Positions 1-64,000 of a DNA stretch of 64,000 nt are shown one piece after another (position 1 is the first letter of the stretch; each line of letters starts with the position of its first letter). The position numbers were made by a program, and so were the translations under genes. The notes beneath the pieces are model-generated. The model saw only the letters and a list, made by a program, of their open reading frames with translations, did not search any database and was not told the DNA's origin. The stretch is taken from positions 248,001-312,000 of the forward strand of contig NZ_OY782772.1 of NCBI RefSeq assembly GCF_963678245.1, given 5' to 3'. Source of the stretch: an uncultured Sunxiuqinia sp. (GTDB lineage: Bacteria > Bacteroidota > Bacteroidia > Bacteroidales > Prolixibacteraceae).

Positions 1-47
1 CCTTTATGTCGCGTACCTATCTAGCCGGTATTAGTTTAAATTTCTAA
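1..47 (+). CDS. 3' end of a SusC-type TonB-dependent receptor (partial)
   Basis: Only the last 14 codons and the TAA stop lie in the window. The reading frame ends in Ala-Gly-Ile-Ser-Leu-Asn-Phe, the alternating final beta-strand with a terminal Phe that is usual for outer-membrane SusC barrels. The next gene, 20 bases downstream, encodes SusD, which is the standard SusC-SusD order. The assignment therefore rests on the C-terminal strand and on context; the body of the gene lies to the left of the window. Confidence 0.65.
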   Translation, partial: FMSRTYLAGISLNF

Positions 48-67
48 TAACTAAATTTTAAAGTAAG

Positions 68-1699
68 ATGAAATATATAAATACAAAAATATTAGGATTA
101 CTGCTGGCCGTTGGTGTATTAGTTGCCAGTTGTGATAGCTATCTGGAGGAAGAAAATATGACCTCTTTGAGTATTGGGACAGCTAAATCCAATCCTCAAA
201 CATTTGATCAACTTGTTGCTTCTGTCTATGAAAGAGCAAGAGAAACAACTACGCATTACCAGCCTGATATGTATTATCAGCTCGAGGATTTAGGAACTGA
301 TATTGTAACACGTGGTGGGACCGTTTCGGGAACAAATGACATTAACGACTATGTGAATTTCTACTCAACGAACTGGACAATACATGTATACTGGTCCAAC
401 CAGTACAGTATTATTGCAGCAGCTAATGTTGCAATAGAAACAGCTGACGAAATTGAAGGCGTTGAATCTGCTACTAAAGCGATCGGTATTGGTGAAGCCA
501 AGTTTTTTAGGGCAATGGCGTATTTTAATCTGGTTGAGAATTATGGAGGAGTTCCTATCATATTAAAGCAGGTTACAACGGCTCAAACAAATTTCACACG
601 CGAATCTGAAGAAGCTGTATATACTCAAATTATTCAGGATCTTCGTGATGCTTTAGCCGGAGTTCAGGAAACTCCAAATGAATATGGCCGAGTTTCAAAG
701 GATGCAGTAAGACACTTTTTATCAAAAGTATTATTAACCCGAGGCTACAAATCTTTTGGAGCCAGTTCTGATTTTACTGAAGCAGCTTCTTTGGCCGAGA
801 CGGTTATTTCGAATCATGAGTTGGTTAGTTCTTTTGAAAGTTTGGTAAGTATCGATAACCAACGGAATTCGGAAGTCGTATTTGCCTATTTGTTTGGAAC
901 GAACTCTGTTAGTAGAGGCTGGGGAAATTCTAAACACATGATGTATAAGTTTAGGTTCTATGATTATCCAGGTTTATCCAGAACTGTTCAAGGCCTTACG
1001 CCAATGCCGACACCTTTTTATTACTCTCTTTTCGAAGATGATGATCAGCGCGCTGAAGCAACATTTACAAGAATACTTTATGCAACGGAAGACTATGAAG
1101 CTGTTGTTTACGGAGACACTGTAAATATGGTGGTTGGCGATACTGCTATGTACTTTCCAAAAGTTGCATGGTCAGCAGCTGAAAAAGCTGCGGTGCCTTA
1201 TAAAGTAATCAACCCAGGAGATTATCTTAGAAGTGATGGTATTACACCTGTTCACTATCCGATGTTTAAGAAGTTTGATGATCCGACAGTTCCTTTTACA
1301 CAGCCCGATCAATCTTCGCAAGGAGAACGAGATATGGTTGTAATGAGGAGTGGAGAAGCTTATTTGATTGCTGCAGAAGCTTACCTAGAATCATCGAATA
1401 CGACTGACGCAGCAGCTCGCCTTACTGAGTTGCGTGCCAGAGCAGGTTTGACGACCGCTGTTGCTCCTGGTGATGTTACTATCGACCTGATTCTTGACGA
1501 AAGAGCCAGAGAGCTCGCCGGAGAAGTAAACAGATGGATGGACTTGAAGAGAACAGGTACGTTGATTGAAAGGACTTTATCGCATAATCCGCATGCGGCT
1601 TTCAATAACGCACTCACATCAAAACACCTCTTGAGACCTATTCCTCAAACCGAAATCGATAATAGCGGTGGCAGTATCACTCAAAATGACGGATACTAG
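68..1699 (+). CDS. SusD/RagB-family glycan-binding outer-membrane lipoprotein
   Basis: The 543-residue protein has a lipoprotein signal with the lipobox LVASC (Cys22) followed by acidic residues, as in surface-exposed Bacteroidota lipoproteins. The TPR-rich core shows the family signature of an early helix pair (EAKFFRAMAYFNLVENYGGV around residue 145) and a C-terminal segment with RAGL and DERARELAGE followed by RWMDLKRTG, ending in PIPQTEID and QNDGY. SusD proteins cap the paired SusC channel and bind the oligosaccharide to be imported. The gene directly follows the end of a SusC gene and is closed by a terminator, so the pair forms its own unit at the head of the glycan locus. The exact substrate cannot be read from the sequence. 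Confidence 0.95.
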   Translation: MKYINTKILGLLLAVGVLVASCDSYLEEENMTSLSIGTAKSNPQTFDQLVASVYERARETTTHYQPDMYYQLEDLGTDIVTRGGTVSGTNDINDYVNFYSTNWTIHVYWSNQYSIIAAANVAIETADEIEGVESATKAIGIGEAKFFRAMAYFNLVENYGGVPIILKQVTTAQTNFTRESEEAVYTQIIQDLRDALAGVQETPNEYGRVSKDAVRHFLSKVLLTRGYKSFGASSDFTEAASLAETVISNHELVSSFESLVSIDNQRNSEVVFAYLFGTNSVSRGWGNSKHMMYKFRFYDYPGLSRTVQGLTPMPTPFYYSLFEDDDQRAEATFTRILYATEDYEAVVYGDTVNMVVGDTAMYFPKVAWSAAEKAAVPYKVINPGDYLRSDGITPVHYPMFKKFDDPTVPFTQPDQSSQGERDMVVMRSGEAYLIAAEAYLESSNTTDAAARLTELRARAGLTTAVAPGDVTIDLILDERARELAGEVNRWMDLKRTGTLIERTLSHNPHAAFNNALTSKHLLRPIPQTEIDNSGGSITQNDGY

Positions 1700-1742
1700 A
1701 AAAGTAGAAATAGAATTTTATAGTATATAAGCTAATTTTGAT

Positions 1743-1778
1743 ATAGGCAGGTGATTAAATTGCCTGCCTATGTTTTTT
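1743..1778 (+). terminator. Rho-independent terminator after susD
   Basis: A perfect 9-bp stem (ATAGGCAGG / CCTGCCTAT) with an 11-base loop is followed by G and six T residues. It lies 43 bases after the susD stop codon and separates the SusCD unit from the enzyme genes downstream. Confidence 0.85.
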
Positions 1779-1822
1779 CGTATAACCTTGTCCGGAATTC
1801 ACACAAAATGAACTAATCCTAA

Positions 1823-3652
1823 ATGCATTTATATCGAACTTATTTAATGAGAGGCAAATGGAATTTTCTTTTTCCACTCCTTTTTATTTTCTGGTTTCTC
1901 TTTACTTCTGAAAGTCGTCCATTTGAGCGAGAAAATTTAACTGTTGACAATCAACTTACTGTAGATCCAATCGGTGATCGCCAAATAGATTTTGATCAGG
2001 AACTTTTTCTTCAGTTAGTTCAAGCCAATGACCAAACTGTTTTTAAACTTTTGGGAAAAGACATTCAAACCTCAAATCCTCGGAGCCTGAGTGTTCAGTT
2101 TGCAATTTTAACGGCTTCATTTTGTACTGAAGTATCGCGCTATTTCAATTCTGAGGCAGTGTTTCAACAGCTCGATAAAATCCTGGATGGTTTGCTTGAA
2201 TCCCAGCGCTCGAACGGAACGATTGATGCTGGAGGGAACAAACAGTCGCCACCAGACACGGCTTTCTTAATCGATAATTTAGGACCTGCAGCAAAAGTAT
2301 TGGTAAAAAGAAATTCGGAGGAGTCCATAGGCCTAAAAAAACGGTTGGATAGCTTTTTACTGAAAGCGGGAGAGGCTCTTTTAACTGGTGGAGTGCATAC
2401 GCCCAATCATCGTTGGGTGATTTCCTCAGCGTTGGCCCATCTCCACGAAATTTATGGCGATAGCCGATACAAGGAGCGTATCAACCAATGGCTGGCTGAT
2501 GGGATTTATATCAATAAGGATGGTCAGTACCCGGAGCGAAGTCGTATTTATTCCAAAGTTGTAGATCAGGCGTTGATTACAATTGCCACCATATTGGATC
2601 GGGAGGATTTACTAAACCCGGTAATGAAAAATTTAGAGACAACTTATTTTCTGATGGAGGACAATGGAGACTTGATGTCACTCGATTCCAGAAGGCAAGA
2701 TCAAAACCAGACGATCTCAGCATCGTACTATTACTGGTGTTATCGCTTTATGGCAAACCGTTTTGAAGATCCGTTTTTTGCAGCGGTTGCCGGTAAAATT
2801 GAACAAGACAGCCTGTTCGAGAAAAATGTTTTAGCGCACTCGTTGATTCATTTTATCGATTTAACAGAAGTGCAGCAAGAGCTTTGCGAGGCCGAAGAAT
2901 TACCTCAAGAGTTTGCGCAGTTTTTTCCTGCCACTGACCTTGTTCGCATAAAAAGGGGAGAAGTAACTGCAAGCATCTTTGGCGGCAATGATCTGCCTCC
3001 TGTTATTTCCTCTGGGCGTTCGTCTAATCCAAGCTTTTTTACTTTTCGAAAAGGAGAAGCCATTTTAGAATACATGCGTCTATCGACTTCTTTTTTTAAC
3101 ACCGGATATTTTAGAAGTGAGGGGCTTCAAAAGGATCAGAACACCTATCATCTTTTTGAGCATAAAGAAGCCTATTATTATCAGCCTCTTCCTGCCGACA
3201 AACGAAACCAGGAAGGAGATTACGAGCTGACAGAATCTCTGGATGGTCGCTTTTGGAGTAAAATGGATTTTCCAAGCAGACCAAAAACGACCATCCAATC
3301 AGAAACAAGTATCGTCATCAGAGAGAATGATGGTAAATTTGAATTGTCCATCAACGTTGACGGACCAGAAGGAGTTGAGGTAACCTTGGACTTGTGTTTC
3401 AAATCAGGTGGTCGGTTGACAAATGTGATAGAAGCCGACAATGATGGAGATTATTTTCTGCCAGAAGGCTATGCCACCTACCTGTTTGGTAACGATTCAA
3501 TTCAGGTGGGACCGGGCATTATGGAACATCAAAATATTGAGAAAATTGATGGAGAGCTGTATAGTACTCATTTTGGATCGATTAAAGAAAAAGGGATACA
3601 TTTGTTTCTGACAGGAAGAACTCCATTTTTGCGGGTGATAAGGTTGAAGTAA
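1823..3652 (+). CDS. Secreted alpha/alpha-toroid plus beta-sandwich protein, possibly polysaccharide-lyase-like
   Basis: I do not recognise this 609-residue protein with certainty. It has a hydrophobic N-terminus (about residues 14-27) suited to a signal anchor or signal peptide; a second ATG at codon 9 is an alternative start. The first ~350 residues are helical with GTIDAGG, GGVHTPNHRWV and an Arg-rich YPERSRIY segment, a layout seen in alpha/alpha-toroid polysaccharide lyases of the heparinase II/III type. The remaining ~250 residues are beta-rich, as in the sandwich domains of those enzymes. It is the first gene after a terminator and is followed 28 bases later by a GH92 gene, so it belongs to the glycan locus. 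A lyase or an unsaturated-sugar hydrolase are both possible; family membership is inference. Confidence 0.5.
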   Translation: MHLYRTYLMRGKWNFLFPLLFIFWFLFTSESRPFERENLTVDNQLTVDPIGDRQIDFDQELFLQLVQANDQTVFKLLGKDIQTSNPRSLSVQFAILTASFCTEVSRYFNSEAVFQQLDKILDGLLESQRSNGTIDAGGNKQSPPDTAFLIDNLGPAAKVLVKRNSEESIGLKKRLDSFLLKAGEALLTGGVHTPNHRWVISSALAHLHEIYGDSRYKERINQWLADGIYINKDGQYPERSRIYSKVVDQALITIATILDREDLLNPVMKNLETTYFLMEDNGDLMSLDSRRQDQNQTISASYYYWCYRFMANRFEDPFFAAVAGKIEQDSLFEKNVLAHSLIHFIDLTEVQQELCEAEELPQEFAQFFPATDLVRIKRGEVTASIFGGNDLPPVISSGRSSNPSFFTFRKGEAILEYMRLSTSFFNTGYFRSEGLQKDQNTYHLFEHKEAYYYQPLPADKRNQEGDYELTESLDGRFWSKMDFPSRPKTTIQSETSIVIRENDGKFELSINVDGPEGVEVTLDLCFKSGGRLTNVIEADNDGDYFLPEGYATYLFGNDSIQVGPGIMEHQNIEKIDGELYSTHFGSIKEKGIHLFLTGRTPFLRVIRLK

Positions 3653-3680
3653 AATGGCTTCATTATAAAAAATAAAACGA

Positions 3681-5975
3681 ATGAGATTTTTACAACTAGT
3701 TACTTTGATTTTTTGTTTGTCCGGATGTCAGAAGTCCAGTCAACAATATAGCGTTATTGATTACGTAAACCCATTGATTGGCACGGCGCCCTCCACGACT
3801 ACCAGTGCTCTAAAACACGGAGAGGGAACTGAAAACAATTCGCAGGTTGTTCCTTTTGTTACCGTTCCTTTTGGTATGACAAACTGGACTCCGCAAACTA
3901 AAGATACTGAGACCAAGTGCATTGCTCCTTACTATTATACTGATTCGGTGATCCAGGGATTTCGTGGAAGCCACTGGCTGAGCGGCTCCTGTGTGCAGGA
4001 CTATGGGAGCATGACCATTATGCCGGTGTCAGGACAGCTGAAATGGCTTCCCGAAAAGCGTGGTTCTGCTTTTTCGCATGACAAGGAAACAGCATCACCA
4101 GATTATTATACCGTACATCTGAACGATTATAATATTGAGGCGGAAATGACAGCGACTAAACGCTGTGGCCTTTTTAAATTCACGTTTGAAAATGGTGGTG
4201 AGTCGCATTTGGTGTTGAACCCAAATAGCGACGAAGCACAAGGTTTCATTAAAATTCTTCCCGAAAGAAACGAAATTGTGGGGTATAATCCCGTCCATCG
4301 GATCTACCAAGGCTGGGGCGATCCGGCTGGATTTAATGGTTATTTTGTAGCTCGTATCAGTCATGATTTCGAAAAGTATGGCACTTATCAGAACAGCCTG
4401 ATCAGCGAAATGACGACCGAACTGGCAGACCAAGCCAAGCTGGGAGCTTGGATTTCCTTCAACTTAGAGGAGCATGAAACGGTTTTTGTTGAAATTGGTA
4501 CGTCTTTTACCAGTATTGACCAAGCGCGCAAAAATCTGGATGCCGAAACCGCAGATGTTGATTTTGATCAGGCCAAGGAACAACTGAGAGGTAGTTGGGA
4601 AAGCCTGCTGGCAAAAGTTCAGGTTGAGGGAGAGGACGAAGAGGCAAAAGTGAAATTATACACAGCGCTTTACCATAGCTTTTTGCAGCCGCGAACGTTT
4701 AACGATGTTGATGGCTCGTACCCGAACTTTGGCGGCGGCGGAGAAATACGTAACTCAGGAGATCGAGACTATTACGACGATTTTTCGATGTGGGATACTT
4801 ATCGTGCTTCACATCCACTGTTCAATTTACTGGTTCCTGAAAAGAATGCTGATATGATGTACAGCTTGCTTGATAAAGCAAAACAAGGGAATTGGTTACC
4901 GATTTTCCCTTGTTGGAATAGCTATACTTCGGCGATGATTGGCGACCATGTAATAGCAGTGATTGCGGATGCTTACATGAAAGATATTATCGATTTGAAT
5001 GATGATCAATACCGTTTTTTGTTGAAAAATGCCTTTCAATCTCCGGAAACATTCGCCGAATACCAGAAAGGTAAAGGGCGTCGGGCTATTGAGTCGTATT
5101 TGAAATACGGTTACATTCCCATGGAAGACAGTGTGCAGGAATCTTTTCACGTGAAGGAGCAAGTTTCTCGGACTTTAGAGTACGCTTTTGATGACTTTGC
5201 CTTAAGCCAGGTTGCTAAAAAGCGCGGCGATTCAATTCATTTTACTGAATTACTGAGTCGTGCCCTAAACTACCAAAACGTATACAACAAGGCCGACTCG
5301 TGTGTGCGAGGCAGATATGTTGACAGAACGTTCGTCGCTGATTTTAATAAGTTTATCAGGCAACCATACATTACCGAAGGTACGCCATACCAATACACTT
5401 GGTATGTACCACAAGACATTGGTGGATTGATGCAATTGATGGGGGGCGCCGAAGGCTTCAACAAGAATCTGGATCATTTCCATGCGTCCGGGCAATACTG
5501 GCATGGTAATGAGCCGGGGCACCAAATCCCTTTTTTATATAACTATTCCGGACAGCCATGGAAAACTCAGCAAATTGTTTCTGAAATCATGAAAACTGAA
5601 TACGGAGCTGATGCAGGAGGTTTAAGTGGTAACGACGATGCAGGACAGATGTCGGCCTGGTATGTGTTTGCCGCACTTGGGTTTTATCCGGTTTGTCCAT
5701 CAGTTCCTGAATATGTGATTTCCGGCCCACATTTCGATAAAATTACAATTCAACTTAATAATGGGAATGGCATTGTGATTAACTCTCCGGGTGCATCATC
5801 AGGTAAAAATTGCATTCAGTCGTTGAAAGTGAATGGGCAACAAACAGATCGAAACTTTCTTAATCATTTTGACCTGATGAAAGGTGGAACATTGGATTTT
5901 GAAATGGGTAACCAACCGAACAAATTATGGGGGACAGCTCTAGATGCTCGCCCATATTCTTTATCGAATGAGTAA
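3681..5975 (+). CDS. GH92 alpha-mannosidase, lipoprotein
   Basis: The 764-residue protein has a lipoprotein signal (CLSGC, Cys16), so it is probably anchored in a membrane. It opens with the GH92 N-terminal motif YVNPLIGT and carries the family landmarks: DTYRASHPL in the (alpha/alpha)6 domain, the conserved Glu in ITEGTPYQYTW (general acid region), GNEPGHQIPFLYNY, and the GNDDAGQMSAWYVF motif that supplies the paired acidic residues of the base. GH92 enzymes are calcium-dependent inverting exo-alpha-mannosidases acting on N-glycan or yeast-mannan type linkages. The GNEPGH motif with His is often associated with alpha-1,2 specificity, but the linkage is not established here. A second GH92 starts 9 bases downstream, so the two are co-transcribed. 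Confidence 0.95.
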   Translation: MRFLQLVTLIFCLSGCQKSSQQYSVIDYVNPLIGTAPSTTTSALKHGEGTENNSQVVPFVTVPFGMTNWTPQTKDTETKCIAPYYYTDSVIQGFRGSHWLSGSCVQDYGSMTIMPVSGQLKWLPEKRGSAFSHDKETASPDYYTVHLNDYNIEAEMTATKRCGLFKFTFENGGESHLVLNPNSDEAQGFIKILPERNEIVGYNPVHRIYQGWGDPAGFNGYFVARISHDFEKYGTYQNSLISEMTTELADQAKLGAWISFNLEEHETVFVEIGTSFTSIDQARKNLDAETADVDFDQAKEQLRGSWESLLAKVQVEGEDEEAKVKLYTALYHSFLQPRTFNDVDGSYPNFGGGGEIRNSGDRDYYDDFSMWDTYRASHPLFNLLVPEKNADMMYSLLDKAKQGNWLPIFPCWNSYTSAMIGDHVIAVIADAYMKDIIDLNDDQYRFLLKNAFQSPETFAEYQKGKGRRAIESYLKYGYIPMEDSVQESFHVKEQVSRTLEYAFDDFALSQVAKKRGDSIHFTELLSRALNYQNVYNKADSCVRGRYVDRTFVADFNKFIRQPYITEGTPYQYTWYVPQDIGGLMQLMGGAEGFNKNLDHFHASGQYWHGNEPGHQIPFLYNYSGQPWKTQQIVSEIMKTEYGADAGGLSGNDDAGQMSAWYVFAALGFYPVCPSVPEYVISGPHFDKITIQLNNGNGIVINSPGASSGKNCIQSLKVNGQQTDRNFLNHFDLMKGGTLDFEMGNQPNKLWGTALDARPYSLSNE

Positions 5976-5984
5976 AAGATATAA

Positions 5985-8276
5985 ATGATGAGGCATAAAT
6001 TAGTCAAACAAGGCATCTTGATTTTCACTCTGTTTTTCACAACTGTTGCGCAGGCGCAGTTACACCAATTTGTCGATCCGAAGATTGGTTCCGAGGGGTT
6101 GGGGAACGTGTTTATTGGTCCGTCCTGTCCTTACGGAATGGTGAAGCCGGGACCTGATAATTCGGTTGGAGCAAACAGCGGCTACTCTCCTGACAAGGAC
6201 AAAGCGATTTATGGGTTTAGCCAGTTGCATGTAAGTGGTACAGGCGGCGGCCCGAAGTATGGAAATGTTTCAGTCATGCCATTCTCCGGAGATTTAGGGT
6301 CGATTGAGCTGGAGTCGTTGAGAGGCGACGAACAGGTAGAATTGGGATATTACAGTGTGATGCTCCAAAAGTGGACTATTCAAACTCAAATAACAACTTC
6401 TGACCGTGCTGCTTTCTATCATTTTTCGTTTCAACCCGAAGAAGAAAAAAATGTAAAAATTGACTTAGGTAAGTTTTTGGGCGAACCGGCTATTCCGGAT
6501 CCTGATGCCCGCGAGTCTCAGCAATTTGTTGGTTCCGAAGTTGAAGTTGTTTCGGATTCTGAAGTTCGGGGATATACCCGAATTCGTGGTGGTTGGAACA
6601 ACGGAAGCGCTTACACCGTTTATTTTGCGGCTGTTTTTGATCAGCCTTTTACAGAATTTACAAGTTGGAAGGGCACAAGATTATACCCGGGAAAGAAAAT
6701 TCAGGTTGACTCCGGCGATAAAACAGGAGTACTGCTTGCTTTTGATGGCTCAAACGAAGATTTACAGATGAAAATTGGCATTTCGTTTTTAAGTCCATTG
6801 AAGGCGCGAGCCAACATCGATCAGGAAATAGCTCACTGGGATTTTGATCAGACACTGGCTGAAACGCGCGAAAAATGGGAAACTATTTTCAAACGGGTTG
6901 AAGTAGATCAGGACGCGGCTCCTGAGTTGAGAGCAATGTTTTACACCGGACTTTATCACACCATGCTGATGCCCGTTGATCGAACCGGGGAAAATCCGTT
7001 TTGGGAAAATCATGGTCCGTATTACGATGATTTTTATGCCATTTGGGATACCTACCGTTCTTCTAGTCCGCTGATTACTTTGCTCACACCTTCGCGTCAG
7101 GTCAATATTGTAAATGCCATGCTACAGATTTATAAGCGTGATGGCTACATGCCCGACGCCCGCAGTGGGAACAGCAATGGTCGTACCCAAGGAGGTTCGA
7201 ATGGAGAAGTGGTGATTGCCGATGCTTTTGTGAAAGACTTGCCCGGCATTAATTATAAAGTGGGACTGGCAGCCATGCTGAAAGATGCAACCATTCCTCC
7301 CGGAGGCAATGAGGAAAAGGAGGGGCGAGGCGGACTCACAGACTATAATCGCTTGGGCTATGTTTCAACCGACTTTGTACGTGCTGGCAACCGCACGCTC
7401 GAATATGCTTACAACGACTATTGCCTGGCAATGGTTGCCAAAGGAATTAAGCGGAAAGGGGAATACTGGCGATTTATCGAGCAGGCAGACAACTGGCAAA
7501 ACTTGTGGCGTGATATTGAAGATCATGGGTCTCGCGGTTTTATTATGCCTAAAGATGCTCATGGCAATTGGGTAGATAGTATTCAATGTGCGGCAAACAA
7601 TGGCAGAATAAGCTATGTGCCTTACACGCCGGTGGCTCAAGATTGGCCAATTTGTGTTTGTTGGTGGTGTGGATTCTTTTACGAAGCCAGCTCGTGGGAG
7701 TATTCGTTGTCGGTGCCGCACGATGTGGCTAAGTTAGTTGAACTTTCGGGTGGAAGGGAAGCTTTCCGCAAGCGTTTGGATACGCTCTTCGACAAAAAAC
7801 TTTACAATGTTGCCAATGAACCGTCATTCATGAGTCCGAACCTTTATCATTGGATTGGTCGTCCGGATTTAAGCAACGATCGCATTCATCGGATCATCGA
7901 TACTCACTACGACAGCAGTCCCAGTGGTATTCCCGGAAACGATGATTCTGGAGCCATGTCGTCTTGGTTGGCTTTTCACCTGATGGGGCTTTATCCCAAC
8001 GCCGGACAATCGTATTATCTGATCAATTCACCTTGGTTTAAAAAGACAGTGATTCATCAGGAAAACGGCAAGGATTTTACGATTGAAGCCAAAAACCTAT
8101 CGGCGAAAAATAAGTACATTCAATCGGCGAAACTCAACGGAGAGGACTTTCCGAAAGCGTGGATTGAACATGAAGATATTATAATGGGAGGAACATTAGT
8201 TCTGGAGATGGGGCCCGTTCCGCAGAAATGGGGAACGGAGATCCTTCCTCCTTCAAAATCAGATCAAGAAATATAA
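5985..8276 (+). CDS. GH92 alpha-mannosidase, exported
   Basis: This 763-residue GH92 paralogue has a cleavable signal (VAQA/Q, cut after residue 24) rather than a lipobox, so it is probably periplasmic. It shows FVDPKIGSEG at the N-terminus, the DTYRSSSPL helix motif, YEASSWEYS in the general-acid region and GNDDSGAMSSWLAFH near the C-terminus. It differs from its neighbour in the segment equivalent to GNEPGH, which here reads ANEPSFMSPNLYHW; this suggests a different linkage preference. Tandem GH92 genes of divergent type are common in mannoside-utilisation loci. Placed between the other GH92 and the GH43 with short gaps, it is part of one operon. Confidence 0.95.
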   Translation: MMRHKLVKQGILIFTLFFTTVAQAQLHQFVDPKIGSEGLGNVFIGPSCPYGMVKPGPDNSVGANSGYSPDKDKAIYGFSQLHVSGTGGGPKYGNVSVMPFSGDLGSIELESLRGDEQVELGYYSVMLQKWTIQTQITTSDRAAFYHFSFQPEEEKNVKIDLGKFLGEPAIPDPDARESQQFVGSEVEVVSDSEVRGYTRIRGGWNNGSAYTVYFAAVFDQPFTEFTSWKGTRLYPGKKIQVDSGDKTGVLLAFDGSNEDLQMKIGISFLSPLKARANIDQEIAHWDFDQTLAETREKWETIFKRVEVDQDAAPELRAMFYTGLYHTMLMPVDRTGENPFWENHGPYYDDFYAIWDTYRSSSPLITLLTPSRQVNIVNAMLQIYKRDGYMPDARSGNSNGRTQGGSNGEVVIADAFVKDLPGINYKVGLAAMLKDATIPPGGNEEKEGRGGLTDYNRLGYVSTDFVRAGNRTLEYAYNDYCLAMVAKGIKRKGEYWRFIEQADNWQNLWRDIEDHGSRGFIMPKDAHGNWVDSIQCAANNGRISYVPYTPVAQDWPICVCWWCGFFYEASSWEYSLSVPHDVAKLVELSGGREAFRKRLDTLFDKKLYNVANEPSFMSPNLYHWIGRPDLSNDRIHRIIDTHYDSSPSGIPGNDDSGAMSSWLAFHLMGLYPNAGQSYYLINSPWFKKTVIHQENGKDFTIEAKNLSAKNKYIQSAKLNGEDFPKAWIEHEDIIMGGTLVLEMGPVPQKWGTEILPPSKSDQEI

Positions 8277-8296
8277 TCAGATAAAAAAGTGAGGGT

Positions 8297-9331
8297 ATGC
8301 CAGAAAAAAACAAACTAAGAAATAAAGAGTGGAGAACAGGTATTTTTCTTCTTTTGGTAACGTGCTTAATGGTCGCTTGTATGAATTCTACAAAAAAAGA
8401 AAAGCAGGACAGCACTCAGTTGATCACCAATCCAGTTATTGATGGCTATTTTGCCGATCCGTCTATCGTCAAAGAAGAAGACACCTTTTACATTTATGCA
8501 ACTATCGATCCTTGGGGGGGAGATGAACTTGCCGTATTTTCAACCAGGGACTTCATTCATTTTGATCGCCACCATTTAAACTGGCCAAGCAAAGACGCCT
8601 GTACAAGTCCAAATTCTAACAGTTCTATGGTGTGGGCTCCTGCAGTTCAAAAAGCTCCCAACGGGAAATATTATATGTACGTATCGGTGGGAAGTGAAAT
8701 TTGGGCAGGAGTGAGCGACGCTCCTTTAGGGCCATGGAAAAATGTTAAGACAGATAATTCTCCTTTTATTTCGGCACCTGACTTCCCCGAGGTACACAAC
8801 ATTGATGCAGACTGTTTTATTGATGATGACGGACAGGCATACCTTTATTGGGGGTCGGGTTTTAATTGGGTAAACGGGGTTTGTATGGCTGGCAAATTAA
8901 ATCCGGATATGATATCTTTTGCAGAGGAGCCTGTTGATGTGACCCCGAATCACTATTTTGAAGCTCCACATATGATTAAACGCTTCGGCAAATATTATCT
9001 GATGTTCTCTGATGGAAAAGCTATTGATTCGACCTATAAAATCGAATATGCTGTTGGAGACTCGCCTATAGGGGAGTTTGATGAAGGTGTCAATAGCCCG
9101 ATTTTGAAAAGCACATTGGACAGCATGATTGTGGGCCCCGGGCATCATGCGGTGTTTCGCGAAGGGAAACAGGACTATATTTTGTATCACCGGATTTATC
9201 CGCAGGGCGAGGAATACGTCTTACGGCAGTTGTGTGTCGACAGTCTGAAATTTGATGCCGATCACAATATTTTGAAAATAGAACCTCAAGGTATTCAACC
9301 ATTCACAATTCCCCAGGGAGCACGGAAATAG
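8297..9331 (+). CDS. GH43 five-bladed beta-propeller glycosidase, lipoprotein
   Basis: The 344-residue protein has a lipoprotein signal (LMVAC, Cys28). The catalytic domain follows at once: the base Asp sits in the first blade (GYFADPSIV), the pKa-modulating Asp in the second (NIDADCFID), and the acid Glu in HYFEAPHMIK, the three acidic positions of GH43. Family members are inverting alpha-L-arabinofuranosidases, beta-xylosidases or exo-beta-galactanases; the subfamily cannot be fixed from the sequence alone. No extra carbohydrate-binding domain follows. It sits 20 bases after the second GH92 and 30 bases before the GH89 gene. Confidence 0.9.
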   Translation: MPEKNKLRNKEWRTGIFLLLVTCLMVACMNSTKKEKQDSTQLITNPVIDGYFADPSIVKEEDTFYIYATIDPWGGDELAVFSTRDFIHFDRHHLNWPSKDACTSPNSNSSMVWAPAVQKAPNGKYYMYVSVGSEIWAGVSDAPLGPWKNVKTDNSPFISAPDFPEVHNIDADCFIDDDGQAYLYWGSGFNWVNGVCMAGKLNPDMISFAEEPVDVTPNHYFEAPHMIKRFGKYYLMFSDGKAIDSTYKIEYAVGDSPIGEFDEGVNSPILKSTLDSMIVGPGHHAVFREGKQDYILYHRIYPQGEEYVLRQLCVDSLKFDADHNILKIEPQGIQPFTIPQGARK

Positions 9332-9361
9332 AATAAATATTTTATCCATTAATTTAATTCA

Positions 9362-11596
9362 ATGAAAAATAGATTGTTCGGATATAGCATATATGTGGTT
9401 TTACTAGCTTCAATCGTTGGCTGTACGAGTCGAGATACAAAACCCACTGAAAATAGCGCTGGAGACGATTTAATTGAACGAATCGTACCTTCACATGCAG
9501 CTAATTTTGAGACGGAAATTATTCGGTCCGATTCAGCGGATTGGTTCGAAATAGAGTCGAAATACGATAAAATTGTACTTCGTGGGAATAATGGCGTGTC
9601 GGTTGCTTCGGCTCTGTATTATTACCTGAAAGAATATGCCAACTGCCAAATTACGTGGAATGGAACGAACCTGAACTTACCGGACGAATTGTCAATGGTG
9701 CCGGAGAAAGTGCACAAAGATAGTCCGTACGAGTACCGTTATTATTTAAATTATTGCACCTTCAATTACACCATGAGTTGGTGGGATTGGGAGCGCTGGG
9801 AAAAAGAAATTGACTGGATGGCGCTGCATGGCATTAATATGCCTTTAGCTATTACCGGAGAAGAATATATTTGGGATGAGGTATATCGTTCATATGGATT
9901 TACTGACGAGGATCTGTATCCGTTTTTTAGCGGACCGGCTTACTTCTCTTGGTTTTGGATGGGCAATCTTGATGGGTGGGGTGGACCGCTGCCAAAAAGC
10001 TGGAAAGAGAGTCACCGTGATTTGCAAAAGAAAATTGTGCAACGCGAGCGCGAGCTGGGAATGAAAACGGTTTTGCCGGCTTTTACAGGTCATGTACCAG
10101 CTTCGTTCAAAAAATACTTTCCCGATGCGAACTTAAAACAAACCAACTGGGGCAACGACTTTGACGACACTTATATTTTGGATGCCAATGATCCGCTGTT
10201 TGCCGAAATCGGGAAGAAGTTCCTTGAAGTGCAGCAGGAAGTGTATGGCACCGACCATTTATATTCAGCCGATACCTTTAATGAGAATGAACCACCGTCA
10301 GATGACCCGGAATACCTTTCGGAGTTGAGTGCCAAGGTTTTTGAAGGAATGAAATCTGTTGATCCCGAAGCAGTTTGGGTTATGCAAGGCTGGTTATTTT
10401 ACAGTCATCGCGAATTCTGGAAAGCGCCACAAATCAAAGGTTTGCTGGGAGCTGTTCCGAATGATCGGATGATCATTCTGGATTTGGCGGCTGAGATTGA
10501 ACCTATTTGGAAACGAACAGAGGCTTTCTACGGAAAAGAATGGATTTGGTGTATGTTACACAATTTTGGCGGCAACATTAGCCTGTTCGGGCGCATCGAA
10601 AACGTAGCCGAACATCCAGCAGAAGCATTGAACGATCCTGCTTCGGGGCAGTTGAAAGGTATTGGACTGACCATGGAAGCGATTGAACAAACCCCGGTTT
10701 TGTATGAGTTGATGACCGATAATACCTGGCGCGATACACCAATCGATTTGCAACAATGGTTGAAACAATACATCAGTAATCGTTACGGTGATACAAATTC
10801 TGATATTGAAAAAGCGTGGGATATTTTGGTCGAAACGGTCTACAATGGTAAGATTATTCGTGATGGCGCCGAATCGATCATCGTTTCTCGTCCAACTTTC
10901 GAAGGTTACCGCCGATGGGCGCGTACTAAGTTGAATTATAAACCAGAGGACTTGTTGCCAGGCTGGGACTTGTTTGTTCAAGCGATTCCTGAGTTTGGAA
11001 CTTCAGATGGTTTCCAGTATGATTTGGTCGATCTTACCCGCCAGATTTTAGCTAATTATGCCTTGCCGGTACAACAGCAAATGGGAATGGCTTACAAAAA
11101 TAATGACAAACAGAAATTTCAGCAGTACAGCACTGAGTTTTTGGAGTTGATTGACGACCTGGATCGTTTGTTGGCAACCCGTAAAGATTTTATGTTGGGC
11201 CCATGGATCAGCGATGCACGCAGCTGGGGAACAACACCAGAAGAAAAAGCCTTATACGAGCAAAACGCTCGCGACTTGATTACCCTTTGGGGAGGAGCAG
11301 ATAACCGCTTGCATGAGTACAGCAACCGTCAATGGAGTGGTTTATTGAGTGATTTTTATAAGCCGCGTTGGGAGAAGTTTTTTACTGAAGTGAATGTCGA
11401 CTGGAAAAATTTTGATCAGGCAGCATTTGATGAAGAAATTAAACAATGGGAATGGAGCTGGGTGACTTCGCAAAAGGATTTTCCAATTCACCCTACAGGC
11501 AGCTCGATAGAGGTTGTTAAGGAGTTGCATCAAAAATATCACGACCGTATAGCGCCGCTTACTGAAATTTTACCAACCATTAATTACAACTACTAG
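9362..11596 (+). CDS. GH89 alpha-N-acetylglucosaminidase (NAGLU-like), lipoprotein
   Basis: The 744-residue protein carries a lipobox (SIVGC, Cys21). It follows the NAGLU architecture: a small N-terminal domain, a TIM barrel that begins YRYYLNYCTFNYTMSWWDWE and continues with MALHGINMPLAITGEE and FMGNLDGWGGPLP-like residues, then an all-helical C-terminal domain. The barrel motifs FNENEPP and WCMLHNFGGN lie where the catalytic Glu region and active-site wall are found in the family. GH89 removes terminal alpha-GlcNAc from heparan-type chains or from mucin-type alpha-1,4-GlcNAc caps. The gene ends three bases before the start of a heparan-glucosaminide acetyltransferase-like membrane protein, so the two are almost certainly translated together. 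Confidence 0.95.
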   Translation: MKNRLFGYSIYVVLLASIVGCTSRDTKPTENSAGDDLIERIVPSHAANFETEIIRSDSADWFEIESKYDKIVLRGNNGVSVASALYYYLKEYANCQITWNGTNLNLPDELSMVPEKVHKDSPYEYRYYLNYCTFNYTMSWWDWERWEKEIDWMALHGINMPLAITGEEYIWDEVYRSYGFTDEDLYPFFSGPAYFSWFWMGNLDGWGGPLPKSWKESHRDLQKKIVQRERELGMKTVLPAFTGHVPASFKKYFPDANLKQTNWGNDFDDTYILDANDPLFAEIGKKFLEVQQEVYGTDHLYSADTFNENEPPSDDPEYLSELSAKVFEGMKSVDPEAVWVMQGWLFYSHREFWKAPQIKGLLGAVPNDRMIILDLAAEIEPIWKRTEAFYGKEWIWCMLHNFGGNISLFGRIENVAEHPAEALNDPASGQLKGIGLTMEAIEQTPVLYELMTDNTWRDTPIDLQQWLKQYISNRYGDTNSDIEKAWDILVETVYNGKIIRDGAESIIVSRPTFEGYRRWARTKLNYKPEDLLPGWDLFVQAIPEFGTSDGFQYDLVDLTRQILANYALPVQQQMGMAYKNNDKQKFQQYSTEFLELIDDLDRLLATRKDFMLGPWISDARSWGTTPEEKALYEQNARDLITLWGGADNRLHEYSNRQWSGLLSDFYKPRWEKFFTEVNVDWKNFDQAAFDEEIKQWEWSWVTSQKDFPIHPTGSSIEVVKELHQKYHDRIAPLTEILPTINYNY

Positions 11597-11598
11597 TT

Positions 11599-12741
11599 AT
11601 GGAACAAGTAATCAAGCATAGGGCAGAACGTTTTCTATCACTCGATGTATTTCGAGGATTAACGATCGCTTTGATGATTGTGGTGAACACTCCCGGAACA
11701 GGAGCCCATTTTTATCCTTACCTGACACACGCCCAGTGGTTTGGTTTCACATTAGCCGACCTTGTATTTCCCTCTTTCTTGTTTGCGGTGGGTAATGCCA
11801 TGAGTTTTTCGATGAAAAAGATGCGATTGGCACCACCGTCAGATGTTTGGAAAAAGATTATCAAGCGTACCGTCATCATCTTTTTGTTGGGCTACCTGAT
11901 GTACTGGTTTCCTTTCTTTCAATTTGGCGATGATGGCGGGCTGGTGTTGAAACCAATAGGGGAGACTCGGATTATGGGTGTTTTGCAGCGCATTGCACTT
12001 TGTTACTTTTTCGCTTCGGTAATCGTTTTGTATTTGTCTGAGAAACCAGCGGTTATTGTTTCGGTTCTGATTTTACTGGCTTACTGGGCAATTCTGTACG
12101 TATTTGGTGAGCCTGGCGCTCAATTGGAAATGGCCAGCAATGCGGCCGGCAAGTTCGATTTATCAATCTTAGGTATCGGACATATTTATAAAAAAGATAG
12201 TATTCCTTTCGATCCCGAAGGAATACTCAGCACATTGCCAGCTATCGTAAACGTTTTATGGGGCTACCTGGCAGGTGTTTTCATTCAAAAGGAAGGAAAG
12301 TCTTTCGAGGGAATTGCCAAATTGTTGATGGTCGGATTTCTGATGGCGTCGCTGGCACTTTGGTGGGATCTGGTTTTCCCCATGTCAAAGAAATTGTGGA
12401 CAAGTCCGTTTGTGCTCTATACAGTCGGATTGGATTTGTCAATTATGGCTGTTTTGATTTATCTAATCGAACTCAAAAAAGTTAAAGTTGGTGTCAAGTT
12501 CTTCGATGTATTTGGCAAAAATCCGCTTTTCATCTATTTGTTTTCCGAACTTTTCTACATGACGTTGCGTCTGATTCCGGTGAATGCCAATCAGGACGCT
12601 TTCGAGTGGGCGAGCGAACAGATATTTCAACAACTATTTCCGGGACCGTTTGGAGCATTTGTAACAGCAATTGTTTACGTCATGTTGTGTTGGGCACTGG
12701 GCTGGTGGCTAAACAAAAGACGAATTTATATAAAGATATAG
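11599..12741 (+). CDS. HGSNAT/NagX-like transmembrane acyltransferase
   Basis: The 380-residue protein is strongly hydrophobic with about ten predicted membrane segments. It opens with LSLDVFRGLTIALMIVVN and has YLTHAQWFGFTLADLVFPSF, the His-containing motif of the heparan-alpha-glucosaminide N-acetyltransferase family (bacterial forms are annotated DUF5009 or NagX). In animals this family acetylates terminal glucosamine across the lysosomal membrane so that NAGLU can cut it. The bacterial gene lies two bases after a NAGLU homologue, which suggests the same two-step logic in the inner membrane and periplasm. That functional coupling is inference; the family assignment is firm. Confidence 0.88.
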   Translation: MEQVIKHRAERFLSLDVFRGLTIALMIVVNTPGTGAHFYPYLTHAQWFGFTLADLVFPSFLFAVGNAMSFSMKKMRLAPPSDVWKKIIKRTVIIFLLGYLMYWFPFFQFGDDGGLVLKPIGETRIMGVLQRIALCYFFASVIVLYLSEKPAVIVSVLILLAYWAILYVFGEPGAQLEMASNAAGKFDLSILGIGHIYKKDSIPFDPEGILSTLPAIVNVLWGYLAGVFIQKEGKSFEGIAKLLMVGFLMASLALWWDLVFPMSKKLWTSPFVLYTVGLDLSIMAVLIYLIELKKVKVGVKFFDVFGKNPLFIYLFSELFYMTLRLIPVNANQDAFEWASEQIFQQLFPGPFGAFVTAIVYVMLCWALGWWLNKRRIYIKI

Positions 12742-12800
12742 TCTGTTTAAGGATTTTCCCGATTGATATTGGAAAAGCACTATAGAAAAAATAGTAATAA

Positions 12801-15932
<3,132 letters not shown>

Positions 15933-16021
15933 GAACAATCAAATTGGGGGTATTAGTCAAAATATAAAGCAAGTGAATTGACAGTGAAAGAGAAAGAAAA
16001 ACGATAATTAAATTATTAATC

Positions 16022-17968
16022 ATGAATAGTAGACTGAGTTACATTGAAAATACCGTTGAAAAGCTTCCGATTACCATGGTGGAGGATCAGCCGACAGGGG
16101 CAAAGATTATTGCCGGTCAGATTGCTGAATTGATAAAACGGAAGCAGGTTGATGGTCAGCTTGCGGTTTTAGGACTCGCAACAGGTTCGTCTCCCGTGAT
16201 GATTTACAAAGAGTTGGTTCGCAAACACCAGGAAGAAGGACTTAGCTTCAAAAATGTTGTTACATTCAATTTAGATGAATATTTCCCGATGTCGCCCGAA
16301 AGCGATAAAAGTTATGTCCATTTTATGTACGACAATCTTTTTAGCCATATCGACATCCTTCCTGAAAATGTTCACATCCCCGACGGATCACTGAAAATCG
16401 AAGAAGTATCGACGTTTTGTGCTGCTTATGAAGCAAAGATCGAAGAAGTTGGAGGGATTGATATCCAGATTTTAGGAATTGGACGCTCGGGCCATATTGG
16501 CTTTAATGAGCCGGGATCGACGGTAAACTCGAAAACCCGCATGGTGAAACTCGATCAAATTACCATTACCGACGCAATTAAAGATTTTGGTGCAGAGCAT
16601 CTTGTTCCGCATCGTGCTATAACAATGGGCGTTGGTACTATCTTAAGTGCACGGCGTATTATCCTGGCCGGATGGGGTGAGACGAAATCGCCGATTTTGA
16701 AGAAGATGATTGAAGGCCCTGTAATCGTTGACGTTCCAGCGTCGTTCCTTCAATACCATAAAAATATAATGGTTTATTTGGATGAATCGGCCATGACCAC
16801 ATTTACCCGCAATAAAGTGCCATGGGCGGTTGGTGTGATCGACTGGACTCCGAAAATGATAAAACGTGCTGTGATTTGGCTGAGCCAAAAAGTGAACAAG
16901 CCAATACTTAAACTGACCGATGAAGATTATAAAGAAGCAGGATTGCGTGATTTATTGGTTGAATATGGCGGAGCCTACGATTTGAATATCAAAATATTTG
17001 GACAGTTGCGCGATACGATAACCGGATGGCCTGGCGGAAAACCAAGCGCTTACGAAAAAAACCGACCAGAACGTCCAGAGCCGGCAATAAAACGTTCAAT
17101 CGTTTTCAGTCCACACCCCGATGATGATGTAATCTCGATGGGCGGAACACTGATTCGTTTGGCCGATCAGGGGCACGATGTCCATGTGGCTTACCAAACT
17201 TCGGGTAACATTGCAGTATTCGACGATGATGCCATTCGCTATTCTCAGTTTGTTGTGGATTTGTTGAATAATCAAAAATTGACTTGCCCGGAGCTGGTCA
17301 AATCGAATGAAGATTTGGTTAGTTTTATGAAAAACAGAAAGTCGGGGCAGGTAGACACTCCGTTTATGAAAGCAGTTAAAGGCTTGATTCGTCGTGGAGA
17401 AGCCGCAGCCGGATGCCGTTTTAGTGGCGTGAAAGATGAGAATGTACACTTTCTCGACCTTCCTTTTTATGAAACCGGGACGGTGAAAAAAAGTCCTCCA
17501 ACTGATGCTGATGTGAATATCGTGATTGATTTGTTGCGCGAAATTCAGCCACACCAGATTTTTGCAGCAGGTGATTTACAAGATCCGCACGGAACACATG
17601 AAGTTTGTTTGCAGGTCATTTTTAAAGCTGTTCGCCAAATGCGTGCAGAAGGCGACAAATGGCTGGATGACTGTTATGTTTGGTTGTATCGTGGTGCCTG
17701 GCAGGAATGGGATGTCGAAGACATCGAAATGGCTGTTCCGATTAGCCCTGATGAACTGTTCCGTAAACGGAAGGCGATCTTTAAACATCAATCGCAAAAA
17801 GATGAACCTGTTTTTCCGGGAGAAGACAAAAGAGAGTTTTGGCAGCGGGCAGAAGATCGTAACCGCACGACAGCTGAAATTTACGACCAATTGGGATTGA
17901 CCGAATATGAGGCTATTGAGGCTTTCGTTCGCTACCCATTTGATGACGAAGAATCATTTTTGAAATAA
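16022..17968 (+). CDS. Glucosamine-6-phosphate deaminase domain fused to a PIG-L/LmbE deacetylase domain
   Basis: The 648-residue cytoplasmic protein has no signal peptide. Residues 1 to about 280 form a NagB-like domain with LGLATGSSP, TFNLDEYFPM and LGIGRSGHIGFNEPGS, the motifs that bind the phosphate and carry the catalytic Asp and Glu/His. From about residue 360 a PIG-L (LmbE) zinc-hydrolase domain follows, with SPHPDDDVISMGG (metal-binding His-Pro-Asp-Asp) and the distal QDPHGTHEVC metal site. NagB converts GlcN-6-P to fructose-6-P and ammonia; PIG-L domains deacetylate N-acetylglucosaminyl groups. One polypeptide could therefore combine deacetylation and deamination of amino sugars released by the GH89. 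Similar fusions are known in Bacteroidota. Whether both halves are active is not visible. Confidence 0.88.
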   Translation: MNSRLSYIENTVEKLPITMVEDQPTGAKIIAGQIAELIKRKQVDGQLAVLGLATGSSPVMIYKELVRKHQEEGLSFKNVVTFNLDEYFPMSPESDKSYVHFMYDNLFSHIDILPENVHIPDGSLKIEEVSTFCAAYEAKIEEVGGIDIQILGIGRSGHIGFNEPGSTVNSKTRMVKLDQITITDAIKDFGAEHLVPHRAITMGVGTILSARRIILAGWGETKSPILKKMIEGPVIVDVPASFLQYHKNIMVYLDESAMTTFTRNKVPWAVGVIDWTPKMIKRAVIWLSQKVNKPILKLTDEDYKEAGLRDLLVEYGGAYDLNIKIFGQLRDTITGWPGGKPSAYEKNRPERPEPAIKRSIVFSPHPDDDVISMGGTLIRLADQGHDVHVAYQTSGNIAVFDDDAIRYSQFVVDLLNNQKLTCPELVKSNEDLVSFMKNRKSGQVDTPFMKAVKGLIRRGEAAAGCRFSGVKDENVHFLDLPFYETGTVKKSPPTDADVNIVIDLLREIQPHQIFAAGDLQDPHGTHEVCLQVIFKAVRQMRAEGDKWLDDCYVWLYRGAWQEWDVEDIEMAVPISPDELFRKRKAIFKHQSQKDEPVFPGEDKREFWQRAEDRNRTTAEIYDQLGLTEYEAIEAFVRYPFDDEESFLK

Positions 17969-18075
17969 CTTTTTCAACGTAAAGATTACAGCTATTGTTG
18001 ATATTTTCCTTTGTTCGATTTGAGTATGGTGCTTCAATAATAGCTGATTTAATATTTAAATAAGGATCGATAAAT

Positions 18076-18112
18076 CTTTAGTGTCGAACGATTTTTTTGT
18101 TCGACACTAAAG
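18076..18112. promoter_or_regulatory. Perfect 14-bp inverted repeat between the NagB-fusion and GH115 genes
   Basis: CTTTAGTGTCGAAC at 18076-18089 is repeated exactly in inverted orientation at 18099-18112, with a 9-base loop of GA and seven T. It begins 107 bases after the upstream stop and ends 32 bases before the GH115 ATG. It may be a terminator (a short T-run follows about 7 bases later), a processing hairpin, or a protein-binding operator. The direct U-tract expected of a classical terminator is missing. Confidence 0.6.
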
Positions 18113-18144
18113 TTCAAGTGTTTTTCAATAAACTACGTTTAACG

Positions 18145-21141
18145 ATGAAAAGAACAATTTTAAGTCTCTCTTTACTGCTACTTTTAAACACGATTGCTCA
18201 GTTAAATTTGAATGCTCAATCAAGTAAAAGAGGCAAAGCCATTTCTTTTCCGATTGTTGAAAAATTTCAGGCAACTCCAATTATGATTTCAGCCGATGAA
18301 GCCAAAGTTGTTTCAATAGCAGCTAAACTTTTTGCTGAAGATGTCGACGCTATTTCAGGACAAAAACCAACAATAGAAAGTATCATTTCGAAAAAGGCAA
18401 GTCGCATTATTATTGCCGGAACAATTGGCACAAACAAAAAAGTTGATCAATTGATTACTGAAATGAAAATTGATGTTTCGGCCATTAAGGGGAAATGGGA
18501 AACCTGGTCGACGCAGGTTATTCAACAGCCCTTTCCGGGAATAAGTGAAGCACTGGTTATTGTCGGCAGCGATCGCCGGGCAGCAGCCTATGGTATCATG
18601 GAGCTTTCGCGCATGATGGGCATTTCGGCCTGGGAATGGTGGGCTGATGTTCAAGTGCCTAAACAGGATCAAATCACGCTTCAAATAGAAAATAAAACAT
18701 ACGGTTCTCCGTCGGTGAGATACCGTGGCTTATTTCTGAACGACGAAGATTGGGGTCTCCAACCTTGGGCAGCTAAAACTTTTGAGCCCGAAACCGGTGA
18801 CATTGGTCCCAAGACTTATGCGAAGATTTTTGAATTGATGCTGCGTCTTCGGGCGAACACCATCTGGCCGGCTATGCACGGTTGTACGAAAGCTTTTTAC
18901 ACGATAGGCGGAAACGCGCAGGCTGCCGATGATTATGCGATTGTGGTTGGCACATCGCACTGCGAACCGATGCTGTGCAATATCAATGCTGAATGGGATC
19001 ATAAAACCATGGGCGAGTGGCGCTACGACAATAATGATGAAACGATTCGGGCGTTGTTTGAACAGCGGACAAAGGCCACTTCTGACTTTGAAAGCATTTA
19101 TACCATTGGGATGCGTGGTGAGCATGATTCGCCTATGAATGCCAAAGATTTGACCAAAGCCGATCAGATTAACTTGCTTGAGAAGGTGATTACCGATCAG
19201 CGGGAAATTTTGGAAAGAGAAAAAGTCAAGAATCCCAAAAATATTCCACAGGCTTTTATTCCCTATAAAGAAGTATTGGATTATTACCAAAATGGACTGG
19301 AAGTTCCTCAGGATGTTACGTTGATGTGGACGGATGACAACTATGGATATATTCGCCAGCTGAGCACGCCGGAAGAGCAAAAACGCCCTGGGGGAGGCGG
19401 TATTTACTACCACGCATCGTACTGGGGGCGGCCGCACGATTACCTGTGGCTGAGTTCGACAAGTCCCATGCTGATTTGGGAAGAAATGTACAAAGCCTAT
19501 CAGTTCAACTGCCACGACATGTGGATCCTGAATTGTGGCGATATTAAACCCTTGGAATATAATATTGAACTGTTTATGGATATGGCTTGGGATATAGATA
19601 AGTTTCGATCAAGTCAAGCGATAAAACCTCACTTAAGTCAATGGCTGTCGGATAAGTTTGGAGCTGATCTTTCAGCTCAACTTACTGATTTGATACTTGA
19701 ATATTATCATTTGTCCTTCATGCGTCGACCTGAGTTTATGGCCTGGAGCCAGACTGAGCCAACAACAAAACCAAAGAAAACGGAGTTGAGTCAGATTCGA
19801 TATGGCGATGAGTTAACCAAACGATTGCAGGCGTGGGAGAACATCGCAGATGAAGTTAAGCGATTAAATAAAGTTATCCCTTCCCAAAAAAAACATGCGT
19901 TCTTCGAGTTAGTCTACTATCCGCTAACCGGAGCTTCATTGATGAACCAAAAATGGCTGTATCATTATAAAAACGAGTTGGCTGCTCGTCAGGGGCGAAC
20001 CAGTGCGCTAGATTTTGCTGAGTGTTCCAAAGCAGCTTATGAGCAAATACAAAAGGAAACAGCCTATTTCAATAAACTGCAGGATGGGAAGTGGGAAAAC
20101 ATGATGAATATGTCGCCTCGTAATTTGCCCGTGTTTTCAAAACCATCGTACGCATTGCCGCCTGAAGATAGTTTGCTGGGGCTTGGATTGGTCGTGGAAG
20201 GCTATGAAATGGAAGTGAACTCGAGTATTCCGAACGCCTATTCCGATGTGTTACCGGTGCTAAACGCTTACCTAAAAGACTCCGCTTTCGTTGATGTTTT
20301 TCTGAAGGGCAAAGGTGAAATTGAGTGGGTCGCAAAACCAATGGCCGATTGGATTCGCATATCGTCGACGAGCGGAACGCTTGATGATCAAAACGGACAG
20401 GTGGAGCAAAGACTTTGGGTGAGCATTGATTGGGACAAAGTACCGCAAGGCAAAAATACCAAACAACCGCCTCTAGGGCATGATTACCAGTTGATTCCAC
20501 CAGCTTACAAAGTGAACGGCTCAATTGAGTTTACTTCGGTTGATACGACAATTACCATTGGCGTGTCAACCTTCAACCCGAAGCTTAAGGAGCTTGAAGA
20601 TTATGAGGGGTTTATTGAGGGGAATGGTTATGTTTCGATTAAAGCTGAGAATCCATCATCGCTCAAGGCGGGAAAAGATGCTGCCTGGGAAGTGCTCGAT
20701 GGACTCGGGTACTCGGGAAGTGTTGTCGTTGCATTGCCCTATAATACCGAACCGCTTATTGATCCGGCGACAATAAAGGCACAAAGCCCGATGCTGGAAT
20801 ATGATTTCTTCACCTTTAATTTTGGTGAAACTGATGTTCGGGTACAGGCCGTCCCTACGCATCCATTTTACGAGGGGCGTAGCGTTCGTTGTGCGGTTGC
20901 AATTGACGATGCTGAACCGGAAATTATCGATTTTAAAACTGTTGGACGAAGCAGTGAATGGAAACAAAATGTGTTGAAAAATGCAGCTGTGAAATCGGCA
21001 GATCAGATGATTGAGATGCCTGGAAAACACAAGCTGAAAGTTTGGATGGTTGATCCGGGAGTGATGGTTGATGAGATTTTAATCGATTTAGGTGGTTGGA
21101 AAAGCAGTTACGCCTTTCCGCCCGAAACGCGAAAAAAATAA
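18145..21141 (+). CDS. GH115 xylan alpha-1,2-glucuronidase-like enzyme, exported
   Basis: From the ATG chosen here the protein has 998 residues and a clear signal peptide (MKRTILSLSLLLLL to NAQ at about residue 25). The frame opens further upstream at a TTG inside the inverted repeat, but that would place 16 polar residues before the signal, so 18145 is preferred. GH115 landmarks are the RYRGLFLNDEDWGLQPW segment, LRANTIWPAMHG, VGTSHCEPM, GMRGEHD, LMWTDDNYGYIRQL and YYHASYWGRPHDYLWL, covering the barrel and its acidic centre. The C-terminal domain is beta-rich. GH115 enzymes remove glucuronate or 4-O-methylglucuronate side groups from xylan or arabinogalactan. It is the largest enzyme of the locus and argues for an acidic glycan substrate. 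Confidence 0.93.
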   Translation: MKRTILSLSLLLLLNTIAQLNLNAQSSKRGKAISFPIVEKFQATPIMISADEAKVVSIAAKLFAEDVDAISGQKPTIESIISKKASRIIIAGTIGTNKKVDQLITEMKIDVSAIKGKWETWSTQVIQQPFPGISEALVIVGSDRRAAAYGIMELSRMMGISAWEWWADVQVPKQDQITLQIENKTYGSPSVRYRGLFLNDEDWGLQPWAAKTFEPETGDIGPKTYAKIFELMLRLRANTIWPAMHGCTKAFYTIGGNAQAADDYAIVVGTSHCEPMLCNINAEWDHKTMGEWRYDNNDETIRALFEQRTKATSDFESIYTIGMRGEHDSPMNAKDLTKADQINLLEKVITDQREILEREKVKNPKNIPQAFIPYKEVLDYYQNGLEVPQDVTLMWTDDNYGYIRQLSTPEEQKRPGGGGIYYHASYWGRPHDYLWLSSTSPMLIWEEMYKAYQFNCHDMWILNCGDIKPLEYNIELFMDMAWDIDKFRSSQAIKPHLSQWLSDKFGADLSAQLTDLILEYYHLSFMRRPEFMAWSQTEPTTKPKKTELSQIRYGDELTKRLQAWENIADEVKRLNKVIPSQKKHAFFELVYYPLTGASLMNQKWLYHYKNELAARQGRTSALDFAECSKAAYEQIQKETAYFNKLQDGKWENMMNMSPRNLPVFSKPSYALPPEDSLLGLGLVVEGYEMEVNSSIPNAYSDVLPVLNAYLKDSAFVDVFLKGKGEIEWVAKPMADWIRISSTSGTLDDQNGQVEQRLWVSIDWDKVPQGKNTKQPPLGHDYQLIPPAYKVNGSIEFTSVDTTITIGVSTFNPKLKELEDYEGFIEGNGYVSIKAENPSSLKAGKDAAWEVLDGLGYSGSVVVALPYNTEPLIDPATIKAQSPMLEYDFFTFNFGETDVRVQAVPTHPFYEGRSVRCAVAIDDAEPEIIDFKTVGRSSEWKQNVLKNAAVKSADQMIEMPGKHKLKVWMVDPGVMVDEILIDLGGWKSSYAFPPETRKK

Positions 21142-21167
21142 AAAACAAGGTTTTTAGAAATAGCAGC

Positions 21168-22156
21168 ATGGCATTGGTCATGCTGCTATTCTCTATTCCA
21201 GTTTGTACAAACAGGGCACCCGAGCCTTTAAAGAATTTACAAATAGCCTTCATGGCAGATGTGCATTTGCAAAACCTTTACGGGACACTTCCCGATAGCG
21301 ATTATAAGGGGTGCTGAATCCCGGCAATGGCCGTTATGTGCTGGGACGTACCATGGAGGCCCAGTTGCGTTCAGCCCGCCTCTCCAACGAAAACTATTTT
21401 GCTTTTTTTGCTGCCTTGGATGATGTGGTCAGACGCGGTGTGAAATATGTTGTGTTGCCCGGTGATTTTAGCGACGATGGGCAACCTTTGAATGTGCGGG
21501 GAATTCAGGAAATTCTTCATGAATATGAAACGAGATACGGTTTACAGTTTGTCGCCATAACCGGCAATCATGATCTGGTTCGACCTTTTGCGATGGATGC
21601 CGGCAAAACAGATTATTTGGGTGCCGGGGGAAAAGCTCAGGTATTAATGAGCAAACAGGGAATGTACATGCCCCAAAGCTCGAATGAGAATCCAGTCGTT
21701 ATTACAAACGACATCCACAAAATGGGCTATGCCGAAATAATGGATGAAATGGGAGATTTTGGTTTCTTTCCAACGTCCGGCGATGTGTATTGGGAGTCTC
21801 CTTTTTCAACCTATAATTATGAAGATTACTCACTCGAAGAAGCTGAAAAGGAGGCTCGATTGGACAAGCGGCAGTATCCGGTTCCACCCACCAATTATTT
21901 GTTGCCTGATGTCAGCTATTTAGTGGAACCGCTTGAAGGACTTTGGTTATTGGCTATCGATGGCAATTTGTATCTTCCCAAGGATGAGGCAGCAGCAGAT
22001 GGAGCTAAACCTGAAAATTATGAAGGAGCAAGCATTGGCTACAATCAGGTGTTGACGCACAAAAAGCATTTGTTGGATTGGGTGAAAAAAGTTTGTCGGT
22101 AGGCTGAAGAGCGCGGCAAAACGTTGATTGCTTTCAGTCATTTAAAAACCACATGA
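21168..22156 (+). pseudogene. Calcineurin-like metallophosphoesterase, frameshifted and truncated
   Basis: An ATG 26 bases after the GH115 stop begins a signal-like sequence, and the metal-site motifs of the calcineurin fold follow: ADVHLQ, LPGDFSDDGQP and ITGNHDL. The reading frame changes within a run of four G at 21308-21311; five G would restore it. In the second frame an in-frame TAG stands at 22100-22102, after which the family-like sequence AEERGKTLIAFSH continues for 13 codons. The frame ends at TGA 22154-22156, and the expected C-terminal domain is absent. With a frameshift, a nonsense codon and a lost 3' end, the gene is taken as non-functional. A homopolymer sequencing error could explain the first lesion but not the others. 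Confidence 0.85.
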
Positions 22157-22259
22157 ATAGCAAATTCAGTTTCCATTAATACCGAACTTGATATCTTTGG
22201 TATACTCTCAGGGGGCTTTTTGCTCCACTCTATTTTTTTGTCTTATAGAAACTAACTGG

Positions 22260-22288
22260 GGTACATTAATAAAAGTATTTGGTACATT
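22260..22288 (+). promoter_or_regulatory. Direct repeats GGTACATT spaced 21 bp, upstream of the GH27 gene
   Basis: GGTACATT occurs at 22260-22267 and again at 22281-22288, start to start 21 bases, which is two turns of the helix. It lies 47 bases before the GH27 ATG. Same-face direct repeats of this kind often bind a dimeric activator. No good TAnnTTTG box is present after them, so the role is a guess. Confidence 0.35.
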
Positions 22289-22334
22289 TGTTTAATCGAT
22301 ATATAACTACCAATTATTATTAAATTTACCTAGC

Positions 22335-23711
22335 ATGAAATCAATAAGTCTTTTACTATTGAGTTGTTTAACAATATCGGTTTTGTCCTGCAAAAACGAA
22401 AGCAAAACCAATAGTGAACCGTTTAAACAAGGAGAGTTTAAAAACTGGGCGCAAACCCCACCAATGGGTTGGAACAGTTGGGATTGCTACGGACCAACTG
22501 TTGAAGAACCGGAGGTGAAAGCCAATACTGATTACATGGCTGAGAACTTGAAGGAATACGGATGGGAATACATTGTGGTGGACATTCGTTGGTTTGTAGA
22601 GAACGACAAAGCTGGAGGCTACAACCAAACCGATCCGCGTTATGTCATCGACGAATATGGTCGTTACCTACCTGCCGTCAACCGTTTTCCATCGGCTGTT
22701 AATGGCAAGGGATTTCAGGAATTGGCTAACTATATCCATAATAAAGACTTAAAGTTCGGTATTCACATCATGCGTGGAATCCCTAAAGTGGCCGTTGAAA
22801 ATAAGTTGCCTATTAAGGGAACAGGTGGGATTACCGCTGATCAGATTTACTCAACTGAGTTGCAATGTCCTTGGTTGAGGGATAACTACACCATTGTCGC
22901 AGATAAACCCGGTGCCCAGGAGTATTACAATTCTATTTTTGATATGTATGCCGATTGGGGAGTCGATTTTGTAAAAGTCGATGATCTTTCTCGTCCTTAT
23001 CATCAGAGTGAAATTGAGCTAATTCGCAATGCTATTGATCAATGTGGCCGTCCAATCGTGTTGAGTACTTCGCCGGGAGAAACCCCCATTGAAGCAGCTG
23101 ATCATGTGAAAGAGCACGCAAACATGTGGCGCATGGTTGACGACGTTTGGGACACTTGGCCACACATTACGCACTTGATGGATGTATGCCAGAAGTGGTA
23201 TCCGTATATAGCACTAGGTACCTGGCCTGATTGCGATATGATTCCTTTGGGGCGGATTTCTATCCGTGGTGAGCGTGGAGAAGACCGTATGACTCGATTG
23301 ACAAAAGAAGAGCAATATACCTTGATGACATTGTTTATGATTTTTAAATCTCCGTTGATGTTTGGTGGTGACTTACCAAGCAACGATGATTTTACCCTTT
23401 CGCTGTTAACAAACGAGGAAGTATTGAAGATGCATCGCGAAGGAACTGATGTACGACAGATTTTTCAAAAAGATGGAAAAGGCGCCATTACATCGCACAA
23501 TCCAACGACTGGGGAAGTTTACCTGGCTCTGTTCAATATGTCTGATAGCGAATCGACGGTTGAAGTGTCTGTATCCTTTGATGAGCTAGGTTTATCCGGA
23601 AGTCAGGAAGTAACTAACTTATGGACTGGTGAAAAACTAGATCCGATAGAAGGATCATTTGTCCGGGGATTAGCTGCACACGAAAGCATTTTGGTTAAGT
23701 TAGCGAACTAG
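22335..23711 (+). CDS. GH27 alpha-galactosidase (or beta-L-arabinopyranosidase), lipoprotein
   Basis: The 458-residue protein has a lipobox (SVLSC, Cys19) and the GH27 opening TPPMGWNSWDCYGP. The nucleophile Asp lies in the barrel motif VDFVKVDDL and the acid/base Asp in MWRMVDDVWDTW. A short beta-sandwich C-terminal domain completes the fold. Family members remove terminal alpha-galactose; some Bacteroidota forms prefer beta-L-arabinopyranose. The gene is separated from the GH115 by the decayed phosphoesterase and probably has its own promoter in the 178-base gap upstream. A strong terminator follows. Confidence 0.93.
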   Translation: MKSISLLLLSCLTISVLSCKNESKTNSEPFKQGEFKNWAQTPPMGWNSWDCYGPTVEEPEVKANTDYMAENLKEYGWEYIVVDIRWFVENDKAGGYNQTDPRYVIDEYGRYLPAVNRFPSAVNGKGFQELANYIHNKDLKFGIHIMRGIPKVAVENKLPIKGTGGITADQIYSTELQCPWLRDNYTIVADKPGAQEYYNSIFDMYADWGVDFVKVDDLSRPYHQSEIELIRNAIDQCGRPIVLSTSPGETPIEAADHVKEHANMWRMVDDVWDTWPHITHLMDVCQKWYPYIALGTWPDCDMIPLGRISIRGERGEDRMTRLTKEEQYTLMTLFMIFKSPLMFGGDLPSNDDFTLSLLTNEEVLKMHREGTDVRQIFQKDGKGAITSHNPTTGEVYLALFNMSDSESTVEVSVSFDELGLSGSQEVTNLWTGEKLDPIEGSFVRGLAAHESILVKLAN

Positions 23712-23808
23712 TTAATTTCCGTTGATTCTTCAGGATTTACCCTTCAGGAGCGGGGTGAGAAGATTGAAAAATTTCCACTTTATGGAATTTTACACAACCG
23801 ATCATTAT

Positions 23809-23844
23809 AAGCTTGTTGATATTCAATCATCAGCAAGCTTTTTT
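23809..23844 (+). terminator. Terminator after the GH27 gene
   Basis: A 12-bp stem (AAGCTTGTTGAT / ATCAGCAAGCTT, one G-T pair) with an 8-base loop runs into six T residues. It ends the glycan-enzyme region before the sigma-factor gene. Confidence 0.85.
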
Positions 23845-23911
23845 ATAGTTCTGTCATTTTAGCACCAGCAACTTCGGAGATATCCATTCTACGAAAACCG
23901 AAATCATTTTA

Positions 23912-23941
23912 TTTGTTGTCGTTTATTTTTTTCTACTTTTA
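23912..23941 (+). promoter_or_regulatory. Possible promoter of the ECF sigma gene
   Basis: TTTG at 23912-23915 and TACTTTTA at 23934-23941 are 18 bases apart and resemble the Bacteroidota -33 TTTG and -7 TAnnTTTG, with one mismatch in the last base. The ATG follows four bases later, so a transcript from here would have almost no leader. The mismatch and tight spacing keep confidence low. Confidence 0.35.
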
Positions 23942-23945
23942 AAAA

Positions 23946-24536
23946 ATGAAGCGTTTGGAGTCTCTTACCGAAGAAGAATTGGTTATTTCTTTAAGAAGTA
24001 ACTCACAAGATGCATTTAAACAATTGTTTGATCGGTATAGCCAAAAGCTGTTTCATTTTTCACGATCCTACCTTAAATCAGATTTTGAATCAGAAGAGAT
24101 TGTACAGGAGGTATTCATAAAAATATGGGAGAATAGAGGAAATTTAAAAAGTGATAAATCCTTTAAATCATACCTGTTTACGATTGCTTTTAATGCCATA
24201 AAAAAGCATTTTAATAAAAAGATGCGTGAGGAAAAGTACAAGCACGAGCTGTTTGAATGGTTAATTCAGAGTTCGCCTGATTTGGAAACCCGAACTGAAT
24301 TTGAAAAGCTAATTGAAAAATTAGATCATTTAATTGATCAATTTCCTCCGAAGCGAAAGATCATATTTCTTCGTCGAAAAAAAGAAGGGAAGTCAATTAG
24401 CGAAATTGCCCAAGAAATGGGTATTTCTCCTAAGACCGTTAAAAATCAAATAACTGCTGGGATGAATTCACTGAAAAAGTCTTTTACGGAAGAAGATTTC
24501 TCCACCGTGCTTTTCTATTTTTTGTTTATTTCATAA
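23946..24536 (+). CDS. ECF sigma-70 family RNA polymerase sigma factor
   Basis: The 196-residue protein has the two ECF regions. Sigma region 2 includes FKQLFDRYSQKLFHFSRSYL and SEEIVQEVFIKIWENR. Region 4 includes PPKRKIIFLRRKKEGKSISEIAQEMG followed by SPKTVKNQI, the helix-turn-helix that reads the -35 element. It is followed 72 bases later by a FecR anti-sigma factor and a SusC with an N-terminal STN signalling domain. This is the classic trans-envelope arrangement in which substrate binding to SusC releases the sigma factor to activate its own glycan genes. Confidence 0.95.
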   Translation: MKRLESLTEEELVISLRSNSQDAFKQLFDRYSQKLFHFSRSYLKSDFESEEIVQEVFIKIWENRGNLKSDKSFKSYLFTIAFNAIKKHFNKKMREEKYKHELFEWLIQSSPDLETRTEFEKLIEKLDHLIDQFPPKRKIIFLRRKKEGKSISEIAQEMGISPKTVKNQITAGMNSLKKSFTEEDFSTVLFYFLFIS

Positions 24537-24608
24537 TAAAGACTCATTTTTCAATAGGACTATTTTCGACTGCGGGATATAACAGGTAAAACACAATAAA
24601 ATTTTCGC

Positions 24609-25649
24609 ATGAAAGAAAAAGTAGACAGCGGTGTCATCAAAAAATATAGAAGTGGACGATACTCATTTCGTGATTTGAAGAAACTTGCTTCGTGGTTTCA
24701 GGATAGCGAAAAGCATGAAAATTTACAATCGAACATGCGCGAAGAGTGGAACGATTTTAATCTTCAGCCCACCGATCTTCAAAAAGATCTTTCATCTGTG
24801 TATCTGAATGTTGAGAGCAAAATAAATTCCGATAAAAAAGCGGTAAACTTCAAAGATCGTTTTTTCCATATTTATTTACGGGTGGCTGCGGTTTTATTAA
24901 TTCCGTTGCTTATTTATTCCTCTATTGTCACCTCCCAACAAAAATCAGTAGAGGAACTGGAGCTAAGTTGGGTTGAAGTAAATGCACCTTACGGAACCCG
25001 AACATTGTTAAACTTACCAGATGGTACTGAAGTAACCTTAAATAGTGGTTCACAGTTAAAATATCTGGCTGATTTTAAACATGACAGAAAGTTGAAAATC
25101 GAAGGAGAAGCCTACTTTGATGTTGTTCACGATTCTGCTTCTCCGTTTGTTGTTCACACCGATTTTATGGATGTAAAAGTACTGGGAACAAAGTTTAGTG
25201 TTGCCTCTGTTGAGGGCGAAAATACGATTGATGTAATTTTGGAAGAAGGAAAGGTTCAATTAACGGGTGACCAAAATTCATTCTCAGAGGTACTTACCAA
25301 AGACGAAAGCTTTGTATTTGATAAAGTAGCTCACACAGGAAAAATAAAAAAGGTCGACGCTAGATATTTAACCTCATGGAAAGATGGTTACCTGGTATTT
25401 AGAAAAGAACCCTTAGATAAAGTAATGCAGCGGCTTGGCAGGTGGTACAACGTCCAATTTCAAATTGAAGACCCCGAAGTAGAAGATTTTAAATATCGGG
25501 CAACATTTCATGATGAGCCCTTGGAAGAGGTGCTAAGATTAATTGCATTAACTGCTCCAATTAGCTACGAAATAAAAGAACGAGAAATAAATGCTAGTGA
25601 TGAATACGAACCCAAAATAGTAATAATCAAACTCGAAAAACAAGACTAA
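24609..25649 (+). CDS. FecR-family anti-sigma factor
   Basis: The 346-residue protein has a cytoplasmic N-terminal region, one membrane segment at about residues 95-110 (VAAVLLIPLLIYSSIV) and a periplasmic part. The FecR domain spans about residues 120-225 (APYGTRTLLNLPDGTEV and LKIEGEAYFDV), and a DUF4974 domain covers the C-terminus (FRKEPLDKVMQRLGRWYNV). In this family the periplasmic domains contact the STN domain of the cognate SusC, and the cytoplasmic end holds the ECF sigma factor. Its position between the sigma gene and susC supports that pairing. Confidence 0.95.
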   Translation: MKEKVDSGVIKKYRSGRYSFRDLKKLASWFQDSEKHENLQSNMREEWNDFNLQPTDLQKDLSSVYLNVESKINSDKKAVNFKDRFFHIYLRVAAVLLIPLLIYSSIVTSQQKSVEELELSWVEVNAPYGTRTLLNLPDGTEVTLNSGSQLKYLADFKHDRKLKIEGEAYFDVVHDSASPFVVHTDFMDVKVLGTKFSVASVEGENTIDVILEEGKVQLTGDQNSFSEVLTKDESFVFDKVAHTGKIKKVDARYLTSWKDGYLVFRKEPLDKVMQRLGRWYNVQFQIEDPEVEDFKYRATFHDEPLEEVLRLIALTAPISYEIKEREINASDEYEPKIVIIKLEKQD

Positions 25650-25742
25650 ATTAAAAATCAGGAAAGTGCTCGCAACACTCCCCTGATAAAGTAATGCATG
25701 AAAATGCGCTGAACATTTTATTAACATCACAAACGTAAATTT

Positions 25743-28700
25743 ATGAAAAAAAATCCAAAACGATGGGTATTGCCCAGGCATGCTCTGAAAAAAGGTTTGC
25801 AAATGATGAAATGCAGTTTAATTCTCTATTTTCTTGGAATAATCCAGGTTTTTGCATTGGACACTTATTCCCAACAAACCAAGTTTTCGATGTACTTTGA
25901 AGGTACAAGACTGGAAAGCGTCTTAAACGAAATCGAAAATCAAAGTGAATACTATTTTCTGTACAATCAGGATTATGTCGATGTTGATCAGGTCGTAACT
26001 ATCAATGTAAAGGATCGCCGCATTGAGGAGCTTCTTAATAGCTTGCTCGAAACGACAGCTATTGAGTTCGAAATATTCAATCGACAAATTGTACTTACCG
26101 AAAAGGAAGAATTTTTGAGGCAGCAACAAAAAACAATTACCGGTAAGGTGACTGATTCAAATGATCTGCCACTGCCGGGAGTTACAGTAGTTATTAAAGG
26201 CTCAACAGTTGGAACGATTACTAATCTTGATGGAGAGTACCAAATATCGGAAGTGCCAACAAACTCGACTTTAGTTTTCTCTTTTGTTGGGTTAAAAACT
26301 CAGGAAATCCCAGTTGAAGGTCGATCTGCAATTGATGTTACAATGGTTGAAGATGCCATTGGACTGGATGAAGTTGTAGCTATTGGGTATGGTACTGTAC
26401 GCAAACGAGATCTCACAGGTTCGGTTGTTTCCGTGGGAGCAGATAAGCTGGAAGAACGTCCATACAGCAATGCTATGCAAGCATTATCTGGTCAGGTTTC
26501 GGGTGTTCAGATTACGCAAACACAGGGAGCTCCGGGGATCGCACCAACGGTTAAAGTTCGTGGTGCCTCATCAATAAATGCAGGTACTACGCCTTTGTAT
26601 GTTGTCGATGGAATACCACTGGAAGATAACACGTCTAACTCAACTTCAACAGGAGCGAGTTCTGGAAGTAATATGGATTTTAACCGAAATCCATTGAATT
26701 ATATTAATCCGAACGATATCGAATCTATTGAAATATTGAAAGACGCTTCATCGGCAGCTATTTATGGTTCTCGTGGGGCAAATGGTGTTGTGCTGATTAC
26801 AACCAAGCAGGGTAAAGCCGGAGAAACTAAAGTTGAAGCAAATTATGAGTTCGGTATTTCAAGAGTCAATCGCAAGACCGAGATGATGGATGCCAAACAA
26901 TTTATCGAGTTTCAGACAGCCGCCAGAAATAACTCTTGGGCAACAATTGTTGCTAATGATCCGAATGCAACCAGAGGTAACAACGTAACTGTTCCTGTTG
27001 AATTTTCTGATTCTGAGTGGCTTAATCGTATTGGGAATGGTACCGATTGGCAAGATGTTCTTTTCAGAACTGCACAGTCCCACAATATTCAATTATCGGC
27101 TTCAGGGGGTAATGAAAAGACACAATTCATGGTGTCAGCAGGTTTCCTGGATTCAGAAGGAGTTGTTGACCAAAACACCTACAGTCGCATAAACATTCGA
27201 TCAAATGTAAGGCATAAGTTTAATGATAAATCTCGCATTGGTCTTAATATAGGACTTAGCAGAGCGCAGGAAGCTCCTTATGGAACATCTGGAAAATCGG
27301 ATGTAACAAGTTTAGCTTTACAAAGTAACCCGATTTTCCCACTTTATGTAGAAACAGGAAGCCTTGGATTCAAAGATCCCGAGTCAATCTGGAATACCTT
27401 TGTAAAATATGGTCTTCAGTTGTGGCACCCCTATTCTTTAACTCGTGAAGCTGATAAAAAGAAGGTCATGAATGTTGTGACTGCGAGCTCATATTTTGAA
27501 TATGATGTCTTAAAAGATTTAACGTTCAAAACATCAATGAGTACCAATGTAGAAAATACGTTTTACAATTTCTATTGGAATGAAGGTCAGAACTGGGGAT
27601 ATTCAGGGTGGGTTCCGGCAACGGCCGATTTTATTACACTTCAATCCTATAACTGGGTGTGGGAAAATACGTTAAATTATAACAAAACTTTTAGTGAAGT
27701 TCATGATTTAAGTGTCCTGGCAGGTTATAGTATTCAGGAGCAACGTACTGACTATAGCAATATGCGAGCCAGTAGTTTCCCGAATGACCTGGTTCACACC
27801 TTGAATGCAGGGGTGGTTAATAACGGGAATACCTCAGCTCAGGACTGGTCATTGATTTCCTATTTGGCGCGTACCAATTATTCCTATAAAGGGAAGTACC
27901 TTGTTACAGCAGCTGTTCGAGCTGATGGTTCATCTCGATTTGGTTCCAATAATCTTTGGGGATATTTTCCTTCCGGATCGGTCGCTTGGCGTATGTCAGA
28001 AGAAGCATTTTTACAATCGACATCTTGGTTGGATAATCTGAAAGTTCGATTAAGTTATGGCGCGACTGGTAATAACCAAATCCCGAACTACGGAGCGATT
28101 GGTATTTTAGGTTACTCGCCTTATGTTGCTGGCGATAATGTCGAGCAAGGGCTTAGCACTGAAACTTTTGCGGATAAAAATTTAAAGTGGGAAAAGACAG
28201 GCCAAATAAACTTCGGTGTTGATATGAGCATCCTCAATCAACGGGTAAATTTTTCTGGAGATATCTATTATTCTAAAACACGCGACCTATTGCTTGATGT
28301 TCCAATCCCAATCCTAACCGGATTCTCTTCAACCTTAACGAATGTTGGTGAACTGGAAAACAAAGGTTTTGAAGTAAATATCAATACGCGTAATATCGAT
28401 CGTAAATTTAAGTGGATGACTGATTTTAACATTTTTGCAAATCGCAATAAAGTGCTAAAGTTGGGTGAAAACGATGCGCCAATTGATATTAATGTAAGTA
28501 GTATGACATCGCGTACAGTTGTTGGTAAGCCAATTGGTATGTACTATGGCTATGTAATCGATGGCGTAATTATGTCTCAAGCAGAATTGAACAGTAATGA
28601 ATATCCGGTATGGCCAGGTAGCGAACCCGGTGATCCCAGAGTTAAAGATGTTAGCGGAGATGGTAAAATTGATTCTGAAGACCGAACATTTTTAGGAAAT

Positions 28701-29216
28701 TATCAACCAACATTTCAATGGGGGATGACCAATACCTGGTCTTATGAAGGAATTGAATTGTCAGTAATGCTTAGAGGCTCGCATGGAGCTGAAATACTAA
28801 ACCATAATGCCCGCTATCTAAAATCAGGAGTTGGAGGTGGTAACCGAAACATGTATGAAGTTGTTTCAAACTTCTGGAGGTCTGAATCGAATCCGGGTAA
28901 TGGTGAAATACCTAAACCTCGTATGCTACCGACTACTGTTCGTGACTTTGGCTCGAGCTATTGGGTTGAAGACGGATCGTTCGTTCGTATACAAAATATT
29001 CGAATTGGCTATAACTTACCACAGCGAATGGCTCAGAAGCTAAACGTAGGCGGAGTAAAATTCTATGTGAATATGGAAAATGTATATGTATTCTCTGACT
29101 ACCTAGGATATGACCCGGAAGGAAGTACCTATCAAACCGGCGTTTTAGTAGGCTTTGATTATGGCGCCTATCCAAATCCGTTTACAGCTACAGCCGGAGT
29201 TAATATTACATTTTAA
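25743..29216 (+). CDS. SusC-type TonB-dependent transporter with STN signalling domain
   Basis: The 1157-residue protein has a long N-terminal stretch with a hydrophobic segment (ILYFLGIIQVFAL, about residues 27-39) acting as signal peptide. An STN domain follows at about 45-125. Next comes a carboxypeptidase-regulatory-like beta-sandwich (ITGKVTDSNDLPLPGVTVV), a TonB-box region (DEVVAIGYGTVRKRDLTGSV), the plug domain (VRGASSINAGTTPLYVVDG) and the outer-membrane barrel ending in NPFTATAGVNITF. It imports oligosaccharides captured by the SusD encoded 32 bases downstream. The STN domain means transport is also a signal to the adjacent FecR/sigma pair. Confidence 0.96.
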   Translation: MKKNPKRWVLPRHALKKGLQMMKCSLILYFLGIIQVFALDTYSQQTKFSMYFEGTRLESVLNEIENQSEYYFLYNQDYVDVDQVVTINVKDRRIEELLNSLLETTAIEFEIFNRQIVLTEKEEFLRQQQKTITGKVTDSNDLPLPGVTVVIKGSTVGTITNLDGEYQISEVPTNSTLVFSFVGLKTQEIPVEGRSAIDVTMVEDAIGLDEVVAIGYGTVRKRDLTGSVVSVGADKLEERPYSNAMQALSGQVSGVQITQTQGAPGIAPTVKVRGASSINAGTTPLYVVDGIPLEDNTSNSTSTGASSGSNMDFNRNPLNYINPNDIESIEILKDASSAAIYGSRGANGVVLITTKQGKAGETKVEANYEFGISRVNRKTEMMDAKQFIEFQTAARNNSWATIVANDPNATRGNNVTVPVEFSDSEWLNRIGNGTDWQDVLFRTAQSHNIQLSASGGNEKTQFMVSAGFLDSEGVVDQNTYSRINIRSNVRHKFNDKSRIGLNIGLSRAQEAPYGTSGKSDVTSLALQSNPIFPLYVETGSLGFKDPESIWNTFVKYGLQLWHPYSLTREADKKKVMNVVTASSYFEYDVLKDLTFKTSMSTNVENTFYNFYWNEGQNWGYSGWVPATADFITLQSYNWVWENTLNYNKTFSEVHDLSVLAGYSIQEQRTDYSNMRASSFPNDLVHTLNAGVVNNGNTSAQDWSLISYLARTNYSYKGKYLVTAAVRADGSSRFGSNNLWGYFPSGSVAWRMSEEAFLQSTSWLDNLKVRLSYGATGNNQIPNYGAIGILGYSPYVAGDNVEQGLSTETFADKNLKWEKTGQINFGVDMSILNQRVNFSGDIYYSKTRDLLLDVPIPILTGFSSTLTNVGELENKGFEVNINTRNIDRKFKWMTDFNIFANRNKVLKLGENDAPIDINVSSMTSRTVVGKPIGMYYGYVIDGVIMSQAELNSNEYPVWPGSEPGDPRVKDVSGDGKIDSEDRTFLGNYQPTFQWGMTNTWSYEGIELSVMLRGSHGAEILNHNARYLKSGVGGGNRNMYEVVSNFWRSESNPGNGEIPKPRMLPTTVRDFGSSYWVEDGSFVRIQNIRIGYNLPQRMAQKLNVGGVKFYVNMENVYVFSDYLGYDPEGSTYQTGVLVGFDYGAYPNPFTATAGVNITF

Positions 29217-29248
29217 AAAACCAGATATAACTATTAAAACTAAGGAAA

Positions 29249-30655
29249 ATGAAAAAAATATTATATATCCTGTTTTTAAACTGCATAATTCTCTCTGGTT
29301 GTGGGGAAGAATTTCTTGATCGAACACCTATTTCAAATCCTAATGAAGCGGATTTTTATCAATCGCAGGAAGATATAGAAACAGGACTGTGGGCTGTATA
29401 TAGTTCATTGTATACTCTCTATGGTCCGGAGAGTTTACCATCTTTCTATGGCGAATTGATGTCAGATAATGCTTATAGTGATAATGCAGCAGGAAGAATT
29501 CAAGACTATGAAGGTTTTGAAAATCACACCATGAGCGATGATAATGAATTGGTATTGGGCTATTGGAATAGCTACTACGAGGCATTATATGATATTAATA
29601 ATATTATTGCTAGTGCTGAAAATCTGGAATTTGCAAGCCGCGATGCTTTAATAGCTGAAGCTAAATTTTTGAGAGCTTTGTATTATTTTGATATGGTTCG
29701 TGCATGGGGTGACATTCCTTTGGTGACTAGTCCGTTAGGTATTGATGAAGCTTATGAGCAAGCTCGTACATCAGAATCACTTGTGTATGATCAAATTATA
29801 GCAGATCTGACTTCGGCGGCAGCTAATTTGCCGACCAAATCAAACGAACGCTTCGTTGGTGCTGCAACTAGCGATGCTGCGAATACGCTTATGGGTAAAG
29901 TTTATCTTACCATGGGCGATAAGCCAAAGGCAACAGAAGCTTTGATGAAAGTGTACGGAAAGTTTTCACTGGTTCCATATGCTGATTTATGGGATTTAAA
30001 CGAAAAGAACAATGCTTCTTCCATATTCGAAATTCAATATGAAGGTGGTATTTCAAATCCATATAGTAGGTATTGGGCGATGTTCTCTCCTCTCGACAAC
30101 CGCATTGTTACAGCATGGGGAGCCGGCATAAATCAGGTTACCATGGATTTGTGGAATGCATACGAAGATGGCGATCCCAGGCGAGATCTCTCTATTCAAG
30201 ATGGTTACACAACTGCAAACGGTGTAGAAGTGGACGTGAAATACCCGATTAAATGGAAAGATGAAAATGCTGATGTTGATGGATTAAGAGAAACATCTGA
30301 TAATAACTTTATTGTCTTGAGATATGCCGATGTTTTACTTATGCTTACTGAAGCGACCGGAGACGTTAAATATATGAATGAGGTTAGAGCTCGGGTTGGC
30401 CTACCGGCCTATGGTACCGCTGGATTTCCATCGGAGTATAATACCGTTCCTTTGGCGCTTGAACATGAACGCCGGGTTGAGCTTGCACTGGAGTTTCATC
30501 GTTGGTTTGATCTGAAACGTACAGGACGTGCCATTGAAGTATTGAAAAATAGTGGGAAAGGGATCACAATTAATGAGAATCAACTGTGGTTGCCTATTCC
30601 TCTCGAGGTGATTACACAAAACCCTGACGTGATTAGTCAAAATGATGGTTACTAG
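29249..30655 (+). CDS. SusD/RagB-family outer-membrane lipoprotein
   Basis: The 468-residue protein has lipobox ILSGC (Cys18). Family features are FLDRTPISNPNEADFY near the N-terminus, AEAKFLRALYYFDMVRAWGD in the TPR region, and near the C-terminus HERRVELALEFHRWFDLKRT followed by LWLPIPLEV and QNDGY. It is the partner of the preceding SusC. It shares only the general family pattern with the first SusD of the window and is 75 residues shorter, so the two SusCD pairs probably handle different ligands or different parts of one glycan. Confidence 0.95.
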   Translation: MKKILYILFLNCIILSGCGEEFLDRTPISNPNEADFYQSQEDIETGLWAVYSSLYTLYGPESLPSFYGELMSDNAYSDNAAGRIQDYEGFENHTMSDDNELVLGYWNSYYEALYDINNIIASAENLEFASRDALIAEAKFLRALYYFDMVRAWGDIPLVTSPLGIDEAYEQARTSESLVYDQIIADLTSAAANLPTKSNERFVGAATSDAANTLMGKVYLTMGDKPKATEALMKVYGKFSLVPYADLWDLNEKNNASSIFEIQYEGGISNPYSRYWAMFSPLDNRIVTAWGAGINQVTMDLWNAYEDGDPRRDLSIQDGYTTANGVEVDVKYPIKWKDENADVDGLRETSDNNFIVLRYADVLLMLTEATGDVKYMNEVRARVGLPAYGTAGFPSEYNTVPLALEHERRVELALEFHRWFDLKRTGRAIEVLKNSGKGITINENQLWLPIPLEVITQNPDVISQNDGY

Positions 30656-30695
30656 CATTTCCCCATAATAAGCGTTTTAGTTAAGTTAGATTGAG

Positions 30696-30736
30696 GACTG
30701 CTGGTTTGTTGATAATAACAGATTGGCAGTCTTTTT
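30696..30736 (+). terminator. Terminator after the second susD
   Basis: GACTGCTGGTTTGTT pairs with AACAGATTGGCAGTC across a 6-base loop, with four G-U pairs in the stem, and is followed by five T. It closes the sigma/anti-sigma/SusCD unit. Confidence 0.75.
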
Positions 30737-31025
30737 CTTTCTTCTGAGTTTTGTTTTTCAATAACGATTTTTGTTTTTAGAGAAATTAATGCTCTAATCA
30801 GCTGAAGGACTCAAAAGAGAGAAGACTAGCCGATGGATATAACACAGGCAATTGGCATTGAAAACGGTTAATTTATTCGGTCGTGATTTTGATGAAAATG
30901 GAGTGCTACATGAATAATACAACCGAAAATAGGTGAACCTCTTCTTACTGAGGATTTCGAAATTGGAGTTATCTGGCGATTAACAGGATTACCAGATAAC
31001 AAGGCCGAGATTCGATCGCTGATTT
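30737..31025. other. Gap of about 290 bases with short broken reading frames
   Basis: No intact gene is present. On the + strand two short stretches read as plausible protein without a start: codons at about 30846-30920 (containing VNLFGRDFDENG) and, in another frame, about 30918-31025 (containing FEIGVIWRLTGLPDN). They may be remnants of a lost gene. I cannot assign a family, and both frames could be chance. Confidence 0.3.
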
Positions 31026-31796
31026 TTAAATCCAGCCTCTCAATTTATAATAGCCTAAGGCTGCTAGCTCTCGGGCAATCAGAATCTCATATTTCAGGTG
31101 GTTCCAAAACTGGTAGCGAAAGGATTTGCTTTTTCCAATGTTTGGTATTGGTAGCTGATTTCCACCTAGCTTGTCATCGTCAAAACTAAGATCAGCTTCC
31201 AGCATGTTCTCGAATGCAGGCAAGGCATTTACTTTCGTAAAACCAACTTTCTGAAAGCACAGGACAGAACGCCTCATGTGTTCGGGTGAGGTAACGATTA
31301 AAAGCGATTTTTGCGTCAGTAATCGGCCATGTAAAAGTCTTAGATTCAATGCTTGCCAGCGTGTATTTGTTCCATGTTGCTCAAATAAAATCCGATCTTT
31401 TGAAATACCTCTTTTGATTAAGTCTGTGGCTACTCTCTTGGGGGTTGAAAGCGAATCATTCAGATTTCCGGGGATTGAAATAATGACTTTGCTTGTCGGA
31501 AATTGATGGGCGGCATCAACCACAAACCAAGCTCGCATCAGGTTCGATTGACTTGGCATGCCTCCTCCTCCCAGCATAATAATGTACTCAGGCTTTTCAT
31601 TCACTTCGGCTAAACTTGTCCCTAACCAGTGGTAGGCGTAATAAGGCGAAGTCGTAAAACTAAGTCCCAGCAAAATCAGGAAAAGGATGCCGGCAGCAAA
31701 CACGAATCTTTTTAAAAACTTGAGGATTTTAGAGCCCACTTCAAACTTGAATTTATTAAGTGACAGCAAAGTACGAAAAAGACAAGTTTCAATCAA
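31026..31796 (-). CDS. DUF218 (YdcF/SanA/ElyC-like) membrane-anchored protein
   Basis: The protein of up to 256 residues has one N-terminal membrane segment (FVFAAGILFLILLGL, about residues 31-45) and a DUF218 domain: YIIMLGGGGMPS, then SKVIISIPGN, RGISKDRILFEQHGTNTR and LLIVTSPEHMRRS. DUF218 proteins act in the periplasm or at the membrane, several of them in cell-envelope glycan metabolism, but no reaction is proven for most. The first ATG at 31796 lies inside the neighbouring divergent gene's upstream region. A GTG at 31739 would start just before the membrane segment and is an alternative. The next gene on the other strand is a cell-wall-recycling type kinase. Confidence 0.8.
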   Translation of the reverse strand: MIETCLFRTLLSLNKFKFEVGSKILKFLKRFVFAAGILFLILLGLSFTTSPYYAYHWLGTSLAEVNEKPEYIIMLGGGGMPSQSNLMRAWFVVDAAHQFPTSKVIISIPGNLNDSLSTPKRVATDLIKRGISKDRILFEQHGTNTRWQALNLRLLHGRLLTQKSLLIVTSPEHMRRSVLCFQKVGFTKVNALPAFENMLEADLSFDDDKLGGNQLPIPNIGKSKSFRYQFWNHLKYEILIARELAALGYYKLRGWI

Positions 31797-31839
31797 AAAC
31801 GGGCGAACTATTTTATCCTGACAAGCGCTATTTTTCTGT

Positions 31840-31847
31840 TATCTTTG
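31840..31847 (+). promoter_or_regulatory. -7 box TATCTTTG of the kinase-RapZ gene
   Basis: TATCTTTG is an exact match to the Bacteroidota TAnnTTTG element. Transcription would begin near 31852, downstream of the first ATG of the open frame (31760). This decides for a start inside the frame at the TTG 31874. No clear -33 element is seen. Confidence 0.6.
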
Positions 31848-31873
31848 TTTCATATCAGAAAAAAGAGAATGCT

Positions 31874-33301
31874 TTGGATTTAAAAATAAAAGAAGAAATC
31901 ATCCGACTGTATGAAAGTCATTTTCAGGAGGAAATGACTGTTTTTGAAGTCTTGCCTCAATCCGGCTCGTATCGTGAGTATTGCCGAATTAAAAGTGCAA
32001 ATCATCAGGCGATTGGTTCCTGGAATCAGGATGTGAAAGAGAATATCGCTTTCCTGGAATTCTCTGATCATTTTTTCAATCAAGGAGTTGCTGTTCCTGA
32101 GATTTATACTGTCAACAAGGAGAAAACGTGCTATATACAAGAAGACTTGGGAAATCTCACTTTGTTTGATTATTTGAGCCGGACACGAGAGTTGGAAGGC
32201 TTCTCTGAGAAAATAATCCATGTGTATCAGAAAGTGCTCATTGAGCTTCCAAAGCTGCAAATTAAAGCCGGAAAGGGGATTAACTATGACTTTTGCTATC
32301 CGCGGGCAGCATTCGATAAACAGTCGATGATGTGGGACTTGAACTATTTCAAATACTATTTTCTGAAGTTGGCAAAAATACCTTTTGATGAGCAGGCGTT
32401 GGAAGACGATTTTCAGAAGTTCAGCGATTACCTGTTGGCGGCTGACAGCGACTTTTTTATGTTCCGTGATTTCCAGTCGCGCAACATTATGCTTCACGAT
32501 AGCAAAGTAGCTTTTATCGACTACCAAGGGGGTAGGAAAGGAGCATTGCAATACGATTTAGCCTCCTTGCTCTACGATGCCAAAGCGGATATTCCACAGG
32601 CGGTTCGTAATGATTTGCTGGAGTTTTATTTAGATGAGTTGGAGAAATATAATTCGGTTAATCGGGATGAGTTTAAAGCTTATTTTACGGGCTATGTATT
32701 GATCCGGATTATGCAAGCAATGGGGGCATACGGCTTTCGTGGTTTTTATGAAAAGAAAGAACACTTTCTGAAAAGTATTCCGTTTGCCTTGGAAAACCTG
32801 AGCTATTTGCTGAGTAATAACAATCTTCCGATTGAATTACCGGAGCTGGTTAAGGTTTTAGAAGCCCTAAATCAATCTATTTTTTTAAAGAAGATTGGAA
32901 CTAAGAAAGGAAAGTTAACCGTTTGTGTTACCAGCTTTTCGTACAAAAAAGGTTTACCGCAAGATCCTTCGGGTAATGGTGGTGGATTCATCTTTGATTG
33001 TCGGGCGATTCACAACCCGGGGCGCTACGAAGAGTATAAACAACTGAACGGTAAAGATCAGCCGGTGATTGACTTTTTAAAAGCCAATTCTGAAATTGAT
33101 GAATATCTCTCGCATGTATGTGCCCTGGTTGATCAATCCGTAAGTATGTATTTAGAGCGTGGATTTTCACACCTAAGCGTAAGTTTTGGATGCACTGGCG
33201 GGCAACATCGTTCGGTCTATTCAGCCGAGCAAGTGGCCAAACATCTGAATGAAAAATTTCCGGTGAGTGTGATCTTATCGCATCGGGAGCAGGATTTTTA
33301 A
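31874..33301 (+). CDS. Aminoglycoside-phosphotransferase-like kinase fused to a RapZ C-terminal domain
   Basis: From the TTG start the protein has 475 residues. The frame is open back to an ATG at 31760, but a good -7 box at 31840 lies inside that extension. The N-terminal ~280 residues are an APH/choline-kinase fold like the amino-sugar kinase AmgK: VLPQSGSYREYCRI in the nucleotide loop, FRDFQSRNIM as catalytic loop and AFIDYQGG as metal motif. The C-terminal ~180 residues match the RapZ C-domain, with FDCRAIHNPGR and SFGCTGGQHRSV. RapZ binds glucosamine-6-phosphate in enterobacteria; AmgK phosphorylates MurNAc or GlcNAc during wall recycling. The uridylyltransferase that often accompanies AmgK is not next to it here. 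Confidence 0.85.
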   Translation: MDLKIKEEIIRLYESHFQEEMTVFEVLPQSGSYREYCRIKSANHQAIGSWNQDVKENIAFLEFSDHFFNQGVAVPEIYTVNKEKTCYIQEDLGNLTLFDYLSRTRELEGFSEKIIHVYQKVLIELPKLQIKAGKGINYDFCYPRAAFDKQSMMWDLNYFKYYFLKLAKIPFDEQALEDDFQKFSDYLLAADSDFFMFRDFQSRNIMLHDSKVAFIDYQGGRKGALQYDLASLLYDAKADIPQAVRNDLLEFYLDELEKYNSVNRDEFKAYFTGYVLIRIMQAMGAYGFRGFYEKKEHFLKSIPFALENLSYLLSNNNLPIELPELVKVLEALNQSIFLKKIGTKKGKLTVCVTSFSYKKGLPQDPSGNGGGFIFDCRAIHNPGRYEEYKQLNGKDQPVIDFLKANSEIDEYLSHVCALVDQSVSMYLERGFSHLSVSFGCTGGQHRSVYSAEQVAKHLNEKFPVSVILSHREQDF

Positions 33302-33309
33302 AAGGAAAG
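33264..33309 (+). repeat. Left copy of a 46-bp imperfect direct repeat
   Basis: This segment, the last codons and stop of the kinase-RapZ gene plus eight bases, recurs at 37102-37147 with 42 of 46 bases identical. The two copies flank a block of three minus-strand genes for exported proteins. Confidence 0.8.
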
Positions 33310-33337
33310 GATGTCTTCTTTCGAAAGATGACATCCT
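33308..33337. terminator. Hairpin between convergent genes
   Basis: AGGATGTC and GACATCCT form an 8-bp stem, and the inner bases CTTT/AAAG extend it after one mismatch. No strong T-run follows on either strand, so it may be a weak bidirectional terminator between the convergent kinase-RapZ and subtilisin genes. Confidence 0.5.
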
Positions 33338-33359
33338 ATGAATATGCTGGAGATAAATT

Positions 33360-34892
33360 TTAGTTACAGCTTATTGTATTGTTGACATCAACATCAATCG
33401 TTAATTCTGCGCCGGAAACTACTTCGAAGTTTTTATCAATAGTTACTTCCTTGCGGGTAATCATGTTGATCGAAGCTCCTGAAGCTACGGTGACGTTATC
33501 GACAACTCGGATTGCATAATTATCTTCGATATTCTGGTTCCCAGTTAGAGTCAAATTTTGTAAATAGGTAGTAGCTGATTCCGCAGCTGCATTCACCGCA
33601 GCATACACATCTAACCTTCCAGCTCCCAAACGCCCAATATAATGTGCGTTTTCAGGAATATTATAAATACTGGCATCAGCATTATCCAATAAAATGGCCT
33701 CTGCTTCGTCTGCAGATAAACAAGGATTAACTGAAATGATTAATCCGAGGGTGGCTGATACCTGAGGAGCTGCAAAAGATGTGCCCCAGTCGTTTGCATA
33801 ATTCCCATTATTAATTCCACTCCCCATTATATCTGTTGTAGAAACATTATAGCCTGGAGCACAAATATCTATAGTGGGATGGTGCTTGTGCGCTGACAAT
33901 GAATCCCCAATTGCCTCTTCATGAACGTCTTTCCAATTATTATCGAACGGGCTTTGAGAGCTGCCAACATCATGAATATGTCCTACCGATGTAACATCTA
34001 TGTTTGCTGAGTAGGATCCAGGGTAGGCAGGATTGTTATTGCCATAGTGGCTTGAACCACTATTTCCTGCTCCAAAAACCACTAACGAACCCCATACATT
34101 TCTAACTTCATCATATAAGTCATTACGAATAGAATCAAAATCGCCATGAGTTTCCCAGCTACAATTTATTACACGGTATCCAGCTGCTGCTAGTTCTAAC
34201 ACGTCATTATCATAATCGTCTATAGAATCGGTACGCCAAGTATTGCCATATGTTGGAGCAACTACCAGGTGGGTATCAAATCCAATTGATGCTATCCCGG
34301 TGTCGTTGTCGGTTACAGCTCCTGCAAATCCTGCAACACGTGTGCCATGATTACTGGTTCCGTTATTATTTCCAAATAGAAGTGTCATGTTTAAATCTTC
34401 ATGATTTAAGTCAAAGTGAGTATCACTAATAGCAATATCGATTTTTGGAAGGCCTAGTACGATATCCCATGCATCTTTTACGTTGATCAAATCTAAATAA
34501 GATTGTCCCATCGCTAATCCGTAATCGTTCGGCTCATAGGTAAGCATTAGTTTTCCGACATTAGATAAACGGGGAATGGCATTCTTGTATTTTTCTTTTA
34601 ATTCTTTAACAAGCATTTTATCGTTACACTTTATAAAGTAAACGTTTTCTAAACTTGGAGTTACAGCTTGAGGAAAGGCCTTTTTAAATTTCTTGATTGA
34701 ATACTTGCTGTAAAGCAGGTTTAAATCATTGTCCTTGGCTTTAACTTTAAGAATATCAGAATCTTTATCTTTTGTTATTTCTGGTACAATGTCAGGATCT
34801 TCAATTTGTATATAATATGCAACATCCTGAGCAAATAAATAGGTCGACTGGATTATAAAGAATATAATCGTTATAGTTTTGATCAATTTCAT
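33360..34892 (-). CDS. Secreted S8 (subtilisin-like) serine protease
   Basis: The 510-residue protein has a signal peptide (about residues 1-22, ending LFAQ). An N-terminal prodomain-like region of about 120 residues precedes the peptidase. The triad is complete: Asp in DIAISDTHFD (about residue 157), His in NHGTRVAGFAG (about 183) and Ser in GTSFAAPQVSA (about 365); the oxyanion Asn is probably in VFGAGNSG. A C-terminal beta-rich tail of about 80 residues follows the peptidase; I see no clear type IX sorting domain. The start codon lies two bases after the stop of the upstream T9SS protein gene, so both are co-translated. Confidence 0.93.
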   Translation of the reverse strand: MKLIKTITIIFFIIQSTYLFAQDVAYYIQIEDPDIVPEITKDKDSDILKVKAKDNDLNLLYSKYSIKKFKKAFPQAVTPSLENVYFIKCNDKMLVKELKEKYKNAIPRLSNVGKLMLTYEPNDYGLAMGQSYLDLINVKDAWDIVLGLPKIDIAISDTHFDLNHEDLNMTLLFGNNNGTSNHGTRVAGFAGAVTDNDTGIASIGFDTHLVVAPTYGNTWRTDSIDDYDNDVLELAAAGYRVINCSWETHGDFDSIRNDLYDEVRNVWGSLVVFGAGNSGSSHYGNNNPAYPGSYSANIDVTSVGHIHDVGSSQSPFDNNWKDVHEEAIGDSLSAHKHHPTIDICAPGYNVSTTDIMGSGINNGNYANDWGTSFAAPQVSATLGLIISVNPCLSADEAEAILLDNADASIYNIPENAHYIGRLGAGRLDVYAAVNAAAESATTYLQNLTLTGNQNIEDNYAIRVVDNVTVASGASINMITRKEVTIDKNFEVVSGAELTIDVDVNNTISCN

Positions 34893-34894
34893 AT

Positions 34895-35788
34895 TTATAA
34901 TTTAATAAATTTACTACTTTCAGTAAGTTCTCCTACTGATATTTTAACGACATACACGCCATTAGAATCTAGTTTATTGGCGATTTCTAAGTGATCGTTA
35001 GTAATGTCGAAAAAGCTGCATATTGCCCCATTTAAATCGTATAGTGTGATATGTGCTTTTAACCGATGTGGGTTGTTAAAATAGATTTTTGTGCCTTCCT
35101 GACGGATATTCAATCCATTAACTATCCCCAGTTCTAGTTCTTCGGATCCTGTAGGGTTGATCCTGACTTCGTAGCCCCGATTGGGATCTGAAGCACAGCC
35201 ACAAGAATCAGTTGCAACAACATCATAAGCCGTCCACCATTCTGTTAAGGAATCCGTTTTGCACCACGTTACCAGAGTGTCTGGGTTTGTTAAGCCAATA
35301 GTTGGCTCCCAGTGATATGTTAATGGACCAATGCCTCCAATTATCGGAGAGTCATAAAATAGGACACTATCTCCTTTATTTACTTCATAAACGTGATAGC
35401 CTGTTAGGTATATATAGCTTGAAAAGCGTACATAAATACTATCTTTTGCATAGTTATTTTCACTATCAGTTACATTTAGTACATACTTGATTTTACCCCC
35501 AAACGTGCTTCGAATTTGTGGTTCTAAAGCTGTAGTATCATTCAACAAGTCACTGGCCGTATAATACGAATACAATCCTTTAGGAACTTTACATTCCCAA
35601 GCTATGGTATATGGTTCAACTCCGTTTTTAATGACTGCATTCTCCAAGTACATTGTCCCTTGGTCTGAATTAAGACAGTACGTTGTGTCCTTGCCTGCGT
35701 CAACTTCTAATTGAGAAAAGCAAGGCGTTGATCCTGTGATAATTAAACAACAAAAAAATACAGTTCGTATATTTTTTTTTACATTCAT
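34895..35788 (-). CDS. Secreted PKD/Ig-like protein with type IX sorting domain
   Basis: The 297-residue protein has a signal peptide (cleavage near CFSQ, about residue 25). It opens with VDAGKDTTYC, a pattern common at the start of PKD-like modules in Bacteroidota surface proteins, and contains two Ig-like repeats (ITPYTIAWEC-type and GPLTYHWEP). The last ~80 residues look like a type A T9SS C-terminal domain (ITLYDLNGAICS, GVYVVKISVGELTESSKFIKL). No enzymatic motif is visible. Lying between the S74 protein and the subtilisin, it may be a surface adhesin or a partner of the protease. Confidence 0.75.
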   Translation of the reverse strand: MNVKKNIRTVFFCCLIITGSTPCFSQLEVDAGKDTTYCLNSDQGTMYLENAVIKNGVEPYTIAWECKVPKGLYSYYTASDLLNDTTALEPQIRSTFGGKIKYVLNVTDSENNYAKDSIYVRFSSYIYLTGYHVYEVNKGDSVLFYDSPIIGGIGPLTYHWEPTIGLTNPDTLVTWCKTDSLTEWWTAYDVVATDSCGCASDPNRGYEVRINPTGSEELELGIVNGLNIRQEGTKIYFNNPHRLKAHITLYDLNGAICSFFDITNDHLEIANKLDSNGVYVVKISVGELTESSKFIKL

Positions 35789-35806
35789 TTAATGATGATT
35801 TGTAGT

Positions 35807-36751
35807 TTATTCCGTCAACAACATCTGCTTAGTATCGATAATCTTTCCATCGTTTACCAATGTGTAAAGATACATGCCTGCTTTGAATTCATTGCCATTA
35901 ATAACTACGTTTCCTTTGCCTCTTTGGTTTATTGCAATGTTCTTTAGTAGTGAACCTGTCATGTTACAAATATAGAGCTGGGCATTGCCAACCGTTTCCG
36001 GGATTTCAAAACGGATGGTTGTTTGTGTGGAGAAAGGGTTGGGGGCATTTTGATAAAGCTTTGCAGTACCATCTAAATTAAGCTGATCGGTCTTTCCGAG
36101 TGTTGCACTCTTGAGACTGCCGTCGTTATTACAGCAGTTGTTTTCGATGTTTTCAAGTCTATCATTTTGTTCATCTATTACCTGTTGCTGTTCTTTAATG
36201 GCTTCAATTAAGTACGGGATTAGTTCAACATAGGCAATCCCTTTTACACCCTTGTCATCTTCATAAACAAGATCAGGAAGTACTGCCTTTACTTCTTGAG
36301 CCAGTAATCCGCTGTGTTTTGTTTTTTTCGTTTTCTTATCATTTTTCATAAAATAAGTAACCCCTCGTAATTTATTGATTACCTGAGTCGGACTTTTAAC
36401 ATTTTCAATATTTGATTTTAAAGTTGAGTCAGAACTATAAATATTCGTAGCACTCCAAACATCACCATTTCCAAAGACCATAAAGGTTCTACTGCTGTTA
36501 TACCAGCCACTAAAAGTGATACCGTCTGTCCTGTTAACCTGAGACTTTATTGCATCCCCCCATCCAGACGATAAGAAGAGCTTACTGTAAATAGTTGAAT
36601 TATCAGTATCTGAAACGTTTACTCTGGCAGCATTGTATATAGTTCCGCCATTAATAGCTAGTTTGCCGGTACTTAGTACTTTAAATTGAGCGTTTGCACT
36701 GAATAAAAATGCAAAAAATGAAAGGATACAAAATAGTAAAAGCTTTTTCAT
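35807..36751 (-). CDS. Secreted protein with S74 intramolecular chaperone domain and type IX sorting domain
   Basis: The 314-residue protein has a signal peptide (ending SANAQ, about residue 22). A beta-rich segment follows, then a peptidase S74 domain at about residues 105-190. It begins SDSTLKSNIENVKS, the Ser-Lys pair of the self-cleaving chaperone of phage tail-spike proteins, and continues HSGLLAQEVKAVLPDLV. A short coiled coil (KEQQQVIDEQNDRLENI) is followed by a T9SS type A C-terminal domain (LYQNAPNPFSTQTTI to GMYLYTLVNDG). S74 domains trimerise and then cut themselves off tail fibres. Here the sorting domain lies after the S74 domain, so cleavage would release the fibre part from the secreted tail. 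That is inference. Confidence 0.85.
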   Translation of the reverse strand: MKKLLLFCILSFFAFLFSANAQFKVLSTGKLAINGGTIYNAARVNVSDTDNSTIYSKLFLSSGWGDAIKSQVNRTDGITFSGWYNSSRTFMVFGNGDVWSATNIYSSDSTLKSNIENVKSPTQVINKLRGVTYFMKNDKKTKKTKHSGLLAQEVKAVLPDLVYEDDKGVKGIAYVELIPYLIEAIKEQQQVIDEQNDRLENIENNCCNNDGSLKSATLGKTDQLNLDGTAKLYQNAPNPFSTQTTIRFEIPETVGNAQLYICNMTGSLLKNIAINQRGKGNVVINGNEFKAGMYLYTLVNDGKIIDTKQMLLTE

Positions 36752-37080
36752 AGGTTTTGATTTTTGTGAGAGTTGAGACTCCCGTTAGTAACTAATAGTT
36801 TGATAATCATATTGTATGGTATTCAGCAATAGTAAGCTAATCTGCCTGTTTATTCTGATAAATAAAAGATGGTGCCCCCCCCCTGTTTTATGTTTATAAA
36901 CATTCTGTTTGCTTCAAGGTCTTTCATTAGTGTGAAAGAATTAAAGCTTACTGTTTAAAATAAAAAATATTCATTATTTATAGAATACTGTAATGTTTTC
37001 CTATTTAGATTCAGTCTGTATTTAAATAAAAAAATATTAAATTGCTGGTATGAAGTTTGTATGCCGAAATGGTTTTTGGG
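36752..37080. other. Intergenic region upstream of the S74 operon
   Basis: About 330 AT-rich bases lie between the S74 gene and the duplicated kinase-RapZ fragment. The visible structure is a tract of nine C and several A/T runs. No perfect TAnnTTTG box was found on the minus strand, and no gene is seen. Confidence 0.5.
36875..36883. repeat. Homopolymer of nine C upstream of the S74/T9SS operon
   Basis: Nine C in a row stand 124 bases before the S74 start codon (nine G on the coding strand). The surroundings are AT-rich, so the tract stands out. Long G/C homopolymers in promoter regions of surface-protein genes are often slippage-prone switches. Confidence 0.6.
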
Positions 37081-37139
37081 GAAGAATTCCATCCTGATCG
37101 ATGAATGTGATTTTATCGTACCGGGAGCAGGATTTTTAA
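37081..37139 (+). pseudogene. Duplicated 3' fragment of the kinase-RapZ gene
   Basis: The last part reads VILSYREQDF followed by TAA, matching the end of the intact gene (VILSHREQDF). Bases 37102-37147 match 33264-33309 at 42 of 46 positions. Differences include a synonymous C/T change (ATC to ATT) and His to Tyr. Just upstream, GAAGAATTCC resembles GAAAAATTTCC of the intact gene, but the spacing differs by several bases and the frame breaks. This is a gene remnant with no start and no function as protein. Confidence 0.75.
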
Positions 37140-37143
37140 AAGG

Positions 37144-37183
37144 AAAGAGATGACATCTTTTAACAGATATCATCTCTTTTTTT
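37144..37183 (+). terminator. Terminator of the duplicated fragment
   Basis: A 14-bp stem (AAAGAGATGACATC / GATATCATCTCTTT, one mismatch) with an 8-base loop ends in seven T. It is the counterpart of the hairpin at 33308-33337 behind the intact gene and seems to be a better terminator. Confidence 0.8.
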
Positions 37184-37194
37184 GCATTGAGTCA

Positions 37195-37270
37195 CCCTGA
37201 ATTCGGCTCAGGGGGCGCTTCTATAATTACCTTTCCTTGTTTGATGGAGATCCCGGATCGAGTCCGGGAT
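37195..37270. repeat. Two REP-like palindromes
   Basis: CCCTGA/TCAGGG at 37195-37213 (7-base loop) and ATCCCGGA/TCCGGGAT at 37250-37270 (5-base loop) lie 36 bases apart. Both resemble short palindromes dispersed in intergenic spaces of many bacterial genomes. They sit just downstream of the hydrogenase operon end and may serve as its 3' hairpins. Confidence 0.6.
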
Positions 37271-37318
37271 GACTTTTACTTTTGGTGGAGGTTTTTAAGC
37301 AGATTTTGCATCCGACGC

Positions 37319-37801
37319 TCAGCCTTCCTGGTATTCGGAAATAATTTGACCTACCTGTTGAGGCGAAACCCGTCCGTATACCTTTTCGCCAACAGTTACC
37401 ACCGGAGCTAATCCACAAGCACCCACACAGCGTAAGCTGCTTAGCGAGAATTTACCGTCGGGTGAAGTTTGGCCAACCTCAATTTTTAACTGACGTTTAA
37501 ATTCAGTCAGTACTTGTTCCGCACCACGCACATAGCAAGCCGTTCCCATGCAAATAGAAATGGGATGTTCGCCCTGAGGCAGCATGGTGAAAAACGAGTA
37601 GAAAGTTACCACGCCGTATACCTTGGCAACCGACATTTTCAATTCTTTGGCAATGACTTCCTGCACTTCGGCAGGTAAGTACCCCAGTTTACTTTGTACC
37701 TGGTGAAGTACATTAATCAGTTCACCTTCCTGATTATTAAATTCAGCGCAGATGTCTTTTATCTGGTTGATCGTTTTATCTGTAAGTTTTATTTTGGGCA
37801 T
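37319..37801 (-). CDS. hydC: HydC/NuoE-like [2Fe-2S] subunit of the hydrogenase
   Basis: The 160-residue protein is a thioredoxin-like [2Fe-2S] subunit of the NuoE/HndA/HydC family. An N-terminal helical bundle contains GYLPAEVQEVIAKEL and VYGVVTFYSFF. The four cluster cysteines are in CMGTACYVRGA and CVGACGLAPVV. In electron-bifurcating hydrogenases HydC passes electrons between HydB and the rest of the complex. The gene is the last of a minus-strand operon, 45 bases after hydA. Length is normal for the family. Confidence 0.92.
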   Translation of the reverse strand: MPKIKLTDKTINQIKDICAEFNNQEGELINVLHQVQSKLGYLPAEVQEVIAKELKMSVAKVYGVVTFYSFFTMLPQGEHPISICMGTACYVRGAEQVLTEFKRQLKIEVGQTSPDGKFSLSSLRCVGACGLAPVVTVGEKVYGRVSPQQVGQIISEYQEG

Positions 37802-37846
37802 TTCTTTTTGTTTTGCAATTAAATTTGTTTTCGGACCGAGACTTTA

Positions 37847-39598
37847 TTAGCTCCTGTCAAAATATTTCGTATGCAGTAAGTGATGTGCTTTTTCACTTAG
37901 TGGCTGACCTAAGAACTCATCATACAGTTTTTTGATGGATGGGTTTCCGTGCGATTTACGAATGCTCTTACTTTTGTCCTCTTCATAAATTGCTTTCTGA
38001 CGTTTTTTCAGAATTTCAACATCTCCATGATGGTAGGGTTGTCCACCACCTCCGATACAGCCTCCGGGGCATGACATGATTTCAATGGCATGAAACTCAC
38101 TTTTGCCGGTTTTTATTTCTTCCAGCAATTTCCGAGCATTTCCAAGTCCGTGGGCAATACCAATATTGATTGGCAATCCTTCAAAATCGATCGTCGCTTT
38201 ACGCAATCCTTCCATGCCACGCAGCTCTTCAAAATCCAGACGTTTCAGCGTTTTTCCGGTTTGAACTTCGTAAGCAGTGCGAACAGCAGCTTCAATAACA
38301 CCACCGGTTGTTCCGAAAATGACACCCGCTCCGGTTGACTCGCCCATTGGATTGTCAAACTCTTCATCTGGTAAGGCTTTAAAGTCGATGTTGGCTAGGT
38401 TGATTAATTGTGCGAGCTCGCGTGTTGTGAGTGCATAATCCACATCAGGGTTACCTTCAACAGCAAATTCTTCACGGCTGCTTTCATACTTTTTAGCCAC
38501 GCAGGGCATGATAGATACCACCACTAAATCCTCTCGTTTCACCTCCATTTTTTCAGCAAAATAAGTTTTGGCTATTGCACCAAACATTTGTTGAGGGGAA
38601 CGGGCTGTTGATGGAATATCTTTCATTCCGGGAAAGTGATGTTCAAAAAATTTCACCCAAGCCGGACAACAAGAGGTTAGTATTGGTAGTTTGACTTCTT
38701 TGTCGCCTGCAAGGTATTTGTTGAGGCGGGCAAGCAGTTCAGTTCCTTCTTCCATAATGGTAAGGTCGGCAGCAAAGTCGGTATCAAATACATGATCGAA
38801 GCCGAGACGACGCAAAGCAGCAGCCATTTTTCCGGTGACCAATGTGCCGGCATCCATGCCAAATTCTTCGCCTAATGCCGCACGCACTGCCGGAGCCGTT
38901 TGTACAATAACAGTCTTTGTAGGATCGGAAAGTGCCCGAATGACAGCTCCGGTTTCATCCACTTCGGTTAATGCAGCGGTTGGGCAAACTGCCACACATT
39001 GTCCGCAGTAAGTGCAGGACGAATGGTCCAGATTCATTTCGAAAGCTGGCGAGACCACAGCCTCAAATCCACGGTTGATAGTAGAAAGCACACCAACCGT
39101 TTGTACTTCGTTACACATGGTTTCGCAGCGTCGGCAAAGAATACATTTGTCAATATCTCGAATGATAGCCGGACTGGTGTCTTCGCGGTAGTGTGATTGC
39201 TCCCCTTGATAATGAATTTCGCGGATTCCAAGATGGTGAGCCATATTTTGCAAATCGCACTTTCCTGATTTTGGACAGATTAGACAGTCGGCCGGATGGT
39301 CTGATAAAATCAGCTCAACAATCGTACGGCGGGCATTAACTGCACGCATAGAGTGCGTGCTGATTTCCATGCCGTCAGCAACGTCGGTGCAGCAAGCCGG
39401 AGCCAAATTACGTCGTCCTTTCACTTCGACAACGCAAACGCGACAACCGCCGGGTTTGTTTTCGATATTCATATCGTGCAAATGCATGTGGCAAAGTGTG
39501 GGTACATCAATACCAATGCTTGATGCAGCTTCTAAAATGGTTGTTCCTTTTTTAACAACCAGGGATTTATTGTCGATGGTTAAATTGATCATTTCCAT
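37847..39598 (-). CDS. hydA: [FeFe]-hydrogenase catalytic subunit HydA (NAD-linked, group A3 type)
   Basis: The 583-residue protein has an N-terminal [2Fe-2S] domain (about 1-80), a His-ligated cluster segment (HPADCLICPKSGKC), two [4Fe-4S] sites (CILCRRCETMC and CTYCGQCVAVC), and the H-cluster domain. All three signatures are canonical: TSCCPAWVKFF, MPCVAKKYE and EIMSCPGGCIGGGGQP. The proton-relay Cys of TSCCP is present, so the enzyme should turn over. The domain order and the adjacent hydB and hydC genes fit the trimeric electron-bifurcating or NAD(H)-dependent class, which makes or consumes H2 with NADH and ferredoxin. Maturases HydEFG are not in this window. Confidence 0.95.
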   Translation of the reverse strand: MEMINLTIDNKSLVVKKGTTILEAASSIGIDVPTLCHMHLHDMNIENKPGGCRVCVVEVKGRRNLAPACCTDVADGMEISTHSMRAVNARRTIVELILSDHPADCLICPKSGKCDLQNMAHHLGIREIHYQGEQSHYREDTSPAIIRDIDKCILCRRCETMCNEVQTVGVLSTINRGFEAVVSPAFEMNLDHSSCTYCGQCVAVCPTAALTEVDETGAVIRALSDPTKTVIVQTAPAVRAALGEEFGMDAGTLVTGKMAAALRRLGFDHVFDTDFAADLTIMEEGTELLARLNKYLAGDKEVKLPILTSCCPAWVKFFEHHFPGMKDIPSTARSPQQMFGAIAKTYFAEKMEVKREDLVVVSIMPCVAKKYESSREEFAVEGNPDVDYALTTRELAQLINLANIDFKALPDEEFDNPMGESTGAGVIFGTTGGVIEAAVRTAYEVQTGKTLKRLDFEELRGMEGLRKATIDFEGLPINIGIAHGLGNARKLLEEIKTGKSEFHAIEIMSCPGGCIGGGGQPYHHGDVEILKKRQKAIYEEDKSKSIRKSHGNPSIKKLYDEFLGQPLSEKAHHLLHTKYFDRS

Positions 39599-39610
39599 AG
39601 TTTTCTTTGG

Positions 39611-41404
39611 TTACGCAATCTTGATTGCATCAAACTTACATTTATCATAGCAGGCTCCACATTTGATGCAAAGCGATTGGTCGATATAGTGCGGATTGCG
39701 CCTCTCTCCTGAAATAGCGCCAACCGGACAATTCCGGAAGCACAGCGTACAGCCGGTACATTTTTCATCGGTAATAACATATTGCAAAAGGGCTTTACAC
39801 TGACCTGCCGGGCATTTGCCGTCATCAACGTGAGCTTCGTATTCGTGCATGAAATGGTCCAGGGTTGAAAGAACCGGGTTTGGAGAGGTTTGCCCCAGTC
39901 CGCACAACGACGAATCTTTAATGACATGACTTAGCATGCGCAGTTTGGTCAAGTCTTCCGGCGTTCCTTTTCCTTCAGTAATTTTCTCCAGAATTTCGTA
40001 TAACCGCTTATTGCCGATGCGGCAAGGTGTACATTTCCCGCAGGATTCATCCAGGGTAAATTCCAGGTAGAACTTGGCAATCGATACCATACAGTCGTCT
40101 TCATCCATCACAATCATACCGCCTGATCCCATCATAGAACCGGCAGCCAGTAAGTTGTCGTAATCAATTGGAGTATCCAGAAAATCTTTGGTTAAACAAC
40201 CACCTGATGGGCCTCCGGTTTGCACTGATTTGAATTCTTTGCCGTTTTTGATGCCGCCACCTATATCATAGATAACTTCGCGAAGGGTGATGCCCATCGG
40301 AACTTCAATCAACCCAACATTGTTGATTTTACCGGCCAGTGCAAAAACTTTGGTTCCTTTTGATTTTTCGGTTCCAATGCTGCTAAACCACTCCGCTCCT
40401 TTATTGATGATGGGAGGGATGTTGGCAAAGGTTTCTACGTTATTCACGTTGGTTGGCTTTCCAAGATATCCTTCTTGCGATGGAAATGGTGGTTTAAAGG
40501 TTGGTTCTCCGCGTTTTCCTTCCATTGAGTTGATCAGGGCTGTTTCTTCTCCACAAACAAACGCTCCTGCTCCGTAGCGAATCTCAATTTCGAAACTGAA
40601 TTCTGATTCCAATATATTTTCACCTAACAGACCATATTCGCGTGCCTGATTCAAAGCTGTTTTTAGTCGTTGAATAGCTAGCGGATATTCAGCCCGAATG
40701 TATACCAATCCTTTATTGGCTCCGATGCAATAACCGCAAATGGCCATTGCTTCGATGACGGTGTGCGGATCACCTTCCAAGATGGAACGATCCATAAATG
40801 CACCGGGGTCGCCTTCGTCGGCATTACAAACCACATATTTTTGTTCGTTTTCAACTTTGCGGGTAATGTCCCATTTCAATCCGGTTGGGAAACCACCGCC
40901 ACCACGTCCACGAAGGCCGGAGTCCATAATCATTTTAATGGCGCTTTCCGGAGTTATTTCTTCCAAACATTTTCCGAGAGCAGAGTAGCCATCATTTCCG
41001 ATGTATTCTTCAATATTTTCGGGATTGATAAAACCGCAATTTCGCAGAGCAATGCGGACTTGCTTTTTATAAAAGTCCATATTTTTGCTCTCTGTAATTT
41101 GTGCTTTAGTGTTTGGATCGGTGTATAACAAGCGATCAACCTGACGCCCTTTTATAATGTGTTCGTTTATGATTTCCATCGTGTCGTCAGGCTTAACCGA
41201 AACATAGAATGTATTGTCTGGTTGAATCTTAACAATAGGGCCTTGCTCACAGAAACCAAAACATCCGGTGTGAATTACCTGAACGTCATTTTCGAGGCCA
41301 ACTTCCTGTAATTGATTTTTAAAATTGTTCTTTATCTGTTCGCTTTGTGAAGCCTTACATCCGGTACCTCCACAAACCAACAGGTGTATTTTGTAGTCAG
41401 TCAT
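39611..41404 (-). CDS. hydB: HydB/NuoF-like flavoprotein subunit of the hydrogenase
   Basis: The 597-residue protein has an N-terminal thioredoxin-like [2Fe-2S] domain (CGGTGCKASQ and HTGCFGFCEQGP). The NuoF core follows, with the NADH/FMN glycine-rich stretch GLRGRGGGGFPTGLKW, then NADEGDPGAFMDRSILEGDP and the [4Fe-4S] site ESCGKCTPCRIG. Two C-terminal [4Fe-4S] ferredoxin motifs (CTGCTLCFRNC and CIKCGACYDKC) complete it. This is the layout of HydB of bifurcating hydrogenases, where the flavin splits electrons between NAD and ferredoxin. It lies 12 bases upstream of hydA and 22 bases downstream of the HndB-like gene. Confidence 0.95.
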   Translation of the reverse strand: MTDYKIHLLVCGGTGCKASQSEQIKNNFKNQLQEVGLENDVQVIHTGCFGFCEQGPIVKIQPDNTFYVSVKPDDTMEIINEHIIKGRQVDRLLYTDPNTKAQITESKNMDFYKKQVRIALRNCGFINPENIEEYIGNDGYSALGKCLEEITPESAIKMIMDSGLRGRGGGGFPTGLKWDITRKVENEQKYVVCNADEGDPGAFMDRSILEGDPHTVIEAMAICGYCIGANKGLVYIRAEYPLAIQRLKTALNQAREYGLLGENILESEFSFEIEIRYGAGAFVCGEETALINSMEGKRGEPTFKPPFPSQEGYLGKPTNVNNVETFANIPPIINKGAEWFSSIGTEKSKGTKVFALAGKINNVGLIEVPMGITLREVIYDIGGGIKNGKEFKSVQTGGPSGGCLTKDFLDTPIDYDNLLAAGSMMGSGGMIVMDEDDCMVSIAKFYLEFTLDESCGKCTPCRIGNKRLYEILEKITEGKGTPEDLTKLRMLSHVIKDSSLCGLGQTSPNPVLSTLDHFMHEYEAHVDDGKCPAGQCKALLQYVITDEKCTGCTLCFRNCPVGAISGERRNPHYIDQSLCIKCGACYDKCKFDAIKIA

Positions 41405-41426
41405 TCTTCGAGTAGTTTATAATGGG

Positions 41427-41816
41427 TCAAAGGGTTTTATAGCTAACCGGTATGATGCCATCTACCAGTTCATTTAATTTAATGTGCTTGTCGATAATTT
41501 CCTGTGCCTTCGTCTTATTTACATCGCCATAAACGACAGGTTGCTTGCCGGGCATGGTAAGCTCAATAGTTGGTTCGGCGTAGCAATATCCCATACATCC
41601 GGTTTGAGTAACCAAGGCATCAATTCCCTGATGGTCGAGTTCTTCGATAAAATAATTCATCGTGTCTTTTGCTCCTGAAGCTATTCCGCAGGTGCCCATC
41701 GAAACTTTTATCTGAATCAGGTTTTCGGGATGATCTCCTTTTTCCCGAAGCTTAATTTTTGACTGGACCTCTTCTTTCAATTTTTTAAGGTCCGCAAGTG
41801 ATTTTACTTTTGTCAT
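41427..41816 (-). CDS. HndB-like thioredoxin-fold [2Fe-2S] ferredoxin
   Basis: The 129-residue protein begins with a charged coiled helix (LADLKKLKEEVQSKIK) and then has MGTCGIASGAKD and QTGCMGYCYAEPT, the cysteine pattern of HndB-type proteins of hydrogenase operons. Three cysteines are at cluster-like positions. The first Cys of standard thioredoxin-like ferredoxins is Ser here (KVSMGTC), as in the HndB subgroup. It is probably a small electron-transfer subunit of the same complex. A 92-base gap separates it from the upstream regulatory genes and may hold an internal promoter for the structural genes, though I see no consensus box. Confidence 0.85.
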   Translation of the reverse strand: MTKVKSLADLKKLKEEVQSKIKLREKGDHPENLIQIKVSMGTCGIASGAKDTMNYFIEELDHQGIDALVTQTGCMGYCYAEPTIELTMPGKQPVVYGDVNKTKAQEIIDKHIKLNELVDGIIPVSYKTL

Positions 41817-41908
41817 GGTATATTGTTTATGGTTTTTTTATCAGTAGGTTATATCTTCTGGGTTACAAATTTCATTCGATTTTCACAATTAGAATCTAAT
41901 TTTCGTCA

Positions 41909-42457
41909 TTATTCGCTTATTTGAATCTGTTCTAAATTACCCAGAATCATTTCTTTCAAAAATAGTTGTATTTCAGGTGTTGAAAGCGGTATCCCATCCA
42001 GCTCCTTTTTTATTTCACGTGTGTCTAATTCAAATGTACCCTTGCTGGTTTGATGTGTGTAAAGAAGGTCAGCTTGGGTTTCATTCGAAATCAAGATCAA
42101 CAGGCATCCTGCAATGTCGCCTATAATAGGCCTGTCGAAATGATGAAACCCAAAACTGACAGTTAATGTTGTTCCGATTTTTTCGGTGGATTGAAGTTGA
42201 AACTGCCCGTTTGTTTGCTCTGCGTTTTGTTTCAATAGTGGAATTCCCAATCCAACTTTTCGGGTTGTTCTTGACGTGAAAAAAGGATTTTCAGCTCGAT
42301 CCGCTTGACATTGTTTCATGCCGTCACCATCGTCTTTTATTTGGATGGACAACAAGTCCTCGTCAGGTAATTCCTTCACGTGAATCTGGATTAACCCGGC
42401 ATTGGCTCTGATGGAGTTTTGTGCAATGTCTAAAATATGGAGCGACAACTCATTCAT
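41909..42457 (-). CDS. GHKL ATPase-domain protein (kinase-like, no phosphoacceptor domain)
   Basis: The 182-residue protein consists of a histidine-kinase-type ATPase domain with N-box DIAQNSIRANAG, G1 box DDGDGM and G2 region GLGIPLLKQNAEQ with EKIGTTLTV. It has no dimerisation/His phosphotransfer domain, no sensor and no membrane segment, so it is not a complete histidine kinase. The last ~60 residues are of unknown kind. It overlaps the PHP gene by four bases and lies between regulatory genes and the hydrogenase subunits. A role as a stand-alone kinase or anti-sigma-like switch is inference. Confidence 0.82.
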   Translation of the reverse strand: MNELSLHILDIAQNSIRANAGLIQIHVKELPDEDLLSIQIKDDGDGMKQCQADRAENPFFTSRTTRKVGLGIPLLKQNAEQTNGQFQLQSTEKIGTTLTVSFGFHHFDRPIIGDIAGCLLILISNETQADLLYTHQTSKGTFELDTREIKKELDGIPLSTPEIQLFLKEMILGNLEQIQISE

Positions 42458-43197
42458 GATTCAATTTTTACAAATCGTCCGTTTTTTTGATTTAAAGCCC
42501 ATCGAAGTTCTTGAAAAGTGGGTTCAAATAGGTGAAAAAAAGTATGCGCAGAACCAACATCTTTAATGTAATGAGCATCAGATGCTGTGATCAAACTTAC
42601 TTCCTTATGAATATCGTATTGTTGTCTGATTTCGTTTTCAGGAGCAAATTTTGAAAGCTGCATGCCATCAACGTTCATATCAGAGGGTAAATAGCCGAAT
42701 TGGCTATATATACTACTGATGGGGCGGTCGATATGGGCCGGAATGAAAATTCCGTTAAGCTGATGCGTGTATTTTTCAATTGTTTCCAGATCAACCTGAA
42801 GTGGACTCAACAAATAGTGTGGCGAATGATGAACGATGTTATTTTGATCGTCCACTATTATCTGATGACCATTGTACTCCGGGTTGTTGGGTATTTCTGG
42901 CAGGTATTGATCCAAAAATTGCTGAAATTGATCGCGGGTATAATCATCTTCGAAGAGGCAAATTGCATGGACCTCTTCCTGGCTGTTCACTTCACATCCA
43001 TTGATTACGATCAGCTTTGTTTTTTCGGCATGCTTTTTTACCATCGCACATTGCCCGGTTGCATTATGATCGGTGATCGCGATAATATCAATCCCTCGGT
43101 CAATCGCTTTTTGCACAATTTTATCAGGGCTCATTTCCAAATCAGCACATGGCGACAAAACGGTGTGAATATGTAGATCGGCCCGATATTTTTTCAT
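42454..43197 (-). CDS. PHP-domain metal-dependent phosphoesterase
   Basis: The 247-residue protein has the PHP signature throughout: ADLHIHTVLSPCADLEMSP at the N-terminus, IAITDHNATGQC, then EVHAICLFE, FIPAHIDRP and ITASDAHYIKD. These motifs supply the His and Asp ligands of the usual three-metal site. PHP enzymes hydrolyse phosphomonoesters or nucleotides such as pAp and 5' ends of RNA; the substrate here is unknown. It overlaps its neighbours by one and four bases, so it is made together with the putative hydrogenase sensor and the ATPase. Close relatives are found in hydrogenase regulatory clusters of Firmicutes. Confidence 0.85.
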   Translation of the reverse strand: MKKYRADLHIHTVLSPCADLEMSPDKIVQKAIDRGIDIIAITDHNATGQCAMVKKHAEKTKLIVINGCEVNSQEEVHAICLFEDDYTRDQFQQFLDQYLPEIPNNPEYNGHQIIVDDQNNIVHHSPHYLLSPLQVDLETIEKYTHQLNGIFIPAHIDRPISSIYSQFGYLPSDMNVDGMQLSKFAPENEIRQQYDIHKEVSLITASDAHYIKDVGSAHTFFHLFEPTFQELRWALNQKNGRFVKIES

Positions 43198-43535
43198 TAT
43201 TGCTCTTTCAACAACGCATAAAGTTTTCCGCTTATATCGAAGGTTGAATCAGAGGTTGACAGAATGGGGATTTGCTCCTCGTTGCTGTGTTCGATTGTAC
43301 TTTTGTGGGGCTGCAGTCCTTTTACCAGGATGACAGCTGCCAAATCTTTTAGCGAAGCAATAGCCATTACATTTTGATGTACCTGTAATGTAATCCAAAG
43401 CTGTTCTTCCTTGGCATTGCCCATTACATCGCTCAATAAGTCGGAAACATACGCTCCACTAATTTCCCGGTCAAGTCCTTTTTCTCCGGAAATTACTTTT
43501 AAATTTAGTTGTTCTATTAAATCAGAAACCTTCAT
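43197..43535 (-). CDS. DRTGG-domain protein
   Basis: From the ATG at 43535 the protein has 112 residues. The frame is open further upstream, but only through the sequence that codes the end of the preceding gene in another frame. The start MKVSDLIEQLNLKV is typical of DRTGG domains, and GAYVSDLLSDVMGNA is a second hallmark. DRTGG domains are ligand-binding modules found with CBS domains and in phosphotransacetylases; their ligand is uncertain. It overlaps the end of the hydrogenase-like gene by 14 bases. A second DRTGG protein starts the same operon, so the two may form a heterodimer. Confidence 0.8.
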   Translation of the reverse strand: MKVSDLIEQLNLKVISGEKGLDREISGAYVSDLLSDVMGNAKEEQLWITLQVHQNVMAIASLKDLAAVILVKGLQPHKSTIEHSNEEQIPILSTSDSTFDISGKLYALLKEQ

Positions 43536-44898
43536 TTCTTTTTCCTCGTTTATTACAATCAGCCTGAAATCTTTTTTCTCCCCACTTCTTTTCCACATTT
43601 CGGAAAGCCTTTGTAGTGCTAATTTTTCCTTCGTCTTCCCACATTTGTTGTAGAAATACGCAATCAGACATTTTTGCTTTTCCGTTTACCATGTCTTCGG
43701 CTAGTGCCTGGCAGTTGGGAGCACCACATGCACCGCAATCAACACCAGGTAAAAAGCAGATTATCCGCTGGGCACGGTTCATTTTTTCCAGTGCCCGAAC
43801 ACGATCTTTATCCAGGCTAAATGCTGGTTTGGGGATAATTTTATCAGCGATTAGTTTTTGTATTATCTCTTTCGAACCTTTTATTGCTTCACTGTCTTTC
43901 AACTTCCAGGCTTGTGGGTAACGTTTTGCACGGCGCTCAAGTCTGGTCACAGTTAAAAAACGATTGCCCGTCATCAGAATTCCTCCGGCACAACTTTGGT
44001 CGCAAGCACGAAGTTCCAAAAAGTCAATCTCCGGTACCTCTTCGTTTTCCAAGCGTTCCAAAAATTTAATGACATTGTGAATGCCATCGATGGCCATGCT
44101 ACGTTCTCCAAAGTGAATCGATTCGCCTCGGGTCAGGCTCCACAGAATTCCGTCGCGACTTAAATTTTCGCGCAAATGACTTGTGTCTTCTGCTTCCTTG
44201 TCATTGATAACTTGCATCACTCGGTTGTATAAATCATTCATGTTGATGATGCCATCAGCAATCGACTCTTTTTCACCAACCGGACTTTTCACCGAACTAA
44301 TTTTAGCATTGCAAGGGGTGATGTAAAACAGCCCAATTTCATCTTCTTTAGCACCTTGTTTCTTTAATTCCTTAATGGCAAAGTGTGCTCCCAAATCGTG
44401 CGGTGATTTGCGCTGAATCAGGTTTTCGGTTAACGATGGGTAGCGAATCTGTATCAGACGCACAATTGCCGGGCAAAAGCTAGATATGTGTGGTTTATTG
44501 TTGGGTGAAGTTTTGCAGTATTGCTTCATCGAGTCCTTCAAAATGCCGATTGGCTGTTCCACTTCAAAAGCGTGGGTAAAGCCAATTTTTAGCAGGGCTG
44601 CGTAAATCTGATTTTCGGTATATTTTTCAGGAAACTGGCCAATCATAACTGCCGGGAATAAAGCCACCCTGTATTTAAATGTTTTGGAAATTTTTAAGTC
44701 ATCCTGCTCCACATAGATAGCTTTGGCCGGGCAGGCACGCATACAGTGCCCACAGTCAACGCATCGTTCTTTCGATATTTCAGCTAATCCATCAACTACT
44801 CGAATAGCTTCGGTCGGACAAGCTTTCATGCAATGGATACATCCTATGCATTTCTTTTCGTCGACCGTTAATGCGTGATATGTTTTTGCAGTTACCAT
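43522..44898 (-). CDS. [FeFe]-hydrogenase-like iron-sulfur protein, putative H2/redox sensor (HydS-like)
   Basis: The 458-residue protein has two N-terminal [4Fe-4S] motifs (Cys17/20/23/27 and Cys46/49/52/56), then an H-cluster-type domain (about residues 75-370). A C-terminal Fe-S domain (VDCGACGAPNCQALAEDM) completes it. The H-cluster ligands remain but in divergent settings: SSFCPAIV for L1, ITPCNAK for L2 and LRACDQSCAGG for L3. The first Cys of TSCCP, the proton relay, is Phe here, as expected of low-turnover sensory hydrogenases. No PAS domain is fused; one is encoded divergently nearby. It overlaps the RsbW-like gene by one base. A sensory role is inference from sequence divergence and from neighbours. 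Confidence 0.85.
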   Translation of the reverse strand: MVTAKTYHALTVDEKKCIGCIHCMKACPTEAIRVVDGLAEISKERCVDCGHCMRACPAKAIYVEQDDLKISKTFKYRVALFPAVMIGQFPEKYTENQIYAALLKIGFTHAFEVEQPIGILKDSMKQYCKTSPNNKPHISSFCPAIVRLIQIRYPSLTENLIQRKSPHDLGAHFAIKELKKQGAKEDEIGLFYITPCNAKISSVKSPVGEKESIADGIINMNDLYNRVMQVINDKEAEDTSHLRENLSRDGILWSLTRGESIHFGERSMAIDGIHNVIKFLERLENEEVPEIDFLELRACDQSCAGGILMTGNRFLTVTRLERRAKRYPQAWKLKDSEAIKGSKEIIQKLIADKIIPKPAFSLDKDRVRALEKMNRAQRIICFLPGVDCGACGAPNCQALAEDMVNGKAKMSDCVFLQQMWEDEGKISTTKAFRNVEKKWGEKRFQADCNKRGKRNEGF

Positions 44899-45314
44899 TA
44901 AAAATGATTGACCATTTTAACTGTTGTTCCCTCATTTACGGTTGATTCAATCGTGAGCTTATCCGTATTCTTTTTGATGTTGGGAAGTCCCATTCCAGCG
45001 CCAAATCCCATTTCTCTTACTTTTTTACTAGCCGTGGAGTAACCTTCCTGCATCGCCAAATCTACATCGGCTATTCCCGGTCCTTTATCGGAGATTACCG
45101 TCGTAATCTTGTCTGATTCAATATGGACATGAATAAGGCCTTCAAAAGCATGTGCTACGACATTCACTTCTGCCTCGTACATGGCAATTACGATGTTTTT
45201 GATGCAACGTGAATCGACCCCCAATTGCTTGAGCATTTTTTTGATTTCACTCGACGCATGACCGGCTCGCGAAAAATTTCCTCCTTCTATGTGAAACTCC
45301 AGATTCATATTCAA
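44898..45314 (-). CDS. RsbW/SpoIIAB-like anti-sigma regulatory ATPase
   Basis: The 138-residue protein is a single GHKL ATPase domain of the anti-sigma type: N-box NIVIAMYEAEVNVVAHAF, G1 box DKGPGI, G2 region GFGAGMGLPNIKK and the final EGTTVKM. Such kinases bind a sigma factor or phosphorylate a STAS antagonist. Neither target is encoded next to it; a SpoIIE phosphatase is encoded divergently. It overlaps the upstream DRTGG gene by four bases and the hydrogenase-like gene by one, so all three are translationally coupled. Confidence 0.88.
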   Translation of the reverse strand: MNMNLEFHIEGGNFSRAGHASSEIKKMLKQLGVDSRCIKNIVIAMYEAEVNVVAHAFEGLIHVHIESDKITTVISDKGPGIADVDLAMQEGYSTASKKVREMGFGAGMGLPNIKKNTDKLTIESTVNEGTTVKMVNHF

Positions 45315-45655
45315 TAAACTGGTTTTAGTCCTGCCTGATACAACAGACCACTGGCTTTAAATAGCGTGAATGGAGATTCCAAAATGCACATATTATTTTC
45401 TTTAGCAAGCGCAAGCATCTCATCATTTAATTTTTTTTTGCGCACAAACACAATGAATTTAATGTCTGCCATCTCAGATGTGCGAATCGTTTGTAAATTA
45501 CACAATCCGGTAATTAAGAGCAGATTGTCGGTGTCCAGTGTCAGGACATCACTCATTAAATCAGAGCTGTATCCTCGCTCTATCGTTGCTGATGAATATT
45601 TTGTTCCACAGATGATTGTGGCAGATAAAAGTTCGCAGATTTGACTGACTTGCAT
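45311..45655 (-). CDS. DRTGG-domain protein, first gene of the hydrogenase operon
   Basis: From ATG 45655 the protein has 114 residues starting MQVSQICELLSA, the usual DRTGG beginning. An upstream ATG at 45727 in the same frame would add 24 residues of unlike composition. A promoter-like pair at 45675-45708 would start transcription near 45667, which favours the shorter form; another -7 box at 45736 would allow the longer one. GYSSDLMSDVLTL and IKFIVFVRKKK are family features. It resembles the DRTGG protein four genes later. Role: probably ligand sensing within the hydrogenase control circuit. Confidence 0.75.
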   Translation of the reverse strand: MQVSQICELLSATIICGTKYSSATIERGYSSDLMSDVLTLDTDNLLLITGLCNLQTIRTSEMADIKFIVFVRKKKLNDEMLALAKENNMCILESPFTLFKASGLLYQAGLKPVY

Positions 45656-45674
45656 GTTCTTGTAAAGATTTTTG

Positions 45675-45708
45675 CAAAGATCACCGAAAAGTTCGAAATG
45701 GAACAAAA
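45675..45708 (-). promoter_or_regulatory. Probable promoter of the hydrogenase operon
   Basis: On the minus strand TTTTG (45704-45708) stands 21 bases before GATCTTTG (45675-45682), near-consensus -33 and -7 elements. A second, perfect -7 box, TAAATTTG, lies at 45736-45743 without a clear -33. The two suggest alternative starts for the ten-gene operon. Confidence 0.5.
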
Positions 45709-45911
45709 TTTCGTCTACATAATGCATATAGAACTCAAATTTAGATTGATTTGAAATAAGCCTTTTCAGTTTTTAATTTTTAATTTAGCGGTAGTGGGAG
45801 GACGGTGCCGTGTTCAGGCACAGTGGACAGGTAGAAGTAACAGTGATTGGTAAGTGAAAACCAAAATTAAGTCGCTAGTTGTAATGACAACTGTCTCGTA
45901 GACAACCTACA

Positions 45912-46883
45912 ATGATCAATGAAGAATTAGCTAATTATCCAATACCAACGACAATGATATATGATGACCAGTCTTTCCATTCGGATATGATCCAGTATCC
46001 GGATTTGCATCAGAAAATTATTGATGCTTTGCCGATCCCGATTTTCTATCGCGATATCAACGGAATATATAAAGCCACCAACAAAGCGCATGAGAATTTT
46101 ATAGGCTTAAAAAAGGAGGAGATCATTGGCAAAACAGTGTTTGATGTTCAGCCGACAGATATTGCTGAAATGTATGCCCGACGTGATCAAGAGTTATTTG
46201 AAACACCGGTTGATCAGAGCTACGAAACTAAGTTTCGTTTATCGGACGGATCAATGCATGATGTGATTTTCAACAAAGCTGTGATTCGAAATGATGAGAA
46301 TGAAATTATCGGCATCGTCGGTTCGATCCTTGATATAACTGATCGGAAAAAGGCAGAACGAAATCTGGAACAAGCCCAGGAAGCATCTGTTATCGCATCT
46401 GCAATGATGCACAAAATCAGAGCTGGGGTTATTATTGTGAATCAAGATTTTAAGGTCATTGATTCAAACCAGGGATTCGCACGCCTGTTTGGAGAAGAGT
46501 TGGAAGAATTGTATGAAACAATACCCGGATTACAAGGAGCTGAGCTTAGTTCATTAATCCCCGATGTGGTGTTTAAAATGTTCGCTTCATTGATGGTTTC
46601 AGGGGAAAACATGTTGGAGCGCGATCTGAAAATACAAAACCGGTTGTTGCATGTTTCGGTGATTTCGATATACAAAAATAGGGTTGTCGGGGCATTGATC
46701 CGCGATATGTCAGCTCCTTTGTTAGTCAGAGAGGAAATCATTAGCCGGGCACAACGCGTGAACAAGCAAAATCTGGATACGGTGCAAAAGATTGCTTTTT
46801 TGTTGGGTGAAAATGCGGCTCAAACGGAGGAATTACTCAACTCCATTATTCAATCGTATAAATATGGGGAGGACGACAACTGA
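45912..46883 (+). CDS. Cytoplasmic PAS-domain sensor protein
   Basis: The 323-residue protein has no membrane segment and two PAS domains. The first covers about residues 35-150 (ALPIPIFYRDINGIYKATN, FRLSDGSMHDVIF, GSILDITDRKKAE). A linker helix leads to the second at about 165-270 (IRAGVIIVNQDFKVIDSNQG, LLHVSVISIYKNRVVGAL). No kinase or cyclase domain follows; the last ~50 residues are helical and probably pass the signal on. The stop codon overlaps the start of the SpoIIE phosphatase by one base, so the two are partners. It is divergent from the hydrogenase operon across a 184-base region. Confidence 0.88.
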   Translation: MINEELANYPIPTTMIYDDQSFHSDMIQYPDLHQKIIDALPIPIFYRDINGIYKATNKAHENFIGLKKEEIIGKTVFDVQPTDIAEMYARRDQELFETPVDQSYETKFRLSDGSMHDVIFNKAVIRNDENEIIGIVGSILDITDRKKAERNLEQAQEASVIASAMMHKIRAGVIIVNQDFKVIDSNQGFARLFGEELEELYETIPGLQGAELSSLIPDVVFKMFASLMVSGENMLERDLKIQNRLLHVSVISIYKNRVVGALIRDMSAPLLVREEIISRAQRVNKQNLDTVQKIAFLLGENAAQTEELLNSIIQSYKYGEDDN

Positions 46884-48064
46884 TGGCTGATTATCATTTT
46901 GATGTCGATATTCAACAGAAGTTGCCTAAAGGCGAGGTGGTTTGTGGTGATGTGTTTTACACCCGTCGAATTAAGGAAGAAGGTCGCGTAATCATGGTGT
47001 TGTCTGATGGAATTGGGCACGGTGTAAAGGCTAATGTCTTAGCTACATTAACAGCCTCTATGGCTTTAAACTATTCTTCATTACATACGGAGCCAGATGT
47101 GGCTGCGAAGGTATTTATGCGTGCTCTACCTCGCAGTAGCGATGGAAAAGAGAGTTACGCCACATTCACGATTATTGAAATTGAAGTAGATGGATTGGTT
47201 CGGATCGTGAATTATGATAATCCGCCAACTTTAATTTTCCGTAAAGGCGAATACTTTTTGCCTAAAGAAATCGAAGTAAATATCAGGGGAGAGGAGAATG
47301 TTGGCAAAATTTTGCGTATTCGTGAGTTTACACCTCGAAAAGGCGATCGCATTATTTTTATGACCGATGGTGTTGTTCAAAGTGGCTTGGGGGGCAAAAA
47401 ATATCCGATGGGCTGGGGAATAGAGCAGGTGCATGAGTTTGCAAAAAAGCAGATTTCGCGCGAAAATAAAATTTCGGCTACTCGTCTGGCACGGAAAATT
47501 TTAAACCAGGCAGCCATGAATGACGGATTTAATTTGAAAGATGATACCAGTTGCGGTATTGTCCATTTTCGAAAACCCCGAGAGTTTATGCTGATAACGG
47601 GACCTCCGTTCTATAAGATTAAAGATGTTGATTTTGTGAAACGAGTGACAGAGTTCCCGGGCAAGAAGATTATATGTGGTGGTACAACTGCTGAGATTAT
47701 TGCCCGCGAATTAGATTTGGAAGTCAATATCCAGCATCGGTATGCTGGAGAGTCGATTCCTCCGGCTGCCGAAATGGAAGGTTTTGAAATGGTGACGGAG
47801 GGCGTGTTGACGATGGGAAAAGTGGAGGAAGTTCTTGAAAACTACACCCGCGAAACCCGATTGGGAAACAGTCCGCCCGAAGAAGTGGTGAAATTGTTGT
47901 TGGAACACGATATTATTCACATTATTGTAGGCACTCGAATTAACTGGACTCATCAGGATCCGGAGCAGCCGATTGAGCTCGAGATACGCAAGTTTGTTGT
48001 AAAACGAGTCGTTCGTTTGTTGGAAGAGCGATTTTTGAAAGACGTAACATTGGAGTTGGTCTAA
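46883..48064 (+). CDS. SpoIIE-type PP2C phosphatase with extra C-terminal domain
   Basis: Residues 1 to about 230 form a SpoIIE/PP2C phosphatase domain with GEVVCGDVFY, VLSDGIGHG, IIFMTDGVVQ and DDTSCGIVHF, which provide the metal-binding Asp residues. About 160 further residues follow, including ITGPPFYKIKDVD, KKIICGGTTAEIIAREL and a helical end; this part is not in standard SpoIIE and I do not recognise it. SpoIIE enzymes dephosphorylate STAS-type antagonists in partner-switching systems. Together with the PAS protein, the RsbW-like ATPase and the hydrogenase-like putative sensor, it suggests a switch that reads H2 or redox state. Confidence 0.88.
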   Translation: MADYHFDVDIQQKLPKGEVVCGDVFYTRRIKEEGRVIMVLSDGIGHGVKANVLATLTASMALNYSSLHTEPDVAAKVFMRALPRSSDGKESYATFTIIEIEVDGLVRIVNYDNPPTLIFRKGEYFLPKEIEVNIRGEENVGKILRIREFTPRKGDRIIFMTDGVVQSGLGGKKYPMGWGIEQVHEFAKKQISRENKISATRLARKILNQAAMNDGFNLKDDTSCGIVHFRKPREFMLITGPPFYKIKDVDFVKRVTEFPGKKIICGGTTAEIIARELDLEVNIQHRYAGESIPPAAEMEGFEMVTEGVLTMGKVEEVLENYTRETRLGNSPPEEVVKLLLEHDIIHIIVGTRINWTHQDPEQPIELEIRKFVVKRVVRLLEERFLKDVTLELV

Positions 48065-48124
48065 TGATCATTGTAAATGGGAGCGTGAATTCAACCCGTT
48101 TAAAATCCACAAGATAAATCAGAA

Positions 48125-48580
48125 ATGAATAAGGAAATAAAAGCGTTGTTATTAGCAGAACTCTCCAAATTGTTGGACGAACGAATTAACGCAACATTAT
48201 CAGAAATAGAATCAGCAAAAGAGTCACGCGATAGCGATACCAAAAGCAGTGCCGGCGATAAATATGAAACGGGGCGGGAAATGATTCAACAGGAGTTGAA
48301 TAAATTTCAGGCTGAGTTGAGCAAGTTTCAAACTTTGAAAAATGATTTGGCACGAATTAATCCTTCGAAAATACATACACATGTAGAATTTGGTAGCCTG
48401 GTAATTTGTAATCAAGGGAACTATTTTCTATCGGTTGCTCTGGGAAAGGTTCATGTGCAGTCGACGGATTACTTTTGTTTGTCGATGGTTTCTCCGATCG
48501 GTCAGGCGCTATCTGGAGGAAAAGTTGGCGAGCAGGTTTTGTTTAACGGGAAGACGATTTTGATTGAAGCCATTTATTAG
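48125..48580 (+). CDS. GreA/GreB-family-like protein
   Basis: The 151-residue protein has an N-terminal coiled-coil-like hairpin (about residues 1-75, rich in Glu and Lys) and a small beta domain with FCLSMVSPIGQALSGGKVGEQVLFNG. The latter matches the FKBP-like C-terminal domain of Gre factors (SPIGxALxGKxVGD). Gre factors reach into the RNA polymerase secondary channel to rescue stalled complexes. This protein lacks the full length of standard GreA by a few residues and may be a Bacteroidota-specific relative. It lies 60 bases after the SpoIIE gene and converges on rlmF with nine bases between stops. Confidence 0.75.
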   Translation: MNKEIKALLLAELSKLLDERINATLSEIESAKESRDSDTKSSAGDKYETGREMIQQELNKFQAELSKFQTLKNDLARINPSKIHTHVEFGSLVICNQGNYFLSVALGKVHVQSTDYFCLSMVSPIGQALSGGKVGEQVLFNGKTILIEAIY

Positions 48581-48589
48581 AGTTCTAAC

Positions 48590-49555
48590 TTATTTCCATC
48601 TCTGAGTCCACTCTTTTTGCTCTTTTTTTGAAAGGAACGTCCATGTTATTATCCGACTGACTTTATTGCCTTGCCCCATGCTGATGGTCTGTACTTCGGT
48701 CGCTTCAACCTGTTTTAAAAATTTGTATGCGGCCGGGAGGCGTTCGCTTTTTGATACTAAACTGGTGAACCAAAAGCATGTTTTTGCAAATCGTTTACTT
48801 TCATGAATCATATTCTTTAGGAACGCTACTTCACCGCCTTCGCACCACAACTCATTACTTTGTCCGCCAAAATTTAGCTTCGGACTTTTTGCTTTTTGTG
48901 TGTTGAGCTTGCTGAGTTTACGAAGAGTGCCGGCTTGTGCTTCAGCAGCCGACGCATGAAAAGGCGGGTTACAAACGGTCAGGGCAAACCGTTCGTCGGG
49001 TTGGATGATTCCGGTAAAAATGTTATTCGGGTTGGCTTGCAATTGTAAAGAGACTCGTTCGGTTAGTGCTGGATTTTGATTTACAATTCTGGTGGCCGAT
49101 TTAATTGCAGTCGGGTCAATATCAGCACCCACAAAATTCCATTCGTACTCCATACTTCCAATAATTGGGTAAATGCAGTTCGCACCAACGCCAACATCTA
49201 AACAGTTGATGGAGGAGCCAGTTGGAATTATACCCGAATTGCAGTTGCTCAGGATATCGGCAGCATAGTGAATGTAGTCTGCTCGTCCCGGTATTGGAGG
49301 GCACAGGTAATTCGCCGGAATGTCCCAATATCCGAGTCCGTAGTTGTTTTTTAGTATGGCCGTGTTTAGGATTTTTACTGCTTTAGCATCTGAAAAATCA
49401 ATCGATTCATCACCATAAGGGTTTTCTCTTACAAATTCGTTCAGTTCAGGGCAAACAGCAATCAGCTGTTTGAAATCGTAACGCTCACGATTTTTGTTGC
49501 GAGGGTGCAATTTCGACTTTACTGTAGGATGATTTTTCTTTTTAACCATGATCAT
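48590..49555 (-). CDS. rlmF: 23S rRNA (adenine-1618-N6)-methyltransferase RlmF
   Basis: From ATG 49555 the protein has 321 residues. It matches RlmF closely in order: HPRNKNRERYDF at the N-terminus, WDIPANYLCPPIPGRADYIH, SAM-binding LDVGVGANCIYP, the catalytic CNPPFHASAAEAQAGT (NPPF motif), and FGGQSNELWCEGGEVAFLK. The enzyme methylates A1618 in 23S rRNA. The frame opens at 49573, but a perfect minus-strand -7 box at 49571-49578 puts transcription start near 49566, so the ATG at 49555 or 49549 is the real start. Confidence 0.95.
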   Translation of the reverse strand: MIMVKKKNHPTVKSKLHPRNKNRERYDFKQLIAVCPELNEFVRENPYGDESIDFSDAKAVKILNTAILKNNYGLGYWDIPANYLCPPIPGRADYIHYAADILSNCNSGIIPTGSSINCLDVGVGANCIYPIIGSMEYEWNFVGADIDPTAIKSATRIVNQNPALTERVSLQLQANPNNIFTGIIQPDERFALTVCNPPFHASAAEAQAGTLRKLSKLNTQKAKSPKLNFGGQSNELWCEGGEVAFLKNMIHESKRFAKTCFWFTSLVSKSERLPAAYKFLKQVEATEVQTISMGQGNKVSRIITWTFLSKKEQKEWTQRWK

Positions 49556-49570
49556 AAATTTATGACACGA

Positions 49571-49578
49571 CAAATTTA
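49571..49578 (-). promoter_or_regulatory. -7 box of rlmF
   Basis: TAAATTTG on the minus strand matches TAnnTTTG exactly. It overlaps the most upstream ATG of the rlmF frame, ruling that start out. No good -33 element is seen. Confidence 0.5.
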
Positions 49579-49643
49579 GTTTTATTTGTTCGAATGAAAT
49601 AAAACCAGAACTATTGATGACTCATTAGCTCTTAAAATAAACC

Positions 49644-49651
49644 TATCTTTG
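49644..49651 (+). promoter_or_regulatory. -7 box of the DEAD-box helicase gene
   Basis: TATCTTTG matches TAnnTTTG exactly and ends four bases before the helicase ATG at 49656. Transcription would begin at or next to the A of the start codon, which implies a leaderless message. Confidence 0.5.
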
Positions 49652-49655
49652 CCGC

Positions 49656-50969
49656 ATGTCAAAATCGATTAAAAATCAAAAAAACATACTGGATAAGCTG
49701 AATATTGAGCAATTGAACCCAATGCAGGAAGAGGCTCAGCAGACAATCCACTCCAATGCTGAAGTCGTTTTACTGTCGCCCACCGGAACCGGAAAAACAT
49801 TGGCCTTTTTGTTGCCCCTTGTTGCAGAATTGAAACGGGACTGCGATGAAATTCAGACCTTAATTTTGGCGCCATCGCGCGAGTTGGCTATTCAAATAGA
49901 ACAGGTGCTTCGCGAAATGGGCGCTGGCTATAAAACCAATGCTGTTTACGGAGGCACCTCATTTTCAAAAGATAAACTGGAGTTAAAGCATCGTCCGGCT
50001 GTATTGGTTGGTACGCCGGGTCGGGTGGCCGATCATTTGCGGCGCGAAACTTTTTCTACCGACAGTATTAAAACATTGGTGCTCGATGAGTTTGATAAAT
50101 CGTTGGAAATTGGTTTTGAAGATGAAATGCGTGAGATTTTGCGAATGCTCCCGATGTTGGAAAAGAAGATTCTAACTTCGGCAACTCAAAAAGTGGATAT
50201 CCCTGCTTTTGTGGGATTGAAAGATCCGGTCAATTTAAATTATTTGGGAGAAAAGAGCTCTCAGCTCAAAATCAAAAAAATACTTTCACCTGATAAAGAC
50301 AAACTGGAGGTGCTGTTTAAAGCGTTGTGTCATATTGGAAATCAGCCGGGAATTATTTTCTGCAACTTTAAATATACGATTCAGCGAATGAGCGATTTCC
50401 TAAATGAAAAGAAAATCAGACATGGGTGTTTTTATGGGGGAATGGAGCAGATGGATCGCGAACGATCCCTTATTCAATTTAGAAACGGCACACATCAATT
50501 GTTGATTGCTACCGATCTGGCTGCCCGTGGAATTGATGTTCCTGAGATTAAATTTATTCTGCATTATCAACTGCCAAGGCGGAAAGATGAATTTACCCAT
50601 AGAAATGGTCGAACAGCGCGAATGTTTAACGATGGAACGGCCTATATTCTGCACTGGGAACAAGAAGAACTACCAGACTATTTGGGGGCGGTTGGCATCG
50701 AAAGACTAAGGGAAGCACCTCTTTTAAATAAGTCTGCATGGACAACTTTATTTATTTCCGGAGGCCGAAAAGATAAAATATCAAAAGGAGATATTGCCGG
50801 CTTATTTTTTAAACAAGGAAATCTGAACAAAGAACAATTAGGAATTATTGAGCTTAAACAGGATTGTGCGTTTGTTGGCGTGCATGTGAGCCAGTCGAAA
50901 CAATTGGTTGAATTGCTGGACGGCTGTAGGTTGAAAAATAAGAAGATCAGGATTTCAATCGTTTCCTGA
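49656..50969 (+). CDS. DEAD-box RNA helicase, DbpA-like
   Basis: The 437-residue protein has the helicase motifs in order: the Q-motif region (LNPMQEEAQ), Walker A SPTGTGKT, PSRELAIQ, GTPGRV, motif II as DEFD rather than DEAD, then TSAT, and in the second half IIFCNFKYT, ATDLAARGIDVP and HRNGRTAR. The last ~70 residues form a small DbpA-type RNA-binding domain (IAGLFFKQGNLNKEQLG and FVGVHVSQSK). DbpA relatives help assemble the large ribosomal subunit, which fits the divergent rlmF next to it. DEFD is a tolerated variant of motif II. Confidence 0.92.
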   Translation: MSKSIKNQKNILDKLNIEQLNPMQEEAQQTIHSNAEVVLLSPTGTGKTLAFLLPLVAELKRDCDEIQTLILAPSRELAIQIEQVLREMGAGYKTNAVYGGTSFSKDKLELKHRPAVLVGTPGRVADHLRRETFSTDSIKTLVLDEFDKSLEIGFEDEMREILRMLPMLEKKILTSATQKVDIPAFVGLKDPVNLNYLGEKSSQLKIKKILSPDKDKLEVLFKALCHIGNQPGIIFCNFKYTIQRMSDFLNEKKIRHGCFYGGMEQMDRERSLIQFRNGTHQLLIATDLAARGIDVPEIKFILHYQLPRRKDEFTHRNGRTARMFNDGTAYILHWEQEELPDYLGAVGIERLREAPLLNKSAWTTLFISGGRKDKISKGDIAGLFFKQGNLNKEQLGIIELKQDCAFVGVHVSQSKQLVELLDGCRLKNKKIRISIVS

Positions 50970-50981
50970 TTCTTAAATAAA

Positions 50982-51014
50982 AAAGGCTTCGGATAAATTA
51001 TCCAAAGCCTTTTC
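50982..51014. terminator. Bidirectional terminator
   Basis: AAAAGGCTT pairs with AAGCCTTTT, with an inner GGAT/ATCC stem. The outer A and T runs give a U-tract in either direction. It separates the convergent helicase and dihydroorotate-dehydrogenase-like genes. Confidence 0.8.
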
Positions 51015-51045
51015 ATGATCTATTCTAGTTACAATTAAGCATTTC

Positions 51046-52059
51046 TTATACCATTGGGTATTTTTTGAACACCTCTTCTGATTTCATCAAAATATCAACA
51101 TATTGTGCTCGTTGATAGGCGAATGGATCTTTCAGGTTTTTACGTGAAAGTTTTCCACGGAAATCATCCAATGATTTATAGCCTTTTTTATCCATCCATG
51201 CTGATAAGTCAGTCAGCACTTTTTCAACAAATGGTGGTTGGTTGCGGTAAATAGCCGAAACTACCTGAACCACATTAGCTCCTGCTAATAGCATTTTAAT
51301 TACATCTTCGGAGCTTGAAATTCCCCTGCTTGCACAAACACTGGCATCAATATTCCCATAAAGTAAGCCGGCATATCTCAGTGAAACCTGAAAGTCTTTT
51401 TCCTGACTTAAGTCCCATGGATAATGAAATAGTTCTTTCTCGATGTCAATATCGGGTTGGAAAAAGCGATTAAAAATTACAAAACCATCAACCCCGGCTT
51501 CATCTAATTTTTTGATAAAATTAAGTGTGTTCGTATAAAACGGACTTAGTTTCACACTTACTGGAATTTTAACTGCCTTTTTAACGCTTTTTACGATTTG
51601 TATTTGTTTGTCTTCAATACCTTCTCCAGCTACTTCAAAATATCCGGGAGTTGCATAAAGATTAATTTCCAAAGCATCAACACCAGTCTTCTCCAATTCC
51701 TTGGCGTACTCAACCCACGATGTTTCGTAAATCGCGTTCAAACTGGCAATAATTGGTACTGACGTATTTTCTTTTAGTGTTTTTACATTCAGGAGGTGTT
51801 CCTTCGGTCCGGCATGTTCCATCTCAGGAAAGATGCTTGTCATCTCCGCATGTCTTTCTTCGTATTCATGAAGATCGTCCTCAAGCTGAATAGATTCTAA
51901 TTGAATTTGCTCCTCGAATAAAGATTTGTATACGATAGCACCGATTCCGGCTTTTTCAACTTGTTGTATTACTTCTGGTTTATTGACCAGATTACTAGCT
52001 CCTAAAACTAACGGGTTTTTTAGTTTTAGCCCCATATAGGTGGTTGATAAATCTGCCAT
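51046..52059 (-). CDS. Dihydroorotate dehydrogenase-like flavoprotein
   Basis: The 337-residue protein is a TIM-barrel FMN enzyme of the class-1 dihydroorotate dehydrogenase superfamily: DLSTTYMGLKLKNPLVLGAS at the N-terminus, GIGAIVYKSLFEEQ, IPVSVKLSPF, GVDGFVIFNRF, then GISSSEDVIKMLLAGANVVQ at the phosphate-binding end. The catalytic Cys/Ser segment of true PyrD is not obvious, and the length and opening match the separate group annotated as dihydroorotate dehydrogenase-like protein. Its substrate is therefore not certain. It stands alone, bounded by a terminator and a 162-base gap upstream. Confidence 0.85.
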   Translation of the reverse strand: MADLSTTYMGLKLKNPLVLGASNLVNKPEVIQQVEKAGIGAIVYKSLFEEQIQLESIQLEDDLHEYEERHAEMTSIFPEMEHAGPKEHLLNVKTLKENTSVPIIASLNAIYETSWVEYAKELEKTGVDALEINLYATPGYFEVAGEGIEDKQIQIVKSVKKAVKIPVSVKLSPFYTNTLNFIKKLDEAGVDGFVIFNRFFQPDIDIEKELFHYPWDLSQEKDFQVSLRYAGLLYGNIDASVCASRGISSSEDVIKMLLAGANVVQVVSAIYRNQPPFVEKVLTDLSAWMDKKGYKSLDDFRGKLSRKNLKDPFAYQRAQYVDILMKSEEVFKKYPMV

Positions 52060-52221
52060 AATATTGATTTTACAGGTTGTTTTCTGAATAGTTAAACTCC
52101 GCAGGTTCTGCTTTTGTTCAAGCGTGTGAGATTAAAGTTAATCAAATGGCTGATTATCTACAATATAAAAAGGTTAAGCTTTTGGAGAATCGTTAAGACA
52201 GGAATAATTCAGGTGAAAAAT

Positions 52222-53412
52222 CTAACTGATCACGCCGGAGCCGATCAACTCCTTACCATCATACCACGCTGCAAACTGACCGGCGGTAATTCCTCGTTGT
52301 TCATTTTCAAAAAGGATATAAATTCCTTCTTCTTGCTGATAAAGAGTTGCTTTTTCGAGCGGTTGGCGATAGCGAATTCGCACGTCATAGTTACGGGTTT
52401 CACTATACTCCATTTTCAGGTCTTTACGAATCCAGTGGATTTCTTCATTTGTAATAAATAGTCCGGGACGATACAATCCGGGATGTTCAGTGCCTTCCCC
52501 TACATAAATAATGTTGCGATTGACATCTGTTCCGAGCACAAATAGAGGTTCGTCATGTCCGCCAATGTTCAGGCCTTTTCGTTGACCTACCGTGTAAAAG
52601 TGCGCGCCACGGTGCTCTCCAATTACTTTGCCGTTCCACGGTTTATATGGGTAAGCAAAACATAGTTTTTTGAAGTTGTTTGGTGTTTTTTCAACCGTTT
52701 TCTTTTTGGCCATAAACTCTGCCGGCACTTCAATTACGTTTCCTGTTTTTGGTTCCAGTTGTTGTTGCAAAAAAGTAGGTAGATCAACTTTCCCGACAAA
52801 GCAAATTCCCTGAGAGTCTTTTCTGGCTGCTGTTGGTAAGTCCTGCTCAGCTGCAATTCTTCGAACTTCGGGTTTGTCGATATGACCAATTGGAAAGAGT
52901 GCTTTGCTTAATTGGCTTTGATTTAACTGACAAAGAAAATAGCTTTGGTCTTTGTTGTTATCTTCTCCGGCGAGTAGTTGGTAGATGTGCTGTCCATTCT
53001 TTTCGATTTCCGTTTTCTGACAGTAGTGTCCTGTGGCAACATAGTCAGCACCAAACTTCAGGCACTCATCCATAAAAATATCGAACTTGATTTCGCGGTT
53101 ACAAAGTACGTCGGGATTAGGTGTGCGTCCTTTGCTATATTCGTCAAACATGTAATCGACCACCCGCGTTTTATAGTCTTTGCTCAGGTCAACAATATGA
53201 AAAGGCATATCGAGTTTTTTGGCCACCATTTCAGCAATCATGGCATCGTCTTCCCAGGTACAGTGTCCTGTAATGGCGCCCGTCCGGTCGTGCCAGTTCA
53301 CCATGAACAGTGCAATTACATCGTATCCCTGTTGCTTTAACAGGTACGCTGCCACACTGGAATCTACTCCTCCCGAAAGTCCGATAACTACCTTTTCACC
53401 CATTTTATCCAA
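52222..53412 (-). CDS. mnmA: tRNA-specific 2-thiouridylase MnmA
   Basis: The 396-residue protein has the PP-loop GLSGGVDSSVAAYLL, the nucleophilic Cys in NPDVLCNREIKF and the second catalytic Cys in SQGICFVGK. GHYC and the DQSYFLCQL segment also match MnmA. The C-terminal barrel contains HFYTVGQRKGL and ends in EKATLYQQEEGIYILFENEQ-like sequence. MnmA puts sulfur on U34 of Lys, Glu and Gln tRNAs. Start may be the ATG at 53412 or the one at 53403, which begins GEKVVIGLSGG. Confidence 0.95.
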   Translation of the reverse strand: MDKMGEKVVIGLSGGVDSSVAAYLLKQQGYDVIALFMVNWHDRTGAITGHCTWEDDAMIAEMVAKKLDMPFHIVDLSKDYKTRVVDYMFDEYSKGRTPNPDVLCNREIKFDIFMDECLKFGADYVATGHYCQKTEIEKNGQHIYQLLAGEDNNKDQSYFLCQLNQSQLSKALFPIGHIDKPEVRRIAAEQDLPTAARKDSQGICFVGKVDLPTFLQQQLEPKTGNVIEVPAEFMAKKKTVEKTPNNFKKLCFAYPYKPWNGKVIGEHRGAHFYTVGQRKGLNIGGHDEPLFVLGTDVNRNIIYVGEGTEHPGLYRPGLFITNEEIHWIRKDLKMEYSETRNYDVRIRYRQPLEKATLYQQEEGIYILFENEQRGITAGQFAAWYDGKELIGSGVIS

Positions 53413-53423
53413 TAATTGAGCGA

Positions 53424-53454
53424 CAAAAGTAGGAGGAATTTTTCACATTGACAA
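53424..53454 (-). promoter_or_regulatory. Promoter of mnmA
   Basis: On the minus strand TTG (53452-53454) and TACTTTTG (53424-53431) are 20 bases apart, close to the Bacteroidota consensus. Transcription would start near 53419, leaving a leader of about 7 to 16 bases. Confidence 0.6.
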
Positions 53455-53537
53455 TTGTTGTATTCGGCCGATTGAAAGGAGGATTAGGAGAGTAAAGCAC
53501 AGTAAGTGTTCAGTAGGCTTTTGTCTTACTAGAAACT

Positions 53538-54690
53538 CTACTTCAAACGGGCAAACAGCAATTGCCTGATGTCGCTAAACTCAGAACTGTTTTTGCCAAA
53601 AAAGAGCTGGCTGGTGGCCATCAGTTCCAGATTGTTTTGCAGCGAATAAGTCAGTGATGGGGCAAAATACCACGAGCGATCATTGGGATTGACAATGCCG
53701 GAAATGCTTGCAGAAAGCAGTGGCGTCACGGAGTAGGAGCACTGTCCGAATAACGAATATTGCGCAAACGAAAGGTATTTGGCTGACAGCTGATTATTGA
53801 AGAAAGGGGCAATTCTACCAGCATTTCCCTTTTTTCCATGGCTATTGTATAGCACACTTGTGTGGAAGTAAAGAGAGCTCGGTAAGGTGTAATCGGCAGA
53901 AGTCGACGCAACGGTCGCTTTTTCAGAGCCTGAATTGTTTTCTCTGGGGATGAAATGAATGATCTCTCCCCGAAATCCCGCACCTCGAATATCGTCAGCC
54001 CATCCGGCGCCAATAACGTAGTCAGCTCCTACCCATCCTCCCATAAATTGAAAATCGTAGCTCCATTGAGAGAAATGATAAAGCCCGGCTAAGTCCATCT
54101 CGTTTTCGTTTTCCCCAATTTGGTAGACCAATTCTACTGACGAAGTCATACCGGTATAATACTGTACTCGCAGTGCATCGGCTCCCGGGCGTTCTTCTAA
54201 TCAAAATCAAAATAAGAAAAGGAGTTGAACACGTCATTGGGATTCCAAACCAGATTAGTTCCCCAGTTAATACGCTGGCAGCCCACACGAACCTGCCAGT
54301 TCCCTAAAACCCAATGTAAGCTCGGTCGAACACAGAGTGCATAAACTAACCGATTCCGTCTATTGGTACAAACGATAGGTCAAAATAACCTTTGTCAACA
54401 TCTACGATTGATTGATACGTCGGAAATTTTTGTATAAGACTGCCGAACAAAATGCGATTGCGCATTTCCGCCACCACTGTAATCTCATTGCTGGTATACC
54501 ACATAAAATTGAAGCGGTTATGTATCGTGCTTGTTGTGTGGTGATCTAAGTTCAAACCCGGAATTTGCTGCTCGGGTGTGTAGTACATAAACAGCTCTTT
54601 GACGTAGCCGTTTAATGTCCTGTTTCTTTCTTGGGCAAAAGCCTATATCACAAAAACGATGAACAAAAGAAGTGTGTAGAAATGTTTCAT
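53538..54690 (-). pseudogene. Broken outer-membrane beta-barrel protein
   Basis: An ATG at 54690 begins a signal peptide (MKHFYTLLLFIVFVI) interrupted by TAG at 54643-54645, after which AFAQERN continues. The frame shifts near 54346-54370, continues as NWQVRVGCQRINWGTNLVW in another frame, and shifts again next to TAG 54197-54199. An open stretch of about 200 codons then runs to the end at 53538 with alternating aromatic/polar strands (QWSYDFQFMGGWVGADYVIG, SVTPLLSASISG, FFGKNSSEFSDIRQ). The intact ancestor was a barrel of about 380 residues that I cannot name. At least three separate lesions make it a pseudogene. It is the last gene of the decaying operon. Confidence 0.85.
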
Positions 54691-54698
54691 TGCGTTCT

Positions 54699-55361
54699 TT
54701 ATTTTGATTGAAAACCGCCAGCCATTTCCATGACGCACATCTTGCTGTACTTTGGATGTTCTCCGGCAGCAATTCCAATGGTGCGAAATGCCGTATCTAG
54801 AATGTTTCTCCGGTGGTTTCTGGAAGGAACACCATCATCAATGAGCAAGTTGACAACCACCCGGAAAGGCGAGTTGTTGCCATAAGTGATATTTTCTGCA
54901 AGCCTGCCTTCCCAATCTCCAAGCTGTTCTACTCGTGTTTGCGGGTTGGAGCCTCGGCGTCCGGTATGACCAATAGCTCCGGTTTTTTGCTGTTCTTTTA
55001 CTAAAATGTTGGCAGCCTTGCTCAGGCCCTCCGAAGGAGATAGTAAGGGCAATGGCTTTTGTTTTTTCATGACACGAATGCACTCAATCAGTGCTTTTTC
55101 TCCTTCTTGGGTTTTTATAGGGATAGTCCCCGGCCAGATAAATAATCGACCGTCAAAAGCTTTTAATAGCGGTTCCAGATTCTCTTCAGCGTATTGAGCG
55201 GGGTTTGCCCGCACCTTATTGAGTTCGATTAGCACTTGCTTTTCGAAAGCATCGAGGTAAGTGGCACGCTGGATCAGTTGATTGTTCGGTTGCGCTTCGA
55301 CATTGAATGCGAACAGGCTGATAAGAAACAGGAAGAAAATGGGAAAAATCCGTTGACTCAT
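54699..55361 (-). CDS. Secreted CAP-domain (SCP-like) protein
   Basis: The 220-residue protein has a signal peptide (about residues 1-23, ending VEAQ) and a CAP domain. Family landmarks are QVLIELNKVRANPAQYA, LSKAANILVKEQQK, IGHTGRRGSNPQTRVEQ (first His), LAENITYG (Glu) and SRNHRRNILDTAFRTIGIA (second His). These His and Glu positions form the CAP cavity. Bacterial members are extracellular or periplasmic with unknown activity. It is the only intact gene in a four-gene block whose other members are broken; stop and start are 2 and 8 bases from its neighbours. Confidence 0.9.
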   Translation of the reverse strand: MSQRIFPIFFLFLISLFAFNVEAQPNNQLIQRATYLDAFEKQVLIELNKVRANPAQYAEENLEPLLKAFDGRLFIWPGTIPIKTQEGEKALIECIRVMKKQKPLPLLSPSEGLSKAANILVKEQQKTGAIGHTGRRGSNPQTRVEQLGDWEGRLAENITYGNNSPFRVVVNLLIDDGVPSRNHRRNILDTAFRTIGIAAGEHPKYSKMCVMEMAGGFQSK

Positions 55362-55363
55362 GA

Positions 55364-56053
55364 TTATTCGTTTTTTCGATCTTCGCTAATTATTTTGCCA
55401 TCTTCAAGTGTGATCACTCGATGGGCTTTGTTCACAACGCGATGATCGTGTGTGCTAAATACAAACGTGATTTCCTCTTGTTTATTGAGTTCTTCCATCA
55501 TGCTCAGCAAATTCTCAGTAGACTTGGAATCGAGGTTGGCAGTTGGCTCATCGGCTAACACAAAGGTTGGTTTTGATGCTAGTGCACGGGCAACCGCCAC
55601 GCGCTGTTGCTGGCCACCTGAAAGTTTCGAAGGCCGATTGTTAATCCGGTCGCCAAGTCCGACTTGGATGAGTAGGTCTTTAGCGCGCTACTGCCGTTGT
55701 TTTTTATCCACTCCTTGCATTTGCATGATGAATTCCACATTTTCGAGTGCTGTTAAAACCGGTATCAGGTTGTGAGCCTGAAATACAAAACCGATGTTTT
55801 GTAGCCTGAAGTCAATAAATTTTGATGAGCTCAGTTTTCCAATCTCGGTGCCATAAATATTAATATCACCACTGGTTGGAGAATCGAGTCCCCCAAGCAT
55901 ATTCAAAAAGTTAGTTTCCCCTGAACCGGATGGCTCGACAATCGCTGTAAATTCACCTTTCTCGATGGTTAGGTCGATGCCATTTAGTGCGTTTACTTTT
56001 ACTTCAGCGCTGTTGTATACTTTTTTCAGGTCTTTTACTTCTGTAACGTTCAT
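55364..56053 (-). pseudogene. ABC transporter ATPase (LolD/MacB type) with amber codon and damaged Walker A
   Basis: The frame runs in one phase from ATG 56053 to the stop at 55364-55366 but has TAG at 55688-55690, where QRQ precedes and RAKDLL follows. Walker A reads EPSGSGETN instead of GPSGSGKTT, so both the Gly and the essential Lys are changed to Glu. The rest is well preserved: Q-loop [13 protein letters not shown], signature [15 protein letters not shown], Walker [14 protein letters not shown] and H-loop FSTHDHRV. Even if the TAG were read through, ATP hydrolysis would fail. It is a decayed exporter ATPase next to an FtsX-type permease remnant. Confidence 0.9.
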
Positions 56054-56094
56054 GATAATCGGATTTTAGTTGTTAAGCTTTTTCATGGAAATTA

Positions 56095-56460
56095 TTAAAG
56101 GTCAATACGAATGGCTTCGGCCGGTTTTAATTTAAGTGCTTTCATGGCCGGATAGATCGCCGCAATAATTCCGGTAACGATGACCATTAATGCGATTTGC
56201 ATGGAAACATAAAATGGCAATTGGGTATAAGCCAGCGTGTCGAATCCCATCGATTCGTAGGCCTTTGATCAGGTTCCCAAATGAATGCCTTGGTAGCCGA
56301 AATAGAACGTCAGGAGTCATCCCAATGCAATTCCGAACAATCCTCCAACTAGAGAAAGCATGACTGTTTCCAGTAAGATCAGGGTTTTCACCATGATCTT
56401 ATTTAATCCAACAGCCATTAACATGGTCGAGTTGTCTTTTGTGCGGATGTTTATTGGATG
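56095..56460 (-). pseudogene. FtsX/MacB-type permease, C-terminal remnant with two TGA codons
   Basis: One reading phase encodes the end of an FtsX permease: RTKDNSTMLMAVGLNKIMV, LLETVMLSLVGGLFGIALG, a TGA (56317-56319), LLTFYFGYQGIHLGT, a second TGA (56269-56271), then IIAAIYPAMKALKLKPAEAI and a natural stop at 56095-56097. Trp would fit at both TGA positions. The 5' two thirds of the gene are missing: upstream of 56460 is the promoter region of the divergent oxidoreductase gene. The remnant belongs with the ATPase gene 41 bases downstream. Confidence 0.85.
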
Positions 56461-56556
56461 GGAAAGTTTTAGCTAGAAATCTACTATTCTGATTCACTTT
56501 TTATTCATTTCAATTATCTTTATGCCAATTTTAAAAAACGAATTAACAGAATAAAC

Positions 56557-57876
56557 ATGGATAATACCCGTAGAACTTTTGTCAAACAATCTGCAGTAGT
56601 TGCAGCCGGAATAGCAGCGTTTCCAACGATTATGAATGCGGGCTGTGCCTCTCCAAACGAAAAAATTACTGTTGGATTAATTGGATGCCGGGGTATGGGA
56701 TTCAGCGATCTCCAATCATTTTTAAAAAATAAAGAAGTTGAATGTATCGCTCTTTGTGATGTTGACCAACGAGTACTGGATAAACGTGCCGAAGATGTTG
56801 AAAAGCTGACTGGTAAACGACCTTTATTATATAATGATTTCCGCCAGATTGTTGATAATAAAGATATTGATGCGGTAATTGTTGGAACTCCTGATCATTG
56901 GCATTGTCTACCTATGGTTTATGCCTCGCAAGTTGGAAAACATGTTTATGTTGAAAAACCTCTTGGAAATACCATTGAGGAATGCAATGTGATGGTGGCT
57001 GCGCAAAAACGATATGGAAATGTGGTTCAGATAGGGCAGTGGCAACGAAGTCATCAGCACTGGAATGATGCTGTGGAATATTTGCATGCGGGAAATATCG
57101 GGCGTATTCGGTCTGTAAAGTCTTGGTCTAATGTTGGCTGGAAAAATTCTATTCCGGTTGTTGCTGATTCTGATGCTCCAGATGGAGTAGATTACAATAT
57201 GTGGTTGGGACCCGCTCCAGATCGACCTTTTAATAAGAATAGGTTTCATTTTACTTTTCGATGGTTTTGGGATTATGCCGGCGGATTAATGACTGACTGG
57301 GGAGTTCATCTGCTCGATTTTGCTTTGTTTGGGATGAATAAGTATGTGCCTAAGTCGGTAACGGCCGTGGGCGGAAAATATGCATTTCCAAAAGATGCCA
57401 TGCAGACACCGGACACCATGTCAGCTGTTTTCGATTTTGGCGATTTTGGGTTGATTTGGGATCATACCATTGGAATTTATGGAGCCAACTATGGAGGTCG
57501 CGGGCATGGTGTTGCTTTTGTGGGAGAATTTGGTACGTTGGTCGTTGATCGAAATGGTTGGGAGGTTATCCCGGAAACAAGAAGTACAAGTGCTAAGGAA
57601 GGTTATGATGGGGTGGAATTGCATCATGCGGTTGGAGATGGCTTGGATTTGCACGTTCAAAATTTTCTGGATTGTATAAGAACAGGGAATAAACCTAATT
57701 GTGATATTGAAACCGGAGCACACATTGCCCGCTTTGCACATTTGGGAAATATCTCATATCGTTTAGGACGTAAAGTAAACTGGAATTCGGAAAAACAAGA
57801 GTTTGAAAATGATTTCGAAGCGAATCAATTGGTAAAAGCAAATTACCGATTGCCGTGGACTTTGCCAGAAATTTAA
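56557..57876 (+). CDS. Gfo/Idh/MocA-family oxidoreductase with Tat signal
   Basis: The 439-residue protein has a twin-arginine signal (NTRRTFVKQSAVVAAG), so it is exported folded with its cofactor. The Rossmann domain opens ITVGLIGCRGMG and contains the EKPLGN motif (Lys-Pro) of the family. The second domain has WLGPAPDRPFNKNRFHFTFR, WWD-type FWDYAGGLMTDWGVHLLDF and a conserved His. Exported members of this family in Bacteroidota act on sugars or inositols; some belong to GH109 and use NAD to hydrolyse alpha-GalNAc. I cannot decide between those. The gene stands alone, convergent with ispH. Confidence 0.88.
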   Translation: MDNTRRTFVKQSAVVAAGIAAFPTIMNAGCASPNEKITVGLIGCRGMGFSDLQSFLKNKEVECIALCDVDQRVLDKRAEDVEKLTGKRPLLYNDFRQIVDNKDIDAVIVGTPDHWHCLPMVYASQVGKHVYVEKPLGNTIEECNVMVAAQKRYGNVVQIGQWQRSHQHWNDAVEYLHAGNIGRIRSVKSWSNVGWKNSIPVVADSDAPDGVDYNMWLGPAPDRPFNKNRFHFTFRWFWDYAGGLMTDWGVHLLDFALFGMNKYVPKSVTAVGGKYAFPKDAMQTPDTMSAVFDFGDFGLIWDHTIGIYGANYGGRGHGVAFVGEFGTLVVDRNGWEVIPETRSTSAKEGYDGVELHHAVGDGLDLHVQNFLDCIRTGNKPNCDIETGAHIARFAHLGNISYRLGRKVNWNSEKQEFENDFEANQLVKANYRLPWTLPEI

Positions 57877-57901
57877 GGAAGAATGAGACTCAAGAAGAGC
57901 G

Positions 57902-58768
57902 CTAGGTGTGCGATGTTTCGTATTTCTTTATTTGGTCCGCGACTTTTTCCATCAACCACTGTGGGGTTGAAGTAGCACCACAAATCCCTACGGAATTTTC
58001 ACTGGAAAACCAGTTGGGATTTAGTTCTTCAGGATTTGAAATGAAGTAGCTATTCGGGTTGCTTTTTAAACAAACTTCAAATAGGAATTGAGCATTGGAA
58101 CTTTTTTTGCCACCAACAAAAACGATCACATCATGTTGTTTGGCAAATTCTTTCATGCGTGGAACCCGATTGGCTACCTGTCGGCAAATGGTATCTTTAA
58201 TGTTTATCTCCTGCTTTGAATTTTGTTTCAGTTCGTCTGCTATTTCATTGAATTTTTCGAGTGATTTGGTGGTTTGTGAAAACAAGTAGGCTGGCTTTTC
58301 AGGATCTACTTCAGATAGATCATCTTTGTTTTCAATAACGATAGCTTGATTATCAGTTTGTCCATTTAGACTCACTACTTCGGCATGTCCTTTTTTCCCA
58401 AACAAGATAATTTGACCATTTTTTTTGTTCATTTCTTGGGCAGCCTTTTTAACCCGCTGCTGAAGTTTGAGAACCACCGGGCAGGTCGCATCAATTAATT
58501 CAATATTGTTGGCTTTGGCGTATTCGTAGGTTGAGGGTGGTTCACCGTGAGCGCGAAGGAGCACTTGACAATTTTTAAGAGTGAAAAATGTTTCTCGGTC
58601 AATGGTGATGAGCCCCAGCTCTTCAAGTCTTTCTACCTCCATTCCATTGTGTACAATATCGCCCAGACAATAAAGTTTTCCACTCTTTTCAAGTGTTTCT
58701 TCAGCCTTTTTGACGGCGTTTACTACACCAAAACAAAATCCTGATTTATGATCAATCTCAATCTGCAT
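57902..58768 (-). CDS. ispH: 4-Hydroxy-3-methylbut-2-enyl diphosphate reductase IspH
   Basis: The 288-residue enzyme performs the last step of the MEP isoprenoid pathway, reducing HMBPP to IPP and DMAPP. The three [4Fe-4S] cysteines are in SGFCFGVVNAV (Cys12), DATCPVV and DTICRQVANR. Substrate-binding His residues lie in DIVHNGMEVE and RAHGEPP, and GKKGHAEV and SSNAQ are also present. Length is normal. Cmk lies 96 bases upstream on the same strand; the porQ-cmk-ispH neighbourhood occurs in other Bacteroidota. Confidence 0.96.
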   Translation of the reverse strand: MQIEIDHKSGFCFGVVNAVKKAEETLEKSGKLYCLGDIVHNGMEVERLEELGLITIDRETFFTLKNCQVLLRAHGEPPSTYEYAKANNIELIDATCPVVLKLQQRVKKAAQEMNKKNGQIILFGKKGHAEVVSLNGQTDNQAIVIENKDDLSEVDPEKPAYLFSQTTKSLEKFNEIADELKQNSKQEINIKDTICRQVANRVPRMKEFAKQHDVIVFVGGKKSSNAQFLFEVCLKSNPNSYFISNPEELNPNWFSSENSVGICGATSTPQWLMEKVADQIKKYETSHT

Positions 58769-58864
58769 TAAACGCTAAGTTTTAAATTTCAAGTTTCAAA
58801 AAATACTCCTGATCTTGTTGTAGATATTTGGTTGCATAACTTTCAGTTTACCAGTCTTGTCCGA

Positions 58865-59572
58865 CTAGGCCTCTGTGATTTCCTTAACTTTTTCAATCAC
58901 CCATTTTAATTGCTCTTCCCGACTGATCGTGCTGTTGTCAAGAATTAAAGCATCGTCAGCTTGCTTTAGCGGACTTTCTTTTCTCCCCGAATCAATACGA
59001 TCACGATCTTGTACATTTTTCAATATTTCGTTAAAGCTAACTTGCTTACCTTTTTCTGTCAGTTCATCATACCGGCGTTGCGCACGAACTTCCGGGCTGG
59101 CAGTCATAAATATTTTCAACTCTGCATCTGGGAAAACAACTGTGCCAATGTCACGACCATCCATAACAATGCCTTTGTTTTTTCCCATTGCTTGCTGTTG
59201 CCTAACCATGGCCTGCCGAACTTCGCGAATGGTTGCAACAGGGCTAACATGATTGGCTACCGGAAGTTGACGAATTTCGTCTTCCACGTTTTCGCCATTC
59301 AAATAGGTGTCATTCTGCTTCGTGGTTTCATTAAACCGGAACTCAATTTTTATCTCTTCCAAACGATCAATTAAGGCTTGCTCATCCACTTTACCACCGC
59401 CAGCCAATTGGTTGTGTAAAGCAAATAAAGTAACTGCCCGGTACATGGCTCCACTGTCCAAGTAAATGTATCCTAAACGTTTGGCAAGTTGTTTGGCTAC
59501 TGTGCTTTTTCCACAAGACGAGTGGCCATCAATGGCAATTACAATTTTGTTGTTGTCAGCTTTTTGCTTCAT
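58865..59572 (-). CDS. cmk: Cytidylate kinase
   Basis: The 235-residue protein has the P-loop GHSSCGKST (residues 16-24), KRLGYIYLDSGAMYRAV, the CMP-binding DGRDIGTVVFPDAELKIF, and ASPEVRAQRRYDE with the lid DRIDSGRKESPLKQADDA. It phosphorylates CMP and dCMP. It is the usual length. A -7 box sits directly before the start codon, so the message may be nearly leaderless. Confidence 0.95.
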   Translation of the reverse strand: MKQKADNNKIVIAIDGHSSCGKSTVAKQLAKRLGYIYLDSGAMYRAVTLFALHNQLAGGGKVDEQALIDRLEEIKIEFRFNETTKQNDTYLNGENVEDEIRQLPVANHVSPVATIREVRQAMVRQQQAMGKNKGIVMDGRDIGTVVFPDAELKIFMTASPEVRAQRRYDELTEKGKQVSFNEILKNVQDRDRIDSGRKESPLKQADDALILDNSTISREEQLKWVIEKVKEITEA

Positions 59573-59577
59573 GTTGA

Positions 59578-59585
59578 CAAATATA
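59578..59585 (-). promoter_or_regulatory. -7 box of cmk
   Basis: TATATTTG on the minus strand fits TAnnTTTG and ends six bases before the cmk ATG. No -33 element was found at the usual distance. Confidence 0.45.
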
Positions 59586-59716
59586 TTGTTTTTTCGATGG
59601 ACGAAATTGTTCTACGCGCAGAAATAGAACGGGTGGTTAATTGTTATTGAAAATTGTTCCGACTGGATGTGGACTTCATGATTCAGATGGCTGGTTATGA
59701 ACTTGATTAAATTCAG

Positions 59717-60742
59717 CTAGTTAAAGCTATTATGCAAGTTGATAGCCACTGAAATATGATTACTGGTTGCTGCCAAATGATAGCGTGCCGATCCGTAGTT
59801 GAAGTGAAAACGGTTTATTTTAAACCCAAATCCCCATGAAAAACCGACTGTTGATGCCTTGTCTTTGAAAAGCAGTTCTTGTCGTCTTTGGTAATTGTAT
59901 CCGGCGCGGATTGTAAAATTGTCCGAAGGGAGCAATTCAACGCCAAGAACCAAATGTCGTAGGAATTTCTTGCCAAAATCATCTTCTTCAATTGTTGTTT
60001 CAAAACCATTGTCAACTTCTTCTGGTTGAGCCAAAGTCCATTTTTGTAGGTGTTGTAAGGTGGCAGTCAGACGGAATGGGGCATGAGCCAGTTTTTTTGA
60101 ACCCCCCAACTGGACATCAAATGGAATAGACTCACGGTTAGCTCCTTCGTAGTAAGTCGTTATTTGTCCTCCCATATTTTTAAGTACAAGAGCAATATTG
60201 GTCAGTTTATCGAGGCTGGCATAGCTAACGCCGGCATCAACGGCCAAGCCAAATGACTGGTAAGCCTCAAACGACGATAAAATTGGCTTTAATGTAGCAC
60301 CAACCTGAAACCGATTAAATTGCTTCGCCCAGATAATGTTTAGTGCATATTCTGAAGCATTGAATGTTCCACCACGCTGCCCGACTTCGTCAGCATAAGT
60401 GAATTTACCATAGTTGATATAATGCATTCCCAAAGCAAAAGTTCCAATGTCTCCATAATCTTTTGCAAACGAGGCATAGCCAAACTTAATATCATCAAAA
60501 TAGCTGACGTAGTTCATCAACAGTTTCTGGTTCATAGATGGATGCAGCAAGGCTGGGTTGTTGTAGGCGACATTTAAATCGGTAGAGTCGTTTATTGCTA
60601 CCTGATTGCCACCAAGTGCTGCCATGCGTGCAGAATTTGGCAAATTTAAAAACTCGTAAGTTGATTCACCCCCTACTTGAGCGTTTAAGCTAAAAGCTGT
60701 GAATAATAAAAATGAAAGTAAAATGAGCTGTCTGGTCATCAT
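59717..60742 (-). CDS. porQ: Type IX secretion system protein PorQ
   Basis: The 341-residue outer-membrane barrel protein has a signal peptide (ending LNAQ, about residue 21) and the PorQ opening GGESTYEFLNLPNSARMAAL, then GGNQVAINDSTDLNVAYNNP and beta-strand pairs up to the final SNHISVAINLH. PorQ works with PorU, PorV and PorZ in the T9SS attachment complex, which matches the presence of T9SS cargo elsewhere in the window. It is followed by cmk on the same strand. A second Met (codon 2) is an equivalent start. Confidence 0.95.
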   Translation of the reverse strand: MMTRQLILLSFLLFTAFSLNAQVGGESTYEFLNLPNSARMAALGGNQVAINDSTDLNVAYNNPALLHPSMNQKLLMNYVSYFDDIKFGYASFAKDYGDIGTFALGMHYINYGKFTYADEVGQRGGTFNASEYALNIIWAKQFNRFQVGATLKPILSSFEAYQSFGLAVDAGVSYASLDKLTNIALVLKNMGGQITTYYEGANRESIPFDVQLGGSKKLAHAPFRLTATLQHLQKWTLAQPEEVDNGFETTIEEDDFGKKFLRHLVLGVELLPSDNFTIRAGYNYQRRQELLFKDKASTVGFSWGFGFKINRFHFNYGSARYHLAATSNHISVAINLHNSFN

Positions 60743-60770
60743 CCCTGTGGGCTGGTTTTACATCTAACGC

Positions 60771-60798
60771 CAAAGTTATTTTTTTATTTTAATAGCAA
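60771..60798 (-). promoter_or_regulatory. Promoter of porQ
   Basis: TAACTTTG (60771-60778, minus strand) matches TAnnTTTG exactly; a TTG at 60796-60798 is 17 bases upstream. Transcription would start near 60766, giving a leader of about 25 bases. Confidence 0.55.
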
Positions 60799-61048
60799 GA
60801 TAGTTTTTAATGAATTTTCCCAAACATTCGACTTTGCAGAGTTTGTAGAATATTGATGTCCCGTTTTTGTTGAGTTTGGATTGAAAAAGAGAGCTTATTT
60901 CTCATTGACACAGGTACTCACTTCAAGGAGTTTTGGTTCTGGTAGTTGAAGGTGTTGATTGGGTTTTGAATTTCTGTGATGATTTGTTCAACCTCAAAAT
61001 ATACTCGAAGTTATAATGTTTGTTAACAGAATAATACGGTTCATTTTT
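60799..61048. other. Intergenic region between porQ and the metal cluster
   Basis: About 250 AT-rich bases between divergent transcription units. Apart from promoter elements at both ends I see no gene, repeat or strong hairpin. Confidence 0.5.
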
Positions 61049-61056
61049 TATTTTTG
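61049..61056 (+). promoter_or_regulatory. -7 box of the HYC_CC_PP gene
   Basis: TATTTTTG matches TAnnTTTG and overlaps the in-frame TTG at 61054, which excludes that codon as start. The ATG at 61063 lies six bases after the box, so the transcript begins almost at the start codon. Confidence 0.5.
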
Positions 61057-61062
61057 CAAGAG

Positions 61063-61449
61063 ATGAAACGAGCACTGGTCTTCATACTGTCCGTATTTTA
61101 TTTGTTGGTTACCGTTGGGTTGGCAGTTCAAGTACAATATTGCTCGGGCGAAATTGCATCTGTACAGCTTTTTTCGGAAACAAATTCTTGTTGTGGAGAA
61201 GAAAATTCATGTGATACAGACTGCTGCCACAATCAATCTCAGGTGATTCAGTTTGAAGAACAACAAATGCTTCTTAATAACTCTAAGCTGAAAGTAGAAC
61301 AACCGATGTCTCAACAGGCTGTTTCTACCTTGGTTTATTCGCCTGATTTTTCCACGAAACAGCATGCCCCAATCATTATAAATACTTTTTATCCACCACC
61401 AAACGAGCCGGTTTGGTTACTGCATTGTTCCTTGGTTTACTACGGTTAG
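61063..61449 (+). CDS. Cysteine-rich HYC_CC_PP-family protein
   Basis: The 128-residue protein has a hydrophobic N-terminus (LVFILSVFYLLVTVGLAV), then VQYCSGEIASV, a cysteine-rich block (SCCGEENSCDTDCCHNQ) and a C-terminal PPPNEPVW. This is the order His/Gln-Tyr-Cys, Cys-Cys, Pro-Pro for which the family is named; here Gln stands for His. Members occur beside HMA proteins and copper-type TonB receptors and are thought to bind metal in the envelope. The next two genes are exactly those, so a copper or related metal role is likely, though not proven. Confidence 0.85.
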   Translation: MKRALVFILSVFYLLVTVGLAVQVQYCSGEIASVQLFSETNSCCGEENSCDTDCCHNQSQVIQFEEQQMLLNNSKLKVEQPMSQQAVSTLVYSPDFSTKQHAPIIINTFYPPPNEPVWLLHCSLVYYG

Positions 61450-61471
61450 TTTTTAGTCGATTAACACTTAA

Positions 61472-61495
61472 CGGGCCTTTAATTTTGATGGCCCG
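61472..61495. other. Hairpin between the HYC_CC_PP and HMA genes
   Basis: CGGGCC and GGCCCG form a 6-bp GC-only stem with a 12-base AT-rich loop, 22 bases after the first stop codon. No U-tract follows, so it is more likely an mRNA-stability element than a full terminator. Confidence 0.4.
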
Positions 61496-61529
61496 AATAG
61501 TCTTATGGTATCAATTAAAAACTAACAAA

Positions 61530-61892
61530 ATGAGAACATCAATTTTATTTTCAGTTATACTTGGCCTGTTTTTCTCAGTGGCCGTTTTTGCCGAAAATGG
61601 CGGAAAAAAGAAAAAAGTAGAAACTCTTGAATTTGAAGTTTCCGGAGTTTGCGGTGCGTGTGAAAAACGTATTGAAAAAGTGGCATTAATAAAAGGCGTA
61701 AAAATGGCTGAATGGGACAAGCAAGCCCAAAAAATCAAAGTTATTTATTCCACTAAAAAGACGGATGAGAAAGCTATTCATCAGGCCATTGCGAAAGCCG
61801 GGCACGACACCAAAAAAGTGAAAGCCACCGATGAAGCTTACGCTCAATTAAACGATTGTTGCAAGTACCGCGACGGAGTAGAAATTCACTAA
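61530..61892 (+). CDS. Exported heavy-metal-associated (HMA) domain protein
   Basis: The chosen ATG gives 120 residues with a signal peptide (about 1-21, ending VFAE). The frame extends 39 codons upstream, but those overlap the previous gene and do not look like protein. An HMA ferredoxin-like fold covers about residues 28-98, with metal site VSGVCGACEKRIEKV (CxxC) and the following beta/alpha units. Two more cysteines (LNDCCKYRDG) and a terminal His may add ligands. It should be a periplasmic metallochaperone, probably for copper. The TonB receptor gene starts 11 bases after its stop. Confidence 0.9.
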   Translation: MRTSILFSVILGLFFSVAVFAENGGKKKKVETLEFEVSGVCGACEKRIEKVALIKGVKMAEWDKQAQKIKVIYSTKKTDEKAIHQAIAKAGHDTKKVKATDEAYAQLNDCCKYRDGVEIH

Positions 61893-61903
61893 TTCAATTC
61901 AAG

Positions 61904-64000
61904 ATGATTCAGAAGGGATGGCTAGTTTCCCTGCTACTTGTCTTTCCGTTGTTCGGATTGGCACAGCTTGCCCCAAATATGGTGGAAGGAAGTGTAGCAG
62001 AGAGAACCGAAGATGGGAAAACGACGCCGCTCGTTGGTGTCAATGTGTATTGGGAAGGTACTTCTATTGGTACCAGCTCGGACAATACCGGGCAATTTAT
62101 TATTGAGCGGACCAATAAAACCAAGCAGTTGGTATTTAGTTATATCGGTTATCGCAACGACACATTGGAGGTTAACACCGACAAAATTCCGATGGTGGTG
62201 ATGGATGTTTCGCGCGAGTTGGGCGAGGTGGAGGTTGTACACCGACAGAAGTCGACAGAGATCTCCATGCTGGGCTCCGTCAAAGTGGAGCATATTGCGG
62301 AGAAGGAGTTGTGTAAAGCAGCCTGCTGTAACCTGAGTGAAAGTTTTGAAACCAGTCCAAGTATCGATGTTTCGTTTACTGATGCAGTAACCGGGTCGCG
62401 CCAGATTCAGATGCTGGGGCTAGCTGGCCCATACGTTCAGATGACCCGCGAAAATATACCGGATATGCGTGGATTGGCTTCGATTTACGGGTTGACACTC
62501 GTTCCGGGAACCTGGATCGAGAGCATTCAACTGAACAAAGGAACGGGTTCGGTGGTGAACGGCTACGAAAGTATTGCCGGGCAAATCAACCTCGAAATGA
62601 GAAAGCCTTAGGTGGCGGATCGGCTGTATTTGAACTTGTTTGTCAATGCGGAAAGTCGTTTGGAGGCCAACTTGAACCTAGCTCACCGGTTTAAATATGA
62701 AAATTGGTCAACAGCCTTGTTGTTGCATGGAAAGAACAATTCTGGAAAGCTTGACCACAACAATGACGGGTTTGTGGATATGCTGATCGGCAGCGCGTTT
62801 ACCGCACTGAACCGCTGGACGTATAACGGCGGGCAGGGAATCCACCTGCAATTTGGCATCAAGGGATCGGCCATGACCAGTGAAGGCGGAGAATTGGATT
62901 TTCAATCCGAAGATGCTCTCACGAGCAATGTCTGGGGAATGAACGTTGATGTGAAGCGACTGGAAGGCTGGGCGAAAATAGGCAAGGTGTTTTATGATCT
63001 GCCATGGAAATCAATAGGTTTACAACTGGCCGCAACAACACATGAGCAGGATAGTTATTTTGGTTTGAATGCGTACAATGCAGAGCAGCAATCAGCCTAT
63101 GCCAATTTCATTTATCAGAGTATTATTGGGAACACCAACCATGAGTTTAAAACAGGAGCCTCACTTCAGTATGACGATTTTCGCGAAACGTTGAATGACA
63201 CAATCTTCAACCGCGAAGAATCGGTGCCGGGCGTCTTTTTCGAGTATAGCTGGCTACCGTCCGACGCATTTAGTTTGGTGGCAGGTATACGGGCTGATTA
63301 TCATAGTTTGTATGGCGCATTTCTAACGCCACGCCTGCATGTTCGCTACGCTCCGGCAGAACAAACAGTGTTGCGGATTTCAGCGGGGAGAGGGCAGCGC
63401 ACAGCCAGTGTGATCAGTGAAAATAGTGGCATATTGGCCAGTTCGCGTCAAATTGTATTTCAGGGTAAAGACAATGATTATCCGTATGGATTTGGTCCCG
63501 AGGTAGCCTGGAACTATGGGCTAAACCTGACCCAAAAGTTTGAATTGGGGTATCGTCCCGGAAGCATCAGCTTTGACTTTTACCAAACGGACTTTTCCAC
63601 TCAGGTAGTACTCGACTTGGATCAAGACCCACAGCAGGCCTTGTTTTTTGAGTCGAATGAGAAATCCTACTCAACCAGTTTTCAGGCACAGCTTGATTAT
63701 GAGATGGTTCAACGCCTGGATGCGCGTCTGGCTTATCGTTGGTATGATGTAAAAACGACCTATCAGCAGGGTTTGTTGGCGAAGCCGCTGTTGGCCAGTC
63801 ATCGGGCATTTCTAAACTTGGCATACGAAACCCGCAATTCGTGGAGCTTTGACTATACCATTAATTGGCAAGGCGAAAATCGGATTCCAAATGCGGTTTC
63901 TAATCCTCAGGAATTTCAACGAGATGGTTATTCCCCCGATTTTTTTCTAATGAATGCACAGGTTAGCAAAAGTTTTAATGAATGGTTCGAGATTTATGTG
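61904..64000 (+). pseudogene. Copper-type TonB-dependent receptor interrupted by TAG (3' end outside window)
   Basis: ATG 61904 begins a signal peptide (WLVSLLLVFPLFGLAQ). A carboxypeptidase-like domain follows (VEGSVAERTEDGK, LVGVNVYWEG), then a plug with the cysteine motif LCKAACCNLSESFET and RQIQMLGLAGPYVQ, typical of receptors found with HYC_CC_PP and HMA proteins. At 62609-62611 a TAG follows NLEMRKP, after which the same frame stays open to the window edge and encodes barrel strands (LYLNLFVNAESRLEANLNLA, VFFEYSWLPSDAFSLVAGI). Gln (CAG) would fit at the TAG. An upstream ATG at 61856 lies inside the HMA gene and is rejected. The product would be only the plug unless the codon is read through or is a sequencing error. 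Confidence 0.85.

Follow-up and report, generated by a model that had tools for sequence, protein, structure and literature searches.

Partner switching of the SpoIIAA/SpoIIAB/SpoIIE and RsbV/W/U kind is built on the same kinase and phosphatase families that are encoded in the 64,000-nucleotide stretch of DNA analysed here (the window, from an uncultured Sunxiuqinia sp.), and in spoIIAA-spoIIAB the antagonist gene precedes the kinase gene. Among hydrogenases, TamHydS from Thermoanaerobacter mathranii is a putative sensory [FeFe]-hydrogenase of group D (M2e), and the signal output of this sensory group, which lacks PAS domains, has been posed as an open question (PMC8163306). Group C sensory hydrogenases (HydS/HfsB-PAS) occur with a SpoIIE phosphatase in Ruminococcus albus (PMC6776011) and in the hfs operon (PMC11837493). 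Furthermore, the operon of the bifurcating hydrogenase NiFe-HydABCSL in Acetomicrobium mobile contains HydD, HydP and HisK, for which the authors assume a role in maturation and/or regulation (PMC8880783). Searches of open-licence PMC papers returned nothing beyond PMC8163306 for RsbW with [FeFe] hydrogenase, no match for a group C/D architecture query, and nothing useful on PHP, serine phosphatase or anti-sigma genes in hydrogenase gene clusters, on DRTGG with hydrogenase, on Bacteroidales or on SpoIIE. The available parts of PMC4374699, PMC6436200 and PMC6288185 hold nothing on these regulatory genes.

Compared with these systems, the locus is best explained as a HydABC hydrogenase operon that has its own sensor-regulator cassette, with a PAS-SpoIIE pair as a second layer; we give this reading a probability of about 55%. 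All 12 genes are open at the coordinates below, ten on the minus strand plus the divergent PAS and SpoIIE genes. Judging from homologues, DRTGG1 and DRTGG2 probably start at 43535 and 45655 instead of at their longest-ORF starts.

37319..37801, minus strand: HydC, NuoE-like 2Fe-2S thioredoxin-like subunit (PF01257, 2Fe-2S_thioredx, 173.7 bits)
37847..39598, minus strand: HydA, catalytic [FeFe] subunit (NCBIfam FeFe_hydrog_A6, 908 bits, cut-off 765; L1-L3 motifs)
39611..41404, minus strand: HydB, FMN/NADH diaphorase with an N-terminal 2Fe-2S and two C-terminal 4Fe-4S (PF01512, Nuo51/FMN; PF10589, NADH_4Fe-4S; two Fer4; PF01257)
41427..41816, minus strand: HndB/HydD-like small thioredoxin-fold ferredoxin-like protein (PF01257 at 19.8 bits, below the cut-off of 24.8; place beside HydB conserved)
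41909..42457, minus strand: GHKL ATPase with no match to a phosphoacceptor domain (PF02518, 47.5 bits, over cut-off)
42454..43197, minus strand: PHP phosphoesterase (PF02811, 45.9 bits, over cut-off)
43197..43535, minus strand: DRTGG1 (PF07085, 31.5 bits, cut-off 25.2)
43522..44898, minus strand: group D (M2e)-like [FeFe]-hydrogenase, putative sensor, called the Fe-S protein here (two Fer4; Fe_hyd_lg_C, 85.7 bits; PF04060)
44898..45314, minus strand: RsbW/SpoIIAB-like GHKL kinase with a TTG start (PF13581, HATPase_c_2, 48.8 bits, over cut-off; spIIAB at 64.5 bits, below the cut-off of 135)
45311..45655, minus strand: DRTGG2 (PF07085 matches of relatives, profile match, predicted fold)
45737..45760, minus strand: conserved upstream block resembling TTATTTCAAATCAATCTAAATTT, seen by eye, candidate operator
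45912..46883, plus strand: PAS-PAS protein (PF08448 over cut-off; PF13188)
46883..48064, plus strand: SpoIIE-type phosphatase, HfsC-like (PF07228, 61.4 bits, over cut-off)

The minus-strand genes are separated by 45 bp (HydC-HydA), 12 bp (HydA-HydB), 22 bp (HydB-HndB) and 92 bp (HndB-GHKL), and from GHKL through PHP, DRTGG1, Fe-S and RsbW to DRTGG2 they overlap, with the corrected DRTGG starts, by 4, 1, 14, 1 and 4 bp. The upstream block was recognised by eye in 9 of 40 stretches listed (L138-L146), and a scan for sigma-70-type promoters found no excess (28 against 23.9 +/- 4.7 expected). The structural genes are predicted to encode an NAD-linked HydABC of the bifurcating type, group A6: HydA scores over the curated A6 cut-off, and both HydB and HydC are present. 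Electron bifurcation by this enzyme is predicted from its type.

Our comparisons of related loci establish DRTGG2-RsbW-FeS-DRTGG1-PHP-GHKL as a six-gene cassette of conserved order that is tied to HydABC. At least 593 stretches matched, 567 were confirmed and the best 80 were kept, all of them Bacteroidales or Bacteroidota by title. Within these best 80 of 567 loci, a DRTGG2 match and an RsbW match each precede the Fe-S gene in 79; downstream of it are DRTGG1 (67), PHP (67), GHKL (62) and HndB (57), many contigs ending early. HydABC, scored where HydA reached at least 58% or HydB at least 60% downstream on the same strand, was present within the 10-kb flank in 55 of the 66 decidable loci, 14 of the 80 being too short to decide. 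The cassette is away from HydABC in the other 11, and among the exceptions searched genome-wide 9 of 10 have a HydA of the HydABC type elsewhere. The cassette also stands apart from HydABC in Parabacteroides distasonis and, within its contig, in G407 (L172).

Across 61 genomes, our own included, an A6-like HydA (at least 65% identity) and the cassette occur together in 35, HydA only in five (G011, G016, G034, G043, G044), the cassette only in two (G003, G037) and neither in 19. This count treats kin as independent and scores G017 and G036 as cassette genomes despite a very diverged Fe-S protein (33, 7, 2 and 19 when they are left out); the better figure is the count by genus (n = 47), with 25 having both, three HydA only, one the cassette only and 18 neither. 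Where the genome has only a HydA of the ~50% type, one of eight carries the cassette, namely G003, whose draft is 71% complete and has HydB cut at the contig end. Linkage of the cassette to hydrogenase is well supported. The preliminary description had proposed both the gene arrangement and its tie to HydABC: all twelve ORFs are confirmed, the layout recurs in most relatives examined, and the co-occurrence counts and the 55 of 66 loci bear out the tie. The opposite pattern that it named, in which most genomes would have the regulatory genes but no hydrogenase, is rejected for the sampled loci by the same 55 of 66 and by the 9 of 10 exceptions with HydA elsewhere.

The cassette is rare phylum-wide, since in a sample of 395 Bacteroidota genomes only G000, G407, G232, G397 and G240, among the matches listed, reach ~410 residues at 31% or more. 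Furthermore, the same ten gene families occur, arranged as two divergent operons, in one Clostridia record (Subdoligranulum, from a plasmid collection, with plasmid status and species as labelled there), which shows that the gene set extends beyond Bacteroidota.

We found that the Fe-S protein, a putative sensor, bears the hallmarks that PMC8163306 describes for putative sensory [FeFe]-hydrogenases of group D (M2e), compared here in an alignment and a tree without a reference group D sequence. It has two N-terminal [4Fe-4S] motifs, whose cysteines are conserved in two alignments, an H-domain, and a C-terminal Cx2Cx4Cx16C motif (C388x2C391x4C396x16C413; PF04060), with no PAS match. The H-cluster cysteines are kept (window C142, C196, C299 and C303), the hallmark C299 is lost and the hallmark M353 is replaced by Ser/Thr (window residues F141 and T194). 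C142, C196, K199, C299 and C303 are present in at least 98% of 81 rows, and the predicted structure matches [FeFe]-hydrogenases. A quick tree without bootstrap groups 23 rows in one clade (SH-aLRT 97), sister to 12 group C rows (90); its branches are long, it included no reference group D sequence, and three HydA-HdrA fusions were left out beforehand.

It is possible, though in our judgement doubtful, that the Fe-S protein lacks the [2Fe] part of the H-cluster and serves as a redox sensor, reading the ferredoxin or NADH state through its [4Fe-4S] clusters and binding no H2. Such a sensor would fit three distant Bacteroidota (G232, G397 and G240, 98-99% complete) in which the cassette adjoins an operon of the NiFe-HydABCSL type and HydG gave no match at E<=0.001. 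The neighbours there are a HydA-HdrA fusion and genes for a VhuD-like protein and a [NiFe] small subunit (VhuD and NiFe in G240 judged by likeness); a [NiFe] large subunit is visible in both G232 and G240, and in G397 it would fall beyond the stretch covered. G017 and G036, whose Fe-S proteins have lost the [2Fe]-pocket Lys and Pro while retaining the cysteines, point the same way, but both genomes encode HydG, as does the window genome (520 bits). The pocket Lys and Pro are, however, kept in at least 98% of 81 rows and, with the H-cluster cysteines, in all three NiFe-linked proteins, and in G037, G455 and G461 HydG accompanies the cassette core and HydA gave no match within the limits applied, as though HydG were retained to serve the Fe-S protein or some other hydrogenase. 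Moreover, absence of HydG from a draft is not proof, because G011 and G034 contain an [FeFe] HydA with no HydG over cut-off.

The divergent PAS-SpoIIE pair is shown by its sequence relationships to be homologous to the output half of the sensory hydrogenase module of group C; the hydrogenase domain is replaced by a PAS domain. Residues ~145 to 320 of the PAS protein resemble the group C PAS and tail at 42-49% in 9 of the 10 loci looked at, and the Bacteroidales group C copies share both this PAS-tail and a paired SpoIIE phosphatase. The homology is C-terminal: the PAS protein has PAS matches only, with no H-domain or Fe-S motif. The window SpoIIE matches the R. albus record (L209) at 29%, and the PAS query gave no match to that record at E<=0.01. 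D23, D42, D162, D220 and D221, the catalytic residues of the phosphatase, are conserved in at least 98% of 14 rows. The window clade branches among group C-linked phosphatases in a quick tree without bootstrap (56 rows, 47 distinct, some genomes appearing twice; stretches below 330 aa or containing stops excluded), the root of which is unsure because it has one outgroup and long branches. In all 28 genomes having this SpoIIE type (at least 54% identity, our own included) the pair shares a locus with HydB/HndB. G011, G016 and G034 have the pair with HydABC and no cassette, and G002, G012 and G032 have the cassette with HydABC and not that SpoIIE; since each occurs without the other in relatives, the cassette kinase and the phosphatase are not obligate partners.

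The remaining cassette proteins also retain the residues expected of their families in alignments from which fragments outside set length limits were dropped and X letters removed. The RsbW-like protein is a predicted kinase that keeps the ATP-binding catalytic residues (E47, N51, D76, G78, G80, G103 and G105 in at least 98% of 80 rows) and does not reach the curated NCBIfam cut-off of either SpoIIAB or RsbW. The same level of conservation holds for the GHKL ATPase (D10, N14, D42, G44, G46, G69 and G71; at least 98% of 63 rows) and for the PHP protein (H9, H11, H44, E69, H77, H155, D207 and H209; at least 98% of 68 rows). DRTGG1 belongs to the DRTGG family by its own PF07085 match. The window DRTGG2 has no Pfam match of its own; it is placed there because PF07085 matches all 23 of its fellow members in an alignment of 24, and by its fold, as its model (pLDDT 95.4) ranks DRTGG structures first in a structure search (2ioj, 3l2b), and it matches an A2/A3 profile at E 5.1e-21. 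A PDB sequence search returned one chance-level match for DRTGG2 and two weak CBS-PPase matches for its profile.

In the reading that we favour, the Fe-S protein would sense either H2 or the redox state of the carriers that HydABC serves with electrons, and the RsbW-like kinase and the DRTGG pair would relay its signal to HydABC expression or activity. The PAS-SpoIIE pair would be a second, separable layer that feeds the same target through dephosphorylation; the phosphorylated protein may be one of the DRTGG pair or a STAS protein encoded elsewhere in the genome. Tentatively, the cassette might instead control how the Hyd complex is assembled or how active it is (by insertion, protection or on/off switching) and not its transcription, with PHP, GHKL and DRTGG acting on the enzyme. 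Of the cassette genes, those for PHP and GHKL are closest to the structural genes, GHKL sits inside a HydC-GHKL-HndB-HydB-HydA run in the Clostridia record, domain scans found no DNA-binding domain in the cassette proteins, and the assumed maturation and/or regulation role of HydD, HydP and HisK (PMC8880783) would agree. The combination of an RsbW-like kinase, a sensory-hydrogenase-like protein and a SpoIIE phosphatase nevertheless suggests signalling, and both the five genomes with an A6-like HydA and no cassette and the several Bacteroidales with the cassette away from HydABC speak against such control. Control of assembly or activity overlaps with the favoured reading, which covers expression or activity.

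A bolder proposal, which we consider unlikely, is that the group D-like protein is, in some lineages at least, a redox sensor without a [2Fe] centre, that the RsbW-like kinase has the DRTGG pair, in place of STAS antagonists, as its partners or phosphoacceptors, and that one relay would thus serve both [FeFe] and [NiFe] bifurcating hydrogenases. Slightly less credible again is a closed circuit in which RsbW phosphorylates an antagonist, SpoIIE reverses this and a freed sigma factor transcribes hydABC. A kinase and a phosphatase of the right families do lie side by side, and the DRTGG2-RsbW order resembles the antagonist-kinase order of spoIIAA-spoIIAB, but no STAS antagonist is encoded with the kinase, and scans of the locus and of neighbouring genes (49656-50969 lying outside them) turned up neither a STAS nor a sigma gene. 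The genome has four STAS matches, all away from the locus, one of which stands alone with a DSSGL motif (C10:61184) and would favour such a circuit; it may serve other proteins, because the genome encodes a second, stronger RsbW-like protein (C3:22421, 84.7 bits) and another SpoIIE protein (C1:954791, 152.8 bits). A SpoIIE match is present in only 24 of the best 80 of 567 loci, some of them too short to show it. Thus, the preliminary description's putative sensory hydrogenase agrees with the group D hallmarks, and its single closed partner-switching circuit is not supported, given the scan and the separability of RsbW and SpoIIE in relatives. A chance neighbourhood is ruled out by recurrence of the arrangement in most relatives examined.

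These data define the gene neighbours of a group D-like putative sensory hydrogenase as one conserved cassette, beside which some genomes encode a PAS-phosphatase pair, and the NiFe-linked copies with no HydG match offer a comparison for asking whether H2 or redox state is the signal. Compared with RsbV/W/U and SpoIIAA/AB/E, the window has separable kinase and phosphatase modules and no STAS or sigma gene found in its locus. The A. mobile operon, like the window, combines a HydABC module with accessory genes and is the enzyme type found beside the cassette in G232, G397 and G240, whereas the window enzyme is [FeFe] and that of A. mobile [NiFe], with no DRTGG, RsbW or group D gene named in the available parts of PMC8880783; we would guess that HydP is a PHP protein and HisK a GHKL protein. 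The group C module and the window pair share a PAS domain with a conserved tail (in the Bacteroidales copies) and an HfsC-like SpoIIE near a hydrogenase operon, and the window PAS protein has a second PAS domain where group C HydS has its Fe-S/H-domain. The available parts of PMC8163306 mention an AraC regulator for TamHydS, which is absent at the window locus, and make no mention of the DRTGG pair and PHP of the window cassette; the M497 position is Leu in TamHydS and Arg, Lys or His in the aligned Bacteroidota (the diverged G017 and G036 differ). Both proteins nevertheless have two N-terminal 4Fe-4S motifs, an H-domain, a C-terminal Cx2Cx4Cx16C and no PAS domain, have lost the proton-path Cys and have Ser/Thr at the M353 position, and both genes lie upstream of a bifurcating-type HydABC, beside a histidine-kinase-like ATPase (PMC8163306).

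The twelve genes of this locus, their families and their layout proved to be as the preliminary description had them, with every gene open.

37319-45655, minus strand: ten open genes (ORF check)
45912-48064, plus strand: two open genes (ORF check)

Profile scans of the locus, which lies in a genome of 4.87 Mb, and for DRTGG2 of its aligned members, identified HydC, HydA (group A6, 908 bits), HydB, an HndB/HydD-like protein, GHKL, PHP, DRTGG1, an Fe-S protein, an RsbW-like ATPase, DRTGG2, PAS and SpoIIE. The six genes DRTGG2-RsbW-FeS-DRTGG1-PHP-GHKL are referred to here as the cassette, and the divergent PAS protein and SpoIIE phosphatase as the PAS-SpoIIE pair. A small GreA/GreB-like protein (match below the cut-off) is encoded at 48125-48580, co-directional with SpoIIE and directly 3' of it. 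Nine relatives keep an AT-rich block, at 45737-45760 in the window, that lies approximately 85-105 bp ahead of the start proposed for DRTGG2; it is a candidate operator or promoter part.

The genome_contigs scan confirmed at least 567 relatives, and the best 80 of these 567, which we retained, are by title Bacteroidales or Bacteroidota without exception. Among these best 80 loci, DRTGG2 and RsbW each precede the Fe-S gene in 79 cases; DRTGG1 (67), PHP (67), GHKL (62) and HndB (57) follow it. HydABC was found downstream of the cassette, within a flank of at most 10 kb, in 55 of the 66 loci long enough to decide; for the other 11, ten genomes were searched and nine contain HydA at 64% identity or more elsewhere, one of the nine as a fragment. 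Across 61 genomes including the source genome, 35 contain both the cassette and an A6-like HydA (at least 65% identity), 5 HydA alone, 2 the cassette alone and 19 neither; by genus (47 genera) the counts are 25, 3, 1 and 18. The regulatory genes are tied to HydABC in the neighborhoods and genomes compared. The cassette is present in one of eight genomes whose sole HydA is of a more distant type (approximately 50% identity), as well as in genome G006 and in a Sunxiuqinia elliptica record (L056), and is rare, among the matches listed, in a phylum sample of 395 genomes. Parabacteroides distasonis has all six cassette genes with no adjoining hydrogenase, and in G407 the six genes occupy a 15-kb contig with no hydrogenase beside them there. 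A Subdoligranulum record contains the same ten gene families as two divergent operons, which indicates that the gene set crosses phyla.

Other hydrogenase genes were observed in these genomes. The source genome has a second HydA, of the approximately 50% type, outside the window (C1:66311-67828), with a broken frame, pieces in different frames and a stop within the match; HydG lies nearby at C1:62221-63567. G032 has HydA of both types twice, with identical identities, near both ends of its single-contig assembly, perhaps through assembly overlap or duplication. G040 has HydG over the cut-off (486 bits) yet no HydA match at E<=1e-60, and this HydG may be used by another hydrogenase type.

The Fe-S protein (43522-44898, minus strand) consists of two ferredoxin domains, an H-domain and PF04060. 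At least 98% of the 81 aligned rows (the window and Bacteroidales) retain the L2-motif Lys and all four H-cluster cysteines; F141 stands where the proton-path Cys would be and T194 occupies the M353 position, each in 90-98% of rows. The window protein carries an exact C-terminal Cx2Cx4Cx16C. Kept H-cluster cysteines, a lost proton-path Cys, an altered M353 position and Cx2Cx4Cx16C are traits stated for group D/M2e in the accessible part of PMC8163306. Sequence comparison therewith suggests that the Fe-S protein is group D-like, group D being represented by its described traits rather than by a named sequence. A structure search with its AlphaFold model (mean pLDDT 86) ranked [FeFe]-hydrogenases first (approximately 420-455 columns, TM approximately 0.6, 17-20% identity). 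A quick tree built from 65 H-domain rows, with long branches, places the family in one clade (97) beside PAS-bearing group C (90). The Fe-S proteins of G017 and G036 are very diverged: the [2Fe]-pocket Lys and Pro are lost and the cysteines kept. Both genomes contain HydG. Among group C sensory hydrogenases of Bacteroidales, several (L189:9227-11158 included) show altered H-cluster motifs with the PAS and C-terminal Fe-S motif retained; one altered row is without these H-cluster cysteines, and others have CxxC instead of CxxxC in L3.

In nine of ten loci, the PAS protein from approximately residue 145 onward matches the C-terminal PAS-plus-tail region of group C sensory hydrogenases (approximately 615-645 aa) at 42-49%; the tenth locus gives 31% across a longer alignment. 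The SpoIIE phosphatase matches group C-linked SpoIIE at 45-52% over nearly its full length; in the SpoIIE tree, whose root is unsure, the stand-alone type forms one clade (41 rows, support 100) branching among 14 group C-linked rows, and both types are present in G018 and G023. These homologies and the tree suggest that the pair is a group C signaling module whose hydrogenase domain was replaced by a PAS domain. The pair shares a locus with HydB/HndB in all 28 genomes possessing it. It is kept in the absence of the cassette in G011, G016 and G034 (the last with a PHP remnant), and G002, G012 and G032 have the cassette and HydABC without it. Among the cassette-less genomes, HydB is 489 aa in G011, matches over approximately 485 aa in G016 and is full length (597 aa) in G034; its N-terminal part seems to be missing in G016 and G011.

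We propose that the sensor cassette accompanies the NAD-linked Hyd enzyme, with the Fe-S protein as the likely input and RsbW, DRTGG1/2, GHKL and PHP, whose active residues are conserved, as likely relay parts; PAS-SpoIIE would form a second layer, separable from the cassette. The preliminary description had H2 or redox state read by the Fe-S protein and passed through phosphorylation switching to hydrogenase expression. This reading is partly supported: linkage to hydrogenase, homology and conserved residues were observed, and the signal, phosphoacceptor and target are ones we infer. Since DRTGG2 directly precedes RsbW and Ser35 and Thr49 (numbered from the proposed starts) are invariant in each of the two DRTGG alignments (23 and 24 rows), the DRTGG proteins are candidates, and no more than candidates, for the STAS role. 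Because four STAS matches, a second RsbW-like protein and a second SpoIIE protein lie elsewhere in the genome, all away from the locus, classical partner switching may operate in trans.

The cassette also accompanies another type of enzyme. In the genomes G232, G397 and G240, three distant members of the Bacteroidota (Fe-S protein 31-37% identity), it is followed by HydC, HndB, HydB, HydA with an HdrA C-terminal part, a VhuD-like protein and [NiFe] subunits; the large subunit of G397 is expected past the end of the stretch studied, and the VhuD and NiFe genes of G240, where the first cassette gene is best matched by the DRTGG1 query, were assigned by likeness to G232. Their Fe-S proteins retain the cysteines, Lys and Pro despite no HydG match at E<=0.001 in these three genomes, an absence to be read with caution, as HydG over the cut-off was likewise not found in G011 and G034 although both have [FeFe] HydA. 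G037, G455 and G461 gave no HydA match within the limits applied yet contain the cassette core and HydG, arguing for a matured H-cluster in these genomes or else for a further hydrogenase.

Within the accessible parts of the open-access literature searched, we found no description of the six-gene cassette as a unit, of its link to NiFe enzymes or of the PAS-for-hydrogenase domain swap. Group C and D sensory hydrogenases close to hydrogenase operons are already known, and the operons of G232, G397 and G240 resemble the kind represented by NiFe-HydABCSL of Acetomicrobium mobile, as presented in the accessible part of PMC8880783.
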